From NCBI GenBank assembly GCA_021296235.1, contig JAGWAS010000027.1, positions 1 through 54,408 on the forward strand: 54,408 nucleotides of DNA, written 5' to 3'. The notes under the pieces are model-generated. The model searched no databases, was not told the DNA's origin, and saw nothing but the letters and a program-made list of their open reading frames with translations. Below are positions 1 to 54,408 of this stretch, in pieces (the stretch's first letter is position 1; each line of letters starts with the position of its first letter). The stretch comes from Paracoccaceae bacterium (lineage in GTDB: Bacteria; Pseudomonadota; Alphaproteobacteria; Rhodobacterales; Rhodobacteraceae). The position numbers and the translations under genes were made by a program.

Positions 1-358
1 GGAGTTGCTGCGATTGCATCTGCCGGTGGGATCGGAACCGCGGTATTGTTTGAACGTCATTGACGGGAAGGGGTTGCACCGTCGGCATTGTTTCCCCAGC
101 TTGAAAATCGGAATTTCTGCTGTTGTGGAATGGCGCTGCGCTTCCCGTTACGCCTGCGCGTGTTTGTTCATTCGGTTGCTTGCGCACACATTGGCATGAT
201 CGGGACATTGGTGAATGAACGCGCCCCGCCATGCCGGGCGCGTCACAATTCCAAAATCCTGACCTTCAGATTTTTCCGATAGTAAAGAACATGGTTTCAC
301 CGGAGTGGTCATCGACGCCGTCATTGTCTGTTGATACCCAGGCAGTGCCGTCGGGCAA
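1..358. repeat. Duplicated block, copy A
   Basis: This stretch aligns with 2868-3229 over nearly its whole length, with scattered substitutions and small indels. Shared runs include GCGATTGCATCTGCCGG, CGTCATTGAC and ATTGGCATGATCGG. The block covers the last ~30 codons of the gene ending at 266 plus the ~265 bases downstream of it. It begins at the window edge, so the true left boundary is not visible. The downstream part has no convincing gene: short ORFs in it change mainly at first and second codon positions between the copies. Confidence 0.8.
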
Positions 359-2434
359 GATCGCAAGCCCTTCGACCTTTTCAAGGACATATCCGCCTGT
401 TGAAAGCAAATCGGGAATGAGATCACGAACCTCCTCCTTGGACACCAAAGGCAGAGTTTCGCCCAGCGGTGCGGGTGCCATGTCAGCGGCCGGAATGCGG
501 TAGATCTTCTTGATTGCCGCTGCGGTGCCGATTTGATTGTCTCGTTCGATCACGTAAACGAAATCGCCATGAGCTGTGATCTCGCTTAAGCCAACCCAGC
601 CAACATCAGCGCTTGCTTTGGGGTAAAGCACCGCACCCCAATCACCTGTTGCGGTGTTGTAGGCAACGAGTTTGACGTGGTCTTGCGGGTCATCCGCCCA
701 CTCCCGCTGGACAGCCATCCAAAGGACATCGCCCATTTTGGTTAATCCCTCGAAACCGAAGCGGCGCTCCACTGCATTCAGTTCTGCCGGCAGGCCGATC
801 TCCTCGACGATTTCACCTCCTGCATCAACCCTGAGGATTGCATGCGGAATCAACCGGTCTGTCCGGCCCTCCGAGGCCACCCAGAAACTGCCGTTCCCGG
901 CAGGAACGATGCCTTCCATGTCGATCTTTTGGGCAGGAAAGCCGCCGCGGGAAACTCGGATGTGGTCGACCATGCGTGCCGGCGACCGCGTCGTGTCGAT
1001 TTTGAATATCGTCGGCTGCAGACCGTAGAAGCTGTCGTTCACTGCCCAAATGTTGCCATCGGTATCGGCTGCCATACCGGAAATTGCACCCCAGCCAACC
1101 GGTGAACCATTCGGTTGAGAAATTCCGGCAGAGGTGAGGTGAGGATAGCTTGCAGGCGCGTCCTGAAGTTCGAAGATCATGACATGCGAGCGCACCCCAC
1201 CATCCTCAATCAGGTCGACCTCATTTGCCGTTACAAGGAGGTTCCGGTCGGGGATGGCCACGAAACCTTCCGGTCCGATGCCCGACGGAAGCAGTTGCAG
1301 AAGTTCAGGGTTTGCAGGATCCGAGGCGTCATAGACACCGACGACAGATCCACGTTCCGAGCCAACGAAGATCAAGGGCCTTTCGCTGAATTGGGCGATC
1401 TCAATCGATTCGGGTTCGACACCCTTGTTGCCCGAACGCCGTTCCGGATAGTGACCAATCTCAGCGACGGCATATTCAAACGAGATTCCGCTGTCATATG
1501 CGATTGTTCCATCCCTGCTGAAGATCGTGAAGCCGCGCGAGCCGCCGTCCATGTCGCCTTCATTGGCAGTAACGATGAAGTTGTCGCCGAGCCATTTCAC
1601 GGCATCGGGCTCGCGCACAACACCGTTCAGAGATCCGTCGAATGTAAGCGCCCGCTCTTCGTCGGTATCCACGGCGGACAGGTTCACGGCACCAGCGGAG
1701 AAATGACCGGCAACTGAGCCGTCGCGGGCAACTATGACCAAGTGATTGTTTTCCTGCAGTGAGACAATGGTTTCACCCCGGCCATTGATGTCAACGAATT
1801 CTGGCTCGGGATCCTCTGGCGAAACTTCGGCAATTCCTGTCAGATTGACGCGGCGAAGCGTATTGCAGTTTGCCATTTCGCCGACAAGGTCGATCATCAC
1901 CAGATCGCCTTCGGGCATCTGACCGGTGCGTCCGTCGCCTGCATCCTCGTTGCGTTCATTTTCAATGGCAATTGAAATGAAACCACCGGTCCCGTCCAAT
2001 GCCACACTGTCCGGCTGCCCGCCAATGTCGCATCGGGATATCTCTGACCCATCATCGATGTTGATGACTGCGAGGTGACCTGATGGTCTCAGGTAGCTTT
2101 CCGAGGTGTTCACGGCCACAAAGGCGTGGCGTCCCGAGACTGCGACCGAAGTTGGTTCACCATCCAGTGTGATAATCCCAAGCGGCAAAGGGTTTCTGGG
2201 ATCAGTAATGTCGATGAGGCCGAGCACCCCGAGCGGACTGTCGGTGTAGACGAGTGTCATTCCGTCTGATGTTGCCGCGATGATCTCCGCCGAAGTTTCC
2301 CGCTTCGTGTCAATACTGTCGGCGATATTGAGAGGTGTTGCGAAGCTGGCGATACGATTGAAGTTCATCTCAGCGTTGGCAGAACCTCCTGCCAAGGCGA
2401 ACGCCGCAGTTGCGGCAAGCACATGATTGTTCAT
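266..2434 (-). CDS. Secreted esterase-like beta-propeller protein (choice-of-anchor I plus phytase-like esterase)
   Basis: The product is 722 residues when started at the ATG at 2434. That start gives a signal peptide (MNNHVLAATAAFALAGGSANA) directly before the mature part; the frame stays open 47 codons further upstream but that segment looks non-coding. Residues ~25-430 are repeated beta-propeller blades resembling the choice-of-anchor I/alkaline-phosphatase-like domain (GPEGFVAIPDRNLLVTANE, GSVVGVYDASDP). Residues ~460-722 resemble the esterase-like activity of phytase domain (VEGLAILPDGTAWVSTDNDG near the C-terminus). It is probably exported to the periplasm or outside the cell. The substrate is unknown; a phosphoesterase or scaffolding role is inferred from the family only. 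A GGAAA stretch precedes the ATG. The 3' end is duplicated at 3137-3229. Confidence 0.8.
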   Translation of the reverse strand: MNNHVLAATAAFALAGGSANAEMNFNRIASFATPLNIADSIDTKRETSAEIIAATSDGMTLVYTDSPLGVLGLIDITDPRNPLPLGIITLDGEPTSVAVSGRHAFVAVNTSESYLRPSGHLAVINIDDGSEISRCDIGGQPDSVALDGTGGFISIAIENERNEDAGDGRTGQMPEGDLVMIDLVGEMANCNTLRRVNLTGIAEVSPEDPEPEFVDINGRGETIVSLQENNHLVIVARDGSVAGHFSAGAVNLSAVDTDEERALTFDGSLNGVVREPDAVKWLGDNFIVTANEGDMDGGSRGFTIFSRDGTIAYDSGISFEYAVAEIGHYPERRSGNKGVEPESIEIAQFSERPLIFVGSERGSVVGVYDASDPANPELLQLLPSGIGPEGFVAIPDRNLLVTANEVDLIEDGGVRSHVMIFELQDAPASYPHLTSAGISQPNGSPVGWGAISGMAADTDGNIWAVNDSFYGLQPTIFKIDTTRSPARMVDHIRVSRGGFPAQKIDMEGIVPAGNGSFWVASEGRTDRLIPHAILRVDAGGEIVEEIGLPAELNAVERRFGFEGLTKMGDVLWMAVQREWADDPQDHVKLVAYNTATGDWGAVLYPKASADVGWVGLSEITAHGDFVYVIERDNQIGTAAAIKKIYRIPAADMAPAPLGETLPLVSKEEVRDLIPDLLSTGGYVLEKVEGLAILPDGTAWVSTDNDGVDDHSGETMFFTIGKI

Positions 2435-2867
2435 TTGGTTTCCAACAAATTGCAATTTCGAAGCTTCTGACCAACAAGGACGAACACCATGTTGCGGCTG
2501 CTTTACCGTTTTGTGAATTTCAACCGTCGAACCGGAAGCAGAAGTTCCGCCCATGGATTGCCGGCATAACTCCACTTGGTCGCACGGCGGAGTTCTGTCG
2601 TGTTGTCCAAGCTGCAGATATCGGACAACGCTTGGATTGAGTGGCCGAGTGCCGCTGTTCCCCGTAGGGAGACTCTGGACCGGCTCGGAATGTTCAGAAT
2701 TTCAGTGAATTCTGATTTGTTGACCATATTGCCGTCCGGAACCAATTTGAACTCGGCTCGACTCTGAACGCGGTAATCTCTTTCATTTTACTACTTCACG
2801 ATGGGTTGGAACGGAACAATCCTGGCCATCTGGTTCTTTCACGAACTGCAATTCCGCAACGGAAACA
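2435..2867. other. Intergenic region upstream of the esterase-like gene
   Basis: No convincing gene is seen; short open frames here are not supported by start signals or recognisable protein sequence. It must hold the promoter for the minus-strand gene starting at 2434. The one clear structure is the inverted repeat at 2602-2629, listed separately. Confidence 0.5.
2602..2629. promoter_or_regulatory. Inverted repeat GTTGTCC-N14-GGACAAC
   Basis: Arms of 7 bp at 2602-2608 and 2623-2629 match perfectly, separated by 14 bases that contain CTGCAG. It lies 168 bases upstream of the start at 2434. The size and spacing suit a dimeric repressor or activator site, but no regulator gene is adjacent. A chance occurrence is possible. 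Confidence 0.25.
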
Positions 2868-3229
2868 TGAAATTGCCGCGATTGCATCTGCCGGAGATAT
2901 CGGAATCGCGGCGTTGTTTGAGCGTCATTGACAGGCAGGGGACACGCTGCCGGCACTGTTTCCCGCTGTTTGTGAAATCGGTGATCTTTATTGTTGTGGA
3001 ACGCCACAACGCTTTCTGCTGCACCTGCACTTAATCGTTCAATCAGCTGCTTGTGTTTGCATTGGCATGATCGGAGCGGACACGATTGGACGTGCCCGCC
3101 TATGCCGGGCGCATCACTGTTTGGAAACCCTGATCTTCAAATTCTTCCGATGGAAAAGAACATCGTTTCATCGGATTGGTCATTGTCGCCGTCATTGCCC
3201 GTTGACACCCAAGCGGTGCCGCTGGGTAA
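2868..3229. repeat. Duplicated block, copy B
   Basis: Diverged second copy of 1-358. It keeps the same order: a non-coding downstream segment, then the 3' end of the esterase-like gene on the minus strand. Similarity stops abruptly at ~3229, where copy A continues into the gene. This shows an old tandem duplication whose second gene has been almost entirely lost. Confidence 0.8.
3137..3229 (-). pseudogene. 3' remnant of a tandem copy of the esterase-like gene
   Basis: Reading the minus strand from 3229 gives 30 codons and a TGA stop: LPSGTAWVSTGNDGDNDQSD, then ETMFFSIGRI. The intact gene ends LPDGTAWVSTDNDGVDDHSG, then ETMFFTIGKI. About three quarters of the residues are identical, and both stop at the same codon. 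Upstream of 3229 the frame no longer matches (the intact gene has KVEGLAI there). Only the last ~4% of the paralogue survives. The rest was probably deleted or replaced by the ATPase gene ending at 3285. Confidence 0.85.
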
Positions 3230-3284
3230 GTTTGGCGTGGTTTGGTGAAGGTGTCGGCAATACGGGAATCCGTTCTTGTATTAC

Positions 3285-4967
3285 CTACCCGTGATCTTGG
3301 CGATATTGCACCAGGGCGACCCGGCCGACCATGGCAACAATTCGAACTGTCGCCTCCTTTCCCTCGGCATCGCTGAGATTCAGGTCCTTACCGAGCGCAA
3401 AGTTCGTCGGCTGCCGTTGTCCGCCGTTGATGGCAATGTTGTCGGCGTAGAGATATGTGCGATCAAGATCGTCCAGGATCGGATTGAGCCGACCTTGCAG
3501 GATGGGCACAAATCCCCGTCCTTTGGGGAAAATGACAGAGCCGCCATTGGGCAGTTCGGTCAATTCGACATTGAACGGTCCATCTGCCGGTTTCCAGTTG
3601 AGTGCCAAGTGTGCGGAGAACCCGCTGGCAGCGGCGAAAACTGTCATCGGCAATTGGGCCGAATGCACACCAAGTATCGCGTTGCCGAATTCATCTGTGA
3701 CCGCATCTTTCCACGTCTTGTTGGGGAACAGTGCGACAACATGGGCTCCGGTTATTGGCCGGCCTGCGGCCTGGACGGTGACGATGCCGCCCGCTGCTTC
3801 CCAGTCGAACTCATGCAATTCTCTCCAGGGGATCAGGCTGTCGATTCCCCGGCGCTGCGGACGGTCGCCACCGTAAACAAGGACAACTGGGAAACGATTG
3901 GTTGATTTAGAAAGGTGCTTTTGGACGCGTTTGGAGCCGTCAAACAGGCTGGATGAAGCTGTTTTGGAGGATTTGGCTTCAACGATCGTGATGCCGGTCG
4001 GACCATCGACGATGAGGTCAACCTCTGCCCCATTACGGTCACGGAAAAACGAGAGGTCTCCGAGTTTGCCCTGATTTGCCCGATGCTTATAGATCTCTGA
4101 AACAACCCAGGTTTCGAAAATCGGGCCCCGAAGCGGATGCGCAAGGAGTTGATCAGGGGAGCGGATGCCCAGCAACCAGCAGACAAGCCCGGTATCGTAG
4201 AAGTGCAGCTTTGGCATCTTCACCAAACGCTTGCGATGGTTTGCACGAAAGGCGGGCAGGCGGAAAGCGATGAAGCTGGTTTCGAGGATGCCCAGCCAAG
4301 CCTTCGCTGTTGGTTGCGAGATGCCGCAATCTTCTGCGAGTGACGAGTGGTTGAGCAACTGCGCTGTTCTGCCCGCACAAAGCGCAACGAAGCGTTGAAA
4401 TGTCGTGAGGTCGCCTACGTTGGTGATCATCCGCACATCTCGGTCGATATAGGTGGCCACGTAGGAGCCGAGCCAGTCTGCGGGCTCCGGGCCTTCATCA
4501 AATATGCGCGGGTAGGAACCGGCAAAGAGTGCTTCTTCGAGGGTCGAGGGATGTCGAGGAAAGCGAACTACCTCGCTTCGCGTCAGCGGAAGGAGATCGA
4601 AGTGCAGCGTTCGTCCGGCCAGCGACTGGTTGACCGATTCAAGCAACGCGAGATTTTGCGAACCCGTGAGAATCCAGCGACCTGGTACCGGGTCGGTGTC
4701 GATTATGCCTTGGAGGTAGGAGAGCAGTTCGGGAGCTCTCTGGACCTCATCAAACACTGCACCTTCCGGAAATTGGGCCAGGAACGCGCGGGGATCTTCA
4801 GTGGCGAAGGCCCGCACATCCGGAGATTCCAGCGTCTCGTACGGATGCTGTGGGAACAGGGCGCGGCACAGTGTTGTTTTGCCGCTTTGCCGAGGTCCAG
4901 TAAGCGTAATCGACGGTGAATTCTGCGCCGCCTTCGTCAGTCTTGGTGCAAGGTCTCGTTCTATCAT
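3285..4967 (-). CDS. AAA_14/DUF4143 ATPase with a fused C-terminal beta-rich domain
   Basis: This 560-residue protein has a Walker A motif GPRQSGKT at residues 24-31, a Walker B-like VFDEVQ near 70-75, a sensor-like ILTGSQN near 98-104, and the DUF4143 region with restriction-endonuclease-like residues (GAEVDLIVDG, IVEAKSS) near 310-335. Family members are usually ~380-430 residues. Here ~160 residues follow: a segment resembling a carboxypeptidase regulatory-like (transthyretin) fold (VTVQAAGRPITGAHVVALFP) and a final region with RTYLYADNIAINGG and VRIVAMVGRVALVQYR. The function is unknown; such ATPases are often discussed as toxin-antitoxin-like or DNA-related. No strong ribosome-binding site precedes the ATG at 4967. 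A perfect inverted repeat lies 24 bases upstream. Confidence 0.75.
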   Translation of the reverse strand: MIERDLAPRLTKAAQNSPSITLTGPRQSGKTTLCRALFPQHPYETLESPDVRAFATEDPRAFLAQFPEGAVFDEVQRAPELLSYLQGIIDTDPVPGRWILTGSQNLALLESVNQSLAGRTLHFDLLPLTRSEVVRFPRHPSTLEEALFAGSYPRIFDEGPEPADWLGSYVATYIDRDVRMITNVGDLTTFQRFVALCAGRTAQLLNHSSLAEDCGISQPTAKAWLGILETSFIAFRLPAFRANHRKRLVKMPKLHFYDTGLVCWLLGIRSPDQLLAHPLRGPIFETWVVSEIYKHRANQGKLGDLSFFRDRNGAEVDLIVDGPTGITIVEAKSSKTASSSLFDGSKRVQKHLSKSTNRFPVVLVYGGDRPQRRGIDSLIPWRELHEFDWEAAGGIVTVQAAGRPITGAHVVALFPNKTWKDAVTDEFGNAILGVHSAQLPMTVFAAASGFSAHLALNWKPADGPFNVELTELPNGGSVIFPKGRGFVPILQGRLNPILDDLDRTYLYADNIAINGGQRQPTNFALGKDLNLSDAEGKEATVRIVAMVGRVALVQYRQDHG

Positions 4968-4990
4968 GACCAGCAGAATAGCAGTGTTTA

Positions 4991-5023
4991 AGGCTAATTC
5001 AAAACACGATTTTGAATTAGCCT
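4991..5023. promoter_or_regulatory. Perfect 14-bp inverted repeat upstream of the ATPase gene
   Basis: The arms AGGCTAATTCAAAA (4991-5004) and TTTTGAATTAGCCT (5010-5023) are fully complementary around a CACGA loop. It sits 24 bases upstream of the ATG at 4967, in the only possible promoter region of that gene. It could be an operator bound by a dimer, possibly autoregulatory, or a bidirectional hairpin. The T-rich run that follows on the plus strand would allow a weak terminator reading rightwards, but no gene ends there on the plus strand. Confidence 0.5.
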
Positions 5024-5253
5024 AATAATTTTCCATTTCTTCATTGATGGCGATTCCAGCGCCACTCATGTCGGAAGTGCTGCCTGCCGGGAATTGTCGG
5101 GCACCGGCAATCACATGGTTCAACCCAACGGAAAGTTGACCTCAATGACTTGGAGAAGCCCCGATTGGCTGCGCGCGTTCCCATCGAATACTGTAGAAGA
5201 TTGATACCGGGCAGGGCGCTGATGCCGGTCCGGAAGCAAGGAGGATTTCAATC

Positions 5254-6117
5254 ATGAACAGAATGACGGCACGGGATTTCGACCAGAAACTTCTCGATCT
5301 TTACGACCACTACGCCCATGGCAGGATAACCAAGCGCGAATTCCTTGGTGGGGTAACCGCGGTCGGCCTTCTTGAAATGTTGAGCCCGGATTATGCCCTT
5401 GCGCAACAGGTGTCCTTCAATGATCCCGACATTGCGGCAGAGTACATGATTTATCCGTCGCCGAATGGGCACGGGGAAGTGCGGGGTTACCTTGTCAAGC
5501 CTGCAGACGCTCCGCCAAAGGTTCCGGCCGTGCTTGTGGTGCACGAAAACAGGGGTTTAAATCCCTATATTGAGGATGTTGCCAGGCGGCTTGCCAAGGC
5601 CGGGTTCATGGCTATGGCACCCGATGGATTGACTTCAGTTGGTGGATATCCCGGCAACGATGCCGATGGACGCGAACTTCAGCGAACGGTGGACAGAACC
5701 AAACTCATGAATGACTTCTTCGCCGGTTTCGAGCATTTGCTGACCCGAAGCGATTCTACCGGAAAGGTCGGCTCCGTGGGTTTCTGCTACGGTGGTGGAG
5801 TGTGCAATGCGCTTGCCGTTGCCTATCCGGAATTGTCGGCATCAGTCCCGTTTTATGGACGGCAGGCAAATGCTGCCGATGTTCCAAAGATTCAGGCCCC
5901 CATCCAGTTGCATTTTGCCGAACTTGATCAACGAATCAACGCCGGTTGGCCTGACTACGAGGCAGCGCTCATCAAACACGGAAAGGTGTATGAGGCACAC
6001 ATCTATCCTGGTGCGAATCACGGTTTCCACAATGATTCGACGCCGCGTTTCGACGAGGCGGCGGCAGAACTTGCGTGGAACCGCACACTGAATTGGTTCA
6101 ATGCCCACCTGGTCTGA
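5254..6117 (+). CDS. Dienelactone hydrolase family protein
   Basis: This 287-residue alpha/beta hydrolase has the cysteine nucleophile of the dienelactone hydrolase family at C178 (GFCYGGG). D225 (FAELDQRI) and H256 (GANHGFH) complete the triad, and E98 (VHENRG) is the helper glutamate. Residues 1-52 form an N-terminal extension with ITKREFLGG and an ALAQ-like cleavage site. This resembles the exported carboxymethylenebutenolidase-like group, although the twin arginine is missing. A GGAGG stretch stands before the ATG at 5254. The true substrate is unknown; only the fold and hydrolase class are secure. It is monocistronic and convergent with the biotin transport genes. Confidence 0.85.
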
Positions 6118-6137
6118 TTTGCACGTCAACTGAAACC

Positions 6138-6157
6138 GCGCCGATTGCGCGCGGCGC
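6138..6157 (+). terminator. Possible terminator after the hydrolase gene
   Basis: Stem GCGCCG (6138-6143) pairs with CGGCGC (6152-6157) around ATTGCGCG, followed by TGCCTTTTGCC. The short T run makes it a weak intrinsic terminator. It lies between convergent genes ending at 6117 and 6217. Confidence 0.4.
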
Positions 6158-6216
6158 TGCCTTTTGCCCAACGGCGTGCACCCGATTTGGTGCCGCCGGA
6201 TTGGGATTGGTGTGAT

Positions 6217-6762
6217 CTATTGCCGCGACAGCAGGCTGTCAGGTCGCGATCGGTCTATCCCCGCAGTAATAAATCCGGCAAGAACCGCTTTGACGACATC
6301 GCCCGGCACGAATGGAAGGCCCAGCATTGCGGCTTCCGGCAGTGATCGACCCAAGGTTATCGACATTCCGATGACACCAGGAACAAAAAGAACCAGAACA
6401 CCTCCTGCCAAGGCTGCAACAAAGGCCGCCAAAAATACAGAGGATGGGCGCCAAATTTCCATGATATAGCCTGTAGCCGCCGCTGCGATCGGAAACCCGA
6501 TCAAATAGCCGACGGAAGGCGAAACAAAAACGCCCAGGCCGCCCCTGCCGCCGGCAAGCAGCGGTAGGCCGAGCGCAACCAGAAACAAAAACAACAGGAC
6601 GGCCAATGCACCTCGGCGTGCACCCAGGACAGTCCCGCAGAGCATGATGCCAAGGCTCTGCGCCGTAATCGGAACCCCGAAACCAAGCGTCAGCTTTGGC
6701 ATCAGGCCCAGGGCGGCAATCAGTGCAGCAAAAATGGCAATCATCACTAGGTTACGTTCCAT
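6217..6762 (-). CDS. bioY: BioY, biotin ECF transporter substrate-binding subunit
   Basis: This 181-residue integral membrane protein has about six hydrophobic segments. It carries the typical BioY N-terminal pattern (PITAQSLGIMLCGTVLGARRG) and the later GGRGGLGVF and GYLIGFPIAA segments. It binds biotin in the inner membrane as the S component of an energy-coupling-factor transporter. Its start overlaps the end of bioN by 16 bases, so the three genes bioM-bioN-bioY form one minus-strand operon. The length is normal for the family. Confidence 0.93.
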   Translation of the reverse strand: MERNLVMIAIFAALIAALGLMPKLTLGFGVPITAQSLGIMLCGTVLGARRGALAVLLFLFLVALGLPLLAGGRGGLGVFVSPSVGYLIGFPIAAAATGYIMEIWRPSSVFLAAFVAALAGGVLVLFVPGVIGMSITLGRSLPEAAMLGLPFVPGDVVKAVLAGFITAGIDRSRPDSLLSRQ

Positions 6763-7388
6763 CTCGACCTTCCATTTTGGTTCTGGATTCCGCCGCGGGC
6801 CCTCAGCGCCTCTGCGACATGTTCTGCATCATCAAGGGCAATTGCAGTAAGTGGAACGACAATTCGCCAGCTTGGCCTTCTAGGCGACCTGCTCCTCCAA
6901 CTCTCCAACAACAGCGCCGCATTCTTTGCAAGAACCGGCGTGAATCGGACCACCAGTGCCAATGCGACCCCAACTCCCTTACTGTTGACGCCGAATCTTC
7001 GGAACGGATGCGAAAGCCGTTCGGCAATGGCAACAAGATCGTCGAGGCGGGTGGTCATGGTAACCAAGTTGGCAAGTGCGACCGCGGAAAGGAGCCTAAA
7101 CCCAACCGCGAATCCCTCAGCATACTCGCGGATTACGATGTGCCAAATGGTAACAACGGCCAAGAAAAGCCAGATCGGCGCAAGGCGCCTCAGACCGAGT
7201 AGAAAAAACCCATATCCCGGAACCAGATACAGAACGACAACCAGCAAGAGGGCCACTGCAAGAATAAACGGATCGCCGGTCAGGAAGATGGCGAATGTAA
7301 ATCCGCAAAGGAAAGCAAACTTAATCGCCGGTCGAATGGGGTGATAGGGTGTCTTGATTGGTGAGGTCAGTGAAAGCATCAAGATCAC
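6747..7388 (-). CDS. bioN: BioN, biotin ECF transporter transmembrane (T) subunit
   Basis: A 213-residue membrane protein of the EcfT/CbiQ family. Hydrophobic segments span roughly residues 25-115, and the coupling-helix signature ALRARGG lies near residues 193-199. It links the ATPase BioM to BioY. The start at 7388 (alternative ATG at 7379) lies inside the 3' end of bioM, an overlap of about 60-68 bases. That is long for an operon junction and suggests translational coupling. Confidence 0.88.
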   Translation of the reverse strand: MILMLSLTSPIKTPYHPIRPAIKFAFLCGFTFAIFLTGDPFILAVALLLVVVLYLVPGYGFFLLGLRRLAPIWLFLAVVTIWHIVIREYAEGFAVGFRLLSAVALANLVTMTTRLDDLVAIAERLSHPFRRFGVNSKGVGVALALVVRFTPVLAKNAALLLESWRSRSPRRPSWRIVVPLTAIALDDAEHVAEALRARGGIQNQNGRSRWNVT

Positions 7389-8172
7389 TCAATCTGTCGA
7401 TTTCTGCCGAAAACTCATCAAGCACAGATCCCGCGGGACCATCCTTCCTGATGTGACCCCGATCAATCCAAATTACCCGCTCGAATGCCTCCAGATACTG
7501 CAGGTCATGTGTGATTAGCAACTGCGAAACCTCCAACCTGTCCAACTGACGATGCAATTGGCGGACCGTGGGCATGTCAGGTCCGGAAAAGGGTTCATCA
7601 AGCACCAGAAGGGATGGACGCATCGCCATGACAGCCATGATGCAAACCAGATGCCTTTGGCCCTGTGACAAGGTCTGAATTGCCCGCTCGGCCCAATCTG
7701 CCCTGCCGAATTCATCCAGAATCTCCAGTGCCCTGCCGTTGGCCTCCGATTGCCGGAGTCCCTTCTGGGTCAATCCAAAAGCGATTTCTTCCTGAACCGT
7801 CGGGAAGATGATCTGGTGATCGGGATTTTGAAAAACCATGCCGACCAGTTCCAGCGCCGATCTGCGATCTTCTGTGACATTTGAACCGTTTATGACTACC
7901 CGTCCGCCGGTCGGTTTGATCAAGCCACAGACCAGCCGAGCCAACGTGGTTTTTCCCGATCCGTTGAGTCCCACGATTCCAACCCGTCGCTCCCTGAACT
8001 GAAACGAGATGCGATCGATTATGGGAGTTCCGTCCTTTCCATACGACACGTTCTCGAATTCCACGCATGCGGAATCGGGCACAGTCGATGCCTTGCGGTC
8101 CGGAACCCTGCCGCCAGACATTTCAGTGGCACTCGTGCGGATTGTCAATGATACGAGCTTGTTGCATTTCAA
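7321..8172 (-). CDS. bioM: BioM, biotin ECF transporter ATP-binding subunit
   Basis: This 283-residue ABC ATPase has Walker A GLNGSGKTT at residues 68-76, Q-loop FQNPDHQ at 114-120, signature LSQGQ at 168-172 and Walker B LLVLDEP at 188-194. FQNPDxQ is characteristic of ECF-type ATPases. It powers biotin uptake with BioN and BioY encoded directly downstream. The ~35 residues before the ABC domain are variable, and an internal ATG at 8121 is a possible shorter start; neither start has a clear ribosome-binding site. Confidence 0.9.
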   Translation of the reverse strand: MKCNKLVSLTIRTSATEMSGGRVPDRKASTVPDSACVEFENVSYGKDGTPIIDRISFQFRERRVGIVGLNGSGKTTLARLVCGLIKPTGGRVVINGSNVTEDRRSALELVGMVFQNPDHQIIFPTVQEEIAFGLTQKGLRQSEANGRALEILDEFGRADWAERAIQTLSQGQRHLVCIMAVMAMRPSLLVLDEPFSGPDMPTVRQLHRQLDRLEVSQLLITHDLQYLEAFERVIWIDRGHIRKDGPAGSVLDEFSAEIDRLSDLDAFTDLTNQDTLSPHSTGD

Positions 8173-8795
8173 ACCAGTGCTGTTGCCTAAACCTCAATAT
8201 TGATGTCGATCACAAGAGCGCGCTCAATTGTGAACCGGCTTGGTCACACTCGGGAGAGTTGCTCCTCACGGGCCGCATTCAATGCCGGAAACCTATTCTG
8301 CCCTGAAGCAAAACCTTCGTCTTGATCACTTCTCCATTGAGCCGCCTGCCTTTTCCAGCCTTGTCTGACTTCAATTTCCCCAACGATTCTGCCTTTGGCA
8401 ACACTCAGATCCACCCCGGGACAGAAACCCGCCCGCTTGACATCAATGCCGGGAACAAGGGAATGCAGGATTAGGTTCCCGTAGCTTCCTTGTCGAACAT
8501 TTGGTAGTCCTTTCTCAGGATGCCCGGATTAATGCAACTTCATGAATCGTCTGGCCTGCAATGGAAAGGCAACGCCGTTGCGGTGGAGCTGTTCAGGAAC
8601 TTTTCCGCATGAGCTTGAAGCAAAGCTGATCGCAGGTGCCGCAAACGTTGTGCTGCTGCGGGGGTGCCGATGACACTTTCCGTCGCACCGGGAATGCAGG
8701 ATTGATTTCTGCCGCCGGCAACGGTCGAATTGGACAATTTCATGCATTCGGGCTACCAACCGGCCCGAAACCGATTTTGGAGAACGGAACCGGCA
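8173..8795. other. Intergenic region between bioM and glcD with a possible decayed ORF
   Basis: This divergent region must hold promoters for both operons. On the minus strand from ~8505 to ~8245 a frame reads QGSYGNLILHSLVPGIDVKR, then AGFCPGVDLSVAKGRIVGEI. It looks protein-like but has no start of its own. A well-placed AGAAAGGA before an ATG near 8500 opens a frame that stops after nine codons, so a frameshift could separate them. I do not recognise the protein. Near 8728-8739 the partial palindrome AATTG-GA-CAATT could be an operator for glcDEF. Confidence 0.4.
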
Positions 8796-10229
8796 ATGGA
8801 AATGCCATCTCCCGACCAAGAGGTGCTCAGACGCCGCAACCAGATTGTCGCGCAGTTGCAGGCGGTGCTTCCGGGCGAGTGCGTCATTCATGACGAAACC
8901 GAAACCCGAGCTTATGACTGCGACGCGTTCACGGCTTACAGTTGTCTTCCGCTTGCGGTGGCGCTGCCGGGTACGACCGAGGAGGTTTCCAAGGTCCTCA
9001 AAATCTGCAGCCGGGAAAATGTTCCCGTCGTTCCCCGGGGCTCGGGCACATCTCTTGCCGGAGGTGCGCTGCCGACCGCGGACAGTGTGGTGCTTGGCGT
9101 CTCAAGAATGAACCGGGTTTTGGAGATTAATTGCGAAAACCGTTTCGTGCGGGTTCAGGCGGGCCGCACCAACCTCTCGGTTACCGGGGCAGTGCAGGAA
9201 CTTGGATTTTTCTATGCGCCGGATCCGTCAAGCCAGTTGGCCTGCGCCATTGCCGGCAACATTGCCATGAATTCAGGCGGCGCCCACTGCCTCAAATACG
9301 GTGTTACGACCAACAATCTTCTTGGTGTGAAGATGGTGATGATGGACGGAGAGGTGATTGAGCTTGGGGGCCCGTACCTTGACTCCGGAGGACTGGATCT
9401 ACTGGGCCTCGTGTGCGGCTCGGAAGGGCAACTTGGAATAGTAACCGAGGCAACCCTTCGGATCCTTCCGAAACCGGAGGGGGCAAGACCGGTCATGCTG
9501 GGTTTTAACGCCAGTTCGGCGGCAGGCGCTTGCGTGGCGGAAATCATCAAGTCTGGAATGCTGCCCGTTGCCATTGAGTTCATGGATCGGCCATGCATCA
9601 GGGCCTGTGAGGAATTTGTTGGCGCCGGCTATCCGGATGTCGAGGCTCTTCTCATCGTTGAAGTGGAAGGGTCGGAGGAGGAAATCGACCGGCAGCTTTC
9701 ACTGATCGGAGAAATTGCTGCCGGTCATGGACCGGAAGTGGTTCGGGAAAGCCGTTCTCAAGCTGAATCCGAGCTGATTTGGGCGGGACGGAAGGCTGCC
9801 TTCGGGGCAATGGGCAAGATCAACGACTACATTTGCCTTGACGGCACCATCCCCGTTTCGGAGCTCCCTCTGGTTCTGGATCGGATGGGCGAACTGTCGC
9901 AGAAATTTGGACTTCAGGTCGCGAACGTGTTCCATGCCGGGGACGGAAACCTCCATCCGTTGATCCTGTTTGATGCAAACAAGCCGGGCGATCTTGAAAA
10001 GTGTGAGGAATTCGGTGCCGAAATTCTCCGGTTGTGCGTCAAGGTCGGAGGTTGCCTCACCGGTGAGCACGGTGTTGGCGTGGAAAAACGGGATCTGATG
10101 CATGCGCAGTTTGATCCGGCCGATCTTGATGCCCAAATTCGCGTCAAGGATGTGTTCGACCCCGATTGGAACCTCAATCCGGCGAAGGTGTTTCCGCTGG
10201 AACTCACGGAAGGTCGCAGGGCGGCGTGA
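8796..10229 (+). CDS. glcD: Glycolate oxidase subunit GlcD (FAD-linked)
   Basis: About 477 residues from the ATG at 8796; the frame is open to 8730 but the family normally starts near here. The N-terminal FAD-binding PCMH/FAD_binding_4 domain carries PRGSGTSLAGGALP and NSGGAHCLKYGVTTNN. The C-terminal FAD-oxidase domain carries NVFHAGDGNLHP and GCLTGEHGVGVEKR. With GlcE and GlcF it forms the membrane-associated complex that oxidises glycolate to glyoxylate, passing electrons towards the respiratory chain. Its TGA overlaps the GTG start of glcE. Confidence 0.93.
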   Translation: MEMPSPDQEVLRRRNQIVAQLQAVLPGECVIHDETETRAYDCDAFTAYSCLPLAVALPGTTEEVSKVLKICSRENVPVVPRGSGTSLAGGALPTADSVVLGVSRMNRVLEINCENRFVRVQAGRTNLSVTGAVQELGFFYAPDPSSQLACAIAGNIAMNSGGAHCLKYGVTTNNLLGVKMVMMDGEVIELGGPYLDSGGLDLLGLVCGSEGQLGIVTEATLRILPKPEGARPVMLGFNASSAAGACVAEIIKSGMLPVAIEFMDRPCIRACEEFVGAGYPDVEALLIVEVEGSEEEIDRQLSLIGEIAAGHGPEVVRESRSQAESELIWAGRKAAFGAMGKINDYICLDGTIPVSELPLVLDRMGELSQKFGLQVANVFHAGDGNLHPLILFDANKPGDLEKCEEFGAEILRLCVKVGGCLTGEHGVGVEKRDLMHAQFDPADLDAQIRVKDVFDPDWNLNPAKVFPLELTEGRRAA

Positions 10230-11404
10230 CTCCAAAAAATGAAAGTCAGCTTGCCGAAGTGATTGCCGGTGCATCCGGCCCACTGTGCATAAAGGGCGGA
10301 GGAACCAAGCCGGTGGGCGGTCCGGTTGATGGAACCGAGGTTTCCGCATCGGCGATAACCGGTGTAAGCCTCTATGAGCCAGGCGCACTCACGCTCGTGG
10401 CCGCAGCGGGAACGCCGTTGGCTGAAGTCGAGTCACTGCTTGCCGAAAACCGCCAGCAGCTTCCATTTGAGCCGATGGACTATCGGGGCCTGCTCGGAAC
10501 CAAGGGCGAGCCGACATTGGGCGGCATTGCCGCGGCAAACGTATCCGGACCCCGCCGGGTTGCTGTTGGCGCCTGCCGGGATTTCATGATCGGAGTCAGG
10601 TTTGTCGACGGTCGGGGAAGGGTGGTGCGAAACGGCGGCAGGGTCATGAAGAACGTCACCGGATACGATTTGGTGAAGTTGCTGGCCGGAAGCCGCGGCA
10701 CCCTTGGCGTGCTGACGGAAATCGCATTCAAGGTTCTTCCCGTCGCTGAGTTTCGGGCTGTCCTGCTGGTTGAGGATTTGACCGACCGTAACGCCATCGA
10801 GGCACTATCGGCGGCGCTGTGTTCACCCTGCGACGTGTCGGGAGCGGCGCATTTGCAGAAGGGGATGGACGGCAACCCGGTTACAATGATCAGGCTGGAG
10901 GGATTTGAAAATGCGGTTCTGGACCGCGCAGAAAAGTTGCGGAAAGCACTGCGCAGTTTCGGAGATTTCGAGATTGAGACTGATCAGGACCGCACCGCCG
11001 CCGGCTGGAGGTGGATTCGTGATGTTGAGTCATTCCAGGAACGGCAGGGGGATGTATGGCGCATCTCGACCGTACCCGGTGAAGCGCCGGACCTGGTCGA
11101 AAGGATGAATGGGAACGGTGATTTGGAATTCATTTACGATTGGGGTGGTGGGCTCATTTGGGCCTTGGTACCCGAGGGTGTGGATCTGAGGGCACGTGCA
11201 GGGGCCTTCAGGGGGCATGCGACGCTTGTCCGCGCAAGTGATGAGACACGCAGGAAGATATCGGTTTTCCATCCGGAGTCCGAGCGCATAGCCCGCATCT
11301 CGAAGAGCCTGAAGCGGCAATTTGATCCCAGGGAAATACTCAATCCCGGGCTGACGGTCCTCCCGCTGGCACAGGAGGGCGGGAATGCAAACCAAATTCA
11401 GTGA
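10226..11404 (+). CDS. glcE: Glycolate oxidase subunit GlcE
   Basis: About 392 residues from a GTG at 10226 that overlaps the glcD stop in a GTGA junction. An ATG exists upstream at 10166, but it lies inside glcD and adds unrelated residues. The FAD_binding_4 domain is recognisable by LGTKGEPTLGGIAAANVSGP, RNGGRVMKNVTGYDLVKL and GSRGTLGVLTEIAFKV. The C-terminus (FDPREILNPG) is typical of GlcE. It works with GlcD and GlcF. The end overlaps glcF by 20 bases, indicating tight translational coupling. Confidence 0.93.
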   Translation: MTPKNESQLAEVIAGASGPLCIKGGGTKPVGGPVDGTEVSASAITGVSLYEPGALTLVAAAGTPLAEVESLLAENRQQLPFEPMDYRGLLGTKGEPTLGGIAAANVSGPRRVAVGACRDFMIGVRFVDGRGRVVRNGGRVMKNVTGYDLVKLLAGSRGTLGVLTEIAFKVLPVAEFRAVLLVEDLTDRNAIEALSAALCSPCDVSGAAHLQKGMDGNPVTMIRLEGFENAVLDRAEKLRKALRSFGDFEIETDQDRTAAGWRWIRDVESFQERQGDVWRISTVPGEAPDLVERMNGNGDLEFIYDWGGGLIWALVPEGVDLRARAGAFRGHATLVRASDETRRKISVFHPESERIARISKSLKRQFDPREILNPGLTVLPLAQEGGNANQIQ

Positions 11405-12713
11405 GGTGCAACTTAGGGACCCGGCAATCCGGCGTTCGAACGAGATCCTTCGGACCTGCGTGCATTGTGGCTTCTGCACTGCGACCTGCCCAACCTACCA
11501 GGTTCTGGGCGACGAACTCGACAGTCCAAGGGGTCGAATTTACTTGATCAAGGACATGCTGGAAAACGACCGCCCGGCCGATGCCAAGACCGTCAAGCAC
11601 ATTGACCGGTGCCTTTCCTGCCTTGCATGCATGTCGACCTGCCCATCGGGGGTGCACTACATGCACCTTGTTGATCATGCTCGCGAGCACATCGAAAGGA
11701 CCTTTCGGCGCAGCCTGCCCGACCGGTTGCTGCGCAGCGTGCTGAAGTTGGTTCTTCCGTATCCGACTCGTTTCCGGATTGCGCTTCTTGCGGCAAAAAT
11801 CGCCAAGCCATTTGCCGGTTTGGTTCCGGATGCCCGGTTGCGTGCCATGCTTGAGATGGTGCCCGCCAATGTCCCGCCTGTCAGCCGAAACGACGATCCC
11901 CAGAAATTCGGTGCAAAGGGCGAAAGGAAAGCCCGAATCGTGCTGTCCACAGGCTGTGCCCAGCGGGCCCTGAACACCGATATCAACGACTCAACCATCA
12001 GTTTGCTTCGTCGGCTCGGGGTTGAAGTTGTCGTTGCGAAGGGAGCCGGCTGCTGCGGCGCCCTTGTCCACCACATGGGGGATGCCGACGCGGGAAGGAA
12101 GGCCGCATCGCGCAATATTTCCGCATGGTTGGGCGAAGAGGGCGATGGCCTTGATGCCATTGTCATCAACGCCAGCGGTTGTGGCACAACCATCAAGGAT
12201 TACGGGCACATGTTCGAGAATGACAGCCAGTCGGCTGAGGCGGCGGCCAGGGTTTCGGCGTTGGCCATGGATGTCACGGAATTTCTCATCAAGCTTGGGT
12301 TTCCGGAACGCCCGAAGAACACGGTCAAGGTTGCATATCACGCTGCCTGTTCACTGCAGCATGGGCAGCAGGTCAAGCTTCCGCCAAAACAATTGCTGTT
12401 GCGGGCTGGCTTTGAGGTGGTTGAACCTGCAGACCCCCACCTGTGCTGCGGCTCGGCCGGGACCTACAATCTGCTCCAACCGGAGATCGCAGGACAACTC
12501 AAGGAAAGGAAGATCGGGACCATAGAGCGGCTGAAGCCCGATGTCGTGGCAACCGGGAACATTGGTTGCATGGTGCAAATCGGCTCCGGAACCGAGATTC
12601 CGGTGGTCCACACGGTTGAGTTGCTTGATTGGGCGCTGGGCGGACCGGTGCCACCTGCACTTCGGAATTCCCCGGTGGCAGGACGGGTTGGTCTGCAAGA
12701 CAGGGGACATTGA
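11385..12713 (+). CDS. glcF: Glycolate oxidase iron-sulfur subunit GlcF
   Basis: This 442-residue protein has two 4Fe-4S ferredoxin motifs, CVHCGFCTATCP and CLSCLACMSTCP, near residues 26-80. Two CCG (DUF3400-like) domains follow, with GCCGALVHHMG near 224 and LCCGSAGTYNLLQP near 350. It transfers electrons from the flavin subunits to the quinone pool. A good AGGAGG lies six bases before the ATG. No malate synthase or glyoxylate carboligase is next to the operon, so the fate of glyoxylate is not visible here. Confidence 0.94.
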   Translation: MQTKFSEVQLRDPAIRRSNEILRTCVHCGFCTATCPTYQVLGDELDSPRGRIYLIKDMLENDRPADAKTVKHIDRCLSCLACMSTCPSGVHYMHLVDHAREHIERTFRRSLPDRLLRSVLKLVLPYPTRFRIALLAAKIAKPFAGLVPDARLRAMLEMVPANVPPVSRNDDPQKFGAKGERKARIVLSTGCAQRALNTDINDSTISLLRRLGVEVVVAKGAGCCGALVHHMGDADAGRKAASRNISAWLGEEGDGLDAIVINASGCGTTIKDYGHMFENDSQSAEAAARVSALAMDVTEFLIKLGFPERPKNTVKVAYHAACSLQHGQQVKLPPKQLLLRAGFEVVEPADPHLCCGSAGTYNLLQPEIAGQLKERKIGTIERLKPDVVATGNIGCMVQIGSGTEIPVVHTVELLDWALGGPVPPALRNSPVAGRVGLQDRGH

Positions 12714-12731
12714 ACGTTCACTGCGCCTGCC

Positions 12732-12760
12732 CTTGAAATCAAAATTGGGCATCACAATAT
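12732..12760 (+). promoter_or_regulatory. Heat-shock-type (RpoH) promoter before hsp20
   Basis: CTTGAA at 12732-12737 and CAATAT at 12755-12760 are separated by 17 bases. This matches the alphaproteobacterial sigma-32 pattern as I know it. It lies just after glcF and ~97 bases upstream of the hsp20 start, where a heat-shock promoter is expected. Confidence 0.5.
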
Positions 12761-12856
12761 CTCTGTTGTCGGAAGGCCAATAATTGGATCCGGCAACTGA
12801 TCGGCCCGTCCATCATGGAGGGCCATTGCAGAAACATCGCTCAATGGAGGGTAAAA

Positions 12857-13330
12857 ATGCACAGATATGATCTTTCTCCCCTTTACCGTACAACCGTTGG
12901 ATTCGACCACTTCGCCGATCTCCTGGACAAGGCGTTCTCACAGGATGTTGTTTCCAACTCCTATCCGCCTTTCAACATCGAGAAGGCGTCCGAGGACGAA
13001 TACCTGATCTCGGTTGCTGCAGCCGGTTTCTCCGAGAACGACCTCAAGGTCGAGGTTCGCGAAAATCAACTGATTGTCGCTGCAACCAAACCCGAAACCG
13101 ACGACAGTGCCAAGTACCTGCACCGGGGCATTGCCCGCCGGTCCTTCGAGCGCAGGTTCCGCCTTGCCGATCATGTGCGGGTTACTGGCGCGACCTTCGA
13201 GAATGGCATGCTGAACGTTGAACTCGTTCGCGAAATTCCAGAGGCTTACAAGCCGAGGCGCATCGAAATCACGACTTCAGGGAATGCCGGAGTCAGCAAG
13301 TCAGGCAGCCCCGTCAAAATCGCAGCCTGA
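12857..13330 (+). CDS. ibpA: Small heat shock protein Hsp20 (IbpA type)
   Basis: 157 residues from the ATG at 12857, preceded by GGAGG at a normal distance; the longer frame from 12815 lacks this signal. The N-terminus MHRYDLSPLYRTTVGFD is typical of alphaproteobacterial IbpA-like proteins. The alpha-crystallin domain spans residues ~35-135 (FNIEKASEDEYLISVAAAGF, NGMLNVEL). It is a cytoplasmic holdase chaperone that keeps denatured proteins from aggregating. A sigma-32-like promoter lies upstream and a strong hairpin downstream, so it is probably a single-gene unit. Confidence 0.93.
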   Translation: MHRYDLSPLYRTTVGFDHFADLLDKAFSQDVVSNSYPPFNIEKASEDEYLISVAAAGFSENDLKVEVRENQLIVAATKPETDDSAKYLHRGIARRSFERRFRLADHVRVTGATFENGMLNVELVREIPEAYKPRRIEITTSGNAGVSKSGSPVKIAA

Positions 13331-13351
13331 AAGAAGCGGAATTCAAAAGAG

Positions 13352-13373
13352 TGCGCGCCCGAAAGGGCGCGCA
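13352..13373. terminator. Hairpin terminator between hsp20 and the dehydrogenase gene
   Basis: A 9-bp perfect stem TGCGCGCCC/GGGCGCGCA closes a GAAA tetraloop. It lies between convergent genes ending at 13330 and 13422, and so probably serves both. The T run behind it on the plus strand is poor (TTGCGTTT). Confidence 0.6.
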
Positions 13374-13421
13374 TTGCGTTTAGGGCGCGAAAGAACGGCC
13401 AATGGACAGTTGCGCTGTCGG

Positions 13422-14897
13422 TCAAATTGACATGCAGAGATACTTCATTTCCAGGAAATCGTCGGTGCCGTGCCTTGAACCCTCGCGGCCGAGCCCTGAC
13501 TGCTTAACTCCGCCGAACGGTGCCACCTCGGTTGAAAACAGTCCGGTGTTGATTCCTACGATTCCGTATTCCAGCGCTTCGGAAACGCGCCATACCCTGG
13601 AGATGTCCCTCGCAAAGAAGTAGGCGGCGAGCCCATGAATCGTGTCGTTGGCAAGTTCGATGACCTCTTCCTCGGATTCGAACCTGAACAGTGGCGCAAC
13701 CGGCCCGAATGTTTCGTCATGCGCGATCAACATTTCCTGTGTTACGTTGGCCATGACGGTCGGCTCGAACCAGTTGCCCCCAAGTTCGTGCCTGGTGCCC
13801 CCAACCAGAACCTTTGCTCCCTTCGATGTGGCATCGGCAATGTGCGATTCAACCTTGCCAACTGCAGCCTGATTTATCAGCGGCCCGGTATTGACGCCGT
13901 CATCGAACCCATCGCCCAGATTCAGGTTGCCGGTTGCCTTGGCCAACTTTTCGGCAAATGCATCATAGACACCGGATTGAACATAGATCCTGTTGGCGCA
14001 CACGCATGTCTGTCCGTTGTTCCGGTACTTGGAGATCATTGCGCCTTCGATGGCCTCATCAAGATCGGCATCATCGAACACAATGAACGGTGCATTGCCA
14101 CCGAGTTCCATTGACACTTTCTTGACCTGATCGCCGGCCTGCCTGAGCAGGATGCGTCCGACCTCCGTTGATCCGGTGAAAGTGATTTTCCTGACAATCG
14201 GATTGCTGCAAAACTCCTCGCCGACCTCTCGCGAGCGGGTCGAGGTTACAACAGAAAACACCCCCTTTGGCACTCCGGCGCGCTCGGCCAGGACCGCCAT
14301 TGCAAGGGCCGAAAGCGGCGTTTCACTTGCCGGTCTTGCAACAAAGGTGCAACCAACCGCCAGTGCCGGCCCGACCTTGCGGGCGATCATGGCATTCGGA
14401 AAATTCCAGGGAGTTATCGACGCAACCACTCCGACCGGCTGTTTGATGACCAGCAATCGCTTGTCCGCCTGGTGCCCGGGAATGGTTTCCCCGTAGATCC
14501 TCTTGGCCTCCTCGCCGAACCATTGGAGAAAGGAGGCGCCGTACATGATTTCGCCCTTTGCCTCCGCAATTGGCTTGCCCATTTCAGCGGTCAGGATGGC
14601 AGCGAGATCGTCGGCATTCTCAATCATGAGGCGATACCATTTCAGGAGAATTTCCGACCGGTCCTTGCCGGTTCTGGCGGCCCAATCCCTTTGGCTGTCC
14701 CGGCAGGCTTCGATGGCTCGACGGACCTCGGCCACGCCAAGATCGGGAACGGAAGCGACGACATCGCCGCGAGCGGGGTTTATTACATCGAATCGCGCAC
14801 CGTCATCGGCGTCAATCCATTCACCGCCGACATGGGATTTCACTGCGAGAAGTGACGGATCCTTCAACAATGTGACAATGTTTGTTCTGTCCAGCAT
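13422..14897 (-). CDS. gabD: NAD(P)-dependent succinate-semialdehyde dehydrogenase
   Basis: A 491-residue aldehyde dehydrogenase of normal length. Key motifs are ITPWNFPNAMIARKVGPALA (coenzyme binding), FTGSTEVGR, the general-base segment SMELGGNAPFIVFDDAD, and the catalytic cysteine in NNGQTCVCANR. The C-terminal GVKQSGLGREG stretch with a YLCM-like end is typical of GabD. It oxidises succinate semialdehyde to succinate in GABA breakdown, though related aldehydes are possible. The neighbouring genes show no GABA aminotransferase, so substrate specificity rests on family resemblance. Confidence 0.85.
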   Translation of the reverse strand: MLDRTNIVTLLKDPSLLAVKSHVGGEWIDADDGARFDVINPARGDVVASVPDLGVAEVRRAIEACRDSQRDWAARTGKDRSEILLKWYRLMIENADDLAAILTAEMGKPIAEAKGEIMYGASFLQWFGEEAKRIYGETIPGHQADKRLLVIKQPVGVVASITPWNFPNAMIARKVGPALAVGCTFVARPASETPLSALAMAVLAERAGVPKGVFSVVTSTRSREVGEEFCSNPIVRKITFTGSTEVGRILLRQAGDQVKKVSMELGGNAPFIVFDDADLDEAIEGAMISKYRNNGQTCVCANRIYVQSGVYDAFAEKLAKATGNLNLGDGFDDGVNTGPLINQAAVGKVESHIADATSKGAKVLVGGTRHELGGNWFEPTVMANVTQEMLIAHDETFGPVAPLFRFESEEEVIELANDTIHGLAAYFFARDISRVWRVSEALEYGIVGINTGLFSTEVAPFGGVKQSGLGREGSRHGTDDFLEMKYLCMSI

Positions 14898-14976
14898 AAT
14901 TTGCCCTCAAATTTTACGATTGCCGTGCCATAATGCCAGTTCGAGTTCAACAGGGTATGAGCGTCCTTGGAAGAGG

Positions 14977-16014
14977 ATGTTCCGGCCGACTTCAACCATG
15001 GAGGCGACAATAAGGAAGGGTAACAGAAACCTGATCACCGATGTTGGCGGGCTCAAGGTCGGAAACGCGGATGATTCGCTGATCAGGACGGGCTCAACCG
15101 TCCTGATCGGGGAAGTGCCCTTCACAGCCGGTGTGCATGTTCTCGGAGGTGCGCCGGGAACACGGGAGACGGAATTGCTGGCCCCGGACCGATTGGTACA
15201 GGAGGTTGATGCAATTGTGCTGTCGGGAGGCTCTGCATTCGGGCTTGATGCCGCTTCGGGTGCGGCAGATGCATTGGTTGAAGCCGGACGGGGTTTTTCG
15301 GTCGGTTCCGCCAAGGTGCCGATCGTGCCATGTGCGATCCTCTTTGATCTCCTCAATGGCGGCTCAAAGCAATGGCCGGAAAATCCCTACAGGCACTTGG
15401 GCAGGCTGGCCCTGGAAGCCGCATCGAAGGAGTTCAAACTCGGCAGCATCGGAGCCGGTGCCGGCGCGACCACATTTGACCTCAAAGGCGGACTTGGTTC
15501 AGCTTCTGCGGTTACGGATGACGGTTACACTGTTGGAGCACTTGTTGCAGTGAATTCGGTCGGTTCCGCCGTTGTGGCGGGCGGCCCCCGATTTTGGGCG
15601 GCACCGTTCGAAATCGATGATGAATTCGGTGGGCAGGGGAACGGTCATGGATTTGATCCCGGCTGGGAACCCGAATTGGGCATTTCTGACGTTTTGCCGA
15701 ACGCAAACACGACAATTGCAATTGTTGCGACGGACGCGTCTCTGGACCAATCTCAGGCGACGCGCCTTGCCGCTGCCGCTCACGCCGGGCTCGCACGGGC
15801 AATTGTTCCGTCGCACACCCTGTTTGACGGCGATCTGGTATTCTCCGTTGCCACCGGTGAGAGGCCGCTTTCGGAAAGCGGTCACGATTTGCTGAAACTG
15901 GGGCACGCCGCCGCTTGCTGTCTTGCAAGGGCGATCGCAAGGGGTGTTCATGCGGCCCGCCCGGAGGCTGGTGACACCAAGCCTTGCTGGAAAGAGTTGC
16001 ATGGTGGCACCTGA
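14977..16014 (+). CDS. P1 family (S58, DmpA-like) peptidase
   Basis: About 345 residues, starting at 14977 (after GGAAGAGG, though very close) or at the in-frame ATG at 14998; the long open frame upstream to 14503 is antisense to the dehydrogenase gene. The S58 family is recognised by RNLITDVGGLKVGNA, VLSGGSAFGLDAASGAADAL, GSIGAGAGATTF and the self-cleavage region KGGLGSAS, in which a Gly-Ser bond is the expected processing site. Members are N-terminal-nucleophile aminopeptidases or cyclases. It is divergent from gabD and convergent with the Nudix gene. Confidence 0.88.
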   Translation: MFRPTSTMEATIRKGNRNLITDVGGLKVGNADDSLIRTGSTVLIGEVPFTAGVHVLGGAPGTRETELLAPDRLVQEVDAIVLSGGSAFGLDAASGAADALVEAGRGFSVGSAKVPIVPCAILFDLLNGGSKQWPENPYRHLGRLALEAASKEFKLGSIGAGAGATTFDLKGGLGSASAVTDDGYTVGALVAVNSVGSAVVAGGPRFWAAPFEIDDEFGGQGNGHGFDPGWEPELGISDVLPNANTTIAIVATDASLDQSQATRLAAAAHAGLARAIVPSHTLFDGDLVFSVATGERPLSESGHDLLKLGHAAACCLARAIARGVHAARPEAGDTKPCWKELHGGT

Positions 16015-16122
16015 GGGGGCTGTTGCAGTGCTGTCAGATTTCGGACCGAATGATCCTGTGCCTGGATTGCAGCCGGAACCTGAACCAAGCCGCTCCCGTG
16101 TGGCCAAGCCGGATGGTGCGCC

Positions 16123-16809
16123 TCACAGCGAATTCAGCTTCGGGACACCGTTCTCCTCGTAGCGGAACGGAACCTTCGGGGGTGGCCCGCCGAGGTTGAT
16201 TGCGTTCTCCAGTTCCTTGAGCACAAATCTTGTAATGAGTGGGACATCAAGTTCGGCGGCCTGTTGCAGATCAACCCATTGCAGGTTTGCCAATTCGCCT
16301 GATGCGGCACCGAAATCATCCGGATTGCCCATGAGCGGAACGGCATTGATGTCCCCAAACAGGAAACGGGCATCGAACCGCCTGGGCCGCCCTGGCGGGG
16401 TAACTGCCCTGTATAGAAACACAAGCCCGCGGGCACTTGGAATCCGGTCTGTTGCACAGAATTCTTGCCAGCAGGAAGGAACGGTTGCGCGATCAACTGG
16501 ACGTTCTGTCCGTTCCGCAAGGCGAAGCCCGGTCTCTTCCCAGAATTCCCGGATGGCACACAGGAGGATCCGGTCGGCGGTGGTTGAAACGGTGCGCCTT
16601 TCCAGCCGCCTGAGGCAAAGTGGATCGGGCATCCCACAGAGGTTCATGCAGCCATCATCCGGGTCGACCGCGCCGCCGGGAAATACGAACCTGTTCGGCA
16701 TGAATGCCGCCTTGCTGCTGCGCTGGCCCATGAGAATCTTTGGACTGCTCGATCTGTCGCGAATGAGCAGGACGCTTGCCGCATCCCTGATTGCGGTGTC
16801 ATCGGTCAA
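16123..16809 (-). CDS. Nudix hydrolase
   Basis: A 228-residue protein. FPGGAVDPDD followed by CAIREFWEETGL forms a Nudix box, with an insertion between the two halves as in longer CoA- or nucleotide-directed members. R83-E-x2-EE are the metal-binding residues by position. It hydrolyses an X-linked nucleoside diphosphate; the substrate cannot be told from sequence. No operon partner on the same strand overlaps it. Confidence 0.85.
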   Translation of the reverse strand: MTDDTAIRDAASVLLIRDRSSSPKILMGQRSSKAAFMPNRFVFPGGAVDPDDGCMNLCGMPDPLCLRRLERRTVSTTADRILLCAIREFWEETGLRLAERTERPVDRATVPSCWQEFCATDRIPSARGLVFLYRAVTPPGRPRRFDARFLFGDINAVPLMGNPDDFGAASGELANLQWVDLQQAAELDVPLITRFVLKELENAINLGGPPPKVPFRYEENGVPKLNSL

Positions 16810-16921
16810 TTGCCGTACCGGTTGTGTCCCTGCAGCGACGGATTACAAAGATCTGTCCGATTGATTGCGTTGCCTTTTGGACCCTGCCAATTGTCCCCGT
16901 TCAATTGCACTACAGGTGCTG

Positions 16922-17686
16922 TCATGAATTCTGCCATGCAACCCGTTCTCCGACCTCGGGGTCGCGGATATCAACCATTGACCCCGCCAGATCATCAGCT
17001 TCACCGGAGACGAGCCAGACCGCCATTTTGGCGGGGATTGCAGGGTCGGCGAGTTGCTCCCGCGGAATATCGGATACGTGATTTATGTGCGAGTCGCGAA
17101 TCGCACCCTGCATGGCAGTATCAACCAATCCGGGTGCAAAGCCGAACCCGCGCACTTCGGCTGCCTTGCCCTCAAGGTCGATCATTTGGGTCAGCATATG
17201 AAGTCCTGCCTTGCTGGCGCAATAGGCAGCCCATCCCTCCAGCGGATGAATTGCCGCACCCGACAGAACATTCAACACCCGGCCGCCACCATCCGCGAGC
17301 GCAGTCCAAGCGGCATTTGCAAGTGCCATCGCACCGGTGAGGTTAATGCGGCACGCTTCGTCAAAGGCCAACGGGTCAATGTTGCCGAACTTTGCCATGG
17401 GTTCGATGACGGCGGCATTGTTGATGAGGATGTCGAGGCCGCCAAGTCTTTCCACCGCGGAAAGCAGCCTGTCGCCGGAATTTTCCAGATCGCCAACGTC
17501 AAGGTAGTGGTCAAAGGCCCTGCCGCCGGACGCTTCGATTGTGCCGACCACGGCGGTGCAGTCGCCTTCATTGCGTCCGCACACGGCAACGTCAGCATTC
17601 TGTGCCGCCAACTCGCGGGCAATGGCGGCACCGAGTCCTTGGCGTGCGCCGGTTACCAGTGCTTTCCTTCCGGAAAGTTGAGTCAT
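16922..17686 (-). CDS. SDR family NAD(P)-dependent oxidoreductase
   Basis: 254 residues from the ATG at 17686, which has GGAG at a good distance; the frame is open to 17749 without support. The Rossmann motif TGARQGLGAAIA lies near residues 13-24, NNAA near 87-90, and the catalytic Ser-Tyr-Lys in LSGAAIHPLEGWAAYCASKAG. In this classical short-chain dehydrogenase the YxxxK motif reads YCASK. The substrate is unknown. It stands alone on the minus strand. Confidence 0.88.
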   Translation of the reverse strand: MTQLSGRKALVTGARQGLGAAIARELAAQNADVAVCGRNEGDCTAVVGTIEASGGRAFDHYLDVGDLENSGDRLLSAVERLGGLDILINNAAVIEPMAKFGNIDPLAFDEACRINLTGAMALANAAWTALADGGGRVLNVLSGAAIHPLEGWAAYCASKAGLHMLTQMIDLEGKAAEVRGFGFAPGLVDTAMQGAIRDSHINHVSDIPREQLADPAIPAKMAVWLVSGEADDLAGSMVDIRDPEVGERVAWQNS

Positions 17687-18108
17687 GTCGGTTCTCCGAT
17701 TGACGCAATTGGGATGCAGGTCAATTGGCTTGGCATCGTGCTGACGCATACATCAACTCGCAGGCAATGACAGCAGTGTCGTATTTAGGAAAGAAACTGC
17801 GCTCCCTGTTCAAATGACTCAATGGCGTTGTGGCACGTCCGGCCCTGCTGGCACGGGATCCGGCAAACAGGATAGAAATTGCGGTACCGGATTGCAAAAC
17901 AACGTGTCGAACGGTGTTGGTTGGTGGAATGATTGTCCCGTCCAGTGGACCACCCATCGGCATCCGACAGCGGAATTTGCCAGTGGACCGGCGAATTCGA
18001 TGATGACTTGGGGTCGGAATTCTGGAAAAACCACGGCTTGGGTCTGGGCATTGACGGCAGGATCTTCCAATGACGTTCATTAAACAAATGCAGGCAAGGA
18101 AACGGAAT
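17687..18108. other. Intergenic region between the SDR and aldolase genes
   Basis: No gene is recognised. A perfect 10-bp direct repeat CCAGTGGACC occurs at 17942-17951 and 17980-17989, 38 bases apart centre to centre. It may be a binding site for a regulator of the aldolase gene or may be chance. Confidence 0.35.
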
Positions 18109-18999
18109 ATGCAGGATCAGGATCGCATCGCCCGATTTGCGGAGGGCAGGGGATTTGTGGCGGCGCTCGATCAGAGCGGCGGGTCGACAGGAAAGGCTCT
18201 CGCTCTATACGGCGTTGGTGAGGACAGGTATTCGGACGAAGCGGAAATGATGGCGCTGATGCATGAGATGCGGGTCCGCATCATGACGGCGTCGAGGTTT
18301 TCGGGCGAGAACATTCTTGGGGCGATCCTGTTCGAGCGGACCATGATGGATACCGTGAATGGGGTACCGGTTCCCGATCATCTCTGGAACGGTCGCGGCA
18401 TCCTCCCGTTTCTGAAAATTGACGCCGGACTTGACAAACGCAATTCAGGCATAAGCCTTATGAAAGCCATTCCCAAAATGGATGATCGCCTTGGGCAGGC
18501 GGTGGAATTGGGCATGTTCGGCACAAAGATGAGGTCCGTCATTCACGAGCCAATCGAACGCGGAGTGAAAACCATCGTCAGCCAGCAGTTTGAATTCGCC
18601 GACCTGATAGCAGGTCACGGATTGCTGCCGATTGTGGAACCCGAGGTTTCGATTGATTGCGAGGACAAGGCGCGTTGCGAGGATATGCTGTTCGAAGAAC
18701 TGTCGCATCACATCGGGAGACTCGGGCCGAACCGAAAGATTGCCCTCAAACTGACCCTGCCCGAAAATCCCGGACGGTATGCCGACATCATTGCGAACGA
18801 AAATGTGGTGCGGGTTACCGCACTTTCCGGAGGATACGACAGGGCCGAGGCGTGCCGAAGGCTTGCTGCCAACAGCGGAATGATAGCGAGCTTTTCGCGG
18901 GCCTTGGTCGAGGGGTTGGTCGAATCTATGGATGACCCGACATTTGACAGGGAACTGGGCAGTTCGATTGAACGAATATTTGCTGCTTCCTGCACATAA
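18109..18999 (+). CDS. fda: Class I fructose-bisphosphate aldolase
   Basis: 296 residues from the ATG at 18109, preceded by AAGGA at eight bases; an in-frame ATG at 18070 adds 13 unlikely residues. FVAALDQSGGSTGKAL near residue 18 and the Schiff-base lysine region KIALKLTLPE near 210 mark the class I family found in several bacteria. FLKIDAGLDK and SFSRALVEGL are further conserved parts. It cleaves fructose 1,6-bisphosphate to triose phosphates in the cytoplasm and would act with GlpX encoded at 25781-26746 in gluconeogenesis. Confidence 0.92.
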   Translation: MQDQDRIARFAEGRGFVAALDQSGGSTGKALALYGVGEDRYSDEAEMMALMHEMRVRIMTASRFSGENILGAILFERTMMDTVNGVPVPDHLWNGRGILPFLKIDAGLDKRNSGISLMKAIPKMDDRLGQAVELGMFGTKMRSVIHEPIERGVKTIVSQQFEFADLIAGHGLLPIVEPEVSIDCEDKARCEDMLFEELSHHIGRLGPNRKIALKLTLPENPGRYADIIANENVVRVTALSGGYDRAEACRRLAANSGMIASFSRALVEGLVESMDDPTFDRELGSSIERIFAASCT

Positions 19000-19150
19000 C
19001 GGCTGACGCATTGGAGATCGGCCGGGGTGGTGCACCGAAACTTTGAGAGTTTTTTGCCAAGTTTGCGCCGGAATCTCCGGCCCCGTGCGTTTAATGTTCA
19101 GTCGCCGTTGTTTGAATGGCGATTCATTGAAACGGCAAGGAAAATGGGCA

Positions 19151-19684
19151 ATGACAAAAAGGACTCTCAAATTCATGGTGGCAGGTGCCGCAATCGGTTC
19201 GGTGGCGGTCATGTCGGCTTCGCAGGCAATGGCCGACTCCAAGGGCCACCGAATGGGAAAGGCAACGCACTGGGGAATGAACATTGCGTTCACCGATTTG
19301 GACGCAGACGAAGATGGTCAACTGAGCCAAGAGGAATTTGATGCTGCGGTTGCAGTTTGGTTGGCCGGGAAGGACAGCGATGGTGACGGAATGCTGTCCC
19401 AGGAGGAACTGGCAGAGGCAATGCTTGCACGGATGATGGAGATCGCAGAACGCAGCTCCTCCATGATGATGGACGGACTCGACGACGATGATGATGGCAT
19501 GATCAGTGCCGATGAGATCGGGCATCGCCGTGATTCCGCCAAGGTATTTTCACGCCTTGATGAAAATGACGACGGAATGATCTCGCAGGAGGAATTTGAC
19601 AGCATGAAATCAAAGGGCGAACGCGGACGCCGCGGCGGCAAACGAGGCGATCGCCACGGGCAGCGTGGCAAGGACCGAAAGTAG
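19151..19684 (+). CDS. Exported EF-hand calcium-binding protein
   Basis: 177 residues from the ATG at 19151. A signal peptide (MTKRTLKFMVAGAAIGSVAV, then MSASQAMA) directs it to the periplasm. Four EF-hand loops follow: DLDADEDGQLSQEE, DSDGDGMLSQEE, DDDDDGMISADE and DENDDGMISQEE. A basic Arg/Gly/Lys-rich tail ends the protein. It probably binds calcium or another divalent ion. It stands directly before a sigma factor, a small membrane protein and a metal-sensor-like protein on the same strand, suggesting a metal-linked stress function. Two hairpins separate it from the sigma gene. Confidence 0.85.
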   Translation: MTKRTLKFMVAGAAIGSVAVMSASQAMADSKGHRMGKATHWGMNIAFTDLDADEDGQLSQEEFDAAVAVWLAGKDSDGDGMLSQEELAEAMLARMMEIAERSSSMMMDGLDDDDDGMISADEIGHRRDSAKVFSRLDENDDGMISQEEFDSMKSKGERGRRGGKRGDRHGQRGKDRK

Positions 19685-19690
19685 AACTTT

Positions 19691-19739
19691 CCGGTCGGCA
19701 TCCGAGCGATGCCGACCGGGTCGGCAATCTTTTTGCCGA
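19691..19739 (+). terminator. Double hairpin between the EF-hand and sigma factor genes
   Basis: A perfect 12-bp stem CCGGTCGGCATC/GATGCCGACCGG (19691-19719, loop CGAGC) is followed by TCGGCAA/TTGCCGA (19721-19739, loop TCTTT). The two share sequence, so alternative pairings are possible. It begins six bases after the EF-hand stop. It could terminate most transcripts or set a lower level for the downstream sigma operon. Confidence 0.6.
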
Positions 19740-19762
19740 TTCGGTTTGATGCTTCACGAGGC

Positions 19763-20344
19763 ATGGGCAGGGCAGGGCGCAATGGCGTGTTTTTGTCGGA
19801 TGAGGATCTTCTCGGAGCCTATGTGCGCGGAGACTCTGCCGCCGCCAGCGAAATCGTCGACCGTTACGCAGCGGGAGTTCTGCGTCTCGCGGCAAGAATG
19901 CTCGGCAACAGCGCCGATGCTGAGGAAGTTACCCAGGAGGTCATGCTGAGGCTCTGGAAATTTGCACCCGACTGGCAGCCCGGCAGGGCCAAGGTTTCAA
20001 CCTGGATCTGGCGGGTAACCGTCAACCTTTGCACGGACCGGTTGCGCAAGGCCGGAAGCACCAGCCTGGATTTGACGCCCGAATTGAAGGATGGCGGCCC
20101 TTCGCCGAGCGACCGGATTATGGACAGTGAGCGGGTCGAGGCACTCTACAGGAGTTTGGACGAACTTCCCGAACGACAGCGGACCGCGGTTGTGCTGAGA
20201 CATATAGAAGGCATGTCCAATCCGGAGGTTGCCGGAATCCTCGAAACCAGCGTTGATGCGGTTGAGAGCCTGCTAACCCGAGGCATGCGTGAATTGCGCC
20301 GTCGGCTTGGCCCGAGACGGGATGAATTGGGATGGAAGGCATGA
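19763..20344 (+). CDS. ECF RNA polymerase sigma factor
   Basis: About 193 residues from the ATG at 19763. An upstream in-frame ATG at 19709 lies inside the hairpin stem and is unlikely. Region 2 (EIVDRYAAGVLRLAARMLGN, EEVTQEVMLRLWK) and region 4 (LPERQRTAVVLRHIEGMSNP, EVAGILETSVDAVESLLTRG) are clear. It resembles the CnrH group. The stop overlaps the start of the next gene in an ATGA junction, as expected for a sigma/anti-sigma pair. Confidence 0.92.
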   Translation: MGRAGRNGVFLSDEDLLGAYVRGDSAAASEIVDRYAAGVLRLAARMLGNSADAEEVTQEVMLRLWKFAPDWQPGRAKVSTWIWRVTVNLCTDRLRKAGSTSLDLTPELKDGGPSPSDRIMDSERVEALYRSLDELPERQRTAVVLRHIEGMSNPEVAGILETSVDAVESLLTRGMRELRRRLGPRRDELGWKA

Positions 20345-20718
20345 ATCGGGACGAACAGGCACCTGCGCCGGACCCGGAATTGGAAAAGTTCTTTGCCGCG
20401 GCGAGGCAGAGCGGCAACCTTGATCTGCCGTACGAATTGCGGAAGTCGCTCCTTGATGCTGCGGAAACTGTGCAATTGGATCGCGCCGCTCAGCGCACCC
20501 ATCGCCGTTGGGATGACTGGTGGGCCGGTTTGCTGTCCGGCTTTCCAATTTGGAGGCCGGCCGGTGTCCTGGCGGTGTTCGCACTGCTGGGGTTTGGTTT
20601 CGGATTTGTCTTTGCAGAAAATGTTGAGTTGGTTGCGGCAGAGTTGATGATCGTCGATGCAGAATTGCCCGCCGAGGACATTTTTTCCAGCCTTGAGCAG
20701 GTCATGTTGGAAGGTTAG
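20341..20718 (+). CDS. Small single-pass membrane protein, probable anti-sigma factor (CnrY-like position)
   Basis: 125 residues from the ATG at 20341, coupled to the sigma gene by ATGA; an ATG at 20332 is an alternative. A cytoplasmic N-terminal part of ~70 residues is followed by one membrane segment (AGVLAVFALLGFGFGFVFA) and a short acidic periplasmic tail. I see no clear sequence match. The role is inferred from position and topology, which match CnrY/NccY-type anti-sigma factors. The next gene begins three bases after its stop. Confidence 0.65.
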   Translation: MNRDEQAPAPDPELEKFFAAARQSGNLDLPYELRKSLLDAAETVQLDRAAQRTHRRWDDWWAGLLSGFPIWRPAGVLAVFALLGFGFGFVFAENVELVAAELMIVDAELPAEDIFSSLEQVMLEG

Positions 20719-20721
20719 GCC

Positions 20722-21222
20722 ATGGATCAGGACAAACCACCGCGATCGAAGAGCAGGAAGTGGATTGGCCCGCTGCTTATCGTGTCACTGGGGTTGAACA
20801 TGCTTGTGATTGGTGCGGCGGCAGGTCTCTACGTTAAGTGGCCAAGAGGCCACTTCGCTCTCGGAAATCAATTTTTCGGTGCAGCCGGGCTCGGCGTGAT
20901 TTCCGGTGCTCTCGGGGACGAGCACAAGAAATTGATCCGGGACGAACTAAAGGAAAGAGGGCAAAGCGTCAGACAATTGCGGCAAGAAGCCGGTGCGAGC
21001 GCCGCGGTCCTTGTCAGCATCCTCAGGGCCGATCCGTTTGAACCGGCCGGATTGGAAACCCACTTCCAGGAGCAAAGGAACCATGCGCTGCAGATGCTTG
21101 AGGAGGGGCATGGACTCATTGTTCCCAGAATTCTGAGCATGACGCCGGATGAGAGGCATGAATTTGCAGACAGAATCGAACGGAGGCTCGAAAGACGGGG
21201 CAAGCACCGAAGAGGCAATTGA
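20722..21222 (+). CDS. Periplasmic heavy-metal sensor-like protein (CnrX/CpxP-like)
   Basis: 166 residues. One N-terminal membrane anchor (IGPLLIVSLGLNMLVIGAAA) is followed by a helical periplasmic domain with DEHKKLIRDELKERGQSVRQ, FQEQRNHALQMLEEGHGLIV and SMTPDERHEFADRIERR. This is the LTxxQ/CnrX-like four-helix pattern. Histidines and acidic residues could coordinate a metal. It probably senses a metal or envelope state and relays it to the small membrane protein, releasing the sigma factor. The C-terminus is strongly basic. Confidence 0.75.
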   Translation: MDQDKPPRSKSRKWIGPLLIVSLGLNMLVIGAAAGLYVKWPRGHFALGNQFFGAAGLGVISGALGDEHKKLIRDELKERGQSVRQLRQEAGASAAVLVSILRADPFEPAGLETHFQEQRNHALQMLEEGHGLIVPRILSMTPDERHEFADRIERRLERRGKHRRGN

Positions 21223-21270
21223 ATCCGCAACCCGGCTTTGGTTCCGAATCTGGATGGATTCACATTCGAG

Positions 21271-22407
21271 TCATTCGCACTCGGACAGAAAGTCGTCGGC
21301 CAGCATTCTTGCAACTTCCCTCAGTGCTTCCTGCTTGTCTGCTCCCTCGGCCACCGCCTGGGCAAATCTCTGTCGCTGGCGCTTTGTGGAATTGCCGCGG
21401 CTCGAAATTGACTTGACCCGGTCCAATTCAGCTTCGGTGCCGAGGCCGGCAGCATCCTCTCGAATCAGTTCAACCAATTCGGCCAAGAGGTCCTTGAATG
21501 GCACCAGCATCGTTTTGCCGTGGTCAATCAACGGCTCGTCAGTGCCGTATCGCTGCGCGCGCCATCGATTTTCGTTGATCAGGGTCGGCGGGTAACGTCT
21601 CCATCTCTGGTTGAGTGTTCTCAACCGATAGAGATAGGCGACAATTGCCTGGAACGTTGCGGTTATGGCCACCGCATCCTTGAGAAGGCTGCAAACGTCC
21701 GTGATTCTCTGTTCAATGGTTGGAAACTTAACTGAAGGGCGAATGTCCCACCAGATTTTCGATCCATCCTCTAGGCTGCCCGACCGAACAAGCTGATCAA
21801 CCAGTCGCCGGAATGTCGCGAACGAGTTGAGGTTGTCGGGGAGCCCGGTCCGTGGAAGCGCATCAAAAACAGCAAGGCGGTACGATGCCAAAGACGTGTC
21901 TTCACCTTCCCAATATGGCGAAGAGCAGGACAGCGCCAAGAGATGCGGCAGGAAATAGGCGGCTTGGTTCATGAGATCGATTCGAAGGTCCTCATCCTCA
22001 ACCTCGAGATGGGTATGCATTCCACAAATCAGCATCCGACTTGCGGAAAGGCCGAGTTCCCTGTGAAGTATCTTGTACCTTTCCTTGGGAGTGTACGACT
22101 GCTCGCGTCTCGTGGCGAAGGGATGTGTCGACGACGCGATTATCCCGTAGCCATACTCTTCAGCGGTATTCCGGGTCAGCAGGCGCAAATCTGCAAGTTC
22201 CCTGCCGGCGTCCCGTATCAAATGATGCGGCCGGGTTCCGACTTCGATTTGGCATTGCAGATATTCGTTTGTGGTCCTTCCGTCTGACAGTTTATGGCAG
22301 GTTGCCATGAATTCCGGGTCCGGTTTGGCCACGAGGTCCAAGCTCTCCTGGTCGACTATCAGGTATTCCTCCTCAATCCCGATTTTCAGTGACGGGGGCT
22401 TCAGCAT
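21271..22407 (-). CDS. YbdK-type carboxylate-amine ligase (GCS2 family)
   Basis: 378 residues from the ATG at 22407, which has AAGGAG at eight bases; the frame is open to 22482 without support. The glutamate-cysteine ligase type 2 family shows in LKIGIEEEYLIVD near the N-terminus, CGMHTHLEVED near 124, and WWDIRPSVKFPTIEQRITD near 214. The family joins a carboxylate to an amine using ATP; E. coli YbdK has weak glutamate-cysteine ligase activity. It is convergent with the sensor gene ending at 21222. Confidence 0.85.
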   Translation of the reverse strand: MLKPPSLKIGIEEEYLIVDQESLDLVAKPDPEFMATCHKLSDGRTTNEYLQCQIEVGTRPHHLIRDAGRELADLRLLTRNTAEEYGYGIIASSTHPFATRREQSYTPKERYKILHRELGLSASRMLICGMHTHLEVEDEDLRIDLMNQAAYFLPHLLALSCSSPYWEGEDTSLASYRLAVFDALPRTGLPDNLNSFATFRRLVDQLVRSGSLEDGSKIWWDIRPSVKFPTIEQRITDVCSLLKDAVAITATFQAIVAYLYRLRTLNQRWRRYPPTLINENRWRAQRYGTDEPLIDHGKTMLVPFKDLLAELVELIREDAAGLGTEAELDRVKSISSRGNSTKRQRQRFAQAVAEGADKQEALREVARMLADDFLSECE

Positions 22408-22515
22408 GTGCGCATCTCCTTGTTGACCGGCCGCAATGCAGAGCGGCGGCAACTCGCGTAAGAGGAGAATAGCGCAAATCACTGCATGCCGTCAGAAGCA
22501 ATTCCGTCAGCACAA

Positions 22516-22945
22516 GTGCAACACTGCTCTTCGTCAGGGCGATCTCATTCCTCGGCTTGTTGCACGGAACCGTCTGACCTTCCCTTGATCCCGATTGTTG
22601 CACCGATTGTCGAATAACTCGTTCAGTGTATTTGGCAGCGTCCAGATCACGTGGGTTGGAGTCCCACTGACGCCCGGTTAAAGGGCGTTGTATCCAAAGG
22701 TGGGGGCAATGCCTCACCGTCCGGCGTGGTTCGATAAGCGAGACCCTTGAACCGGCACGAAGCCGGAAACGGTGCAAACGGCCAAGGGATGAGGCAAGGT
22801 CGGTTCACTGCCGCAAGACAACAGGAGGGCAGGATGTCCGCCGCAAGGGCGAGCAGTCGGACGACCACATAGTGCTTCAAGCTCGGTGAAAGCCTGGTGA
22901 CCGCGCAAGCGTCAGCTCAGTGGGTTGGGAAAGGCGTTCAATCGG
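22516..22945 (+). ncRNA. 5' fragment of a group II intron (domain I region), no maturase
   Basis: The segment starts with GTGCAAC (22516-22522), paired with GTTGCAC (22559-22565) as in the 5' end of bacterial group II introns. Further stems include CGCCC/GGGCG near 22674, a GGTG-GGGC/GCC-TCACC hairpin near 22699, CCGGC-ACGAA-GCCGG near 22752 and CGC-GCAA-GCG near 22901. Phrases such as GAGACCCTTGAACCGGCACG and GTGCTTCAAGCTCGGTGAAA agree with domain I sequences as I remember them. No reverse transcriptase and no domains V-VI follow, so it is a truncated remnant. It abuts the broken antitoxin gene. Confidence 0.6.
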
Positions 22946-22951
22946 CGTGCA

Positions 22952-23220
22952 CTATTTTGAACTCAGCGTAACAAACATCGTACGTGGGTTTCCCTTTGTG
23001 CTGAGGATGCGCATCAGGCTCTTGGGGTCCTTTTGTATGTCTTCTTCAAGGGCCTCAAGCCCTGCGGTGGCGTTCACGTAGTCAAGCAAAAGCACCCTTC
23101 CTGTTTCGAGATCGTCACTGAGCATCGCTTCGATCGCTTCACGGAACAAGCCGACACGAAATCCAGGATCGCGCTCGGCGCGTGCCTTTATCGTGTTTTG
23201 AAATCTTTGGTCAGTGGCAT
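22952..23220 (-). pseudogene. Broken HigA-type antitoxin gene
   Basis: The ATG at 23220 has GGAG at seven bases and reads MPLTKDFKT, then hits TAA. Shifting frame after codon 9 restores IKARAERDPGFRVGLFREAI, EAMLSDDLETGRVLLLDYVN and SLMRILSTKGNP, typical of HigA-family antitoxins and their helix-turn-helix. The C-terminus is also lost: after KGNP the usual continuation is replaced by RTMFVTLSSK and a stop, next to the intron fragment. Two lesions make it a pseudogene. Confidence 0.8.
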
Positions 23221-23435
23221 GTCAGTCTCCATTCTGTCTTCGGTTCTTGTCGCTCAATGTCCTTTGACTGGCGCTTCTTCGTGCTGCCGCAAAGCAAAAT
23301 CACGAGCTTGTTGCCATCTTGACCAAAATTGATGCTATAAATTGGGCCGAAGGTGATGCACCGTTCGGGACACGTCCTGCCCAAAACTGGCCTCACATCG
23401 CCGAGATTGCCAGTTTCAAGCCGCGCAAGCGCGGT
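23211..23435 (-). pseudogene. Truncated HigB/RelE-type toxin gene
   Basis: The readable part gives ALARLETGNLGDVRPV, then FGPIYSINFGQDGNKLVILL and CGSTKKRQSKDIERQ. This matches the C-terminal two thirds of phage-derived Gp49-like/HigB toxins (the usual pattern is GNxGDVKPV, YGPGYRVYF, LVILLxGGTKKRQxKDI). An in-frame TGA precedes residue TALARL, and no start codon region is left. It ends overlapping the antitoxin ATG, the normal higB-higA arrangement. Confidence 0.8.
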
Positions 23436-23546
23436 TCATACTTTCAGAGCAGCACCCGCATCACCAACCCGACCCAGTCCAGCTTGTGAACGGTCAGGCC
23501 CAACTGACGATTGATACCAAATTGAACGATTGTTCCGGGTTTGATC

Positions 23547-23621
23547 TGGCAGTCCCTAGGGGAATCGAACCCCTCTTTCCAGGTTGAAAACCTGGCGTCC
23601 TAACCGATAGACGAAGGGACC
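23547..23621 (-). tRNA. tRNA-Glu (anticodon TTC)
   Basis: On the minus strand the gene begins GGTCCCTTCGTCTATCGG and ends with an encoded CCA. The acceptor stem GGTCCCT pairs with AGGGACT (one G-T pair). The anticodon arm is CCAGG-TTTTCAA-CCTGG, giving TTC. The T arm GAGGGGTTCGATTCCCCT is canonical. Total length is 75 bases with CCA. Confidence 0.95.
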
Positions 23622-24005
23622 GCAGAATCTGTGCCGCGGCAAAATACATTCCGGACAGGAGCGGTGCAACAGAATTTCCGGTAGATTGTCCGGAATTCAG
23701 GCACTAACAGACAGCAGTGTTTTGACAGATTCCAGTGCCATATTTCTTGCAACACTTGCACAGGACCTGTTGTCCAAAATCCTTTGCACGATCAGGCCTG
23801 ATTGGGATTCAGCGTTGGGTGGTACGGCGACCGCCCTGCAGGCCCGAGATCCTCAGATTGGTTCGTAGCACCAAAACTAGAATCCAAGTCTTCCGTCAGA
23901 GTGAAATCTCTGTACTGCAGAAGAAGAGCCAACGCTCCAGTTTATGTCGTTTGGAAAAGGTTGAGGAACTGGTTTTCGTGGATTTCAAGTGGTGAACGGA
24001 TACCA
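23622..24005. other. Intergenic region between tRNA-Glu and recJ
   Basis: No gene or strong structure is seen. Short open frames here have no recognisable product or ribosome-binding site. The region should contain the promoter of the tRNA gene (minus strand). Confidence 0.4.
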
Positions 24006-25784
24006 CTATGCCTGCGCTGCATCTTCGACATGGAGCTTGGGTGATGTCCTCCCCCGGTAGTTGTCTATCTCGAGTCGGCCCATCAGGTGCACGGCCCCGT
24101 TCGTGTACGACTCCAGAAACCTTCCAAGCGGCTTGTCCATGACCCTGAATGCTATGGCGTTCAGCTTTGAGCCGGATGCCCCCTGCATGGTCAGTTGAAG
24201 GTGCCCATCGCCGACGATCCTACGAAAGGCAATGTGCTGGAAAGGCAGAACAACGCGCGGATGCGGTGCTCCGGATCCAAAAGGCCCGGCCTGTTCGATT
24301 GATCCAATCAATTCGACCGTAGCGGCCTCAGGTTGAATCTCACCATCGACCCGAACCTCACGCGGGGCATGCAATTCCTGTCCCTGTGCTTCCAGAAGTT
24401 CGCCAATGCGTTCCATTGCCAGTTCGAGCCGCTCAGGTTCGACCTCAATTCCGGCAGCCATCTTGTGTCCGCCGCCGTTGATCAGTAACCCCTCTTCTCG
24501 GCAGCGCATGACTGCTGAACCTATGTCAATTCCCGGAACGGATCGGGCGGAACCCCTGCCGGTTGCGCCGGATAAACTAACACCAATGGCGGGCCTGTTG
24601 GTCAGTTCCGAGAGTCGGGCAGCGACTATGCCGACAATTCCCGGATGCCAATTCCTGCCCGCTGCCCAAACCAACGGCGACGACATGTCCCGATCTTCCA
24701 CCTGACTCAACGCCTCGCTGTAGGCGACCTCAACCAAATCACGTCTTTCACGGTTTAGCCTGTCCAAGCTTTCTGCCAGGGATTCGGCATCGGCGATGTT
24801 GTCGGTTGCGAGCAGTCGGGCCCCGAGATCAGCCTTTCCGATCCTCCCTCCGGCGTTGATCCTCGGCCCGAAGACAAACCCCAAATGACCGCAATTCGGT
24901 GCCGTACTGATACCGGCCACATCGGCAAGCGCCCTCAACCCGGGCCGTCTCCGGTTTTGCATTATCTTGATCCCGTTCAGGACGAAGGCCCGGTTCAATC
25001 CGGTCATCGGTGAAACGTCCGCAACGGTCGCCAGAGCCACAAGATCAAGCATTTGCATGAGATCAGGCAGATTCGTCCGTCGCGGACGAAGTGCCCGGTT
25101 GACCCCGACGAGAAACATGAACACCACCCCTGCGGCGCAGAGTTGGATCAGTTCGGATGTTTCGTCCTGGCGATTGGGATTTACCACTGCATGAGCAGGC
25201 GGCAGCGACACGTCACCGACATGGTGGTCAAGAACAAGGACATCGGCGCTACCCGCGGCCTTGATTGGCAGAAAGGAAGAGGTTCCGCAATCGACACAGA
25301 TGATCAGGTCATGGTCTTTGGCCAATCCGGAAATGGCCGGAACGTTCGGGCCAAATCCTTCATCAACCCGGTCTGGCACATAGAGCGTGGCCGACATTCC
25401 GGACTGGCGGAGCCAATCGATCAGGAGTGCCGCCGAACTTCCTCCGTCAACATCGTAGTCGGCGAATATTGCTATTCTCTCCCGATTTTCGACCGCGATC
25501 ACAAACCGGTCAACCGCCTTGTCAAGATCCTTGAGCGTAGACGGATCCGGCATAAGGTTCCGGATTTTCGGTTCAAGGTATTCCTGGACGGAGTCCGGTG
25601 TAACGCCCTGTCTTGCCAACACCCGACTCGTCAGATCCGGCAGGCCGGTCTTTTCCGAAATCGCAAGTGCCAGCCGGTCCTGTTCGGGCGGGAGCCCAAC
25701 CCATCTTTGCCCGTTGACGGAGTTTTCCACATTGCGGAATGCAGCCGGCCCTGATGATCCGGCTGCCATGGTTGACTCGCTCAT
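24006..25784 (-). CDS. recJ: Single-stranded-DNA-specific exonuclease RecJ
   Basis: A 592-residue protein of normal length. DHH-phosphoesterase motifs include ADYDVDG at 108-114, VDCGTS at 164-169 and LDHHVGD at 185-191. DHHA1 residues follow (GRGSARSVPG, INGGGHKMAAGIEV near 420-445), and a C-terminal OB fold ends with RTSPKLHVEDA. It degrades single-stranded DNA 5' to 3' in recombination and mismatch repair. The start overlaps the glpX stop by ATGA, so the two are co-translated; hom-glpX-recJ is a known alphaproteobacterial order. Confidence 0.95.
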   Translation of the reverse strand: MSESTMAAGSSGPAAFRNVENSVNGQRWVGLPPEQDRLALAISEKTGLPDLTSRVLARQGVTPDSVQEYLEPKIRNLMPDPSTLKDLDKAVDRFVIAVENRERIAIFADYDVDGGSSAALLIDWLRQSGMSATLYVPDRVDEGFGPNVPAISGLAKDHDLIICVDCGTSSFLPIKAAGSADVLVLDHHVGDVSLPPAHAVVNPNRQDETSELIQLCAAGVVFMFLVGVNRALRPRRTNLPDLMQMLDLVALATVADVSPMTGLNRAFVLNGIKIMQNRRRPGLRALADVAGISTAPNCGHLGFVFGPRINAGGRIGKADLGARLLATDNIADAESLAESLDRLNRERRDLVEVAYSEALSQVEDRDMSSPLVWAAGRNWHPGIVGIVAARLSELTNRPAIGVSLSGATGRGSARSVPGIDIGSAVMRCREEGLLINGGGHKMAAGIEVEPERLELAMERIGELLEAQGQELHAPREVRVDGEIQPEAATVELIGSIEQAGPFGSGAPHPRVVLPFQHIAFRRIVGDGHLQLTMQGASGSKLNAIAFRVMDKPLGRFLESYTNGAVHLMGRLEIDNYRGRTSPKLHVEDAAQA

Positions 25785-26746
25785 TTCGTCAGGTGCCTGT
25801 AGCGCATCCTGCGGCGGGAGCCGGTTTTTGACCGAAGGAGTATGGTTTCGGCTTCAAGCCATCCGCTTGCGCGCCTTATTCCCCTCAGCAGCGAGCCGTC
25901 GGTTACTCCGGTCGCCGCAAAAATCACATGATCCGCCACCATATCCTGCCGCGTATAGATTCGATCCGGATCGGAAATTCCGGTTTCGGTCGCCCGCTGC
26001 AATTCTGCATCGTTTCGGAACAGCAGCCTTCCCTCCATTTGCCCGCCCATGCACTTGAGGGCAGCCGCGGCAAGCACGCCTTCAGGGGCACCGCCCGTCC
26101 CCATATACATGTCAATGCCCGTGGTTTCCGAATCCGTGCAGTGCATAATTCCGGCGACATCCCCATCGGAAATCAATCTGATGGAGGCACCGGTTGAGCG
26201 AACTTCAGAGATCATTTCCTTGTGTCTCGAACGCTCAAGCATGCAGACCGTTATGTCGCCCGGAGAACAATTCTTGGCCGATGCCAGCCGTTCAACCCGT
26301 TCCTTCGGCGACATCCGGAGGGTTACAACCCGTTCCGGGTATCCGGGACCCACAGCAACCTTTTCCATGTAGACGTCGGGCGCCTGCAGCATTGAGCCGC
26401 GAGGCCCCATGGCAATCACGGTGAGTGCATTGGGCATGTCCTTGGCCGTCAACGCTGTGCCTTCCAGCGGGTCCAGCGCGATATCCACCGCAGGTCCGGT
26501 TCCGGTTCCGACGCGCTCACCGCTGTACAGCATCGGGGCCTCATCGCGTTCCCCTTCACCGATTACCACCCGGCCGTCAATCTCCAGCATGTTGAGTTGA
26601 CTGCGCATGGCATCAACGGCAGCCTTGTCGGCCGCTTTTTCGTTGCCGCGCCCAATGAACTCGGCGGAGGCCAGCGCCGCCGCCTCGGACACGCGCGCCA
26701 GGCCCAGCGACAACATTCTGTCCCTGAATTCAAATTCCAGGTTCAA
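25781..26746 (-). CDS. glpX: Class II fructose-1,6-bisphosphatase GlpX
   Basis: A 321-residue protein with the metal-binding motifs VIGEGERDEAPML near 61-73 and DIALDPLEGT near 88-97, plus MYMGTGGAPEGVLAAAALKC. It removes the 1-phosphate from fructose 1,6-bisphosphate in gluconeogenesis. A strong GGGGGAGG precedes the ATG. It lies between hom and recJ and shares the operon. Confidence 0.95.
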   Translation of the reverse strand: MNLEFEFRDRMLSLGLARVSEAAALASAEFIGRGNEKAADKAAVDAMRSQLNMLEIDGRVVIGEGERDEAPMLYSGERVGTGTGPAVDIALDPLEGTALTAKDMPNALTVIAMGPRGSMLQAPDVYMEKVAVGPGYPERVVTLRMSPKERVERLASAKNCSPGDITVCMLERSRHKEMISEVRSTGASIRLISDGDVAGIMHCTDSETTGIDMYMGTGGAPEGVLAAAALKCMGGQMEGRLLFRNDAELQRATETGISDPDRIYTRQDMVADHVIFAATGVTDGSLLRGIRRASGWLEAETILLRSKTGSRRRMRYRHLTK

Positions 26747-26789
26747 TTCATTTCCTCCCCCTTGAACCCTGGTTTTGTGCTCAAGGTTT

Positions 26790-28076
26790 TCAAAGTTCCT
26801 CGATCCGCAGAGCCACCGGATCGCTCAATGAAGCTCCGGACCCGACGATACCTTCGATCGCAGTGTTGATCCGGTTCCGGGTCGTCCGGTGGGTTACAAT
26901 GATGACGGGAGCGGCTTCGGATTCGTGGCCGTATTGCCGCATGCGGTTAATTGAGACGCCGGCATCCCCAAGTGCCGAGGCCACGGTTGCCAGAACCCCG
27001 GGCCGATCCTCAAGCAGAAGCCGCAGGTAGTAGGGCCCAACTTCCGCACTCTGCGCTGGCCGGGACGGCTGCAATGAAGTTGCCGGCTGGCCGAAAGTCG
27101 AGATGCGCCTGCCCCGGGCAATGTCAACAACATCGCCAAGAACCGCCATGGCCGTTGGACCTTCACCTGCGCCTGCGCCGCGCAGAAAAATTTGTCCTGC
27201 CGCCGCACCCTCAAGAACCACAATGTTGGTTGCGTTTTTGATCTGCCCAATCGGCGAGTCAGCCGGAACAAGACAGGGTTGCATTCGCTGTTCCATTCCG
27301 TCGTCGGTCATGCGCGCAACACCCAGCAACTTAATTCGAAATCCCATGTCGCGCGCCTGCTCAATGTCCTCGATCGTTATTTTCTGGATTCCTTCGATTT
27401 CCAATCCGGCGAAATCAACCCTGGTTCCAAACGCGATCGAGGTGAGCAGAGCAAGTTTGTGGCCGGCGTCGATGCCCCCCACATCAAGGTTCGGGTCTGC
27501 CTCCAGGTATCCGAGCGACTCCGCCTCCCTGAAGATTTCACCGTAGGCCAAGCCGGTTTCCTCCATCCTCGTCAGAATGTAGTTGCAGGTACCGTTCATG
27601 ACGCCCATGACCCTGATGATCCGGTCGGCGGCCATGCTTTCGGAAAGTGCCTTGATGACCGGAATTCCACCAGCGACCGCCGCTTCGAACCGCAGCACAC
27701 ATCCGGCCAATTCGGCCAATTCGGCGATCTTCTGACCGTGGACCGCCAGCATGGCCTTGTTGGCGGTAACAACGTTCTTGCCTGTTGAAATAGCCGCTTC
27801 GACCGAGTCCTTGGCGGCTCCCGCCTCGCCCCCAATAAGTTCAATGTGAACATCAACATCGGAACGCAGGGCGAGTGCCACCGGATCATGCTCCCAGGCG
27901 TAACCCGATATGTCGATGCCGCGGGGCTTCGTTCGTTCCCTCGCCGATACCGCGGAAATTCTGATGTCGCGCCCGGCTCGCCGACTGATTATGGTGCTGT
28001 TTTCCTGCAGAATCCTGACAACCCCGGCACCTACCGTACCGAGTCCAGCTATGCCCAATCGCAGGGGATCACTCAC
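26790..28076 (-). CDS. hom: Homoserine dehydrogenase
   Basis: A 428-residue protein starting at GTG 28076, with GGAGG eight bases upstream. The NAD(P)-binding motif GIAGLGTVGAGV occurs at 8-19, the catalytic homoserine dehydrogenase domain at ~135-315 (GVMNGTCNYILTRM, ADPNLDVGGIDAGHKLALL), and an ACT domain at ~345-425 that normally gives threonine feedback inhibition. It reduces aspartate semialdehyde to homoserine, leading to threonine and methionine. Confidence 0.95.
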   Translation of the reverse strand: MSDPLRLGIAGLGTVGAGVVRILQENSTIISRRAGRDIRISAVSARERTKPRGIDISGYAWEHDPVALALRSDVDVHIELIGGEAGAAKDSVEAAISTGKNVVTANKAMLAVHGQKIAELAELAGCVLRFEAAVAGGIPVIKALSESMAADRIIRVMGVMNGTCNYILTRMEETGLAYGEIFREAESLGYLEADPNLDVGGIDAGHKLALLTSIAFGTRVDFAGLEIEGIQKITIEDIEQARDMGFRIKLLGVARMTDDGMEQRMQPCLVPADSPIGQIKNATNIVVLEGAAAGQIFLRGAGAGEGPTAMAVLGDVVDIARGRRISTFGQPATSLQPSRPAQSAEVGPYYLRLLLEDRPGVLATVASALGDAGVSINRMRQYGHESEAAPVIIVTHRTTRNRINTAIEGIVGSGASLSDPVALRIEEL

Positions 28077-28299
28077 CTTTTTGTCCTCCGGGAAGTCAAT
28101 TGCGCTTGGCAGCGTTCGCCAATCGGGATTGGCATCAATGGATTACGGGCAAGGAACACCGGAATCAACTCGATTTGCAGAACAGCGAACCTGTCCACGC
28201 ATAAAAGGCACTCCGGATGGGCGTGCCCGAAATCCTGATTCGTCAAGATTTGATCGACTGTTGATGGACGTCAATGCATTCGGCTTGCGCCAGGCGGAA

Positions 28300-28491
28300 T
28301 CAGCGATTTTCCATGACGCGGCTGTATTCATCCGGTTGCGGTGCCCGGTTTCTCAATTCCTGGTCCGGGACCAGCGTCAGAGCTTCCGGGAAATCCGGAT
28401 CGGTATTTTCGGAATCATTGAATCCGCCCGGCATTGCGCATGCCGAGGTCAGGAATGCCAAGGCGGCAAGCTTCAAGAAGTTCTTGTGCAT
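28300..28491 (-). CDS. Small predicted lipoprotein
   Basis: 63 residues from the ATG at 28491. The N-terminus MHKNFLKLAALAFLTSAC is a lipoprotein signal with lipobox LTSA-C at position 18. The mature part (~46 residues) is rich in acidic residues and proline and matches nothing I recognise. AGGA stands just before the start, closer than ideal. It lies upstream of hom on the same strand. Its small size limits confidence. Confidence 0.5.
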   Translation of the reverse strand: MHKNFLKLAALAFLTSACAMPGGFNDSENTDPDFPEALTLVPDQELRNRAPQPDEYSRVMENR

Positions 28492-28725
28492 TTCCTGCCA
28501 ACCCCCTGATGGCACCAATATTGCTGTACGCCGGCTTTCGGCAGCGGGATTTGAAACCCCTCATCCTCCCGATACAACACCGCCCGTGCCGGACCGCGTG
28601 ACCATTTCATCATATCCGGCAACCAGCAACCACCCGATGCGGCCAGAAGATGTGAAAGGCATGAAGTTCCCAATTGTCCCGGATTTCCAAAAGCGCCACC
28701 GACCGAAGATGAATAGCGTCCCAGA

Positions 28726-29463
28726 TCAGGATCGGCCGATGAAGCGCAGATAGTCGGACGCAACGGCGTTTGCCGCCGCCTCCAACAGTTCGAGACCGAT
28801 CTCGGGAGTGGCAAGGGCGGAATGGGAGCCAACTCTTCCGTCCGGGAATTCCGCCCTATGCCGGTCCGGAGGTCCATGCCGGTCACCGGCGGCAGCGCGA
28901 ATGTATTCGGGAGAGAGCATTCTCGGCGGCATTTCCGCCAGCGGGGACTGAACCGAGCGATCCACCGCCTGCGTTATTGCAACCTCCGAAGGAGTTGCAT
29001 GCATACCTTCCCATTCCCCGAAATTGTGTCTTCGCAGTTCGTTGACTTCCGGAAAATCCCACCAGGACATGATCCTGACTTCGCCGCCGCCGATGTCCCC
29101 GGAGACACACTTCAACGGCTCAAGATTCGCTCCGTGCCCATTCAGGAAATAGAAATTTGAGAAGCCTTGATTGGCAAGGCTTCGGCAAACGGCGCCGGCC
29201 AGCTCCCGAAACGTGTTCGGTGGAATGGAAACCGTGCCGGGAAAGGAAAGATTGAAGTGTGCGGGCGCATAGGCAAGCGTTGGTGCGACCAACGCATCGG
29301 CCAGTTCTCCGGCACGTTCCGAAATTCTCTCCGAACAGATGGCATCGGTTCCGATTAAGCCGATCGGACCATGCTGTTCGGTCGATCCGGCAGGTATGAT
29401 GATGCCGGAGGAGCGGGTCAGATATTCATCGACCTCGTACCATGTCGCACGATCAAGACGCAT
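28726..29463 (-). CDS. Creatininase family protein
   Basis: About 245 residues from the ATG at 29463 (a GTG at 29496 would add 11). The creatinine amidohydrolase family shows in IIPAGSTEQHGPIGLIGTDA (metal-binding E, H and D), NGHGANLEPL near 120 and EGMHATPSEVAITQAVD near 162. Members cleave amide bonds of cyclic or N-substituted compounds using two metal ions. It is 70 bases downstream of an ABC substrate-binding gene on the same strand, so the transported compound may be its substrate. Confidence 0.87.
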   Translation of the reverse strand: MRLDRATWYEVDEYLTRSSGIIIPAGSTEQHGPIGLIGTDAICSERISERAGELADALVAPTLAYAPAHFNLSFPGTVSIPPNTFRELAGAVCRSLANQGFSNFYFLNGHGANLEPLKCVSGDIGGGEVRIMSWWDFPEVNELRRHNFGEWEGMHATPSEVAITQAVDRSVQSPLAEMPPRMLSPEYIRAAAGDRHGPPDRHRAEFPDGRVGSHSALATPEIGLELLEAAANAVASDYLRFIGRS

Positions 29464-29532
29464 CCCCTTCGCCGCTCGCCCCTCACCTGGTGGCACCCGG
29501 AACCAACTGGTTTCGGGCGCCGACGGAGGTGC

Positions 29533-30306
29533 TCAGTTCTGAAGCTTCCACTTCTTTCCCAATCCGTCAAAAAAGCCGCGCTCCCTCTTGAGTGCGATCC
29601 AGGTGTTGACATAGTTGATCCAGACCTGATCGGCCTGCGGGAGCAGCATCGCAATCGGGGTTGGCGCCTTGGGGGCGGAAACCGGAACGATCATCATTTG
29701 CGGATACTGTTCAACCAGTTTGAATGCCTCCACGTTTGAGGTGATGTGCGCATCAGCTCTGCCGGCAAGAACTTCCTGAAAATCCCTTGCCGGGGCTTCA
29801 ACAATTTTGTGCTCGGCATCTGGGAAGAAATTTTTGACCTGCTTTTCCTGGGTGGTTCCGAGTGTGGCCGCCACCGTTACATCCGGGTTGTTTAGGTCAT
29901 CCCAGTCCATGAACCGGTCGGCGTTTCTTGCCAATATCAGTGGAACGGTTGCGAGCGAGAAATAGCTGTCCGAATAACCTGCAGCCTTCGCGCGAGCCGG
30001 GGAAATCGAGGCGGAACCGGTCATGTGATATTTGCCGGAGGTAACTCCGCTCACCAGTGTCTTCCAATCCGTTGCCACAAACTCCACTTCGACACCAAGG
30101 TCGTTTGCCAGCTCGTTCATGACGTCAATGTCGTAGCCGGTGTAGCTATTGGTTGCCGGATCGCGCATCGTCATCGGATTCCAGTCGCCCGTCGTGCCGA
30201 CTTTCAGCACCCCGGTGTTCAGGATATCCTGCAATGCGGATTGAGCCGAGGCTTGGGTTGCGGTCATGCAGAACAGAATCGCAGCGGCGATTTTCAGCAT
30301 TTTCAT
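29533..30306 (-). CDS. Amino-acid-type ABC transporter substrate-binding protein
   Basis: 257 residues with a signal peptide (MKMLKIAAAILFCMTATQAS, then AQ). Family 3 solute-binding sequence follows: GVLKVGTTGDWNPMTMRDPA, YTGYDIDVMNELANDLGVEV and GRADAHITSNVEAF. It resembles the cyclohexadienyl-dehydratase-like branch, so the ligand is uncertain. GGGAG lies seven bases before the ATG. It is transcribed divergently from the ATPase and permease genes that complete the transporter. Confidence 0.87.
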   Translation of the reverse strand: MKMLKIAAAILFCMTATQASAQSALQDILNTGVLKVGTTGDWNPMTMRDPATNSYTGYDIDVMNELANDLGVEVEFVATDWKTLVSGVTSGKYHMTGSASISPARAKAAGYSDSYFSLATVPLILARNADRFMDWDDLNNPDVTVAATLGTTQEKQVKNFFPDAEHKIVEAPARDFQEVLAGRADAHITSNVEAFKLVEQYPQMMIVPVSAPKAPTPIAMLLPQADQVWINYVNTWIALKRERGFFDGLGKKWKLQN

Positions 30307-30438
30307 TTTTGTACTCCCATGAAAAGTTCAACAACTTCTTTGCCCAATTGCGCCGGGGTTGCAACACGGCTTCCCAAAGGGCAACACTGGACCATGAATG
30401 AGAATGCAATGAATTGTACCGAGAACGGCAGGGAACCG

Positions 30439-31167
30439 ATGATCCAGGTGGACGGTGTTTCGACTTGGTTTGGTGACTTCCAGGCGCTGAAGCACGTTAC
30501 GATGGACGTTGCCGCCGGCGAGCGGGTGGTCGTATGCGGCCCGTCGGGTTCGGGAAAATCCACGCTGATTCGCTGCATCAATGGTCTTGAAAGGCATCAG
30601 GAAGGGGAAATTCGCGTCGACGGAACATTGCTCGCGCAGTCGCGGAAATCAATTGATTCCGTGAGATCGAAGATCGGCATGGTCTTCCAGCAATTCAACT
30701 TGTTTCCGCATCTTTCGGTGCTCGGCAACCTGATGCTTGGACCTGTGCGCTCGAAAGGCATGACCAGGCAGGATGCGCGCGCCATGGCCATGAGATTCCT
30801 CGAACGGGTTCGGATTCCCGAACAGGCCGATAAATTTCCCCGTCAGCTTTCGGGGGGTCAGCAACAACGTGTCGCAATCGCCCGCTCTCTTTGCATGGAA
30901 CCCAAGATCATGCTCTTCGATGAGCCCACATCTGCCCTTGATCCCGAAATGATCAACGAGGTGCTTGAGGTCATCACGGAACTGGCCGAGAGTGGCATGA
31001 CCATGATCTGCGTAACCCATGAAATGGGATTCGCCCGACGTGTGGCTGATCGGATGGTGTTCATGGACCATGGTGAGATCGTGGAGATGGCAAAACCGGA
31101 CAAGTTCTTCACCAAACCCGAAAGCCGCCGCTGCATCGATTTCCTTGACAAGATTCTGCATCATTAG
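30439..31167 (+). CDS. Amino-acid ABC transporter ATP-binding protein (GlnQ type)
   Basis: 242 residues from the ATG at 30439, which has GGGA at five bases; an ATG at 30394 would add 15 residues. Walker A GPSGSGKST, Q-loop FQQFNLFPHL, signature LSGGQQQRVAIAR, Walker B IMLFDEPTSALDPE and the H-loop CVTHEMGFA are all present. It energises import of a polar amino acid or related compound. The permease gene begins 15 bases downstream. Confidence 0.92.
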   Translation: MIQVDGVSTWFGDFQALKHVTMDVAAGERVVVCGPSGSGKSTLIRCINGLERHQEGEIRVDGTLLAQSRKSIDSVRSKIGMVFQQFNLFPHLSVLGNLMLGPVRSKGMTRQDARAMAMRFLERVRIPEQADKFPRQLSGGQQQRVAIARSLCMEPKIMLFDEPTSALDPEMINEVLEVITELAESGMTMICVTHEMGFARRVADRMVFMDHGEIVEMAKPDKFFTKPESRRCIDFLDKILHH

Positions 31168-31182
31168 GGGATGGAAGTGGGC

Positions 31183-31941
31183 ATGAACCGGCCTCATCGA
31201 CGAATCACGGCGTGTGTGCTTGCTGCCGCAGCGATGACACTTGCCGGCTGCTCCCAGCAGTGGGGATGGTATGTGGTCAACCCGGCCACGCCGTCCGGCC
31301 TGACCAACCTGAAATTCCTGATTGGTGGACTGCAGCAGACTGTTCTGCTTTCGCTGACCGCCATTTCAATCTCAGTCGTCGCAGGATTGGCCATAGCGCT
31401 GCCGGGACTTGCGCCGAGCCGCCTTCTGCGCGGTTTCAACCGGGTCTTCGTCGAAGTGGTTCGTGCCGTTCCGATTCTCGTGCTTATTCTCTGGGTCTAT
31501 TACGGCATGCCGCAAATCATGAACGTTTCGATCAACGTGTTTTGGGCCGGGGTAATCGCACTTGCCCTGTCGGACAGTGCCTTTGAGGCCGAGATATTCC
31601 GTGCCGGGATCCAGTCCATCGACAAGGGTCAATATGAGGCGGCGCATTCGGTGTCGCTGAACTATCGGGATACGATGTGGTTCGTGATCCTTCCGCAGGC
31701 AATTCGCCGCATTCTTCCGGCACTCGGCAATCAGCTCGTCTACATGCTCAAGATGTCTTCTCTGGTTTCGGTTATCGGAATGCAGGAACTTACGCGCAAG
31801 GCAAATGAGTTGGTGGTAACCGAATACCGACCGCTTGAAATATACACTGTTCTTGTGCTCGAATATTTGGTCTTGATACTTCTCGTTTCAGCCGGTGTTC
31901 GGTGGCTGGAACGCCGTTTGCAGGCAGATCAGGGGAGTTGA
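31183..31941 (+). CDS. Amino-acid ABC transporter permease with a lipoprotein-like N-terminus
   Basis: 252 residues from the ATG at 31183 (an ATG at 31171 is alternative). The HisMQ-type permease shows in GGLQQTVLLSLTAISIS, VVRAVPILVLILWVYYGMPQ and the EAA loop EAAHSVSLNYRDTMWFVILPQAIRRILP. The N-terminus is unusual: ITACVLAAAAMTLAGCSQQW has a lipobox-like LAGC at the place where the first segment ends, followed by WGWYVVNP. The stop is three bases from the next gene. Confidence 0.85.
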   Translation: MNRPHRRITACVLAAAAMTLAGCSQQWGWYVVNPATPSGLTNLKFLIGGLQQTVLLSLTAISISVVAGLAIALPGLAPSRLLRGFNRVFVEVVRAVPILVLILWVYYGMPQIMNVSINVFWAGVIALALSDSAFEAEIFRAGIQSIDKGQYEAAHSVSLNYRDTMWFVILPQAIRRILPALGNQLVYMLKMSSLVSVIGMQELTRKANELVVTEYRPLEIYTVLVLEYLVLILLVSAGVRWLERRLQADQGS

Positions 31942-31944
31942 CCG

Positions 31945-32724
31945 GTGCATGAGGCATGCGCCCGGCGAGTCGGCAGGTGGTTGATGTTGCCTGTGTTTGT
32001 TGCGGCAGTGCTTGCAGCTTTTGCAGGCAGTGCCGACACTTGGCGCGGAATTCGAGTTGCAGAAGAGCATCGCTGCTCACGCTACGACCGGAGCGAATAC
32101 AAGTATCCTTCGAGCATTGAAGCAAGGATCATCGCCTCACAGACCGGCAGGGTGTACGGCCCTTATTCCGGGCGGTTCTTCACGAGTCGCAAGCAAACGG
32201 ACATTGAGCACATCGTTGCAATCTCCGAGGCACACGACAGTGGCCTTTGTGCCGCGTCGCTGGATGTTCGGGGACAGTTTGCAAAGGATTTGCTGAACCT
32301 CACGCTTGCGGCTCCAGATGTGAACCAGTGCTCGGCAGGCGCAAAATGCGGAAAGGATGCAGCCGAATGGCTACCGGCTCTCAATCGTTGCTGGTTTGTG
32401 GACAGAATTATCCAAGTTCGCCGGAAATACGACCTGACGATTGACCCTTGGGAAGCCAAGGTGATCGACGGGGTTCTTGCAGGATGCAAGAACTTTGACA
32501 TGGTTGTGATTGAGGGCAGGGCGGTCTCCGCCGATGCGGTTCGGAATGTGCTGCCATCGCCGACAGGCGACGGCGCCGAGGCGCTTGCACTTTGGGATGA
32601 CAATCGAAATGGGCGGATAACCTGCCGGGAAGCGCGCAGACACGGCATCGCTCCCGTGTTCCGTAGCCATCCGGCGTACCGTTTCATGCGGGACGGCGAT
32701 GGTGATGGTGTTGTTTGCGAATAG
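31945..32724 (+). CDS. Secreted HNH-family endonuclease with excalibur domain
   Basis: 259 residues from a GTG at 31945, with AGGGGAG seven bases upstream. An N-terminal membrane/signal segment (WLMLPVFVAAVLAAFAGS) precedes an HNH-like nuclease region with TDIEHIVAISEAHDSG near 85-100, LLNLTLAAPDVNQCS and KDAAEWLP. The C-terminus is an excalibur calcium-binding domain: LWDDNRNGRITCREARRHGI and DGDGDGVVCE. It probably cleaves DNA outside the cytoplasm. It follows the permease almost without a gap although a functional link is not obvious. Confidence 0.83.
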   Translation: MHEACARRVGRWLMLPVFVAAVLAAFAGSADTWRGIRVAEEHRCSRYDRSEYKYPSSIEARIIASQTGRVYGPYSGRFFTSRKQTDIEHIVAISEAHDSGLCAASLDVRGQFAKDLLNLTLAAPDVNQCSAGAKCGKDAAEWLPALNRCWFVDRIIQVRRKYDLTIDPWEAKVIDGVLAGCKNFDMVVIEGRAVSADAVRNVLPSPTGDGAEALALWDDNRNGRITCREARRHGIAPVFRSHPAYRFMRDGDGDGVVCE

Positions 32725-32835
32725 CAGTTGGATTTGCCCGAACCATGCGACCGGGAATTCGGTAGGGAACTGCATGAATGCCCAAACCGCAGTCCGAGTT
32801 TGGATCGCTTTCCGATACGAACGGGGAACGGGCCG

Positions 32836-33708
32836 ATGACCAGAAATGCAGCGGTGCTTTTGGTTGTCGTGGGCGCCCTTTTCATGAGTACTGGTGCCGT
32901 CTACCTTAGGTTTGTCGAATCCGCTGAAGGCTTCCAAATCCTGTTTTATCGCTCGCTTTCGCTTTGCCCGACAGTATTGGCGATTGTTTGCATTCGAAGA
33001 AGAAGCGGGCCACTGGCGGTGCTAAAATCTCTGGACCGAAGCGACCTTGTGATCGGTGCGCTGCTTTCCTGTGCGTTCACCGGTTATGTGTTTGCGATTC
33101 TCAACACCTCTGTGGCATCGGCTCTATTCATCCTAACGGCTTCACCGGTGATTGCGGCATCTACGGCCTGGATATGGATCAAGGAAAAACCCCACCCCTT
33201 CACTTGGGTTGCCATGGCGATCGCCTGCGGAGGGATGCTGTTCATGGTTGGCGGCGGTGTGACATCGGGTCGGACATTCGGCAACCTCTGCGCTCTCGCC
33301 GCCGCGGCATCATTTGCGGTAATGCTGGTGTTCGCGCGCCGTTGCAGGAAAACTGACATCCTTGGCGGAACCTTCATCGGCGGCCTGCTTGCGGCGGTCT
33401 ATGGCTCGTTTTTTTCAATTGCCGCCGGTCCGGGGCTGGTTATTTCTCCGCACGATCTCCTTGTGGTTCTGGCAATGGGACTGTTCGCAATCGGCATAGG
33501 AATCGGGTGCCTGACATTGGGAACGCCATATATTCCGGCAGCGGAGGTCAGTGTGCTTGTGCTGATCGAGAGTGTTCTTGGTCCGATCTGGGTTTGGTTG
33601 TTCGGCTTTGAGGGCATCACCGGTTCCGAATTGGTCGGCGGCGGCACTGTTTTGCTGGCTGTTCTTCTCCTTTCTGCGGTTGCCGGCAGGGGGGTGCAGC
33701 CCAATTGA
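32836..33708 (+). CDS. EamA/DMT family transporter
   Basis: 290 residues from the ATG at 32836, preceded by GGGGA. About ten hydrophobic segments are seen in two EamA repeats, with the second half starting at GNLCALAAAASFAVMLVFAR and ending GSELVGGGTVLLAVLLLSAV. It is an inner-membrane drug/metabolite exporter of unknown substrate. The 60-residue open extension upstream (from 32728) is not hydrophobic and lacks a ribosome-binding site. Confidence 0.85.
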   Translation: MTRNAAVLLVVVGALFMSTGAVYLRFVESAEGFQILFYRSLSLCPTVLAIVCIRRRSGPLAVLKSLDRSDLVIGALLSCAFTGYVFAILNTSVASALFILTASPVIAASTAWIWIKEKPHPFTWVAMAIACGGMLFMVGGGVTSGRTFGNLCALAAAASFAVMLVFARRCRKTDILGGTFIGGLLAAVYGSFFSIAAGPGLVISPHDLLVVLAMGLFAIGIGIGCLTLGTPYIPAAEVSVLVLIESVLGPIWVWLFGFEGITGSELVGGGTVLLAVLLLSAVAGRGVQPN

Positions 33709-33942
33709 AAAGGCGACCCGGCGGACTGCCGCTGATCAGCTCATGGTGCTCAGGCATTGGCGATCACTGAAGATCGCGGCGGAAACCGGGCTTGGCACCA
33801 TCAGTGTGCAGCTGAGATGCCGGACAAAGTTGCCATCACGAAAAGGTTGAAGGCCCGCGATGGGGCAAACAGGTTCGCAGACCAGCCGGGAGTCATGAGC
33901 AGGTGGTGTTAAGCGGAAGCCAATTGTTCAATCGGATTTGGA

Positions 33943-34812
33943 CAAGAAAGATGGATCCCGCTCCAGAAGCCGTTCGCGGAAGTGCGGCTGGACAAGGCGT
34001 TCAAATCATTCTTCCGCAGGGTAAGGGCGAGGCATAAGCCGAGTTTTCCAAGGTTCAAGGGACGCGATGGACGCATTCGCTCGTTTGACGTGCCCAACCT
34101 TGCCATCAAAGTTCATGTTCTCACAATCAAGGGGATTGGCAGGTTCCGTCTTGGTTCCATGCTTGACCTCAAAATCAGGGGCGCACAGTTTGTGGAAACT
34201 GCATTGCATGTCTGTGCGCCACTGATCGTCGAGGTCGGGGACAGCCGGAAGGCGCAGGACGCACCCATCGGCATTGACATGGGCTTGAAACACAGGGCCA
34301 TCATGTCCACCGGTGAAATCATTGATAACGTGCACCTCGACTGCAGGGGTTTGAAGCGCAAACACGGAATGCTTTCCCGGTCAACGAGGGCCTCAAACAC
34401 GCGGCGCAAGAAGACCAAGGCTGTGCAGCGGGAAAGGGAGCGCACTAGAAACAGGGAACGCAACAGAATTTACAGGATCTCGGCGTCCATCGTCAGGCGG
34501 CACAACATGATCGCGGTTGAAGGATTGCAGATCGGAAACATGATGAGGGATCATTGTATCGCCAGATCAATCACCCAACGGCAATGGGAACAATTTGCAC
34601 ATCAACTGATCTGCAAGGCTGAAAGTGCCGGTGGCGAGGTTGTCGAGGTTGATCTCCGCCGCACCAGCATGGATCGCAGCGTCTGCGGAAGCAGGCAGGC
34701 AATGCCAATGAGTGTGAGGGAATAAACCTGCAAAGATTGCGGTCTGATTCTTGATCGTGATGTCAATGCGACAAGAAACATTCTTCGGCGCGGTTGTGCG
34801 CTGACCGGGTAG
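33943..34812 (+). pseudogene. tnpB: Decayed IS200/IS605 TnpB (OrfB) gene
   Basis: The frame shows TnpB features: LDKAFKSFFRRVRARHKPSF with PRFKGRDG, RuvC-I GIDMGLK, RuvC-II VEGLQIGNM, the zinc-finger half TCKDCG and RuvC-III LDRDVNATRNILRRG. The three catalytic acidic residues are kept. An in-frame TAA at 34723-34725 interrupts SVRE-TCKDCG where the family usually has Tyr or His. The first zinc CxxC reads RSVC instead of CSVC. The N-terminal third is missing; upstream codons match nothing. No tnpA is nearby, so this is a dead remnant. Confidence 0.85.
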
Positions 34813-34839
34813 GGCATTGGCTCTCCGAGCCATCCCGGT
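34804..34839 (+). other. Nested hairpin at the 3' end of the tnpB remnant
   Basis: ACCGGG (34804-34809) pairs with CCCGGT (34834-34839), and inside it GGCTC (34819-34823) pairs with GAGCC (34827-34831). It overlaps the last tnpB codons and stop. In IS200/IS605 elements the guide RNA and right-end hairpins sit here, so it may be the relic of one. No element boundary could be fixed. Confidence 0.4.
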
Positions 34840-35053
34840 GTGTCCGAGAGTGTATTGAGTTCACATGCCAACGGGACACCGGGGCAGGACACGGAACGGC
34901 TGTCGAGTCTTGTATGTAAATCCCATTTCTTGTTGTGATTTCCGGTCGCATAAATCAATTGAAACTTGGAAACGAACTCAATTCCGGCGGATGACGCCTT
35001 GGCAGTAGCCAGGGGTCATCCGAAATCAGCCCGATTTGAATTGCGAGGCAGGA

Positions 35054-36439
35054 ATGACGCACACGGCAGATCTGACTGTCGGCTCGATACCGGGCCATTT
35101 TCGTCGAATGGCGATCCCGACCGCAATTGGAATGGTGTTCACGACACTCTACAATGTTGTCGACAGTTATTTCGCGGGGATAATCTCGACGGATGCTCTG
35201 GCTGCGCTGGCCGTGTCGTTTCACGTATTTTTTATCCTGGTGACCTTCGGATTCGGAGTGAACTCTGCGATGGGGGCACTGGTCGGCAACGCCTTGGGGG
35301 CCGGTCGGCGGCGGTATGCCCGGACAATCGCGTGCCAGGGAATCAGCTACGCAGTGGTTGCCTCGATTCTCCTGACTGTTGTTGGATATGCTGTATCCCC
35401 ATTTCTGATCAGTGCTGTTTCCGAGCCGGGCTCATTCAGGGATCTGGCCAACGCCTATATTGACGTCCTTCTGCTTGCCGCACCGGCTTTCATTGTTGTG
35501 TTTTCGATCAACGGAATTCTTGGTGCACAAGGCGATGCGGTGTCGATGCAGCGGGCGCAAATCGCAGCCTTCTTCGCGAACATTGCGCTCAATCCGATTA
35601 TGATATTTGGAATTCCCGGCGTATTTCCCGCTTTGGGGTTCAATGGCATAGCCCTTTCGACGGCAACTTCACAATCCGGTGTTCTTGCCTATATGCTGTG
35701 GCGGCTCTACCGTTCCGAACTCATGGCTCGGCAAAGGTTGGTCCTATACCGGCCCCGGCTTCGTCAATTCCGGGAAATCACCGTCCTGGCCCTTCCGGCA
35801 AGTTCTGCAATGATAGTCATGTTGGTCGGAGCTTTTGTCGTGCAGCTCTACCTTAAGCAATTCGGACCTCAGGCGATCGCCGCATATGGAGTCGGTTTGC
35901 GAATCGAGCAAATGCTCCTGTTGCCTGCGTTCGGCCTTACCATCACGCTCCTGCCGATTGCTGCGCAGAACTTTGGTGCGCACGAATATGAACGCGTGCA
36001 GGAGGCGTTCATATTTTGTTGCAAGGCCGGCACCTTGCTCATGCTGTTGGCGTCTCTGCTGCTCTGGGTTGCCTCCAAGCCGGCAATGAGCTTGTTCACC
36101 GACGATCCGGAAGTGATCAGAATCGGTAGAAATTACCTCAATGTCGACGGGTTCATGTTGCCAATCTACATTCTTCTTTTCGCCATGAACTCACTTCTGC
36201 AGGCATTGAAGCGCCCAATGTTCACGCTGTGGATTGGCATTTTCCGGCAAGGATTTGGAATAGCGTTCTTTTGCGCGATCTTTGTTCTTGTATTCGATTG
36301 GGGCACTTGGGGCGTTTGGCTTGGGGTTGCGGCCAGCGTTGCTACGGGACTGCTGCTCGCCTTCTGGTTCACCCTGAGGGTTGCACGGAAGGAAATTGGC
36401 GGAATTTTCAGGCAGAGCCGGGAAAACCCAAACGATTGA
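35054..36439 (+). CDS. MATE family efflux transporter
   Basis: 461 residues from the ATG at 35054, with GAGGCAGG upstream. Twelve hydrophobic segments fall in two MatE repeats; TTLYNVVDSYFAGIISTDAL and LGGAGRRRYA-like LGAGRRRYARTIA are typical of the first half, and GVGLRIEQMLLLPAFGLTIT of the second. It exports cationic or hydrophobic compounds using a Na+ or H+ gradient. It stands alone on the plus strand, convergent with the acyl-CoA dehydrogenase gene. Confidence 0.92.
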   Translation: MTHTADLTVGSIPGHFRRMAIPTAIGMVFTTLYNVVDSYFAGIISTDALAALAVSFHVFFILVTFGFGVNSAMGALVGNALGAGRRRYARTIACQGISYAVVASILLTVVGYAVSPFLISAVSEPGSFRDLANAYIDVLLLAAPAFIVVFSINGILGAQGDAVSMQRAQIAAFFANIALNPIMIFGIPGVFPALGFNGIALSTATSQSGVLAYMLWRLYRSELMARQRLVLYRPRLRQFREITVLALPASSAMIVMLVGAFVVQLYLKQFGPQAIAAYGVGLRIEQMLLLPAFGLTITLLPIAAQNFGAHEYERVQEAFIFCCKAGTLLMLLASLLLWVASKPAMSLFTDDPEVIRIGRNYLNVDGFMLPIYILLFAMNSLLQALKRPMFTLWIGIFRQGFGIAFFCAIFVLVFDWGTWGVWLGVAASVATGLLLAFWFTLRVARKEIGGIFRQSRENPND

Positions 36440-36480
36440 GTCCCCGTGGAGGCAGTTTGCATCGCCCACCGGATTTGGCG

Positions 36481-37632
36481 TCAACGGTCGTCGAGTGACC
36501 GGGCAATCAGTTCCTTCATGATCTCGTTGGTTCCCCCGTATATCATCTGAACCCGGGCATCGGTGTATAGGCGGGAGATCGGAAACTCCGACATGTAACC
36601 GTAACCGCCGTGAAGCTGCAGGCATTCATTCATGACTTCATTCTGTACCTGACTTCCCCAGTATTTGGCCATCGAAGCAGTTGCTGGGTCAAGTTCTTTG
36701 ACCTCAAGCCGGCTGATGCAATCATTGACGAAGGATCTGAGCAGTTCACATTTGGTTTTTGCTTCGGCCAGCTTGAAGCGGGTGTTCTGGAAATCCATGA
36801 TCCGTTGCCCGAATGCCTTCCGCTGTTTCGCGTAGTCGGCCGTCATGCCGACTGCCAGATCCATGGCGCCGAGCGCGGTGATCCCTATCAAAAGGCGTTC
36901 CCACGGCAATTGCCTCATCATCTGATAGAAGCCTTGACCCTCTTCCTGGCCAAGCAGGTGCGACATCGGAATTTTGGCGTCATCGAAAAAGAGTTCGGCA
37001 GTGTCATTGCCCCGCAGTCCCATCTTTTCGAGCTTTCGTCCGCGGCGGAAACCATCAGTTTCCTCCGTATCGACCACGACAAGAGATATTCCCTTGGCAC
37101 CGGATTCGTTTCCGGTTCTCGTCGCCACAACAATCAAGTCGGCGGTCATGCCATTTGTGATGAAGGTTTTTGATCCGTTGATGCGATACTGGTTCCCGTC
37201 CTTCACGGCGGTTGTTCTGATCGACTGGACATCCGAGCCGCCACCGGGTTCGGTCATTGCAAGGGCACCGATTGATCTTCCGGTGACCAACCGCGGGATC
37301 CATTTGGCTTTCTGATCCTCTGATCCGTAGTTGAGAATGTAGTGGGTTGCTATCGACTGGATTCCATATCCCCAGCCTGCGTCGCCGCATGCAGCCTGCT
37401 CATAAAGGACAATCGAGTCGAAACCGAAACCGCCTCCGCTGCCACCGTATTCCTCCGGGATTGAACCGCCCATCAGGCCGGCTTCGCCGGCCCTGAGCCA
37501 GAAATCCCTGTCACAGCATCCATCGGCTATCCACCTGTCGATGTTGGGTTTCATTTCCCTGTCAAAGAAGCGTCGAACGGATTCCGTGAAGATCTCGTGT
37601 TCCTCGCCATGCCAGGAGGATGTTTTCGTCAT
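36481..37632 (-). CDS. Acyl-CoA dehydrogenase
   Basis: 383 residues from the ATG at 37632; a GTG at 37671 would add 13. FAD/substrate motifs are ALAMTEPGGGSDVQSIRTTA and INGSKTFITNGMTADLIVVA; QLHGGYGYMSEFPISRLYTD and YGGTNEIMKELIAR lie near the C-terminus. The glutamate of the usual YEGT motif is glycine here, so the catalytic base is probably the Glu in LPWERLLIG, as in isovaleryl- and long-chain-type enzymes. It starts beta-oxidation of some acyl-CoA; the substrate is not known. Confidence 0.92.
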   Translation of the reverse strand: MTKTSSWHGEEHEIFTESVRRFFDREMKPNIDRWIADGCCDRDFWLRAGEAGLMGGSIPEEYGGSGGGFGFDSIVLYEQAACGDAGWGYGIQSIATHYILNYGSEDQKAKWIPRLVTGRSIGALAMTEPGGGSDVQSIRTTAVKDGNQYRINGSKTFITNGMTADLIVVATRTGNESGAKGISLVVVDTEETDGFRRGRKLEKMGLRGNDTAELFFDDAKIPMSHLLGQEEGQGFYQMMRQLPWERLLIGITALGAMDLAVGMTADYAKQRKAFGQRIMDFQNTRFKLAEAKTKCELLRSFVNDCISRLEVKELDPATASMAKYWGSQVQNEVMNECLQLHGGYGYMSEFPISRLYTDARVQMIYGGTNEIMKELIARSLDDR

Positions 37633-37820
37633 CAATCCCAATTGTATTCTCCCGTTTGGAAGTGAATGCACTTAATTGACCGGAAAGATGCGCTGAACGG
37701 TGTCCGTTGCCAAGAAAAAATCCACTTTCCTGCGTGCTTGCCTTAACTTGGCCCCAACTTGTGGGGATTCTTAACCGGTTTCGAATTGCTTTGCGTTGTT
37801 GTCCCAAGTGAAACGATGGC

Positions 37821-39083
37821 ATGAAAATGAATGATGATTTTCTGATACTTGAGGAAATGTTCGGTGCTGCCGTGGATGCCGCGGACCCCGCCAAGGCGCT
37901 CCTGCGGCACCTTCCCGAAAGGAAAGACATGCCCGTTGTCGTTGTTGGTGCAGGGAAGGCCTCGGCTGTCATGGCTGCAGAACTTGAGAGGGTCTGGCAG
38001 GGACCCGTAAGAGGAGCAGTTGCGGTTCCGTATGGGTGCGGGCGCAAGTGCCGCGGCATTGAAATCATCGAGGCCTCTCATCCTGTGCCCGACAAAAACG
38101 GTTTGCGCGCCTCGGAGTGCATGATGAACCTCGTTTCCGGTCTCGGAGCCGGGGATCTTGTGATTGCTCTGATTTCGGGGGGTGGATCGGCCCTCCTTCC
38201 TCTGCCGCCTCCCGGCTTGACGCTTAACGATGAGCAGGAACTGAACCGGGCACTGCTGGCTTCCGGCGCCCCAATTTCGGCCATGAACAGAGTCCGAAGG
38301 GAAGTGTCCGCAATTAAGGGGGGCAGGCTGGCGCTCGCTGCGCTGCCTGCCCGTGTGATTACCTATGTCATTTCTGATGTGCCGGACGACAATCCGGCCG
38401 ACGTGGCTTCGGGACCGACGGTTCCGGCCCGACCGCTTCCAGGTGATGCCATGAATTGCATCGACAGGTATCGGATTGTGTTGCCTGGTCCGATTCTGAA
38501 TCACATCAGGAGCGCGGCTTTACCACCGCATGCTGATGATCCTGTGTTCTCCGGCATTGAGACTCACGTGATTGCATCGGCTGCTGCGTCGCTTGAGGCA
38601 GCGGCGACGGTTGCGGAACGGCACGGATTAAACGCAGCCATAGTTGCCAGCGCGATTGAGGGCGAGGCACGAGATGTCGGCAAGATGATGGCGGCAATTG
38701 CGCAGGAAGTCAGCAACTTTGACCGTCCATTCAGAAAGCCTGCAGCGATGCTTTCGGGTGGCGAGACAACGGTTACGCTCCGCAGTGAGGGCAGGGGAGG
38801 CAGGAACACAGAATTCCTGCTGTCGTTTGCGCTGGCGATCGAGGATTGTGGTGGAGTAACTGCAATGGCGGCCGACACCGATGGGATCGATGGAACAGAG
38901 ACCAACGCAGGTGCATTCGCTGATGGCTCGACCGCCAGCAGGATCTCCAGCCAGGGATTGTCACCGGCTGAATTGCTGAGCCAGAATGACTCGTATCAGG
39001 CGTTCAAGGCTGCCGGGACGCTGTTCGAAACAGGTCCGACCGGAACCAATGTCAATGATTTCAGGGCAATCATTGTAAGGTGA
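37821..39083 (+). CDS. Type-2 glycerate kinase (DUF4147/MOFRL)
   Basis: 420 residues. The N-terminal DUF4147 domain has VVVVGAGKASAVMAAELERV, LISGGGSALLPLPPPGLTL, AIKGGRLA and YVISDVPDDNPADVASGPT. The C-terminal MOFRL domain has LSGGETTVTL, GRGGRNTEFLLSFALAI and ADTDGIDGTETNAGAFADG. It phosphorylates glycerate to 2-phosphoglycerate, a step of the serine cycle or of glyoxylate use after GlcDEF, although the genes are 25 kb apart. It is divergent from the dehydrogenase gene. Confidence 0.9.
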   Translation: MKMNDDFLILEEMFGAAVDAADPAKALLRHLPERKDMPVVVVGAGKASAVMAAELERVWQGPVRGAVAVPYGCGRKCRGIEIIEASHPVPDKNGLRASECMMNLVSGLGAGDLVIALISGGGSALLPLPPPGLTLNDEQELNRALLASGAPISAMNRVRREVSAIKGGRLALAALPARVITYVISDVPDDNPADVASGPTVPARPLPGDAMNCIDRYRIVLPGPILNHIRSAALPPHADDPVFSGIETHVIASAAASLEAAATVAERHGLNAAIVASAIEGEARDVGKMMAAIAQEVSNFDRPFRKPAAMLSGGETTVTLRSEGRGGRNTEFLLSFALAIEDCGGVTAMAADTDGIDGTETNAGAFADGSTASRISSQGLSPAELLSQNDSYQAFKAAGTLFETGPTGTNVNDFRAIIVR

Positions 39084-39549
39084 AGCAGCGAATTCCGGCA
39101 CGAGCCGATTTCGAAGTTGATCAAGGAATCCAATTGGATCAACCCAAGGACTCGAATGATCCATGTGGCGTTTGAAACCAACCGTGCTCACCATGCCAAG
39201 CTTTTCTGGTTGTTCGCCGAAGGGGCAGAATACCGCATTCGGTTGAATTTCCTGTTACCGCATGCGTTGCGAGTGCCAACTCCATTGGTCGATCATGGGG
39301 TGTCATGAATCGCCATCTGACGTATACCCTCTCCTGATCGGACTTCTTCCGATACACTGAGATAGTCGTTATCTTCCTTCAACAAAACACAGTTTCGGGG
39401 ATTGGAAATAGCTGCAGATGCCGCAACAACCATTTTCCGGTTTATTACCCATGATTGACGACTGATTAATTGCCGGCAGCCATATCTGGCAATGATCCCT
39501 ACTCGATCTGAGAAAGAAGTGGTTTCAATGACCAACGAAATCAATCGCA
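39084..39549. other. Intergenic region after the glycerate kinase gene
   Basis: No gene is recognised. Short frames read low-complexity or unfamiliar sequence. The transposase remnant frame (minus strand) stays open into this region but no longer resembles the family, so it may hold scrambled insertion-sequence ends. Confidence 0.35.
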
Positions 39550-39811
39550 ACCTGTGAACCTTCTCCGGCATGACCAGTGGAAAGTTCGCTCCGGTTTCGG
39601 TGCTGACCAGGCTGGCGCACACCATCTGGTGGAAATGCTCCACCTTCCCGCACCGCTTGTTGCGCACGCAGCAGTTGGTGCAATGGACCGACACCGACTT
39701 GAAGAACTCGGTGCCGTCGATCGACGGCATCCCCTCAAGCCCCTTGCCCCGCCGAGGTGACAGCGGAACCGCAATCCTCGGGGTCTGGTCATTGTCGCTG
39801 CTCGACATTTG
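39550..39811 (-). pseudogene. Transposase remnant (DDE type, ISNCY-like)
   Basis: Within a 198-codon minus-strand frame, residues read IDGTEFFKSVSVHCTNCCVR, NKRCGKVEHFHQM and FPLVMPE. This follows the pattern DGTxYFSS-x-IHCxNCCVKxHRxGTxxYYHQM-x-LPLxPE that I know from a family of insertion-sequence transposases. The first catalytic Asp region is kept, but both N-terminal dimerisation and C-terminal parts (usual QDGxxKxDCE onwards) are missing or unrecognisable. No terminal repeats were found. It borders the island starting at ~40380. Confidence 0.65.
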
Positions 39812-39889
39812 TTGTCGTTGTTGCCACCACAATGCCACAAACCGGACCAAAAGTTTAGGAAAACCCTTCAGCGGGCAGGACTTTCTCAC

Positions 39890-40525
39890 GCTATTTTTTG
39901 TGTCCGATGCGCGGCAGGTTTCGGCTGGAAGCCTGGCCTTTCGGCGGATTTCTACCGATTTCGGATCTTTCTGGTGGATTGCAGCTCTGACCGAACAACC
40001 GGCGGTGCAGCTTTGCCGCCCGGAATGCGGTCGGATGTCGAACCGAAAATGGACCGGTGTTCGGCCGGGCTAAAGAACTGCCCTGAAGGTGTCCTGCCGG
40101 TTTAGTTCAAAATGGCGCATCGCTTCCGCAACCTTCCCATCGCCCCGTTCGAGGATCGCCGCAAGAGCAATGCAGTTGCAAAGGGCGTTGTTGGCCGGCG
40201 CATTGCCATTCCGGGAAAGGCAGGCATCTTCGGCGCGGCGGGCGATGACTTCGGTCAGGTGGAAGTCCGGCGGCGGCGTGGAAAATATGTCCGATCCGCT
40301 GTCCATGGTGCTGTGGATTACGCATCCGGGGATGGAAAGCCAGCGAAAGAACGAAGCTGCTGAAGAAAAAGGCATTCCGAAGGGGCAATTCAGCGTGGGA
40401 TCGCACTGCGTTGGAACGTCTGGACCTTGAAATAATGGCTCACGTCGTCCACTAGGATATCATGAGTCCCTTCGCAATAGTCCTGGTTCCGACATCGTCA
40501 CGCTACATCAGCGATCCCCCGCTTC
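39890..40525. other. Region between the transposase remnant and the helicase gene
   Basis: A 101-codon minus-strand frame (40070-40375) reads protein-like sequence (FHLTEVIARRAEDACLSRNG, LERGDGKVAEAMRHFEL) but matches nothing I know and lacks a start signal; it may be another fragment. TTGAAA at 40427 and TAGGAT at 40453 with 20 bases between them are a poor promoter candidate for the helicase operon. The left edge of the GC-rich island probably falls between 40380 and 40526. Confidence 0.35.
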
Positions 40526-43500
40526 ATGCATGAACTGATTCGCACCGCAACCGCCGAGCTTGCCGCCTTTCTCGCGGATCACTTACCCGTCCTCGGAGAA
40601 GATTGGTGGGAAACGCATGTCGCCAACCGCCTGAGCTTCCAGCAGCAGCGCACCGTGGAGGAACGCGGGCTCACCAAGCTGGAGCAACTGGATTTCGCCG
40701 CTCTGCTGCGAATCCTCGACCAGAATTGGTACGAGCTCTCCCAGGCGCTGAACCTGCCGCGCGAGGGGCGCACCTGGGTCAGGGAACTGCAATCCGTGCG
40801 CAATCGATGGGCGCACCTGCCGGCGGCGCCGGTTCCTGCCGAGGACCTGTACCGCGATGCCGACACCCTGGCCCGCGTTCTGGACATGCTTGGTGCCGCG
40901 CCGGCGTCAGTCGAGGCGGCAGAATCGGCGAAGCGTCACGCCCTTTCTGACTTGGCTGTGCCGTCCGACGCGCCCCCGAATTCCAAGCCCGATCCAGCGA
41001 ATAACGTCCCGCCAACCGCACCGTCAGACGGCCCCACAATCCCCGCCGTCCCTACACACACCGCAACGACGATGTTCGAGGTCGGCGATCTCGTGGCTTT
41101 GCGCTCCGACCCGGACACCGTAGTGCCGATCATCGGCGTCACGGCTAGCACCGCCGAGACCCGATACCAGGTGTTCCAGGACAACCGTCAGGCCGCCTAC
41201 TACGAGAGCCAGCTCTTGCCCCTCGAGCCCGCCGACGAATCCTCCCTACTCAGCGCCGCCGACCTGCGCGCCCATCTGACCAGCCTGCATCTGCTCTCAC
41301 CGTCAACCGCCAACCTGTATTCGCTGCGGTCCGGACGCGTTCACTTCGTGCCTTATCAGTATCGCCCCGTTGTGAGATTGATCCGTGCCGACCGGCCGCG
41401 CCTGTTGATCGCGGACGAGGTGGGCGTGGGGAAGACGATCGAGGCCGGACTGATCATCAAGGAGCTGCGGGCCCGGACGAACATCTCTTCGGTTCTGGTC
41501 ATCTGTCCAAAGGCGCTCGTGACCGAGCGCAAGTGGTTCGTGGAGATGAAGCGTTTCGACGAGCACTTCGAGGCGCTCGACGGTCGGACGCTCCGTCACT
41601 GTCTGCGGGAAACGAACCTGGAAGGCGAATGGCCCGACCGCTATGCTAGGGCGATCATCCCGTTCTCCCTGTTCGATTCGGACCTGCTATTCGGCAAGGA
41701 GGGTAGAGTGTCTCGGGCCAGCGAAGGGCTTCTCGGCCTCGATCCTCCGCCCAGGTTTGATCTCGTGATCGTCGACGAGGCGCACCACATCCGCAACGCG
41801 GACACCTTTCTCCATCAGGCGGTACGCTATTTCTGCGACAACGCCCAAGCTGCAGTCTTTCTCACCGCCACTCCGGTGCAACTCGGCAGCCAGGATCTCT
41901 TCACCTTGCTGAACGTTCTGCGGCCGGATCTCGTCATCGACCGCCCGAGTTTCGAGCAGATGGCTGCGCCCAACGGGTTCATCAACGCAGCCGTGGGCCA
42001 TTGCCGCGCCGGAGTGGATCACTGGCAGGTCGAAGCCCGCGCGTGCCTGGGCCATGCCGCACAGACCGAGTGGGGTCGCCTTTTCCTGCGAGAATCGCCG
42101 GCGTTCCAGGACATCTACGATCGGCTGGCGGAGGAGCATATCGACGACGCCAGCCGCATCCGCATTATCCGGTCGCTGGAGGAGCTCTATACCTTCAGCC
42201 CGATGATCAACCGCACGCGCCGCCGGGATATTGGGGAATTCACGAGCCGCCGGCCGGAAACGCTGACGGTCGAATTCACGCCCGATCAGCGCCGTTTGCA
42301 TGACGACCTGCTCGACGTCGTGAGCCGCATCTTGGCGCACGCCCACGGCAAGCAGAACGTCAAATTCATGATGACCACGATCCGTCGGCAGGCGGCGAGT
42401 TGCCTCTACGGCCTCGCCCCCCTGTTGCGCGATATGCTCGCCGGAAAGCTGGACAGCCTCGAAGAGATGGATGGAACCGACGGTGAACCTCCTGTTGATG
42501 CCGCCTTCCTTGCCGACATCCAGGCCGATATCGAGGCGCTCTTGGAGAGGGCCGACGATCTCGATCCCCTCGACCCCAAGGTGCAGGCCTTCGTCAGCGT
42601 CCTGCGAGACAAGGACCGAATGGCCAACAACAAGGCGCTGGTCTTCAGCACCTTCCGGCACACGCTCGCCTATATCGAGAAACACGTCGCGGACGCAGGA
42701 TTACGCTATGGCCTCGTGCACGGGGGCGTTCAGGACAACCAGCGTGCCGACCAGCGCCGCCGGCTCGCCTTGTCGAAGGATGACCCGGAGGCGCTGGACG
42801 TTCTGCTGTCCTCCGAAGTCGGCGGCGAGGGCCTCGACTTCCAGTTCTGCGACCTGCTGGTCAACTACGACCTGCCGTGGAACCCCATGCGCATCGACCG
42901 CTACGGCCAGCGGAGCGAGAACGTCGCAATCGTCAACCTGGTTACGCCCGGCACGGTCGACGCGGACATCTACGAACGCTGCCTGATGCGTATCGGCGTG
43001 TTCCATCACGCGGTCGGCGGCAGCGAAGAGATTCTCGGCGATATCACGCGGGAGATCCACAACATCGCCGACAGCTTCGCGCTGACGCCGGAACAGCGTG
43101 CTGAGCGCCTGCAGCAGCTCGCCGACAACAAGATCCGCCAGGTTCAGGAAGAAACCGCGCTTGAAGAGAAGCAGGCCGAGCTGTTCGGCCTGACGGTTCC
43201 CAACCAGTCCTGGCGTGAGGAGATCGCGGAGGCCAAGAGCTTCTGGCTGTCAGCGGAGGCGCTGCAAAGATGCGTTGCCGCCTATCTGTCGGGCGTGGCT
43301 GAGACCGACGGCGATTTTCTGCTCGGCGACAAACCCCTTAAGACTCTGCGTCTCGGCCAGAAGATCCGGGCCAGGCTGCTCGGCGACTTCCGCAGCCAGC
43401 CGCGATCCACCGATCCGGTCGCCCGGCAATGGGAAAAGTGGCTCAGGGGCACCGACCCGTTGCTGCCGGTCACCTTCGAACAGGAAACCGCTGCCGCGGA

Positions 43501-44101
43501 GCCGAAGGCCGTCTATCTCAACGTCCTGCATCCCTTGGTCAGGCAGGCGGCACGGCACCTGGAACGCGCCCAAGCGGTGCAGGTAAGTCTGATCGCCTCA
43601 AGCGAGGCTGTCCCACCGGGCGAATATCCGTTCGCCCTCTACCAGTGGCGCAATGTCGGCATTCGCTCCGATGACACGCTGGTGGCCGTCTCCTCGGACC
43701 CCGAGCTGGACAGCGCGGTGATGTCCCTCTTGGAAGTCGCAGCCGACGCTCCCTGCGGCACCCCACCCGACGAAGCCGCGATCGAACGGCTCGACAATCG
43801 GCACCACGGCGAATGGCGCGCTGCACGCGCAAACCATATGGCGGAGAACCGGGAACTCGTGCAACACCGGCGGCAAAGCCTGAGCACCAGCCACGGGGCC
43901 CGATGCAAGCTGTTGGAGGACCAGATCGGAACCGCGACGAACGACAAGATTCGCCAGATGAAGGAAGGTGAATTGGCGCGCGCCAACTATGACTATGAGC
44001 ACCGGGTCGCCGAGCTGGAGAGGCTGGCGGAAAGCGCCGACATCCACGCCACCTTGATCGTCGAAGGCATGCTTCGTGTCACGCGGGACGACGTGGCGTG
44101 A
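40526..44101 (+). CDS. Swt1-like HEPN domain fused to SNF2/RapA-type helicase
   Basis: A 1191-residue protein. Residues 1-~120 form a helical Swt1-like HEPN domain with the motif RNRWAH at 92-97, the RNxxxH type used by HEPN ribonucleases. A Pro-rich linker (~135-175) leads to a small domain (FEVGDLVALRSDPDTVVP). The helicase follows: Walker A ADEVGVGKT near 294-305, DEAHH near 415-420, TATP near 448, and helicase C with LVFSTFRHTLAYIEKH near 705 and SSEVGGEGLDFQFCDLLVNY near 760. Motif VI reads NPMRIDRYGQRSE, about seven residues shorter than the usual NPMRIEQRIGRIDRYGQ. A coiled C-terminus ends the protein. It is GC-richer than its neighbours. The stop overlaps the next gene by GTGA. Confidence 0.85.
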   Translation: MHELIRTATAELAAFLADHLPVLGEDWWETHVANRLSFQQQRTVEERGLTKLEQLDFAALLRILDQNWYELSQALNLPREGRTWVRELQSVRNRWAHLPAAPVPAEDLYRDADTLARVLDMLGAAPASVEAAESAKRHALSDLAVPSDAPPNSKPDPANNVPPTAPSDGPTIPAVPTHTATTMFEVGDLVALRSDPDTVVPIIGVTASTAETRYQVFQDNRQAAYYESQLLPLEPADESSLLSAADLRAHLTSLHLLSPSTANLYSLRSGRVHFVPYQYRPVVRLIRADRPRLLIADEVGVGKTIEAGLIIKELRARTNISSVLVICPKALVTERKWFVEMKRFDEHFEALDGRTLRHCLRETNLEGEWPDRYARAIIPFSLFDSDLLFGKEGRVSRASEGLLGLDPPPRFDLVIVDEAHHIRNADTFLHQAVRYFCDNAQAAVFLTATPVQLGSQDLFTLLNVLRPDLVIDRPSFEQMAAPNGFINAAVGHCRAGVDHWQVEARACLGHAAQTEWGRLFLRESPAFQDIYDRLAEEHIDDASRIRIIRSLEELYTFSPMINRTRRRDIGEFTSRRPETLTVEFTPDQRRLHDDLLDVVSRILAHAHGKQNVKFMMTTIRRQAASCLYGLAPLLRDMLAGKLDSLEEMDGTDGEPPVDAAFLADIQADIEALLERADDLDPLDPKVQAFVSVLRDKDRMANNKALVFSTFRHTLAYIEKHVADAGLRYGLVHGGVQDNQRADQRRRLALSKDDPEALDVLLSSEVGGEGLDFQFCDLLVNYDLPWNPMRIDRYGQRSENVAIVNLVTPGTVDADIYERCLMRIGVFHHAVGGSEEILGDITREIHNIADSFALTPEQRAERLQQLADNKIRQVQEETALEEKQAELFGLTVPNQSWREEIAEAKSFWLSAEALQRCVAAYLSGVAETDGDFLLGDKPLKTLRLGQKIRARLLGDFRSQPRSTDPVARQWEKWLRGTDPLLPVTFEQETAAAEPKAVYLNVLHPLVRQAARHLERAQAVQVSLIASSEAVPPGEYPFALYQWRNVGIRSDDTLVAVSSDPELDSAVMSLLEVAADAPCGTPPDEAAIERLDNRHHGEWRAARANHMAENRELVQHRRQSLSTSHGARCKLLEDQIGTATNDKIRQMKEGELARANYDYEHRVAELERLAESADIHATLIVEGMLRVTRDDVA

Positions 44102-47100
44102 GCGTCATTGAGCGGGTTCGCCAGGACCGCGGGGATCTTGCCCGCGTCCTGAAGAAGCATGCCGGCATCCGCAGGATCGTCGAAGACCTCTATCCGGATT
44201 CCGCGCATTTCATATACGAGCTGCTCCAGAACGCCGAGGACACAGGTGCGACCGAGGCCGCATTCGTCCTTACCGAGGACAGGCTCGTGTTCGAGCACAA
44301 CGGCCGCACGTTCGACGAAGCCGACATCCGGGCCATCACCGATATCGGGGAAGGAACAAAGGCGGAGGACGACGAGCAGATCGGCCGCTTCGGCATCGGC
44401 TTCAAGGCTGTGTTCGCCTACACGGAGACGCCGCGCATCTGGTCGCCGAGCTATGCCTTCGAGATTTCCGAAATGGTGCTCCCGTCGGAGATTCCATCGG
44501 ACCCCAGCCTGGGCGATCGCACGCGGTTCGAATTCCCGTTCAACTCTGGAAAGAGGCCACAAGGCCAAGCCTTCTCTGAGGTGCAGGACGGCCTGGAAGA
44601 GATTTCCGACAACACGTTGCTGTTCCTCTCCAACATCGAAGAGATCCAGTGGCGGATCGACCGCGGTCGGGAAGGCCGGCTGCTCCGAATACTGCATACG
44701 GATCACCACATCGAGATTCTGCGGGAGATCGACGGAAGGCCAACCGAAAGTGCAAATTTCCTCCGCTTCACTGAACCGGTCGACGGATTGGAGCGCCAGC
44801 ACGCTGCCGTCGCCTTCGAACTCGAGCCGGTGTCCGGGAACACCCCGTCAATCGGGCTCACCCCCTTCGCAAAGAAGTTTCGGATTGCTCACTCGGGACG
44901 TGGATGCGTCGCGGTCTATTTCACGGCAGCGAAGGAATCTTCGAATCTGCGCTTCCATCTCCACGCGCCATTCGTCCCGGAACTTAGCCGCTCCAGCATC
45001 AAGGACACGCCGGCGAACGCCCCGCTCTTCGCACAACTCGCCGGGCTCGCGGCTGAATCGCTGTCGTCAATTCGCGATCTCGGCCTGCTCGACCGGGAGT
45101 TTCTCGCCGTCTTGCCGAACAGCCAGGATGAAATCCCCGCACAGTACGTGCCCATCCGCGACGCCATCGTCGACGCAATGAACGAACGCGCGCTTACTCC
45201 GAAGCACGCGGGCGGCCATGCCCCGGCCAGCCGGTTGCTGCAGGCGGAGGCCGGATTGAAGGACCTGCTTGATTGCGACGACATTCACTTCCTAGTCGAC
45301 GCCGACGGCGACCCGCGCGACTGGGCGATTGCCGCGACGCAGAGGAACAGCCGTGTCGACCGCTTCCTGCGCGGTCTCAATATCGAGCAATGGGGTGTCG
45401 AACAGTTCGTGGAGGCACTGGACGAGCGTTTCTCCAACAAACGCCGATTCAGTTATCCGACCTACACCTGGAAGCAGGAACCCGACGGGCCGTTTCTCGA
45501 CTGGATGCGCCGGAAACCGGCAGAGTGGCACCGGGCACTGTATGCCCTTTTTCGTCAAGAGCTGGGAGACGAGCTGAAACTCTTCGACCAAATCTGCATC
45601 GTCCGGCTCTCCGACGGCGAGTATGGGACTGGCAACGAATCCTACTTCCCGACCCCTGAAACCCGCGAAGACCCCATCCATCCCCGCGTCGCAGAAGACA
45701 CTTATGCAGGCGGAGGGACCAGAGAAGAGCAGACACGCGCCAGGGCATTCCTGGAAGGCATCGGCGTCCGCGATGTAGGAGAGTTCCAGCAGGTAGAGGC
45801 CATCCTCGAACGGAGATACGCCGACCTCGCCAGCGTCCCGCCGTGGAAGACCCATGAATCCGACCTGAGGCGTTTCATTGCGCTCGTCGAAGAGGATAGG
45901 AACGCTACCGCTCTCTTCGAGGACTACTTCATATTGCACCGAGCCGACAGTCTCTGGTCCAAGCCCGGCGGCCTCTACCTCGACACGCCCTATCTCGAAA
46001 CCGGATTGGGAGCCTACTATGGACCCCTCGGTTCCGAAGCGAGCCGCGCGGCCTTGTCCGCGAAATACCTGACCTTCGACATGCTGGCGCAACTTGTCCC
46101 ATTCGCCCGGATGTGCGGCGTAGCCGACCGCCTCGAAATCGCGACGGTTAGTTGCACCGACAACCCCAAAAGGGCATACCTGCTTAGCGCTCCGGGCGCA
46201 GTTCTGACGCAAACTGGGATTGACTGCGACTTCACCGTTCCCGGGCTCGACGCCTTGTTCAAAAGACCGACCAGTGCGCTTTCCCGTCTTGTCTGGAATA
46301 CCCTTTCCGGCCGATCACAAGACAAGAGCATTCTGATTGCCACCTTTCAATACAACCAATCGAACGACCCCCGCTCCGCCGAATCGCTGCTCGTTCACCA
46401 GTTGCGCAACACTGCCTGGGTCCCTCAGCGGGAGGGCGAATTCGTTCGCCCCGCGGAGGCCCTGAAAGACCTGCTGCCAGACGGCTTCCCGTTCGATCCC
46501 GGCTGGGCCTGGCTCGCCGCCATCCGCTTTGGTGCCGAAACCAAAGGGCGCGATGAACAACTTCGCAGAAATCAGGCAATCGCCGCCGAACTCGGATTTC
46601 CAGACGAGGCGGCGCTCATCCACGGAATGCAATTTGCGAAATTGCCTCTCGATACCAGACAAAAGATCCTTGCGGAGCACCAGAGCCCGGTCGACCTGCC
46701 GATCCACAAGCCCAGAAACCCCGACCGAAGGGCCGCGGCAGTTCGGGATAATGCTCGGAAAGCGCCTAAGCGCAGAACCGAACCGCGTGAACGGTCCGTG
46801 TCCGTTGACCGCGACAAGACCAAGAGAGAACAATCAGATCCCTATCTGCGGCAACTCTATACCAACCCCGACGGCGCAACCATCTGCCAAGCGTGCAAAG
46901 ATCGCCTCCCCTTCAGGCTTGCCGATAGAACCTACTTCTTCGAGGCGGTGGAGTTTCTCCAGGGCCTGGAGCGGCACCACTATCAGAACTACCTCGCCTT
47001 ATGCCCGAATCATGCGGCGATGTTCATGCACGCCAATGCCTCGAAAGACGATATGAAGGACGTGTTTCTCGCCTTGGATGGCAACGAACTGACGTTAACA

Positions 47101-47187
47101 CTCGCCGACCAACCGGTGACCATCTATTTCACCGACACGCATATCGCAGATCTCCGCGTCGTGATCGACGTCGCCGACCAAGACTAA
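44098..47187 (+). CDS. Sacsin-type GHKL/HSP90-like ATPase with C-terminal zinc-ribbon/HNH-like domain
   Basis: 1029 residues from a GTG at 44098 overlapping the helicase stop. The N-terminal sacsin-like ATPase domain has the N-box ELLQNAEDTG at 41-50, EHNGRTFDEADIRAITDIGE at 66-85 and the lid motif IGRFGIGFKAVF at 95-106. A long middle region (~200-870) is unassigned. After a basic linker, residues ~930-985 read ICQACKDRLPF, ...ERHHYQNYLALCPNHAAMF, a CxxC...CPxH pattern like HNH/zinc-ribbon folds, though the usual first catalytic His is not evident (FFEAVEF). It probably acts with the helicase as one system. Confidence 0.85.
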   Translation: MSVIERVRQDRGDLARVLKKHAGIRRIVEDLYPDSAHFIYELLQNAEDTGATEAAFVLTEDRLVFEHNGRTFDEADIRAITDIGEGTKAEDDEQIGRFGIGFKAVFAYTETPRIWSPSYAFEISEMVLPSEIPSDPSLGDRTRFEFPFNSGKRPQGQAFSEVQDGLEEISDNTLLFLSNIEEIQWRIDRGREGRLLRILHTDHHIEILREIDGRPTESANFLRFTEPVDGLERQHAAVAFELEPVSGNTPSIGLTPFAKKFRIAHSGRGCVAVYFTAAKESSNLRFHLHAPFVPELSRSSIKDTPANAPLFAQLAGLAAESLSSIRDLGLLDREFLAVLPNSQDEIPAQYVPIRDAIVDAMNERALTPKHAGGHAPASRLLQAEAGLKDLLDCDDIHFLVDADGDPRDWAIAATQRNSRVDRFLRGLNIEQWGVEQFVEALDERFSNKRRFSYPTYTWKQEPDGPFLDWMRRKPAEWHRALYALFRQELGDELKLFDQICIVRLSDGEYGTGNESYFPTPETREDPIHPRVAEDTYAGGGTREEQTRARAFLEGIGVRDVGEFQQVEAILERRYADLASVPPWKTHESDLRRFIALVEEDRNATALFEDYFILHRADSLWSKPGGLYLDTPYLETGLGAYYGPLGSEASRAALSAKYLTFDMLAQLVPFARMCGVADRLEIATVSCTDNPKRAYLLSAPGAVLTQTGIDCDFTVPGLDALFKRPTSALSRLVWNTLSGRSQDKSILIATFQYNQSNDPRSAESLLVHQLRNTAWVPQREGEFVRPAEALKDLLPDGFPFDPGWAWLAAIRFGAETKGRDEQLRRNQAIAAELGFPDEAALIHGMQFAKLPLDTRQKILAEHQSPVDLPIHKPRNPDRRAAAVRDNARKAPKRRTEPRERSVSVDRDKTKREQSDPYLRQLYTNPDGATICQACKDRLPFRLADRTYFFEAVEFLQGLERHHYQNYLALCPNHAAMFMHANASKDDMKDVFLALDGNELTLTLADQPVTIYFTDTHIADLRVVIDVADQD

Positions 47188-47220
47188 CTCCATTTTCCGC
47201 CTGTTCCTGCAGGAGTGTGG

Positions 47221-47237
47221 AGGGGGCGCAACCCCCT
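47221..47237 (+). terminator. Possible terminator after the two-gene island
   Basis: Stem AGGGGG (47221-47226) pairs with CCCCCT (47232-47237) around CGCAA, 34 bases after the ATPase gene stop. There is no T run, so if it terminates it is not a classic intrinsic site. Confidence 0.35.
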
Positions 47238-47820
47238 AACGGCCGACGCATCGACTGCATCCTCTCGGCGGCCCACGTTCTTTTCCTGCCCCGACCGGCA
47301 TCCCGGTGCTTCAGCCCACGTCTCCACTCGCCACTCCTCGGCCCGCCTGAGTCGTGCCTCGCAGTGCCTCCACCGACTGCAACCCAACACCTGCCCGGTA
47401 TTCCATCTGGAGTCGGAGAGCGCCGTCCGCGCCGCACGACTGCAATGTTCGTGCGCAGGGAGCTTGCGGCGAGCGCGACACGACTTTCAGGTGCGGTCAT
47501 TGTGGTTTTTGGCGCAGATTTCAGCGCAACGGCAGGCTATGTTCTTAAGGCCTATCCGTATGCCATTGCGTTGGTGGGCTTGTTGTTGGCGGTCACAATT
47601 TCCAGTTTGGCGATAGTCGTTTGGGTTTCTTGACAATCCGGCAACCTTCCTGAAAGTTCCTGATTTGACATCATTCTTGCGGACATGCGGAAGCTGCAGT
47701 TTGTTGGCGATCAATTGGTGATCCTTGAACGAAGTTGCTTCGCTGCACTTTCGTCCAATGCATCAAAGTGCGCCTAAGCGGTACGAACCAATTCGACAAA
47801 TTGGTGAGATGCACCTCTTT
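47238..47820. other. Intergenic region right of the island
   Basis: No convincing gene is seen. A frame from an ATG at 47445 to 47633 encodes 62 residues with one hydrophobic stretch (YAIALVGLLLAVTISSLAIV) but has no ribosome-binding site. Base composition changes from GC-rich to the background level within this stretch, so the right edge of the acquired segment probably lies here. Confidence 0.4.
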
Positions 47821-48864
47821 CTAGGTTCCGAGATCTTGCCAAACATGCATTTCTGACCAGTCCGATAAAAACTGATAGGGGTATTCCGGCAATCCAGGTG
47901 CCGAAGTTCTTGTGAGGGAATCTATATCTTCTGCCGCGATTGTTAAACTAATGGAGCGGAGATTATCCTGCAGTTGCTCAACAGTTCGAGCGCCAAGCAA
48001 CAGCGTGGCAACGCCGGGGCGGGACAAAAGCCAGGCAAGCGCAACATGAGACATTGGTCTGTTGAGACTTTCTGCTATGCCACGAAGCGTGTCCAACACA
48101 CGATAAGTCCTGTTGGTATTGCGCTTACCATAAGCTTCGACACCACGATTTGGGTTTTCGCCGAGCCGGGTTTTGCCTGTGGGTTCGGTATTGCAGTTGT
48201 ACTTTCCGGTTAACCACCCGCCGCCAAGCGGCGACCAGGGCGCAACAGCAATGCCATTTTCCAGGCAGCAGGGAAGCACTTCATATTCGATGCCCCGGTC
48301 CAGAAGATTGTATTGCGGCTGCACGGCAACTGGACGTGGGACACCAAGCTTATCTGCGGTCGACACAATTTTCTGTATTTGCCACCCCGAAACATTCGAC
48401 CAAGCTATGTTGTGGATCTTGCCGATACGAATCAAATCGCCGAGTGTGGCGACTGTTTCTTCGATTTCTGTATGTGTATCCCAACCATGCATGTAATAGA
48501 CATCGATGGCGTCGATCTGGAGGCGTGCAAGACTGGCTTCCAGCGCTTTCACAATGGCACGCCGTGAACCACCGTGGCTGCCCGCGGGAGGTGAAAACCG
48601 CCCCTTGGTTGCCAAGATTATCTTTCCAAGACCACCACGTTGCTTGATCCAGCGTCCGATGATCTCTTCCGAAATTCCACCTGAATATACATCAGCAGTG
48701 TCAATAAAGGTTCCGCCATGATCGGCAAACAAGTCCAACTGTCGAAATGCTTCGGCTTCATCGGTTTCAGCACCAAAGGTCATGGTTCCAAGCGCCAACC
48801 TCGACACGATGGGGCCGTTTCGGCCAAGTTGTTCTTTAGCCATTGCTGTTGGATTTGTACTCAT
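47821..48864 (-). CDS. Aldo/keto reductase
   Basis: A 347-residue protein with AGGAG eight bases before the ATG at 48864. The catalytic tetrad is recognisable: Asp in FIDTADVYSGG, Tyr in the same segment, Lys in ILATKGRF and His in YYMHGWD. SRPGVATLLLGARTVEQLQD near the C-terminus binds NADPH. It resembles the YajO/Tas-like bacterial AKRs that reduce aldehydes and quinones. Codon use is more AT-rich than that of its neighbours, hinting at transfer. Genes of related function are not adjacent. Confidence 0.9.
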   Translation of the reverse strand: MSTNPTAMAKEQLGRNGPIVSRLALGTMTFGAETDEAEAFRQLDLFADHGGTFIDTADVYSGGISEEIIGRWIKQRGGLGKIILATKGRFSPPAGSHGGSRRAIVKALEASLARLQIDAIDVYYMHGWDTHTEIEETVATLGDLIRIGKIHNIAWSNVSGWQIQKIVSTADKLGVPRPVAVQPQYNLLDRGIEYEVLPCCLENGIAVAPWSPLGGGWLTGKYNCNTEPTGKTRLGENPNRGVEAYGKRNTNRTYRVLDTLRGIAESLNRPMSHVALAWLLSRPGVATLLLGARTVEQLQDNLRSISLTIAAEDIDSLTRTSAPGLPEYPYQFLSDWSEMHVWQDLGT

Positions 48865-49647
48865 AGCTCATTCTCCTTATCAACTTCGATTTGCTTTATC
48901 ATCTGTCGCATACCAACATTATCTGCATCTCTATTGTTCCAGAGGATTTTCACTCCGCATCACTTCAGGAATTGCATATTTGTATTGCACCAGGAGATTG
49001 GAGTTTCTCTCTGGATCAAAACACTGAAAACGCGCCAAATTGAAAGCTGGTAACTGATCAGTTATGCTGTTCATCAATTCGGCACTTGGCCGCATGCCCA
49101 AAAAAACCGGAACTTCGGTCCAAGCCGAAGTCGCAGCGGTGGGGGTGACGCTGAGAAAAATTAATCGGAAGTTCTGTAGTGTCTTTTATACATACAACAT
49201 AAGGATTTGTCTGTCAAGGAGTTTTCTCGGAAAACCTAAAGCATCCGGTCCACGCCAAGGAGTTCTTGATGAAGATTGACCGAATGTCGGAGCAACTTGA
49301 AAATGCCAGTTTGGGAAAGAATTCCAGTCCCGGATTGTACATGGCAGGCAAAAACATATGCAAGTGGATCGGCAAGAGCCACCCGGCTCATAACGTAGTT
49401 GTCCGAGCCCCTGCATATGCATGAAAGTCTTGGACCAAATATTCAACTGGGGGGTCCGCCGACGACGTGCCGACTGAACAGCTGGAAGGGGCTGTCGGCA
49501 GGATGTGCGCAACCAAACCGTCCAAGCCAAGACACTCAGACATCTGTAGTGATTGCCCTGCTTGGCAGAACGATTTGATAAGCAGGGAAAGCGACGACGG
49601 CTCAGCCGATGTCCTGCCGCACTGCGCTTCCGTTCATCAAATGCCCC
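48865..49647. other. 783-base intergenic region between the reductase and tenA
   Basis: AT-rich on the left side. It contains a hairpin ACTTCGG/CCGAAGT (49112-49131) and an inverted repeat CCCTGCTT/AAGCAGGG (49556-49563, 49580-49587), the latter downstream of tenA where a terminator could lie but with a 16-base loop and no T run. A 51-codon ORF with a good ribosome-binding site is listed separately. Nothing else is recognised. Confidence 0.4.
49269..49424 (+). CDS. Short hypothetical ORF with a good ribosome-binding site
   Basis: 51 residues starting MKIDRMSEQLENASLGKNSS. AAGGAG lies six bases before the ATG, which is better than chance would usually give. The product has no membrane segment or motif I recognise; it contains one cysteine and a WIGK segment. 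It lies in an otherwise empty region, and it could equally be non-coding. Confidence 0.25.
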   Translation: MKIDRMSEQLENASLGKNSSPGLYMAGKNICKWIGKSHPAHNVVVRAPAYA

Positions 49648-50331
49648 TCAGGGACGAAGCCCCATTTGCCAAAATGCGGCCTCAAGGCGGGTTGCATCGG
49701 TGAATCTGCTTGAAAGCGAATTCCATCGCGGCAGCGATTGGTACTGTTTTCCAAGACGGCGCTCCAGTGCGCCATCCATCATCTGTCCGAGATCGCGGCA
49801 AACCGACTGATACTCTTCGCCGGCATAAGTTTCGATCCATGGAAGATATTCGTCTGATGTCCGCACGTTCGAAAGACTCGATCCGATTTCCCCATAGCCA
49901 AGAACACACGGTGCAAGTGTCAGCAGAATGTCAAGAAAATCGCCGGAGAGCCCGGCATCAATCGCGTATCGGGTGTAGGCAAGATTTTCCAACTCCTCCT
50001 TCGTTTCGGCGAGTTCCCTTTCTGACATCCCTTCCTTCCGGCAAGTTTCGACATGGAGAGACATCTCGAATGTGATCAGGCCGTGAAGTGTGTTTGCCGC
50101 AAGCTGAATCTCGTCAATTGTCTCCGCCTTGACCGCGGCGAGGGCCCAGGCGCGCGAAAAGTGCAAGAGGAACACATAATCCTGACGGAGGTAATGCAAA
50201 TAGGCTTCCCTCGGCAACGTGCCATTTCCGAGTCGCCGCACGAATTCGTGTTCCGTGAACGCAGCCCATTCCTCCCCGCAACATTTCTTAAGGGCCTCAA
50301 ACGCCCTTCCATATTTCTGTGTTGAATTCAT
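49648..50331 (-). CDS. tenA: TenA family aminopyrimidine hydrolase (thiaminase II)
   Basis: 227 residues from the ATG at 50331 with GGGGA at five bases; the open frame to 50418 is unsupported. It has QDYVFLLHFSRAWALA near 50-65 and the active-site cysteine in LAPCVLGYGEIG (C142). TenA hydrolyses 4-amino-5-aminomethyl-2-methylpyrimidine to the hydroxymethyl form in thiamine salvage. It lies 152 bases after thiF on the same strand, at the end of the thiamine operon. The gap contains no recognisable TPP riboswitch. Confidence 0.92.
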   Translation of the reverse strand: MNSTQKYGRAFEALKKCCGEEWAAFTEHEFVRRLGNGTLPREAYLHYLRQDYVFLLHFSRAWALAAVKAETIDEIQLAANTLHGLITFEMSLHVETCRKEGMSERELAETKEELENLAYTRYAIDAGLSGDFLDILLTLAPCVLGYGEIGSSLSNVRTSDEYLPWIETYAGEEYQSVCRDLGQMMDGALERRLGKQYQSLPRWNSLSSRFTDATRLEAAFWQMGLRP

Positions 50332-50483
50332 CTGGTCCCCAAAACTGTTTCCACTTCGCTCGTTGCTGTTGTGCAGGTGCAAGTACCCGCATGCGCTCGG
50401 CACCAGCCTGATGCCCACAGCCGCATTCCGCTCTTCTCCGCGTTGCGCAGCAAACGGAGGTCATCCCGCTGCCGGCCGATGTA

Positions 50484-51479
50484 TCAGCCGACCTCTGCTT
50501 CCTGCTCCTCATTCGCTGTTGCGATCAGACGTATATCCCCGTCCCACACTGAACTGAGGCGTCTGGCTGCCTTCCATGCTCGAAGCCCGGTCCTGCAGCA
50601 CATGACCGCGCGCTGCCCCGGATCGGGGACGATGCCTTTCCCGCCGAAGGACTCAGCAGTCAGCCGAACCGCATGGAGTGCCGCAGCGCTCGGAGCTTCA
50701 TCGACCGTTCTGAGATCTGCGAGGAAATCCCTGGTAGATACCGCCGCCAGCGTCGTGAATTCGAAACGGCGTCCGGGTGGTTCCTCAGCACCATTGAATT
50801 CAAACTCCGAAAATCGGAACGCATGTCCATCGAACCGCACAAGCTTCCCAAGCGGTGATGGTTCAATTTCGAGAAGAAGGGACAGCGCCATTTGCGCCTG
50901 GCAGCACCCGAGAAGACCAACCACCGGCCCTGAAACGCCGGCGGTTGAGCAGTTCACGGAGCGTTCAGGCAGTTCAGGAAACACGGCCCTCAGTGAGGGT
51001 GCACCGCCGCAAAAGGCGCCTGCATATCCCGAAAACTCCAGAGCAGATGCAGAAATAAGTGGCAATTCTGCCTTCAGGCATGCATCCGAGAGCGTGTAAC
51101 TGACCGCAAAATTGTCGGCACAATCCAACGCGATGTCGATACCCTCAAGCATTGCATGCACGTTGCCGGGATTGAGCGGGCGATTGACAGGATCAATTCC
51201 AAGATCCACATTCAGTCCACGAAGTCGCCGGGCGGCCACTTCAACCTTTGGCTGCCCAATGTCGCTTTCAGCAAAGATCGGCTGACGGTGAAGATTGGAG
51301 AGTTCGACAAGATCAGGGTCGACGATCCGGATCATGCCGACTCCGGCACCCGCCAAGTATTGCATTGCCGGTGAACCGAGGCCTCCCGCTCCAACAATCA
51401 ACACCGAGGATCGCGACAGTTTCGCCTGACCGGTTTCACCGATTTCCCGAAGCGAAATCTGACGCGCATATCTCGTCAT
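50484..51479 (-). CDS. thiF: ThiF/HesA/MoeB-type adenylyltransferase with a rhodanese-like tail
   Basis: 331 residues from the ATG at 51479, which overlaps the thiE stop by ATGA. The ATP-binding loop VLIVGAGGLGSPAMQYLAGA and the segment SNLHRQPIFAESDIGQPKVE are typical. Cys in SVNCSTAGVSG matches the conserved catalytic position. The usual first zinc pair (CxxC before LFPE) is absent: it reads PSLRAVFPE. The last ~60 residues (VMCCRTGLRAWKAARRL) resemble the active-site loop of a rhodanese domain, shortened. It adenylates the ThiS C-terminus for sulfur transfer. Confidence 0.87.
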   Translation of the reverse strand: MTRYARQISLREIGETGQAKLSRSSVLIVGAGGLGSPAMQYLAGAGVGMIRIVDPDLVELSNLHRQPIFAESDIGQPKVEVAARRLRGLNVDLGIDPVNRPLNPGNVHAMLEGIDIALDCADNFAVSYTLSDACLKAELPLISASALEFSGYAGAFCGGAPSLRAVFPELPERSVNCSTAGVSGPVVGLLGCCQAQMALSLLLEIEPSPLGKLVRFDGHAFRFSEFEFNGAEEPPGRRFEFTTLAAVSTRDFLADLRTVDEAPSAAALHAVRLTAESFGGKGIVPDPGQRAVMCCRTGLRAWKAARRLSSVWDGDIRLIATANEEQEAEVG

Positions 51480-52075
51480 CGGGTTGCCGCAATCCATTGG
51501 TCAATGCGGTTTTCGGGAGCACTGTTCAAAGTGATATCAGTAACAGCGGAGACGATGTCGGCACCGGCCTCAAACGCCGCCGAAGCGCGCTCGACTGTCA
51601 TGCCACCGATCGCAACCAGTGGGATGGAGCCAACCAGATGCTTCCATTCTGTGATCCGGTCAAGCCCCTGCTTCTTCCATTTCATCTTTTTGAGTATCGT
51701 CTCGTGGATTGGCCCCAAAGCCACATAATCGGGATTCAACAACAGCGCTCTTTCAAGTTCGGAGCGATCGTGCGTGCTCAATCCAAGCTTGATGCCGCTG
51801 CGGCGGATTGCAGCCACATCGGCTCCATCAAGATCCTCCTGTCCCAGATGGACAAAATCGCAGTTCAGATCGATTGCGAGGTGCCAGTGGTCGTTGACGA
51901 TGAGTTGACAGCCATGCCGCTGGCAAAGTTGGTTGGCAGCGGTGATTTCGCCACGAATTTCGTCTTCTGGCCTGTCCTTGACACGGAGTTGCACCAGCCG
52001 AATGCCGTGTGGAAGAAGGCGGCGAAGCCAGTCGGCGCTGTCGAATATCGGATAGAACCGGTCAAGCCTGGTCAT
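51476..52075 (-). CDS. thiE: Thiamine-phosphate synthase ThiE
   Basis: A 199-residue TIM-barrel protein. Landmarks are [62 protein letters not shown] and [20 protein letters not shown]. It joins the pyrimidine diphosphate and thiazole phosphate to give thiamine phosphate. It overlaps thiG and thiF by four bases on each side. It is slightly divergent from standard ThiE (GPIHET for GPxFxT), but clearly of the family. Confidence 0.92.
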
Positions 52076-52842
52076 TCCAAAAACGCCTTTCCTACTTCGG
52101 GTGTCGAGGCTGCCGCCATGTCCCTCGGTTCCATCGGAACCGCAAGGCGGGCAAGATTGCCTGCCTCTGTCGCCTTGGCAAATGCCTTTGCCATCGCAAC
52201 GGGGTCACCGGATTTTGCCACGGCCGTGTTGAGAAGAATGCCGTCGAAGCCCAATTCCATCACTCGCGCTGCTTGGGATGGAACACCCAACCCGGCATCG
52301 ATGATCATTGTGACATCCGGAAGACGTGCCCTCAGAGTTCTCAAACCGTACTCGTTGGTCAATCCCAATCCGGTTCCGATTGGCGCTGCCCACGGCATCA
52401 GAACCTCACAGCCCACTGAAAGCAACCGTTCGGCAACCACCAGATCTTCCGTTGTGTATGGAAACACCTTGAATCCCTCTTCGCAGAGGAGCTTTGCTGC
52501 TTCGGCAAGGCCGTAAACGTCCGGTTGCAGGGTGTCAGGATTGCCGATGACCTCAAGCTTTATCCAGTCGGTACTGAAGATTTCGCGCGCCATCGCCGCG
52601 GTTGTCACTGCCTCCTTGACGGTATGGCATCCGGCGGTGTTCGGAAGAACCCTGACACCAAGGCCGGACACCAGCTTCCAGAACTCGCGGCCAGCCGAGC
52701 CGGCACCGGACTCCCTTCGGAGCGATACCGTGGCAACCCCGGCACCGGACGCGCGAAAGGCTTCTGCCATAATGGCGGGTGAAGGATACTGGGCGGTGCC
52801 CAACATCATCGGAACTTCAACTTCAATGCCATACAGCCGCAT
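52072..52842 (-). CDS. thiG: Thiazole synthase ThiG
   Basis: 256 residues from the ATG at 52842; the frame runs open to 52953 but that part is antisense to thiS. Family segments include [80 protein letters not shown] and [20 protein letters not shown]. The Schiff-base lysine is in WIKLEVIG. It forms the thiazole phosphate from deoxyxylulose phosphate, dehydroglycine (from ThiO) and ThiS thiocarboxylate. Confidence 0.94.
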
Positions 52843-52846
52843 GGAT

Positions 52847-53044
52847 TCAGCCGCCCTGCATCGGGGACAATATTTCGATCCGGTCACCGTTATTGAGTTC
52901 ATATCCCGCCCGGGCCGACGAAGGCACAAATTCCTCGTTGACGGCGGTTGCAATGAAGTCGTCGGTGTAGCCGAGTTCGGTGAGCGTCTCCGACAGTCTC
53001 GTCGTTCCGATTTCCACTGATTTTCCGTTAACCGATATCCTCAT
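52847..53044 (-). CDS. thiS: Sulfur carrier protein ThiS
   Basis: 65 residues ([20 protein letters not shown] ... [12 protein letters not shown]). The C-terminal Gly-Gly is the site activated by ThiF and converted to a thiocarboxylate. Its start overlaps the thiO end by 17 bases and its stop is four bases before thiG. Confidence 0.93.
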
Positions 53045-54011
53045 CCATGATCTCCGGTTTCCTGCCCTCCAGCACGAGTTCCGCTGTCATCTCAGCCATG
53101 GCTGGTGCCAGCAGGAAACCATGCCTGTAGAGCCCATTTACGAAAACGGTGCGGCCGCGCCTGCGGATGCGCGGCAGATTGTCGGCGAATGCGGGTCGCG
53201 AGTCCGCCCCCATTTCAAGCAGTTCCGCCTCTCCGAATGCCGGCACCAACGCGTAGGCGGCCGACAGTAGCTCAAGAATTGATCGCACCGAAGCATTGTG
53301 TCGACTGTCGGTCTCAATCATCGTGGCGCCGATCATGAATATCCCGTTTCCGCGCGGCACGACATAGATTGGATGCCTTGGATGCAACAGGCGAACAGGT
53401 CGGGCGAATTCGACGTCGGGGCAGCGTACCACGACCATTTCACCCTTGACGCCGCGCAAATCCTGGAGGACATCCCTTGCGGCAAGCCCCCGGCAATCAA
53501 TCGACGGCAAGTCCCGGTCTGGCGGTTCCGTTTCTATCTGCACCCCCGAGGAATTCAACCTTTTGACCAGTCCGGCCAGTGCCGTTCTGGGCCGGATGTG
53601 CGCCTCATTCCTGAAGTGCAGAGCTCGCCTGAATCTGCCGCCGAGATCCGGTTCCAATTCGGCGATCGCACTGTCCTTCAAGGTTTCATGACCGTCCGCC
53701 AATCTGGCAAACCTGCTCAGTTCGCCCTTGTCGCGTTCAAGGGCAACAACAAGAGTGCCGCGCCATGAAACTCCTCCTGCATGTCTTTCCCACCACTTTG
53801 CTGCAGTTCTGCCCAATCGGGTAACCGGTTCCTCAGCACTCTCTCCCTCGCAATCCGGTGCAAGCATGCCTCCTGCCCACCAGGAACACGAATGCGGGCC
53901 CGGTGAGTCCGGAACTTGGTCAAAAATCCTGACCGACGCGCCTCGAGCGGCCAGTTCTGTGGCAACACAGAGACCGGCGACGCCTGCCCCGACAACCTGG
54001 AATTCAGACAT
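53028..54011 (-). CDS. thiO: Glycine oxidase ThiO
   Basis: 327 residues from the ATG at 54011, overlapping the thiD stop; the open frame up to 54191 is antisense to thiD. The FAD-binding motif [20 protein letters not shown] is at the N-terminus. [33 protein letters not shown] and [20 protein letters not shown] are typical of ThiO. It oxidises glycine to the imine used by ThiG, consuming oxygen. Confidence 0.93.
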
Positions 54012-54408
54012 TTTGATCCCAAATGCCGACAAAGTGGTGCACCGGTCCGTGTCCCGAACCAATTTCGAGTTCGTCCGCTGCTCTGATGGCGCGCTGCAGG
54101 AATGAGTGCGCGCCGGCAACTGCTTCCTGAAGTGCCAGCCCCTTCGCAAGTCCTGCGGCGATGGCTGCCGAATAGGTGCAGCCGGTTCCATGGGTATTTC
54201 TTGTGGGGGATCTCACTGCCGAGTGGCGGCAGGCTTGCCCGTCCCTTTCCACAAGTATGTCGGTGCAAATCCTGCTGTCCGAGTGGCCGCCCTTGACCAG
54301 GACTGCAGTGCCCGCAAGCATTGCAATTTCCCTTCCTTGCCTCTCCATTTCATTTTCGCTCACGGCGATTTCCGAACCAAGCAGCGCAGCGGCCTCCGGC
54401 AGGTTTGG
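54004..54408 (-). CDS. thiD: Hydroxymethylpyrimidine (phosphate) kinase ThiD, 5' part outside window
   Basis: The C-terminal ~134 residues are present; the frame stays open to the window edge (TPNLPEAAALLGSEI-like start of the visible part), so the gene continues beyond 54408. RNTHGTGCTYSAAIAAGLAK carries the active-site Cys and the anion hole. It phosphorylates hydroxymethylpyrimidine twice for thiamine synthesis. It is the first visible gene of the thiamine operon and overlaps thiO. Confidence 0.92.
   Translation of the reverse strand, partial: PNLPEAAALLGSEIAVSENEMERQGREIAMLAGTAVLVKGGHSDSRICTDILVERDGQACRHSAVRSPTRNTHGTGCTYSAAIAAGLAKGLALQEAVAGAHSFLQRAIRAADELEIGSGHGPVHHFVGIWDQNV

Follow-up and report, generated by a model that had tools for sequence, protein, structure and literature searches.

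A likely two-gene defence system: an SNF2 helicase, often fused to a Swt1-type HEPN domain, encoded beside a sacsin-type GHKL ATPase with an HNH-like tail

The window analysed here is a 54,408-nucleotide stretch of DNA from a Paracoccaceae bacterium, representing one contig (C17) of a 42-contig, 3.16 Mb genome assembly that is 91 percent complete. An earlier note on this DNA had singled out two adjacent genes as a candidate defence system, and we confirmed that both are open reading frames on the forward strand at the coordinates claimed for them, with a 4-base overlap. We refer to the two genes as A and B, and the features of the locus are as follows:

39551..40400, no strand assigned: mosaic of repeated sequences preceding A, either debris of mobile elements or repeats of another kind, with pieces that recur elsewhere in the same genome
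40526..44101, + strand: gene A (1191 aa), a Swt1-type HEPN domain fused to a RapA/DrmD-like SNF2 helicase
40559..40888, + strand: HEPN_Swt1 domain (PF18731; A 12-121), with the R92-x4-H97 motif at 40799-40816
41399..41965, + strand: SNF2 N-terminal helicase lobe (A 292-480), with P-loop and DEAH box
42578..42916, + strand: Helicase_C lobe (A 685-797; Pfam), with a seven-residue gap in motif VI at about residue 788
44098..44101, + strand: last 4 bases of A, shared with the start of B
44098..47187, + strand: gene B (1029 aa, GTG start), a sacsin-type GHKL ATPase with an HNH-like tail
44134..45087, + strand: GHKL ATPase and transducer-like region (about B 13-330), with a predicted fold like Hsp90 and GyrB and a sacsin HMM match at B 24-117
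46831..47184, + strand: HNH-like tail (B 912-1029), with likely zinc ligands C930, C933, C969 and H972 and an invariant H1015, and without the HNH histidines

As had been observed before, the locus is GC-richer than its surroundings, with 0.598-0.640 per 1-kb segment between 40 and 47 kb against 0.509-0.598 elsewhere. The transposase debris reported beside it stands in so far as positions 39551-40400 are a mosaic of genome-repeated pieces, whereas three open reading frames tested there lacked a Pfam match; a search of this upstream debris against plasmid DNA also gave no match. When the open reading frames of the window were read by eye, the neighbours of the pair looked metabolic.

Gene A indeed fuses the Swt1-like HEPN domain and the SNF2/RapA-type helicase originally ascribed to it, since the HEPN, SNF2-rel_dom and Helicase_C models all score above their Pfam cut-offs, HEPN_Swt1 reaching 59.8 bits against a cut-off of 27.5. 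The HEPN motif, which had been described as intact, has the R-x4-6-H active-site pattern of HEPN ribonucleases and is conserved among the HEPN-bearing sequences, the window's included (R92 in 52/53, N93 in 53/53 and H97 in 52/53). No other HEPN family was detected in A or B at E <= 0.1 (Pfam). In the helicase part, the P-loop GKT and the DEAH box are kept in all 80 A sequences that have letters there, again including the window. RapA is the best PDB match of A (E 1.8e-26) and DrmD its best PADLOC model (E 3.5e-101), while BrxHI/BrxHII and HmaA match at 3.7e-46 and 1.1e-31, respectively. A hidden PD-(D/E)XK nuclease in the A tail was considered and rejected, since no lysine of that tail reaches 90 percent conservation.

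Gene B encodes a GHKL ATPase of the sacsin (SR1) type, in agreement with the earlier reading of an HSP90-like ATPase of this kind. The SACS model (PF25794) matches it with 75.2 bits against a Pfam cut-off of 32.8, the NCBIfam sacsin ATP-binding domain scores 97.6 against 50, sacsin SR1 is a PDB match (E 7.9e-9) and the GHKL motifs are intact. The CxxC...CPxH domain reported at the end of B is also present and goes beyond a plain zinc domain: the tail matches the HNH domain of EcoKMcrA and, with its zinc cysteines, is predicted to adopt an HNH fold. It differs from the HNH domains of EcoKMcrA and TagI in that the HNH histidines are missing from all 48 aligned sequences, none of which has a histidine at B positions 951, 952, 973 or 977. 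In a wider alignment of 64 tails, one histidine occurs at an HNH position (977 in L054), L023 and L036 lack C933, C969 and C/H972, and L042 lacks C933; the tail alignment A6 leaves out four of 51 loci (L023, L036, L047 and L065). An HNH-like domain is thus kept across phyla without its catalytic histidines.

To assess conservation of the gene pair, A-like loci were sought in genome contigs with an alignment of 23 A proteins (A1), without using B, and 80 loci were kept of at least 158 relatives. Conserved co-occurrence, which the earlier note had named as a check, was borne out: 67 loci extend 1 kb or more past A, and in 64 of them a B match lies no more than 700 nt downstream on the same strand, nearly the whole B profile being matched in 58 of these 64. 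In the remaining six B is partial, being split by about 2.2 kb in L007, present as fragments in L032, L042, L045 and L049, and reduced to the tail in L079; in L035, a 202-aa open reading frame lies between A and B. The three misses are L048, in which A is broken and B lies in pieces (tblastn), L055, in which B is in front of A, and L070, in which a truncated A is followed by another open reading frame. The exact 4-base overlap was found at 26 of the 67 A-B junctions measured, which comprise all loci with B in range. Going by their record titles, such loci occur in 17 named phyla (one archaeal; the Chloroflexota case consists of the tail alone). Clustering of the open reading frames of 83 loci (L003, L004, L006-L085 and L107) placed the A cluster in 82 and the B cluster in 70, with no further cluster in more than 4 of the 83, so that neighbours vary and only A and B recur. 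Moreover, the distances of A and B correlate (r 0.59, 61 loci), none of 2000 permutations giving a value as high. At sequence level, the A-B pairing is near-obligate.

The reverse search used B as the query in 385 genomes of the class and 398 genomes of the phylum, with the window's own genome in both sets, and gave a B-type match in 10/385 and 12/398, respectively (own genome counted). The stretches around twelve B matches were read. A adjoins all four complete B proteins that reach the tail, apart from the window's own (L124, L125, L239 and L242); L125 and L242 coincide with the contigs of L022 and L023, which leaves L124 and L239 as the new cases. In contrast, A is present in none of the four stretches in which a B-like protein stops before the tail (L122, L123, L240 and L241), which implies, in this small sample, that the B tail and A go together. 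In L244 the B match is cut by the contig end and A is present, in L243 HEPN, the first part of the helicase and the tail of B share a single 641-aa open reading frame, L228 is too short for a verdict and L245 is a weak tail match. No A was found within about 1.5 kb of six weak B matches (L115-L119 and L121), and two more B matches, L234 and L236, fall outside the tally. The window's genome itself contains one A; a second weak match, with 26 percent identity, is another helicase.

A HEPN domain was detected in 52 of the 80 A loci. The start of A is visible in 26 of the 28 others, and the remaining two, L036 and L042, begin at contig edges. On a tree of 74 helicase cores from which these two were omitted, the HEPN label changes nine times, at least seven of the changes being forced by well supported branches; with both included there are 11 changes, of which 9 are forced. 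The deep part of this tree is unsure because of some long terminal branches, two of which join each other. HEPN and helicase distances correlate more closely (r 0.92, 39 loci, none of 2000 permutations as high) than those of B and the helicase (0.59, 61 loci), and from this tight correlation we read the HEPN domain as having been inherited with the helicase and lost repeatedly. Its patchy presence across the loci, changed at least seven times, makes the SNF2-GHKL pair look like a core to which HEPN is attached as a removable arm. All four viral contigs carry HEPN; because it is undetected in three plasmid loci (L003, L004 and L107), as well as in the 26 A loci with a visible start, it cannot be the whole mechanism. 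Replacement of HEPN by another N-terminal effector was explored among the open reading frames just upstream of A in HEPN-less loci and dropped, none of them looking HEPN-like by eye. Of five open reading frames, drawn from related and neighbouring loci and scanned with Pfam, L046 gave a macro domain and helicase and L018 a PD-(D/E)XK domain and helicase, the others (L003, L035 and L084) being unmatched. Long unmatched stretches at the N-terminus of L084 and L085 raise the possibility of a diverged HEPN in HEPN-less loci.

Copies of the pair are found on plasmids of Ensifer, Rhizobium and the archaeon Methanomethylovorans (A and B by HMM), and A and B are present together on four IMG/VR contigs. 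None of the three same-genus genomes has a B match. Genes of the left flank are syntenic in two of the three (three genes in G405, two in G406), and there is no clean empty site, since the tested right-flank genes were not found in the same-genus genomes. The suggested enrichment near defence genes was seen among large flanking proteins and not in a wider tally. Ten of 19 large flanking proteins, chosen in part for their size and without blinding, have a PADLOC match at E <= 1e-40, compared with 1 of 19 controls, a UvrD-type helicase; the controls are large proteins encoded in antipodal stretches on the contigs of 20 loci, and L046, which supplied one of the flanking proteins, is not one of these 20. 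These flank matches come from 5 of the 12 loci scanned, the other seven having none, and comprise type III restriction (L011 and L019), type I restriction (L044), Hhe (L050), and PglX, PglZ and PDC-S68 (L054). In addition, L056 adjoins BREX by similarity and L128 type I restriction by eye. The wider PADLOC tally gave no separation, with 146 flank against 141 control families (77 and 80 proteins), and restriction-island statistics from family tallies were abandoned as uninformative.

The earlier note knew of no named system with these two components, and our searches agree, since no description of the pair was found in the literature, PADLOC 2.0.0, NCBIfam or Pfam. No paper pairing these proteins in its title or abstract was found, a weak absence given that subscription papers and bioRxiv lie mostly outside the coverage. 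The HEPN-SNF2 fusion is itself known: a Swt1-like HEPN fused to a SWI2/SNF2 ATPase (WQE_15321), by its description the same two domains in one protein as in A, has been in print since 2013 with its HEPN called active, and the accessible part of that text names no sacsin-type partner (PMC3710099). The pairing of this fusion with a sacsin-type ATPase is absent from the literature searched. DrmD of DISARM, BrxHII of BREX type 3, HmaA of Hma and RapA are SNF2 helicases like A, which differs from them by carrying HEPN and pairing with a GHKL ATPase; its score against the DrmD equivalog is 272.4 bits, below the NCBIfam cut-off of 610. On the side of B, the PADLOC models for TmtA, which we take to be Tiamat, match the sacsin/GHKL front part (E 4.7e-54), with the best stretch covering profile positions 43-487 of 1486, well short of most of the profile, and B differs by its HNH-like tail and its A partner. 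The PADLOC label Hhe presumably denotes HEPN, a helicase and an MTES_1575/Vsr-type nuclease in one protein, whereas the helicase of A is of the SNF2 type and a Pfam scan gave no MTES_1575 nuclease at E <= 0.1. Closer in layout are the DUF499 BREX-related (Hma) systems, which, in the accessible part of their description, have a RapA-type SNF2 helicase and an optional N-terminal HEPN fusion, as here, but carry HEPN on the DUF499 ATPase and include a methyltransferase (PMC12839542). The same source, in part, describes BrxHII as a RapA architecture with a degenerate nuclease-like domain, and the words sacsin, Hsp90 and HATPase are absent from its main text (PMC12839542).

Eukaryotic sacsin resembles B in its SR1-type ATPase. 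It joins Hsp90-like and HEPN domains in one protein, and its HEPN is described, in the part of the source available, as drawn from a prokaryotic toxin-antitoxin system; the helicase and the HNH-like tail lie outside the architecture given there (PMC3710099). The proposal that the pair is a split bacterial version of sacsin is unsupported because the HEPN types differ: the HEPN of A is Swt1-type, neither A nor B has a sacsin-type HEPN at E <= 0.1 (Pfam), and HEPN is undetected in 26 of the 80 loci. Overall, A and B are likely a defence system that newly combines known parts. Such a system would be compact and widespread, with only pieces of it (DrmD-like and TmtA-like) reported by PADLOC-DB 2.0.0, and it would tie the sacsin ATPase module to prokaryotic immunity.

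Our preferred reading, to which we assign a probability of roughly 0.6, is that A and B are a mobile system against phages, whose two ATPases would sense invading DNA and then release HEPN to act as an RNase. The candidate two-gene system proposed in the earlier note is well supported by the pairing in 64 of 67 loci, the reverse search, the patchy occurrence and some defence neighbours, whereas defence itself is what we infer from them. The SNF2 motor would move along DNA or strip protein from it, and B, like GyrB and Hsp90, would close as a dimer clamp driven by ATP, so that motor and clamp could act jointly on invading DNA with the closing of B reporting the target. The HNH-like tail may bind nucleic acid or dock A, and the activated complex would let HEPN cut cellular or phage RNA, leading to dormancy or abortive infection. 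Since HEPN is undetected in many loci, the motor-clamp pair could have an activity of its own, with HEPN as a backup suicide arm, and the natural series of loci with and without HEPN offers a means to test the contribution of a suicide RNase. As the HNH set is missing from HEPN-less pairs too, and the A tail shows no nuclease pattern, cutting may play no part in the action of the core, or may be done by a nuclease whose gene lies elsewhere. More tentatively, and rather doubtfully, the core might be free of nuclease altogether: an SNF2 motor and an Hsp90/GyrB-type clamp, with a dead HNH serving as DNA reader or docking plug, would grip and strip invader DNA, and HEPN would be a detachable suicide arm lost many times. 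If true, this would be an immune principle of motor and chaperone-like clamp, extending from archaea to Bacillota, for which a nuclease is unneeded.

Other roles of the pair have to be weighed against the anti-phage reading. An accessory of restriction-modification or BREX, adding a helicase and a backup RNase, would explain the type III, type I, Hhe and BREX genes (L054 counted among the last) that adjoin some loci, and a HEPN fusion at the N-terminus of the core ATPase is called a backup effector in the accessible account of BREX-related systems (PMC12839542). However, the partner system varies by locus, no neighbour cluster exceeds 4 loci, and reading by eye revealed no restriction genes, PglX or PglZ beside the window pair, and we regard this role as unlikely. 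It appears improbable that A and B are a toxin-antitoxin or element-maintenance module in which B or the helicase restrains a HEPN toxin, since A and B, each a large ATPase, do not resemble the usual antitoxins, and 24 of the 26 HEPN-undetected loci with room for B keep it (L036 and L042, in which the start of A is unseen, are among the 24). Points in its favour are the intact HEPN motif, the plasmid copies, though HEPN is undetected in those three, and the known role of HEPN domains as toxins of such pairs, as given in part of PMC3710099. The matches of A to RapA and the predicted Hsp90- and GyrB-like fold of B would also suit a stress or RNA polymerase recycling module, in which a RapA-like helicase and an Hsp90-like chaperone act on stalled complexes, yet the patchy occurrence (10/385 and 12/398 genomes, and 0/3 of the same genus), the copies on plasmids and viral contigs and the defence genes adjoining some loci make such a housekeeping role very improbable.

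A separate question concerns the state of the pair in the window. When 81 A proteins are aligned, the one from the window is seen to lack seven residues of helicase motif VI that are present in its relatives, leaving the motif of this SNF2/RapA helicase incomplete. The motif VI pattern is found in 79 of the 81 sequences, that is missing only from the window's A and from L057, which stops at a contig edge before the motif; in alignment A1 the columns that the window's A lacks are conserved in 90 percent or more of the 23 rows. In such helicases motif VI carries arginine fingers, and the window helicase may therefore be inactive. We consider the chances about even that the window copy is defunct, its helicase stopped by the gap and the pair decaying in this organism, or that the gap is an assembly error; on the other hand, the gap preserves the reading frame, A and B have no other interruption and the motifs of B are kept. 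The gap was not mentioned in the earlier note, and the assembly, in 42 contigs and 91 percent complete, is a possible source of it. Intact relatives of A exist elsewhere.

Seven residues of helicase motif VI are missing, in frame, from the HEPN-helicase fusion encoded by gene A of the window (at about position 42887-42900), and amongst 81 sequences this gap is confined to the window, apart from one sequence that ends at a contig edge.

The partner gene B, which encodes the sacsin-type ATPase, varies in both length and tail amongst the related loci (designated by L numbers). B is 1241-1593 aa long in L047, L049, L058 and L129, which derive from some Bacillota and one viral contig, and each of these long forms contains a second sacsin-type ATPase match. 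Most of the likely zinc ligands of the HNH-like tail are also lost from B in L023 and L036, although A and B remain paired in both loci. Three further loci carry altered forms of B. A single 641-aa ORF at L243:570-2492 combines the HEPN domain and the first part of the helicase with the B tail, an arrangement that resembles the collapse of A and B into one gene by an internal deletion. At L007:13594-18851 the final 95 or so residues of B are displaced about 2.2 kb downstream, a layout resembling that of a gene interrupted by an insert. A 414-aa ORF at L079:13105-14349 occupies the place of B and bears the HNH-like tail; by eye, it includes a stretch that we take to resemble ribosomal protein S16.

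Gene order is reversed in L055, where B precedes A. An ORF of 202-215 aa follows A at L035:8901-9506 and L026:13540-14187, and in L035 this extra ORF sits between A and B; a scan of the L035 ORF gave no Pfam match.

Genes of defence type neighbour the pair in several loci. The pair comes after PglZ in the BREX-like gene sets of L054, L056 and L108, which were called by HMM, by similarity and by eye, respectively; the record of L108 is labelled as a bacteriophage, yet by eye its ORFs resemble a bacterial defence island. A RecB-like nuclease-helicase lies near the pair in four loci (L003, L011, L018 and L069), that of L003 being annotated as TM0106 type. The HNH-like domain of the B tail also occurs at residues 581-721 of an 850-aa protein encoded on a Proteus plasmid (L106:5186-7735), where the gene adjoins a restriction gene set.
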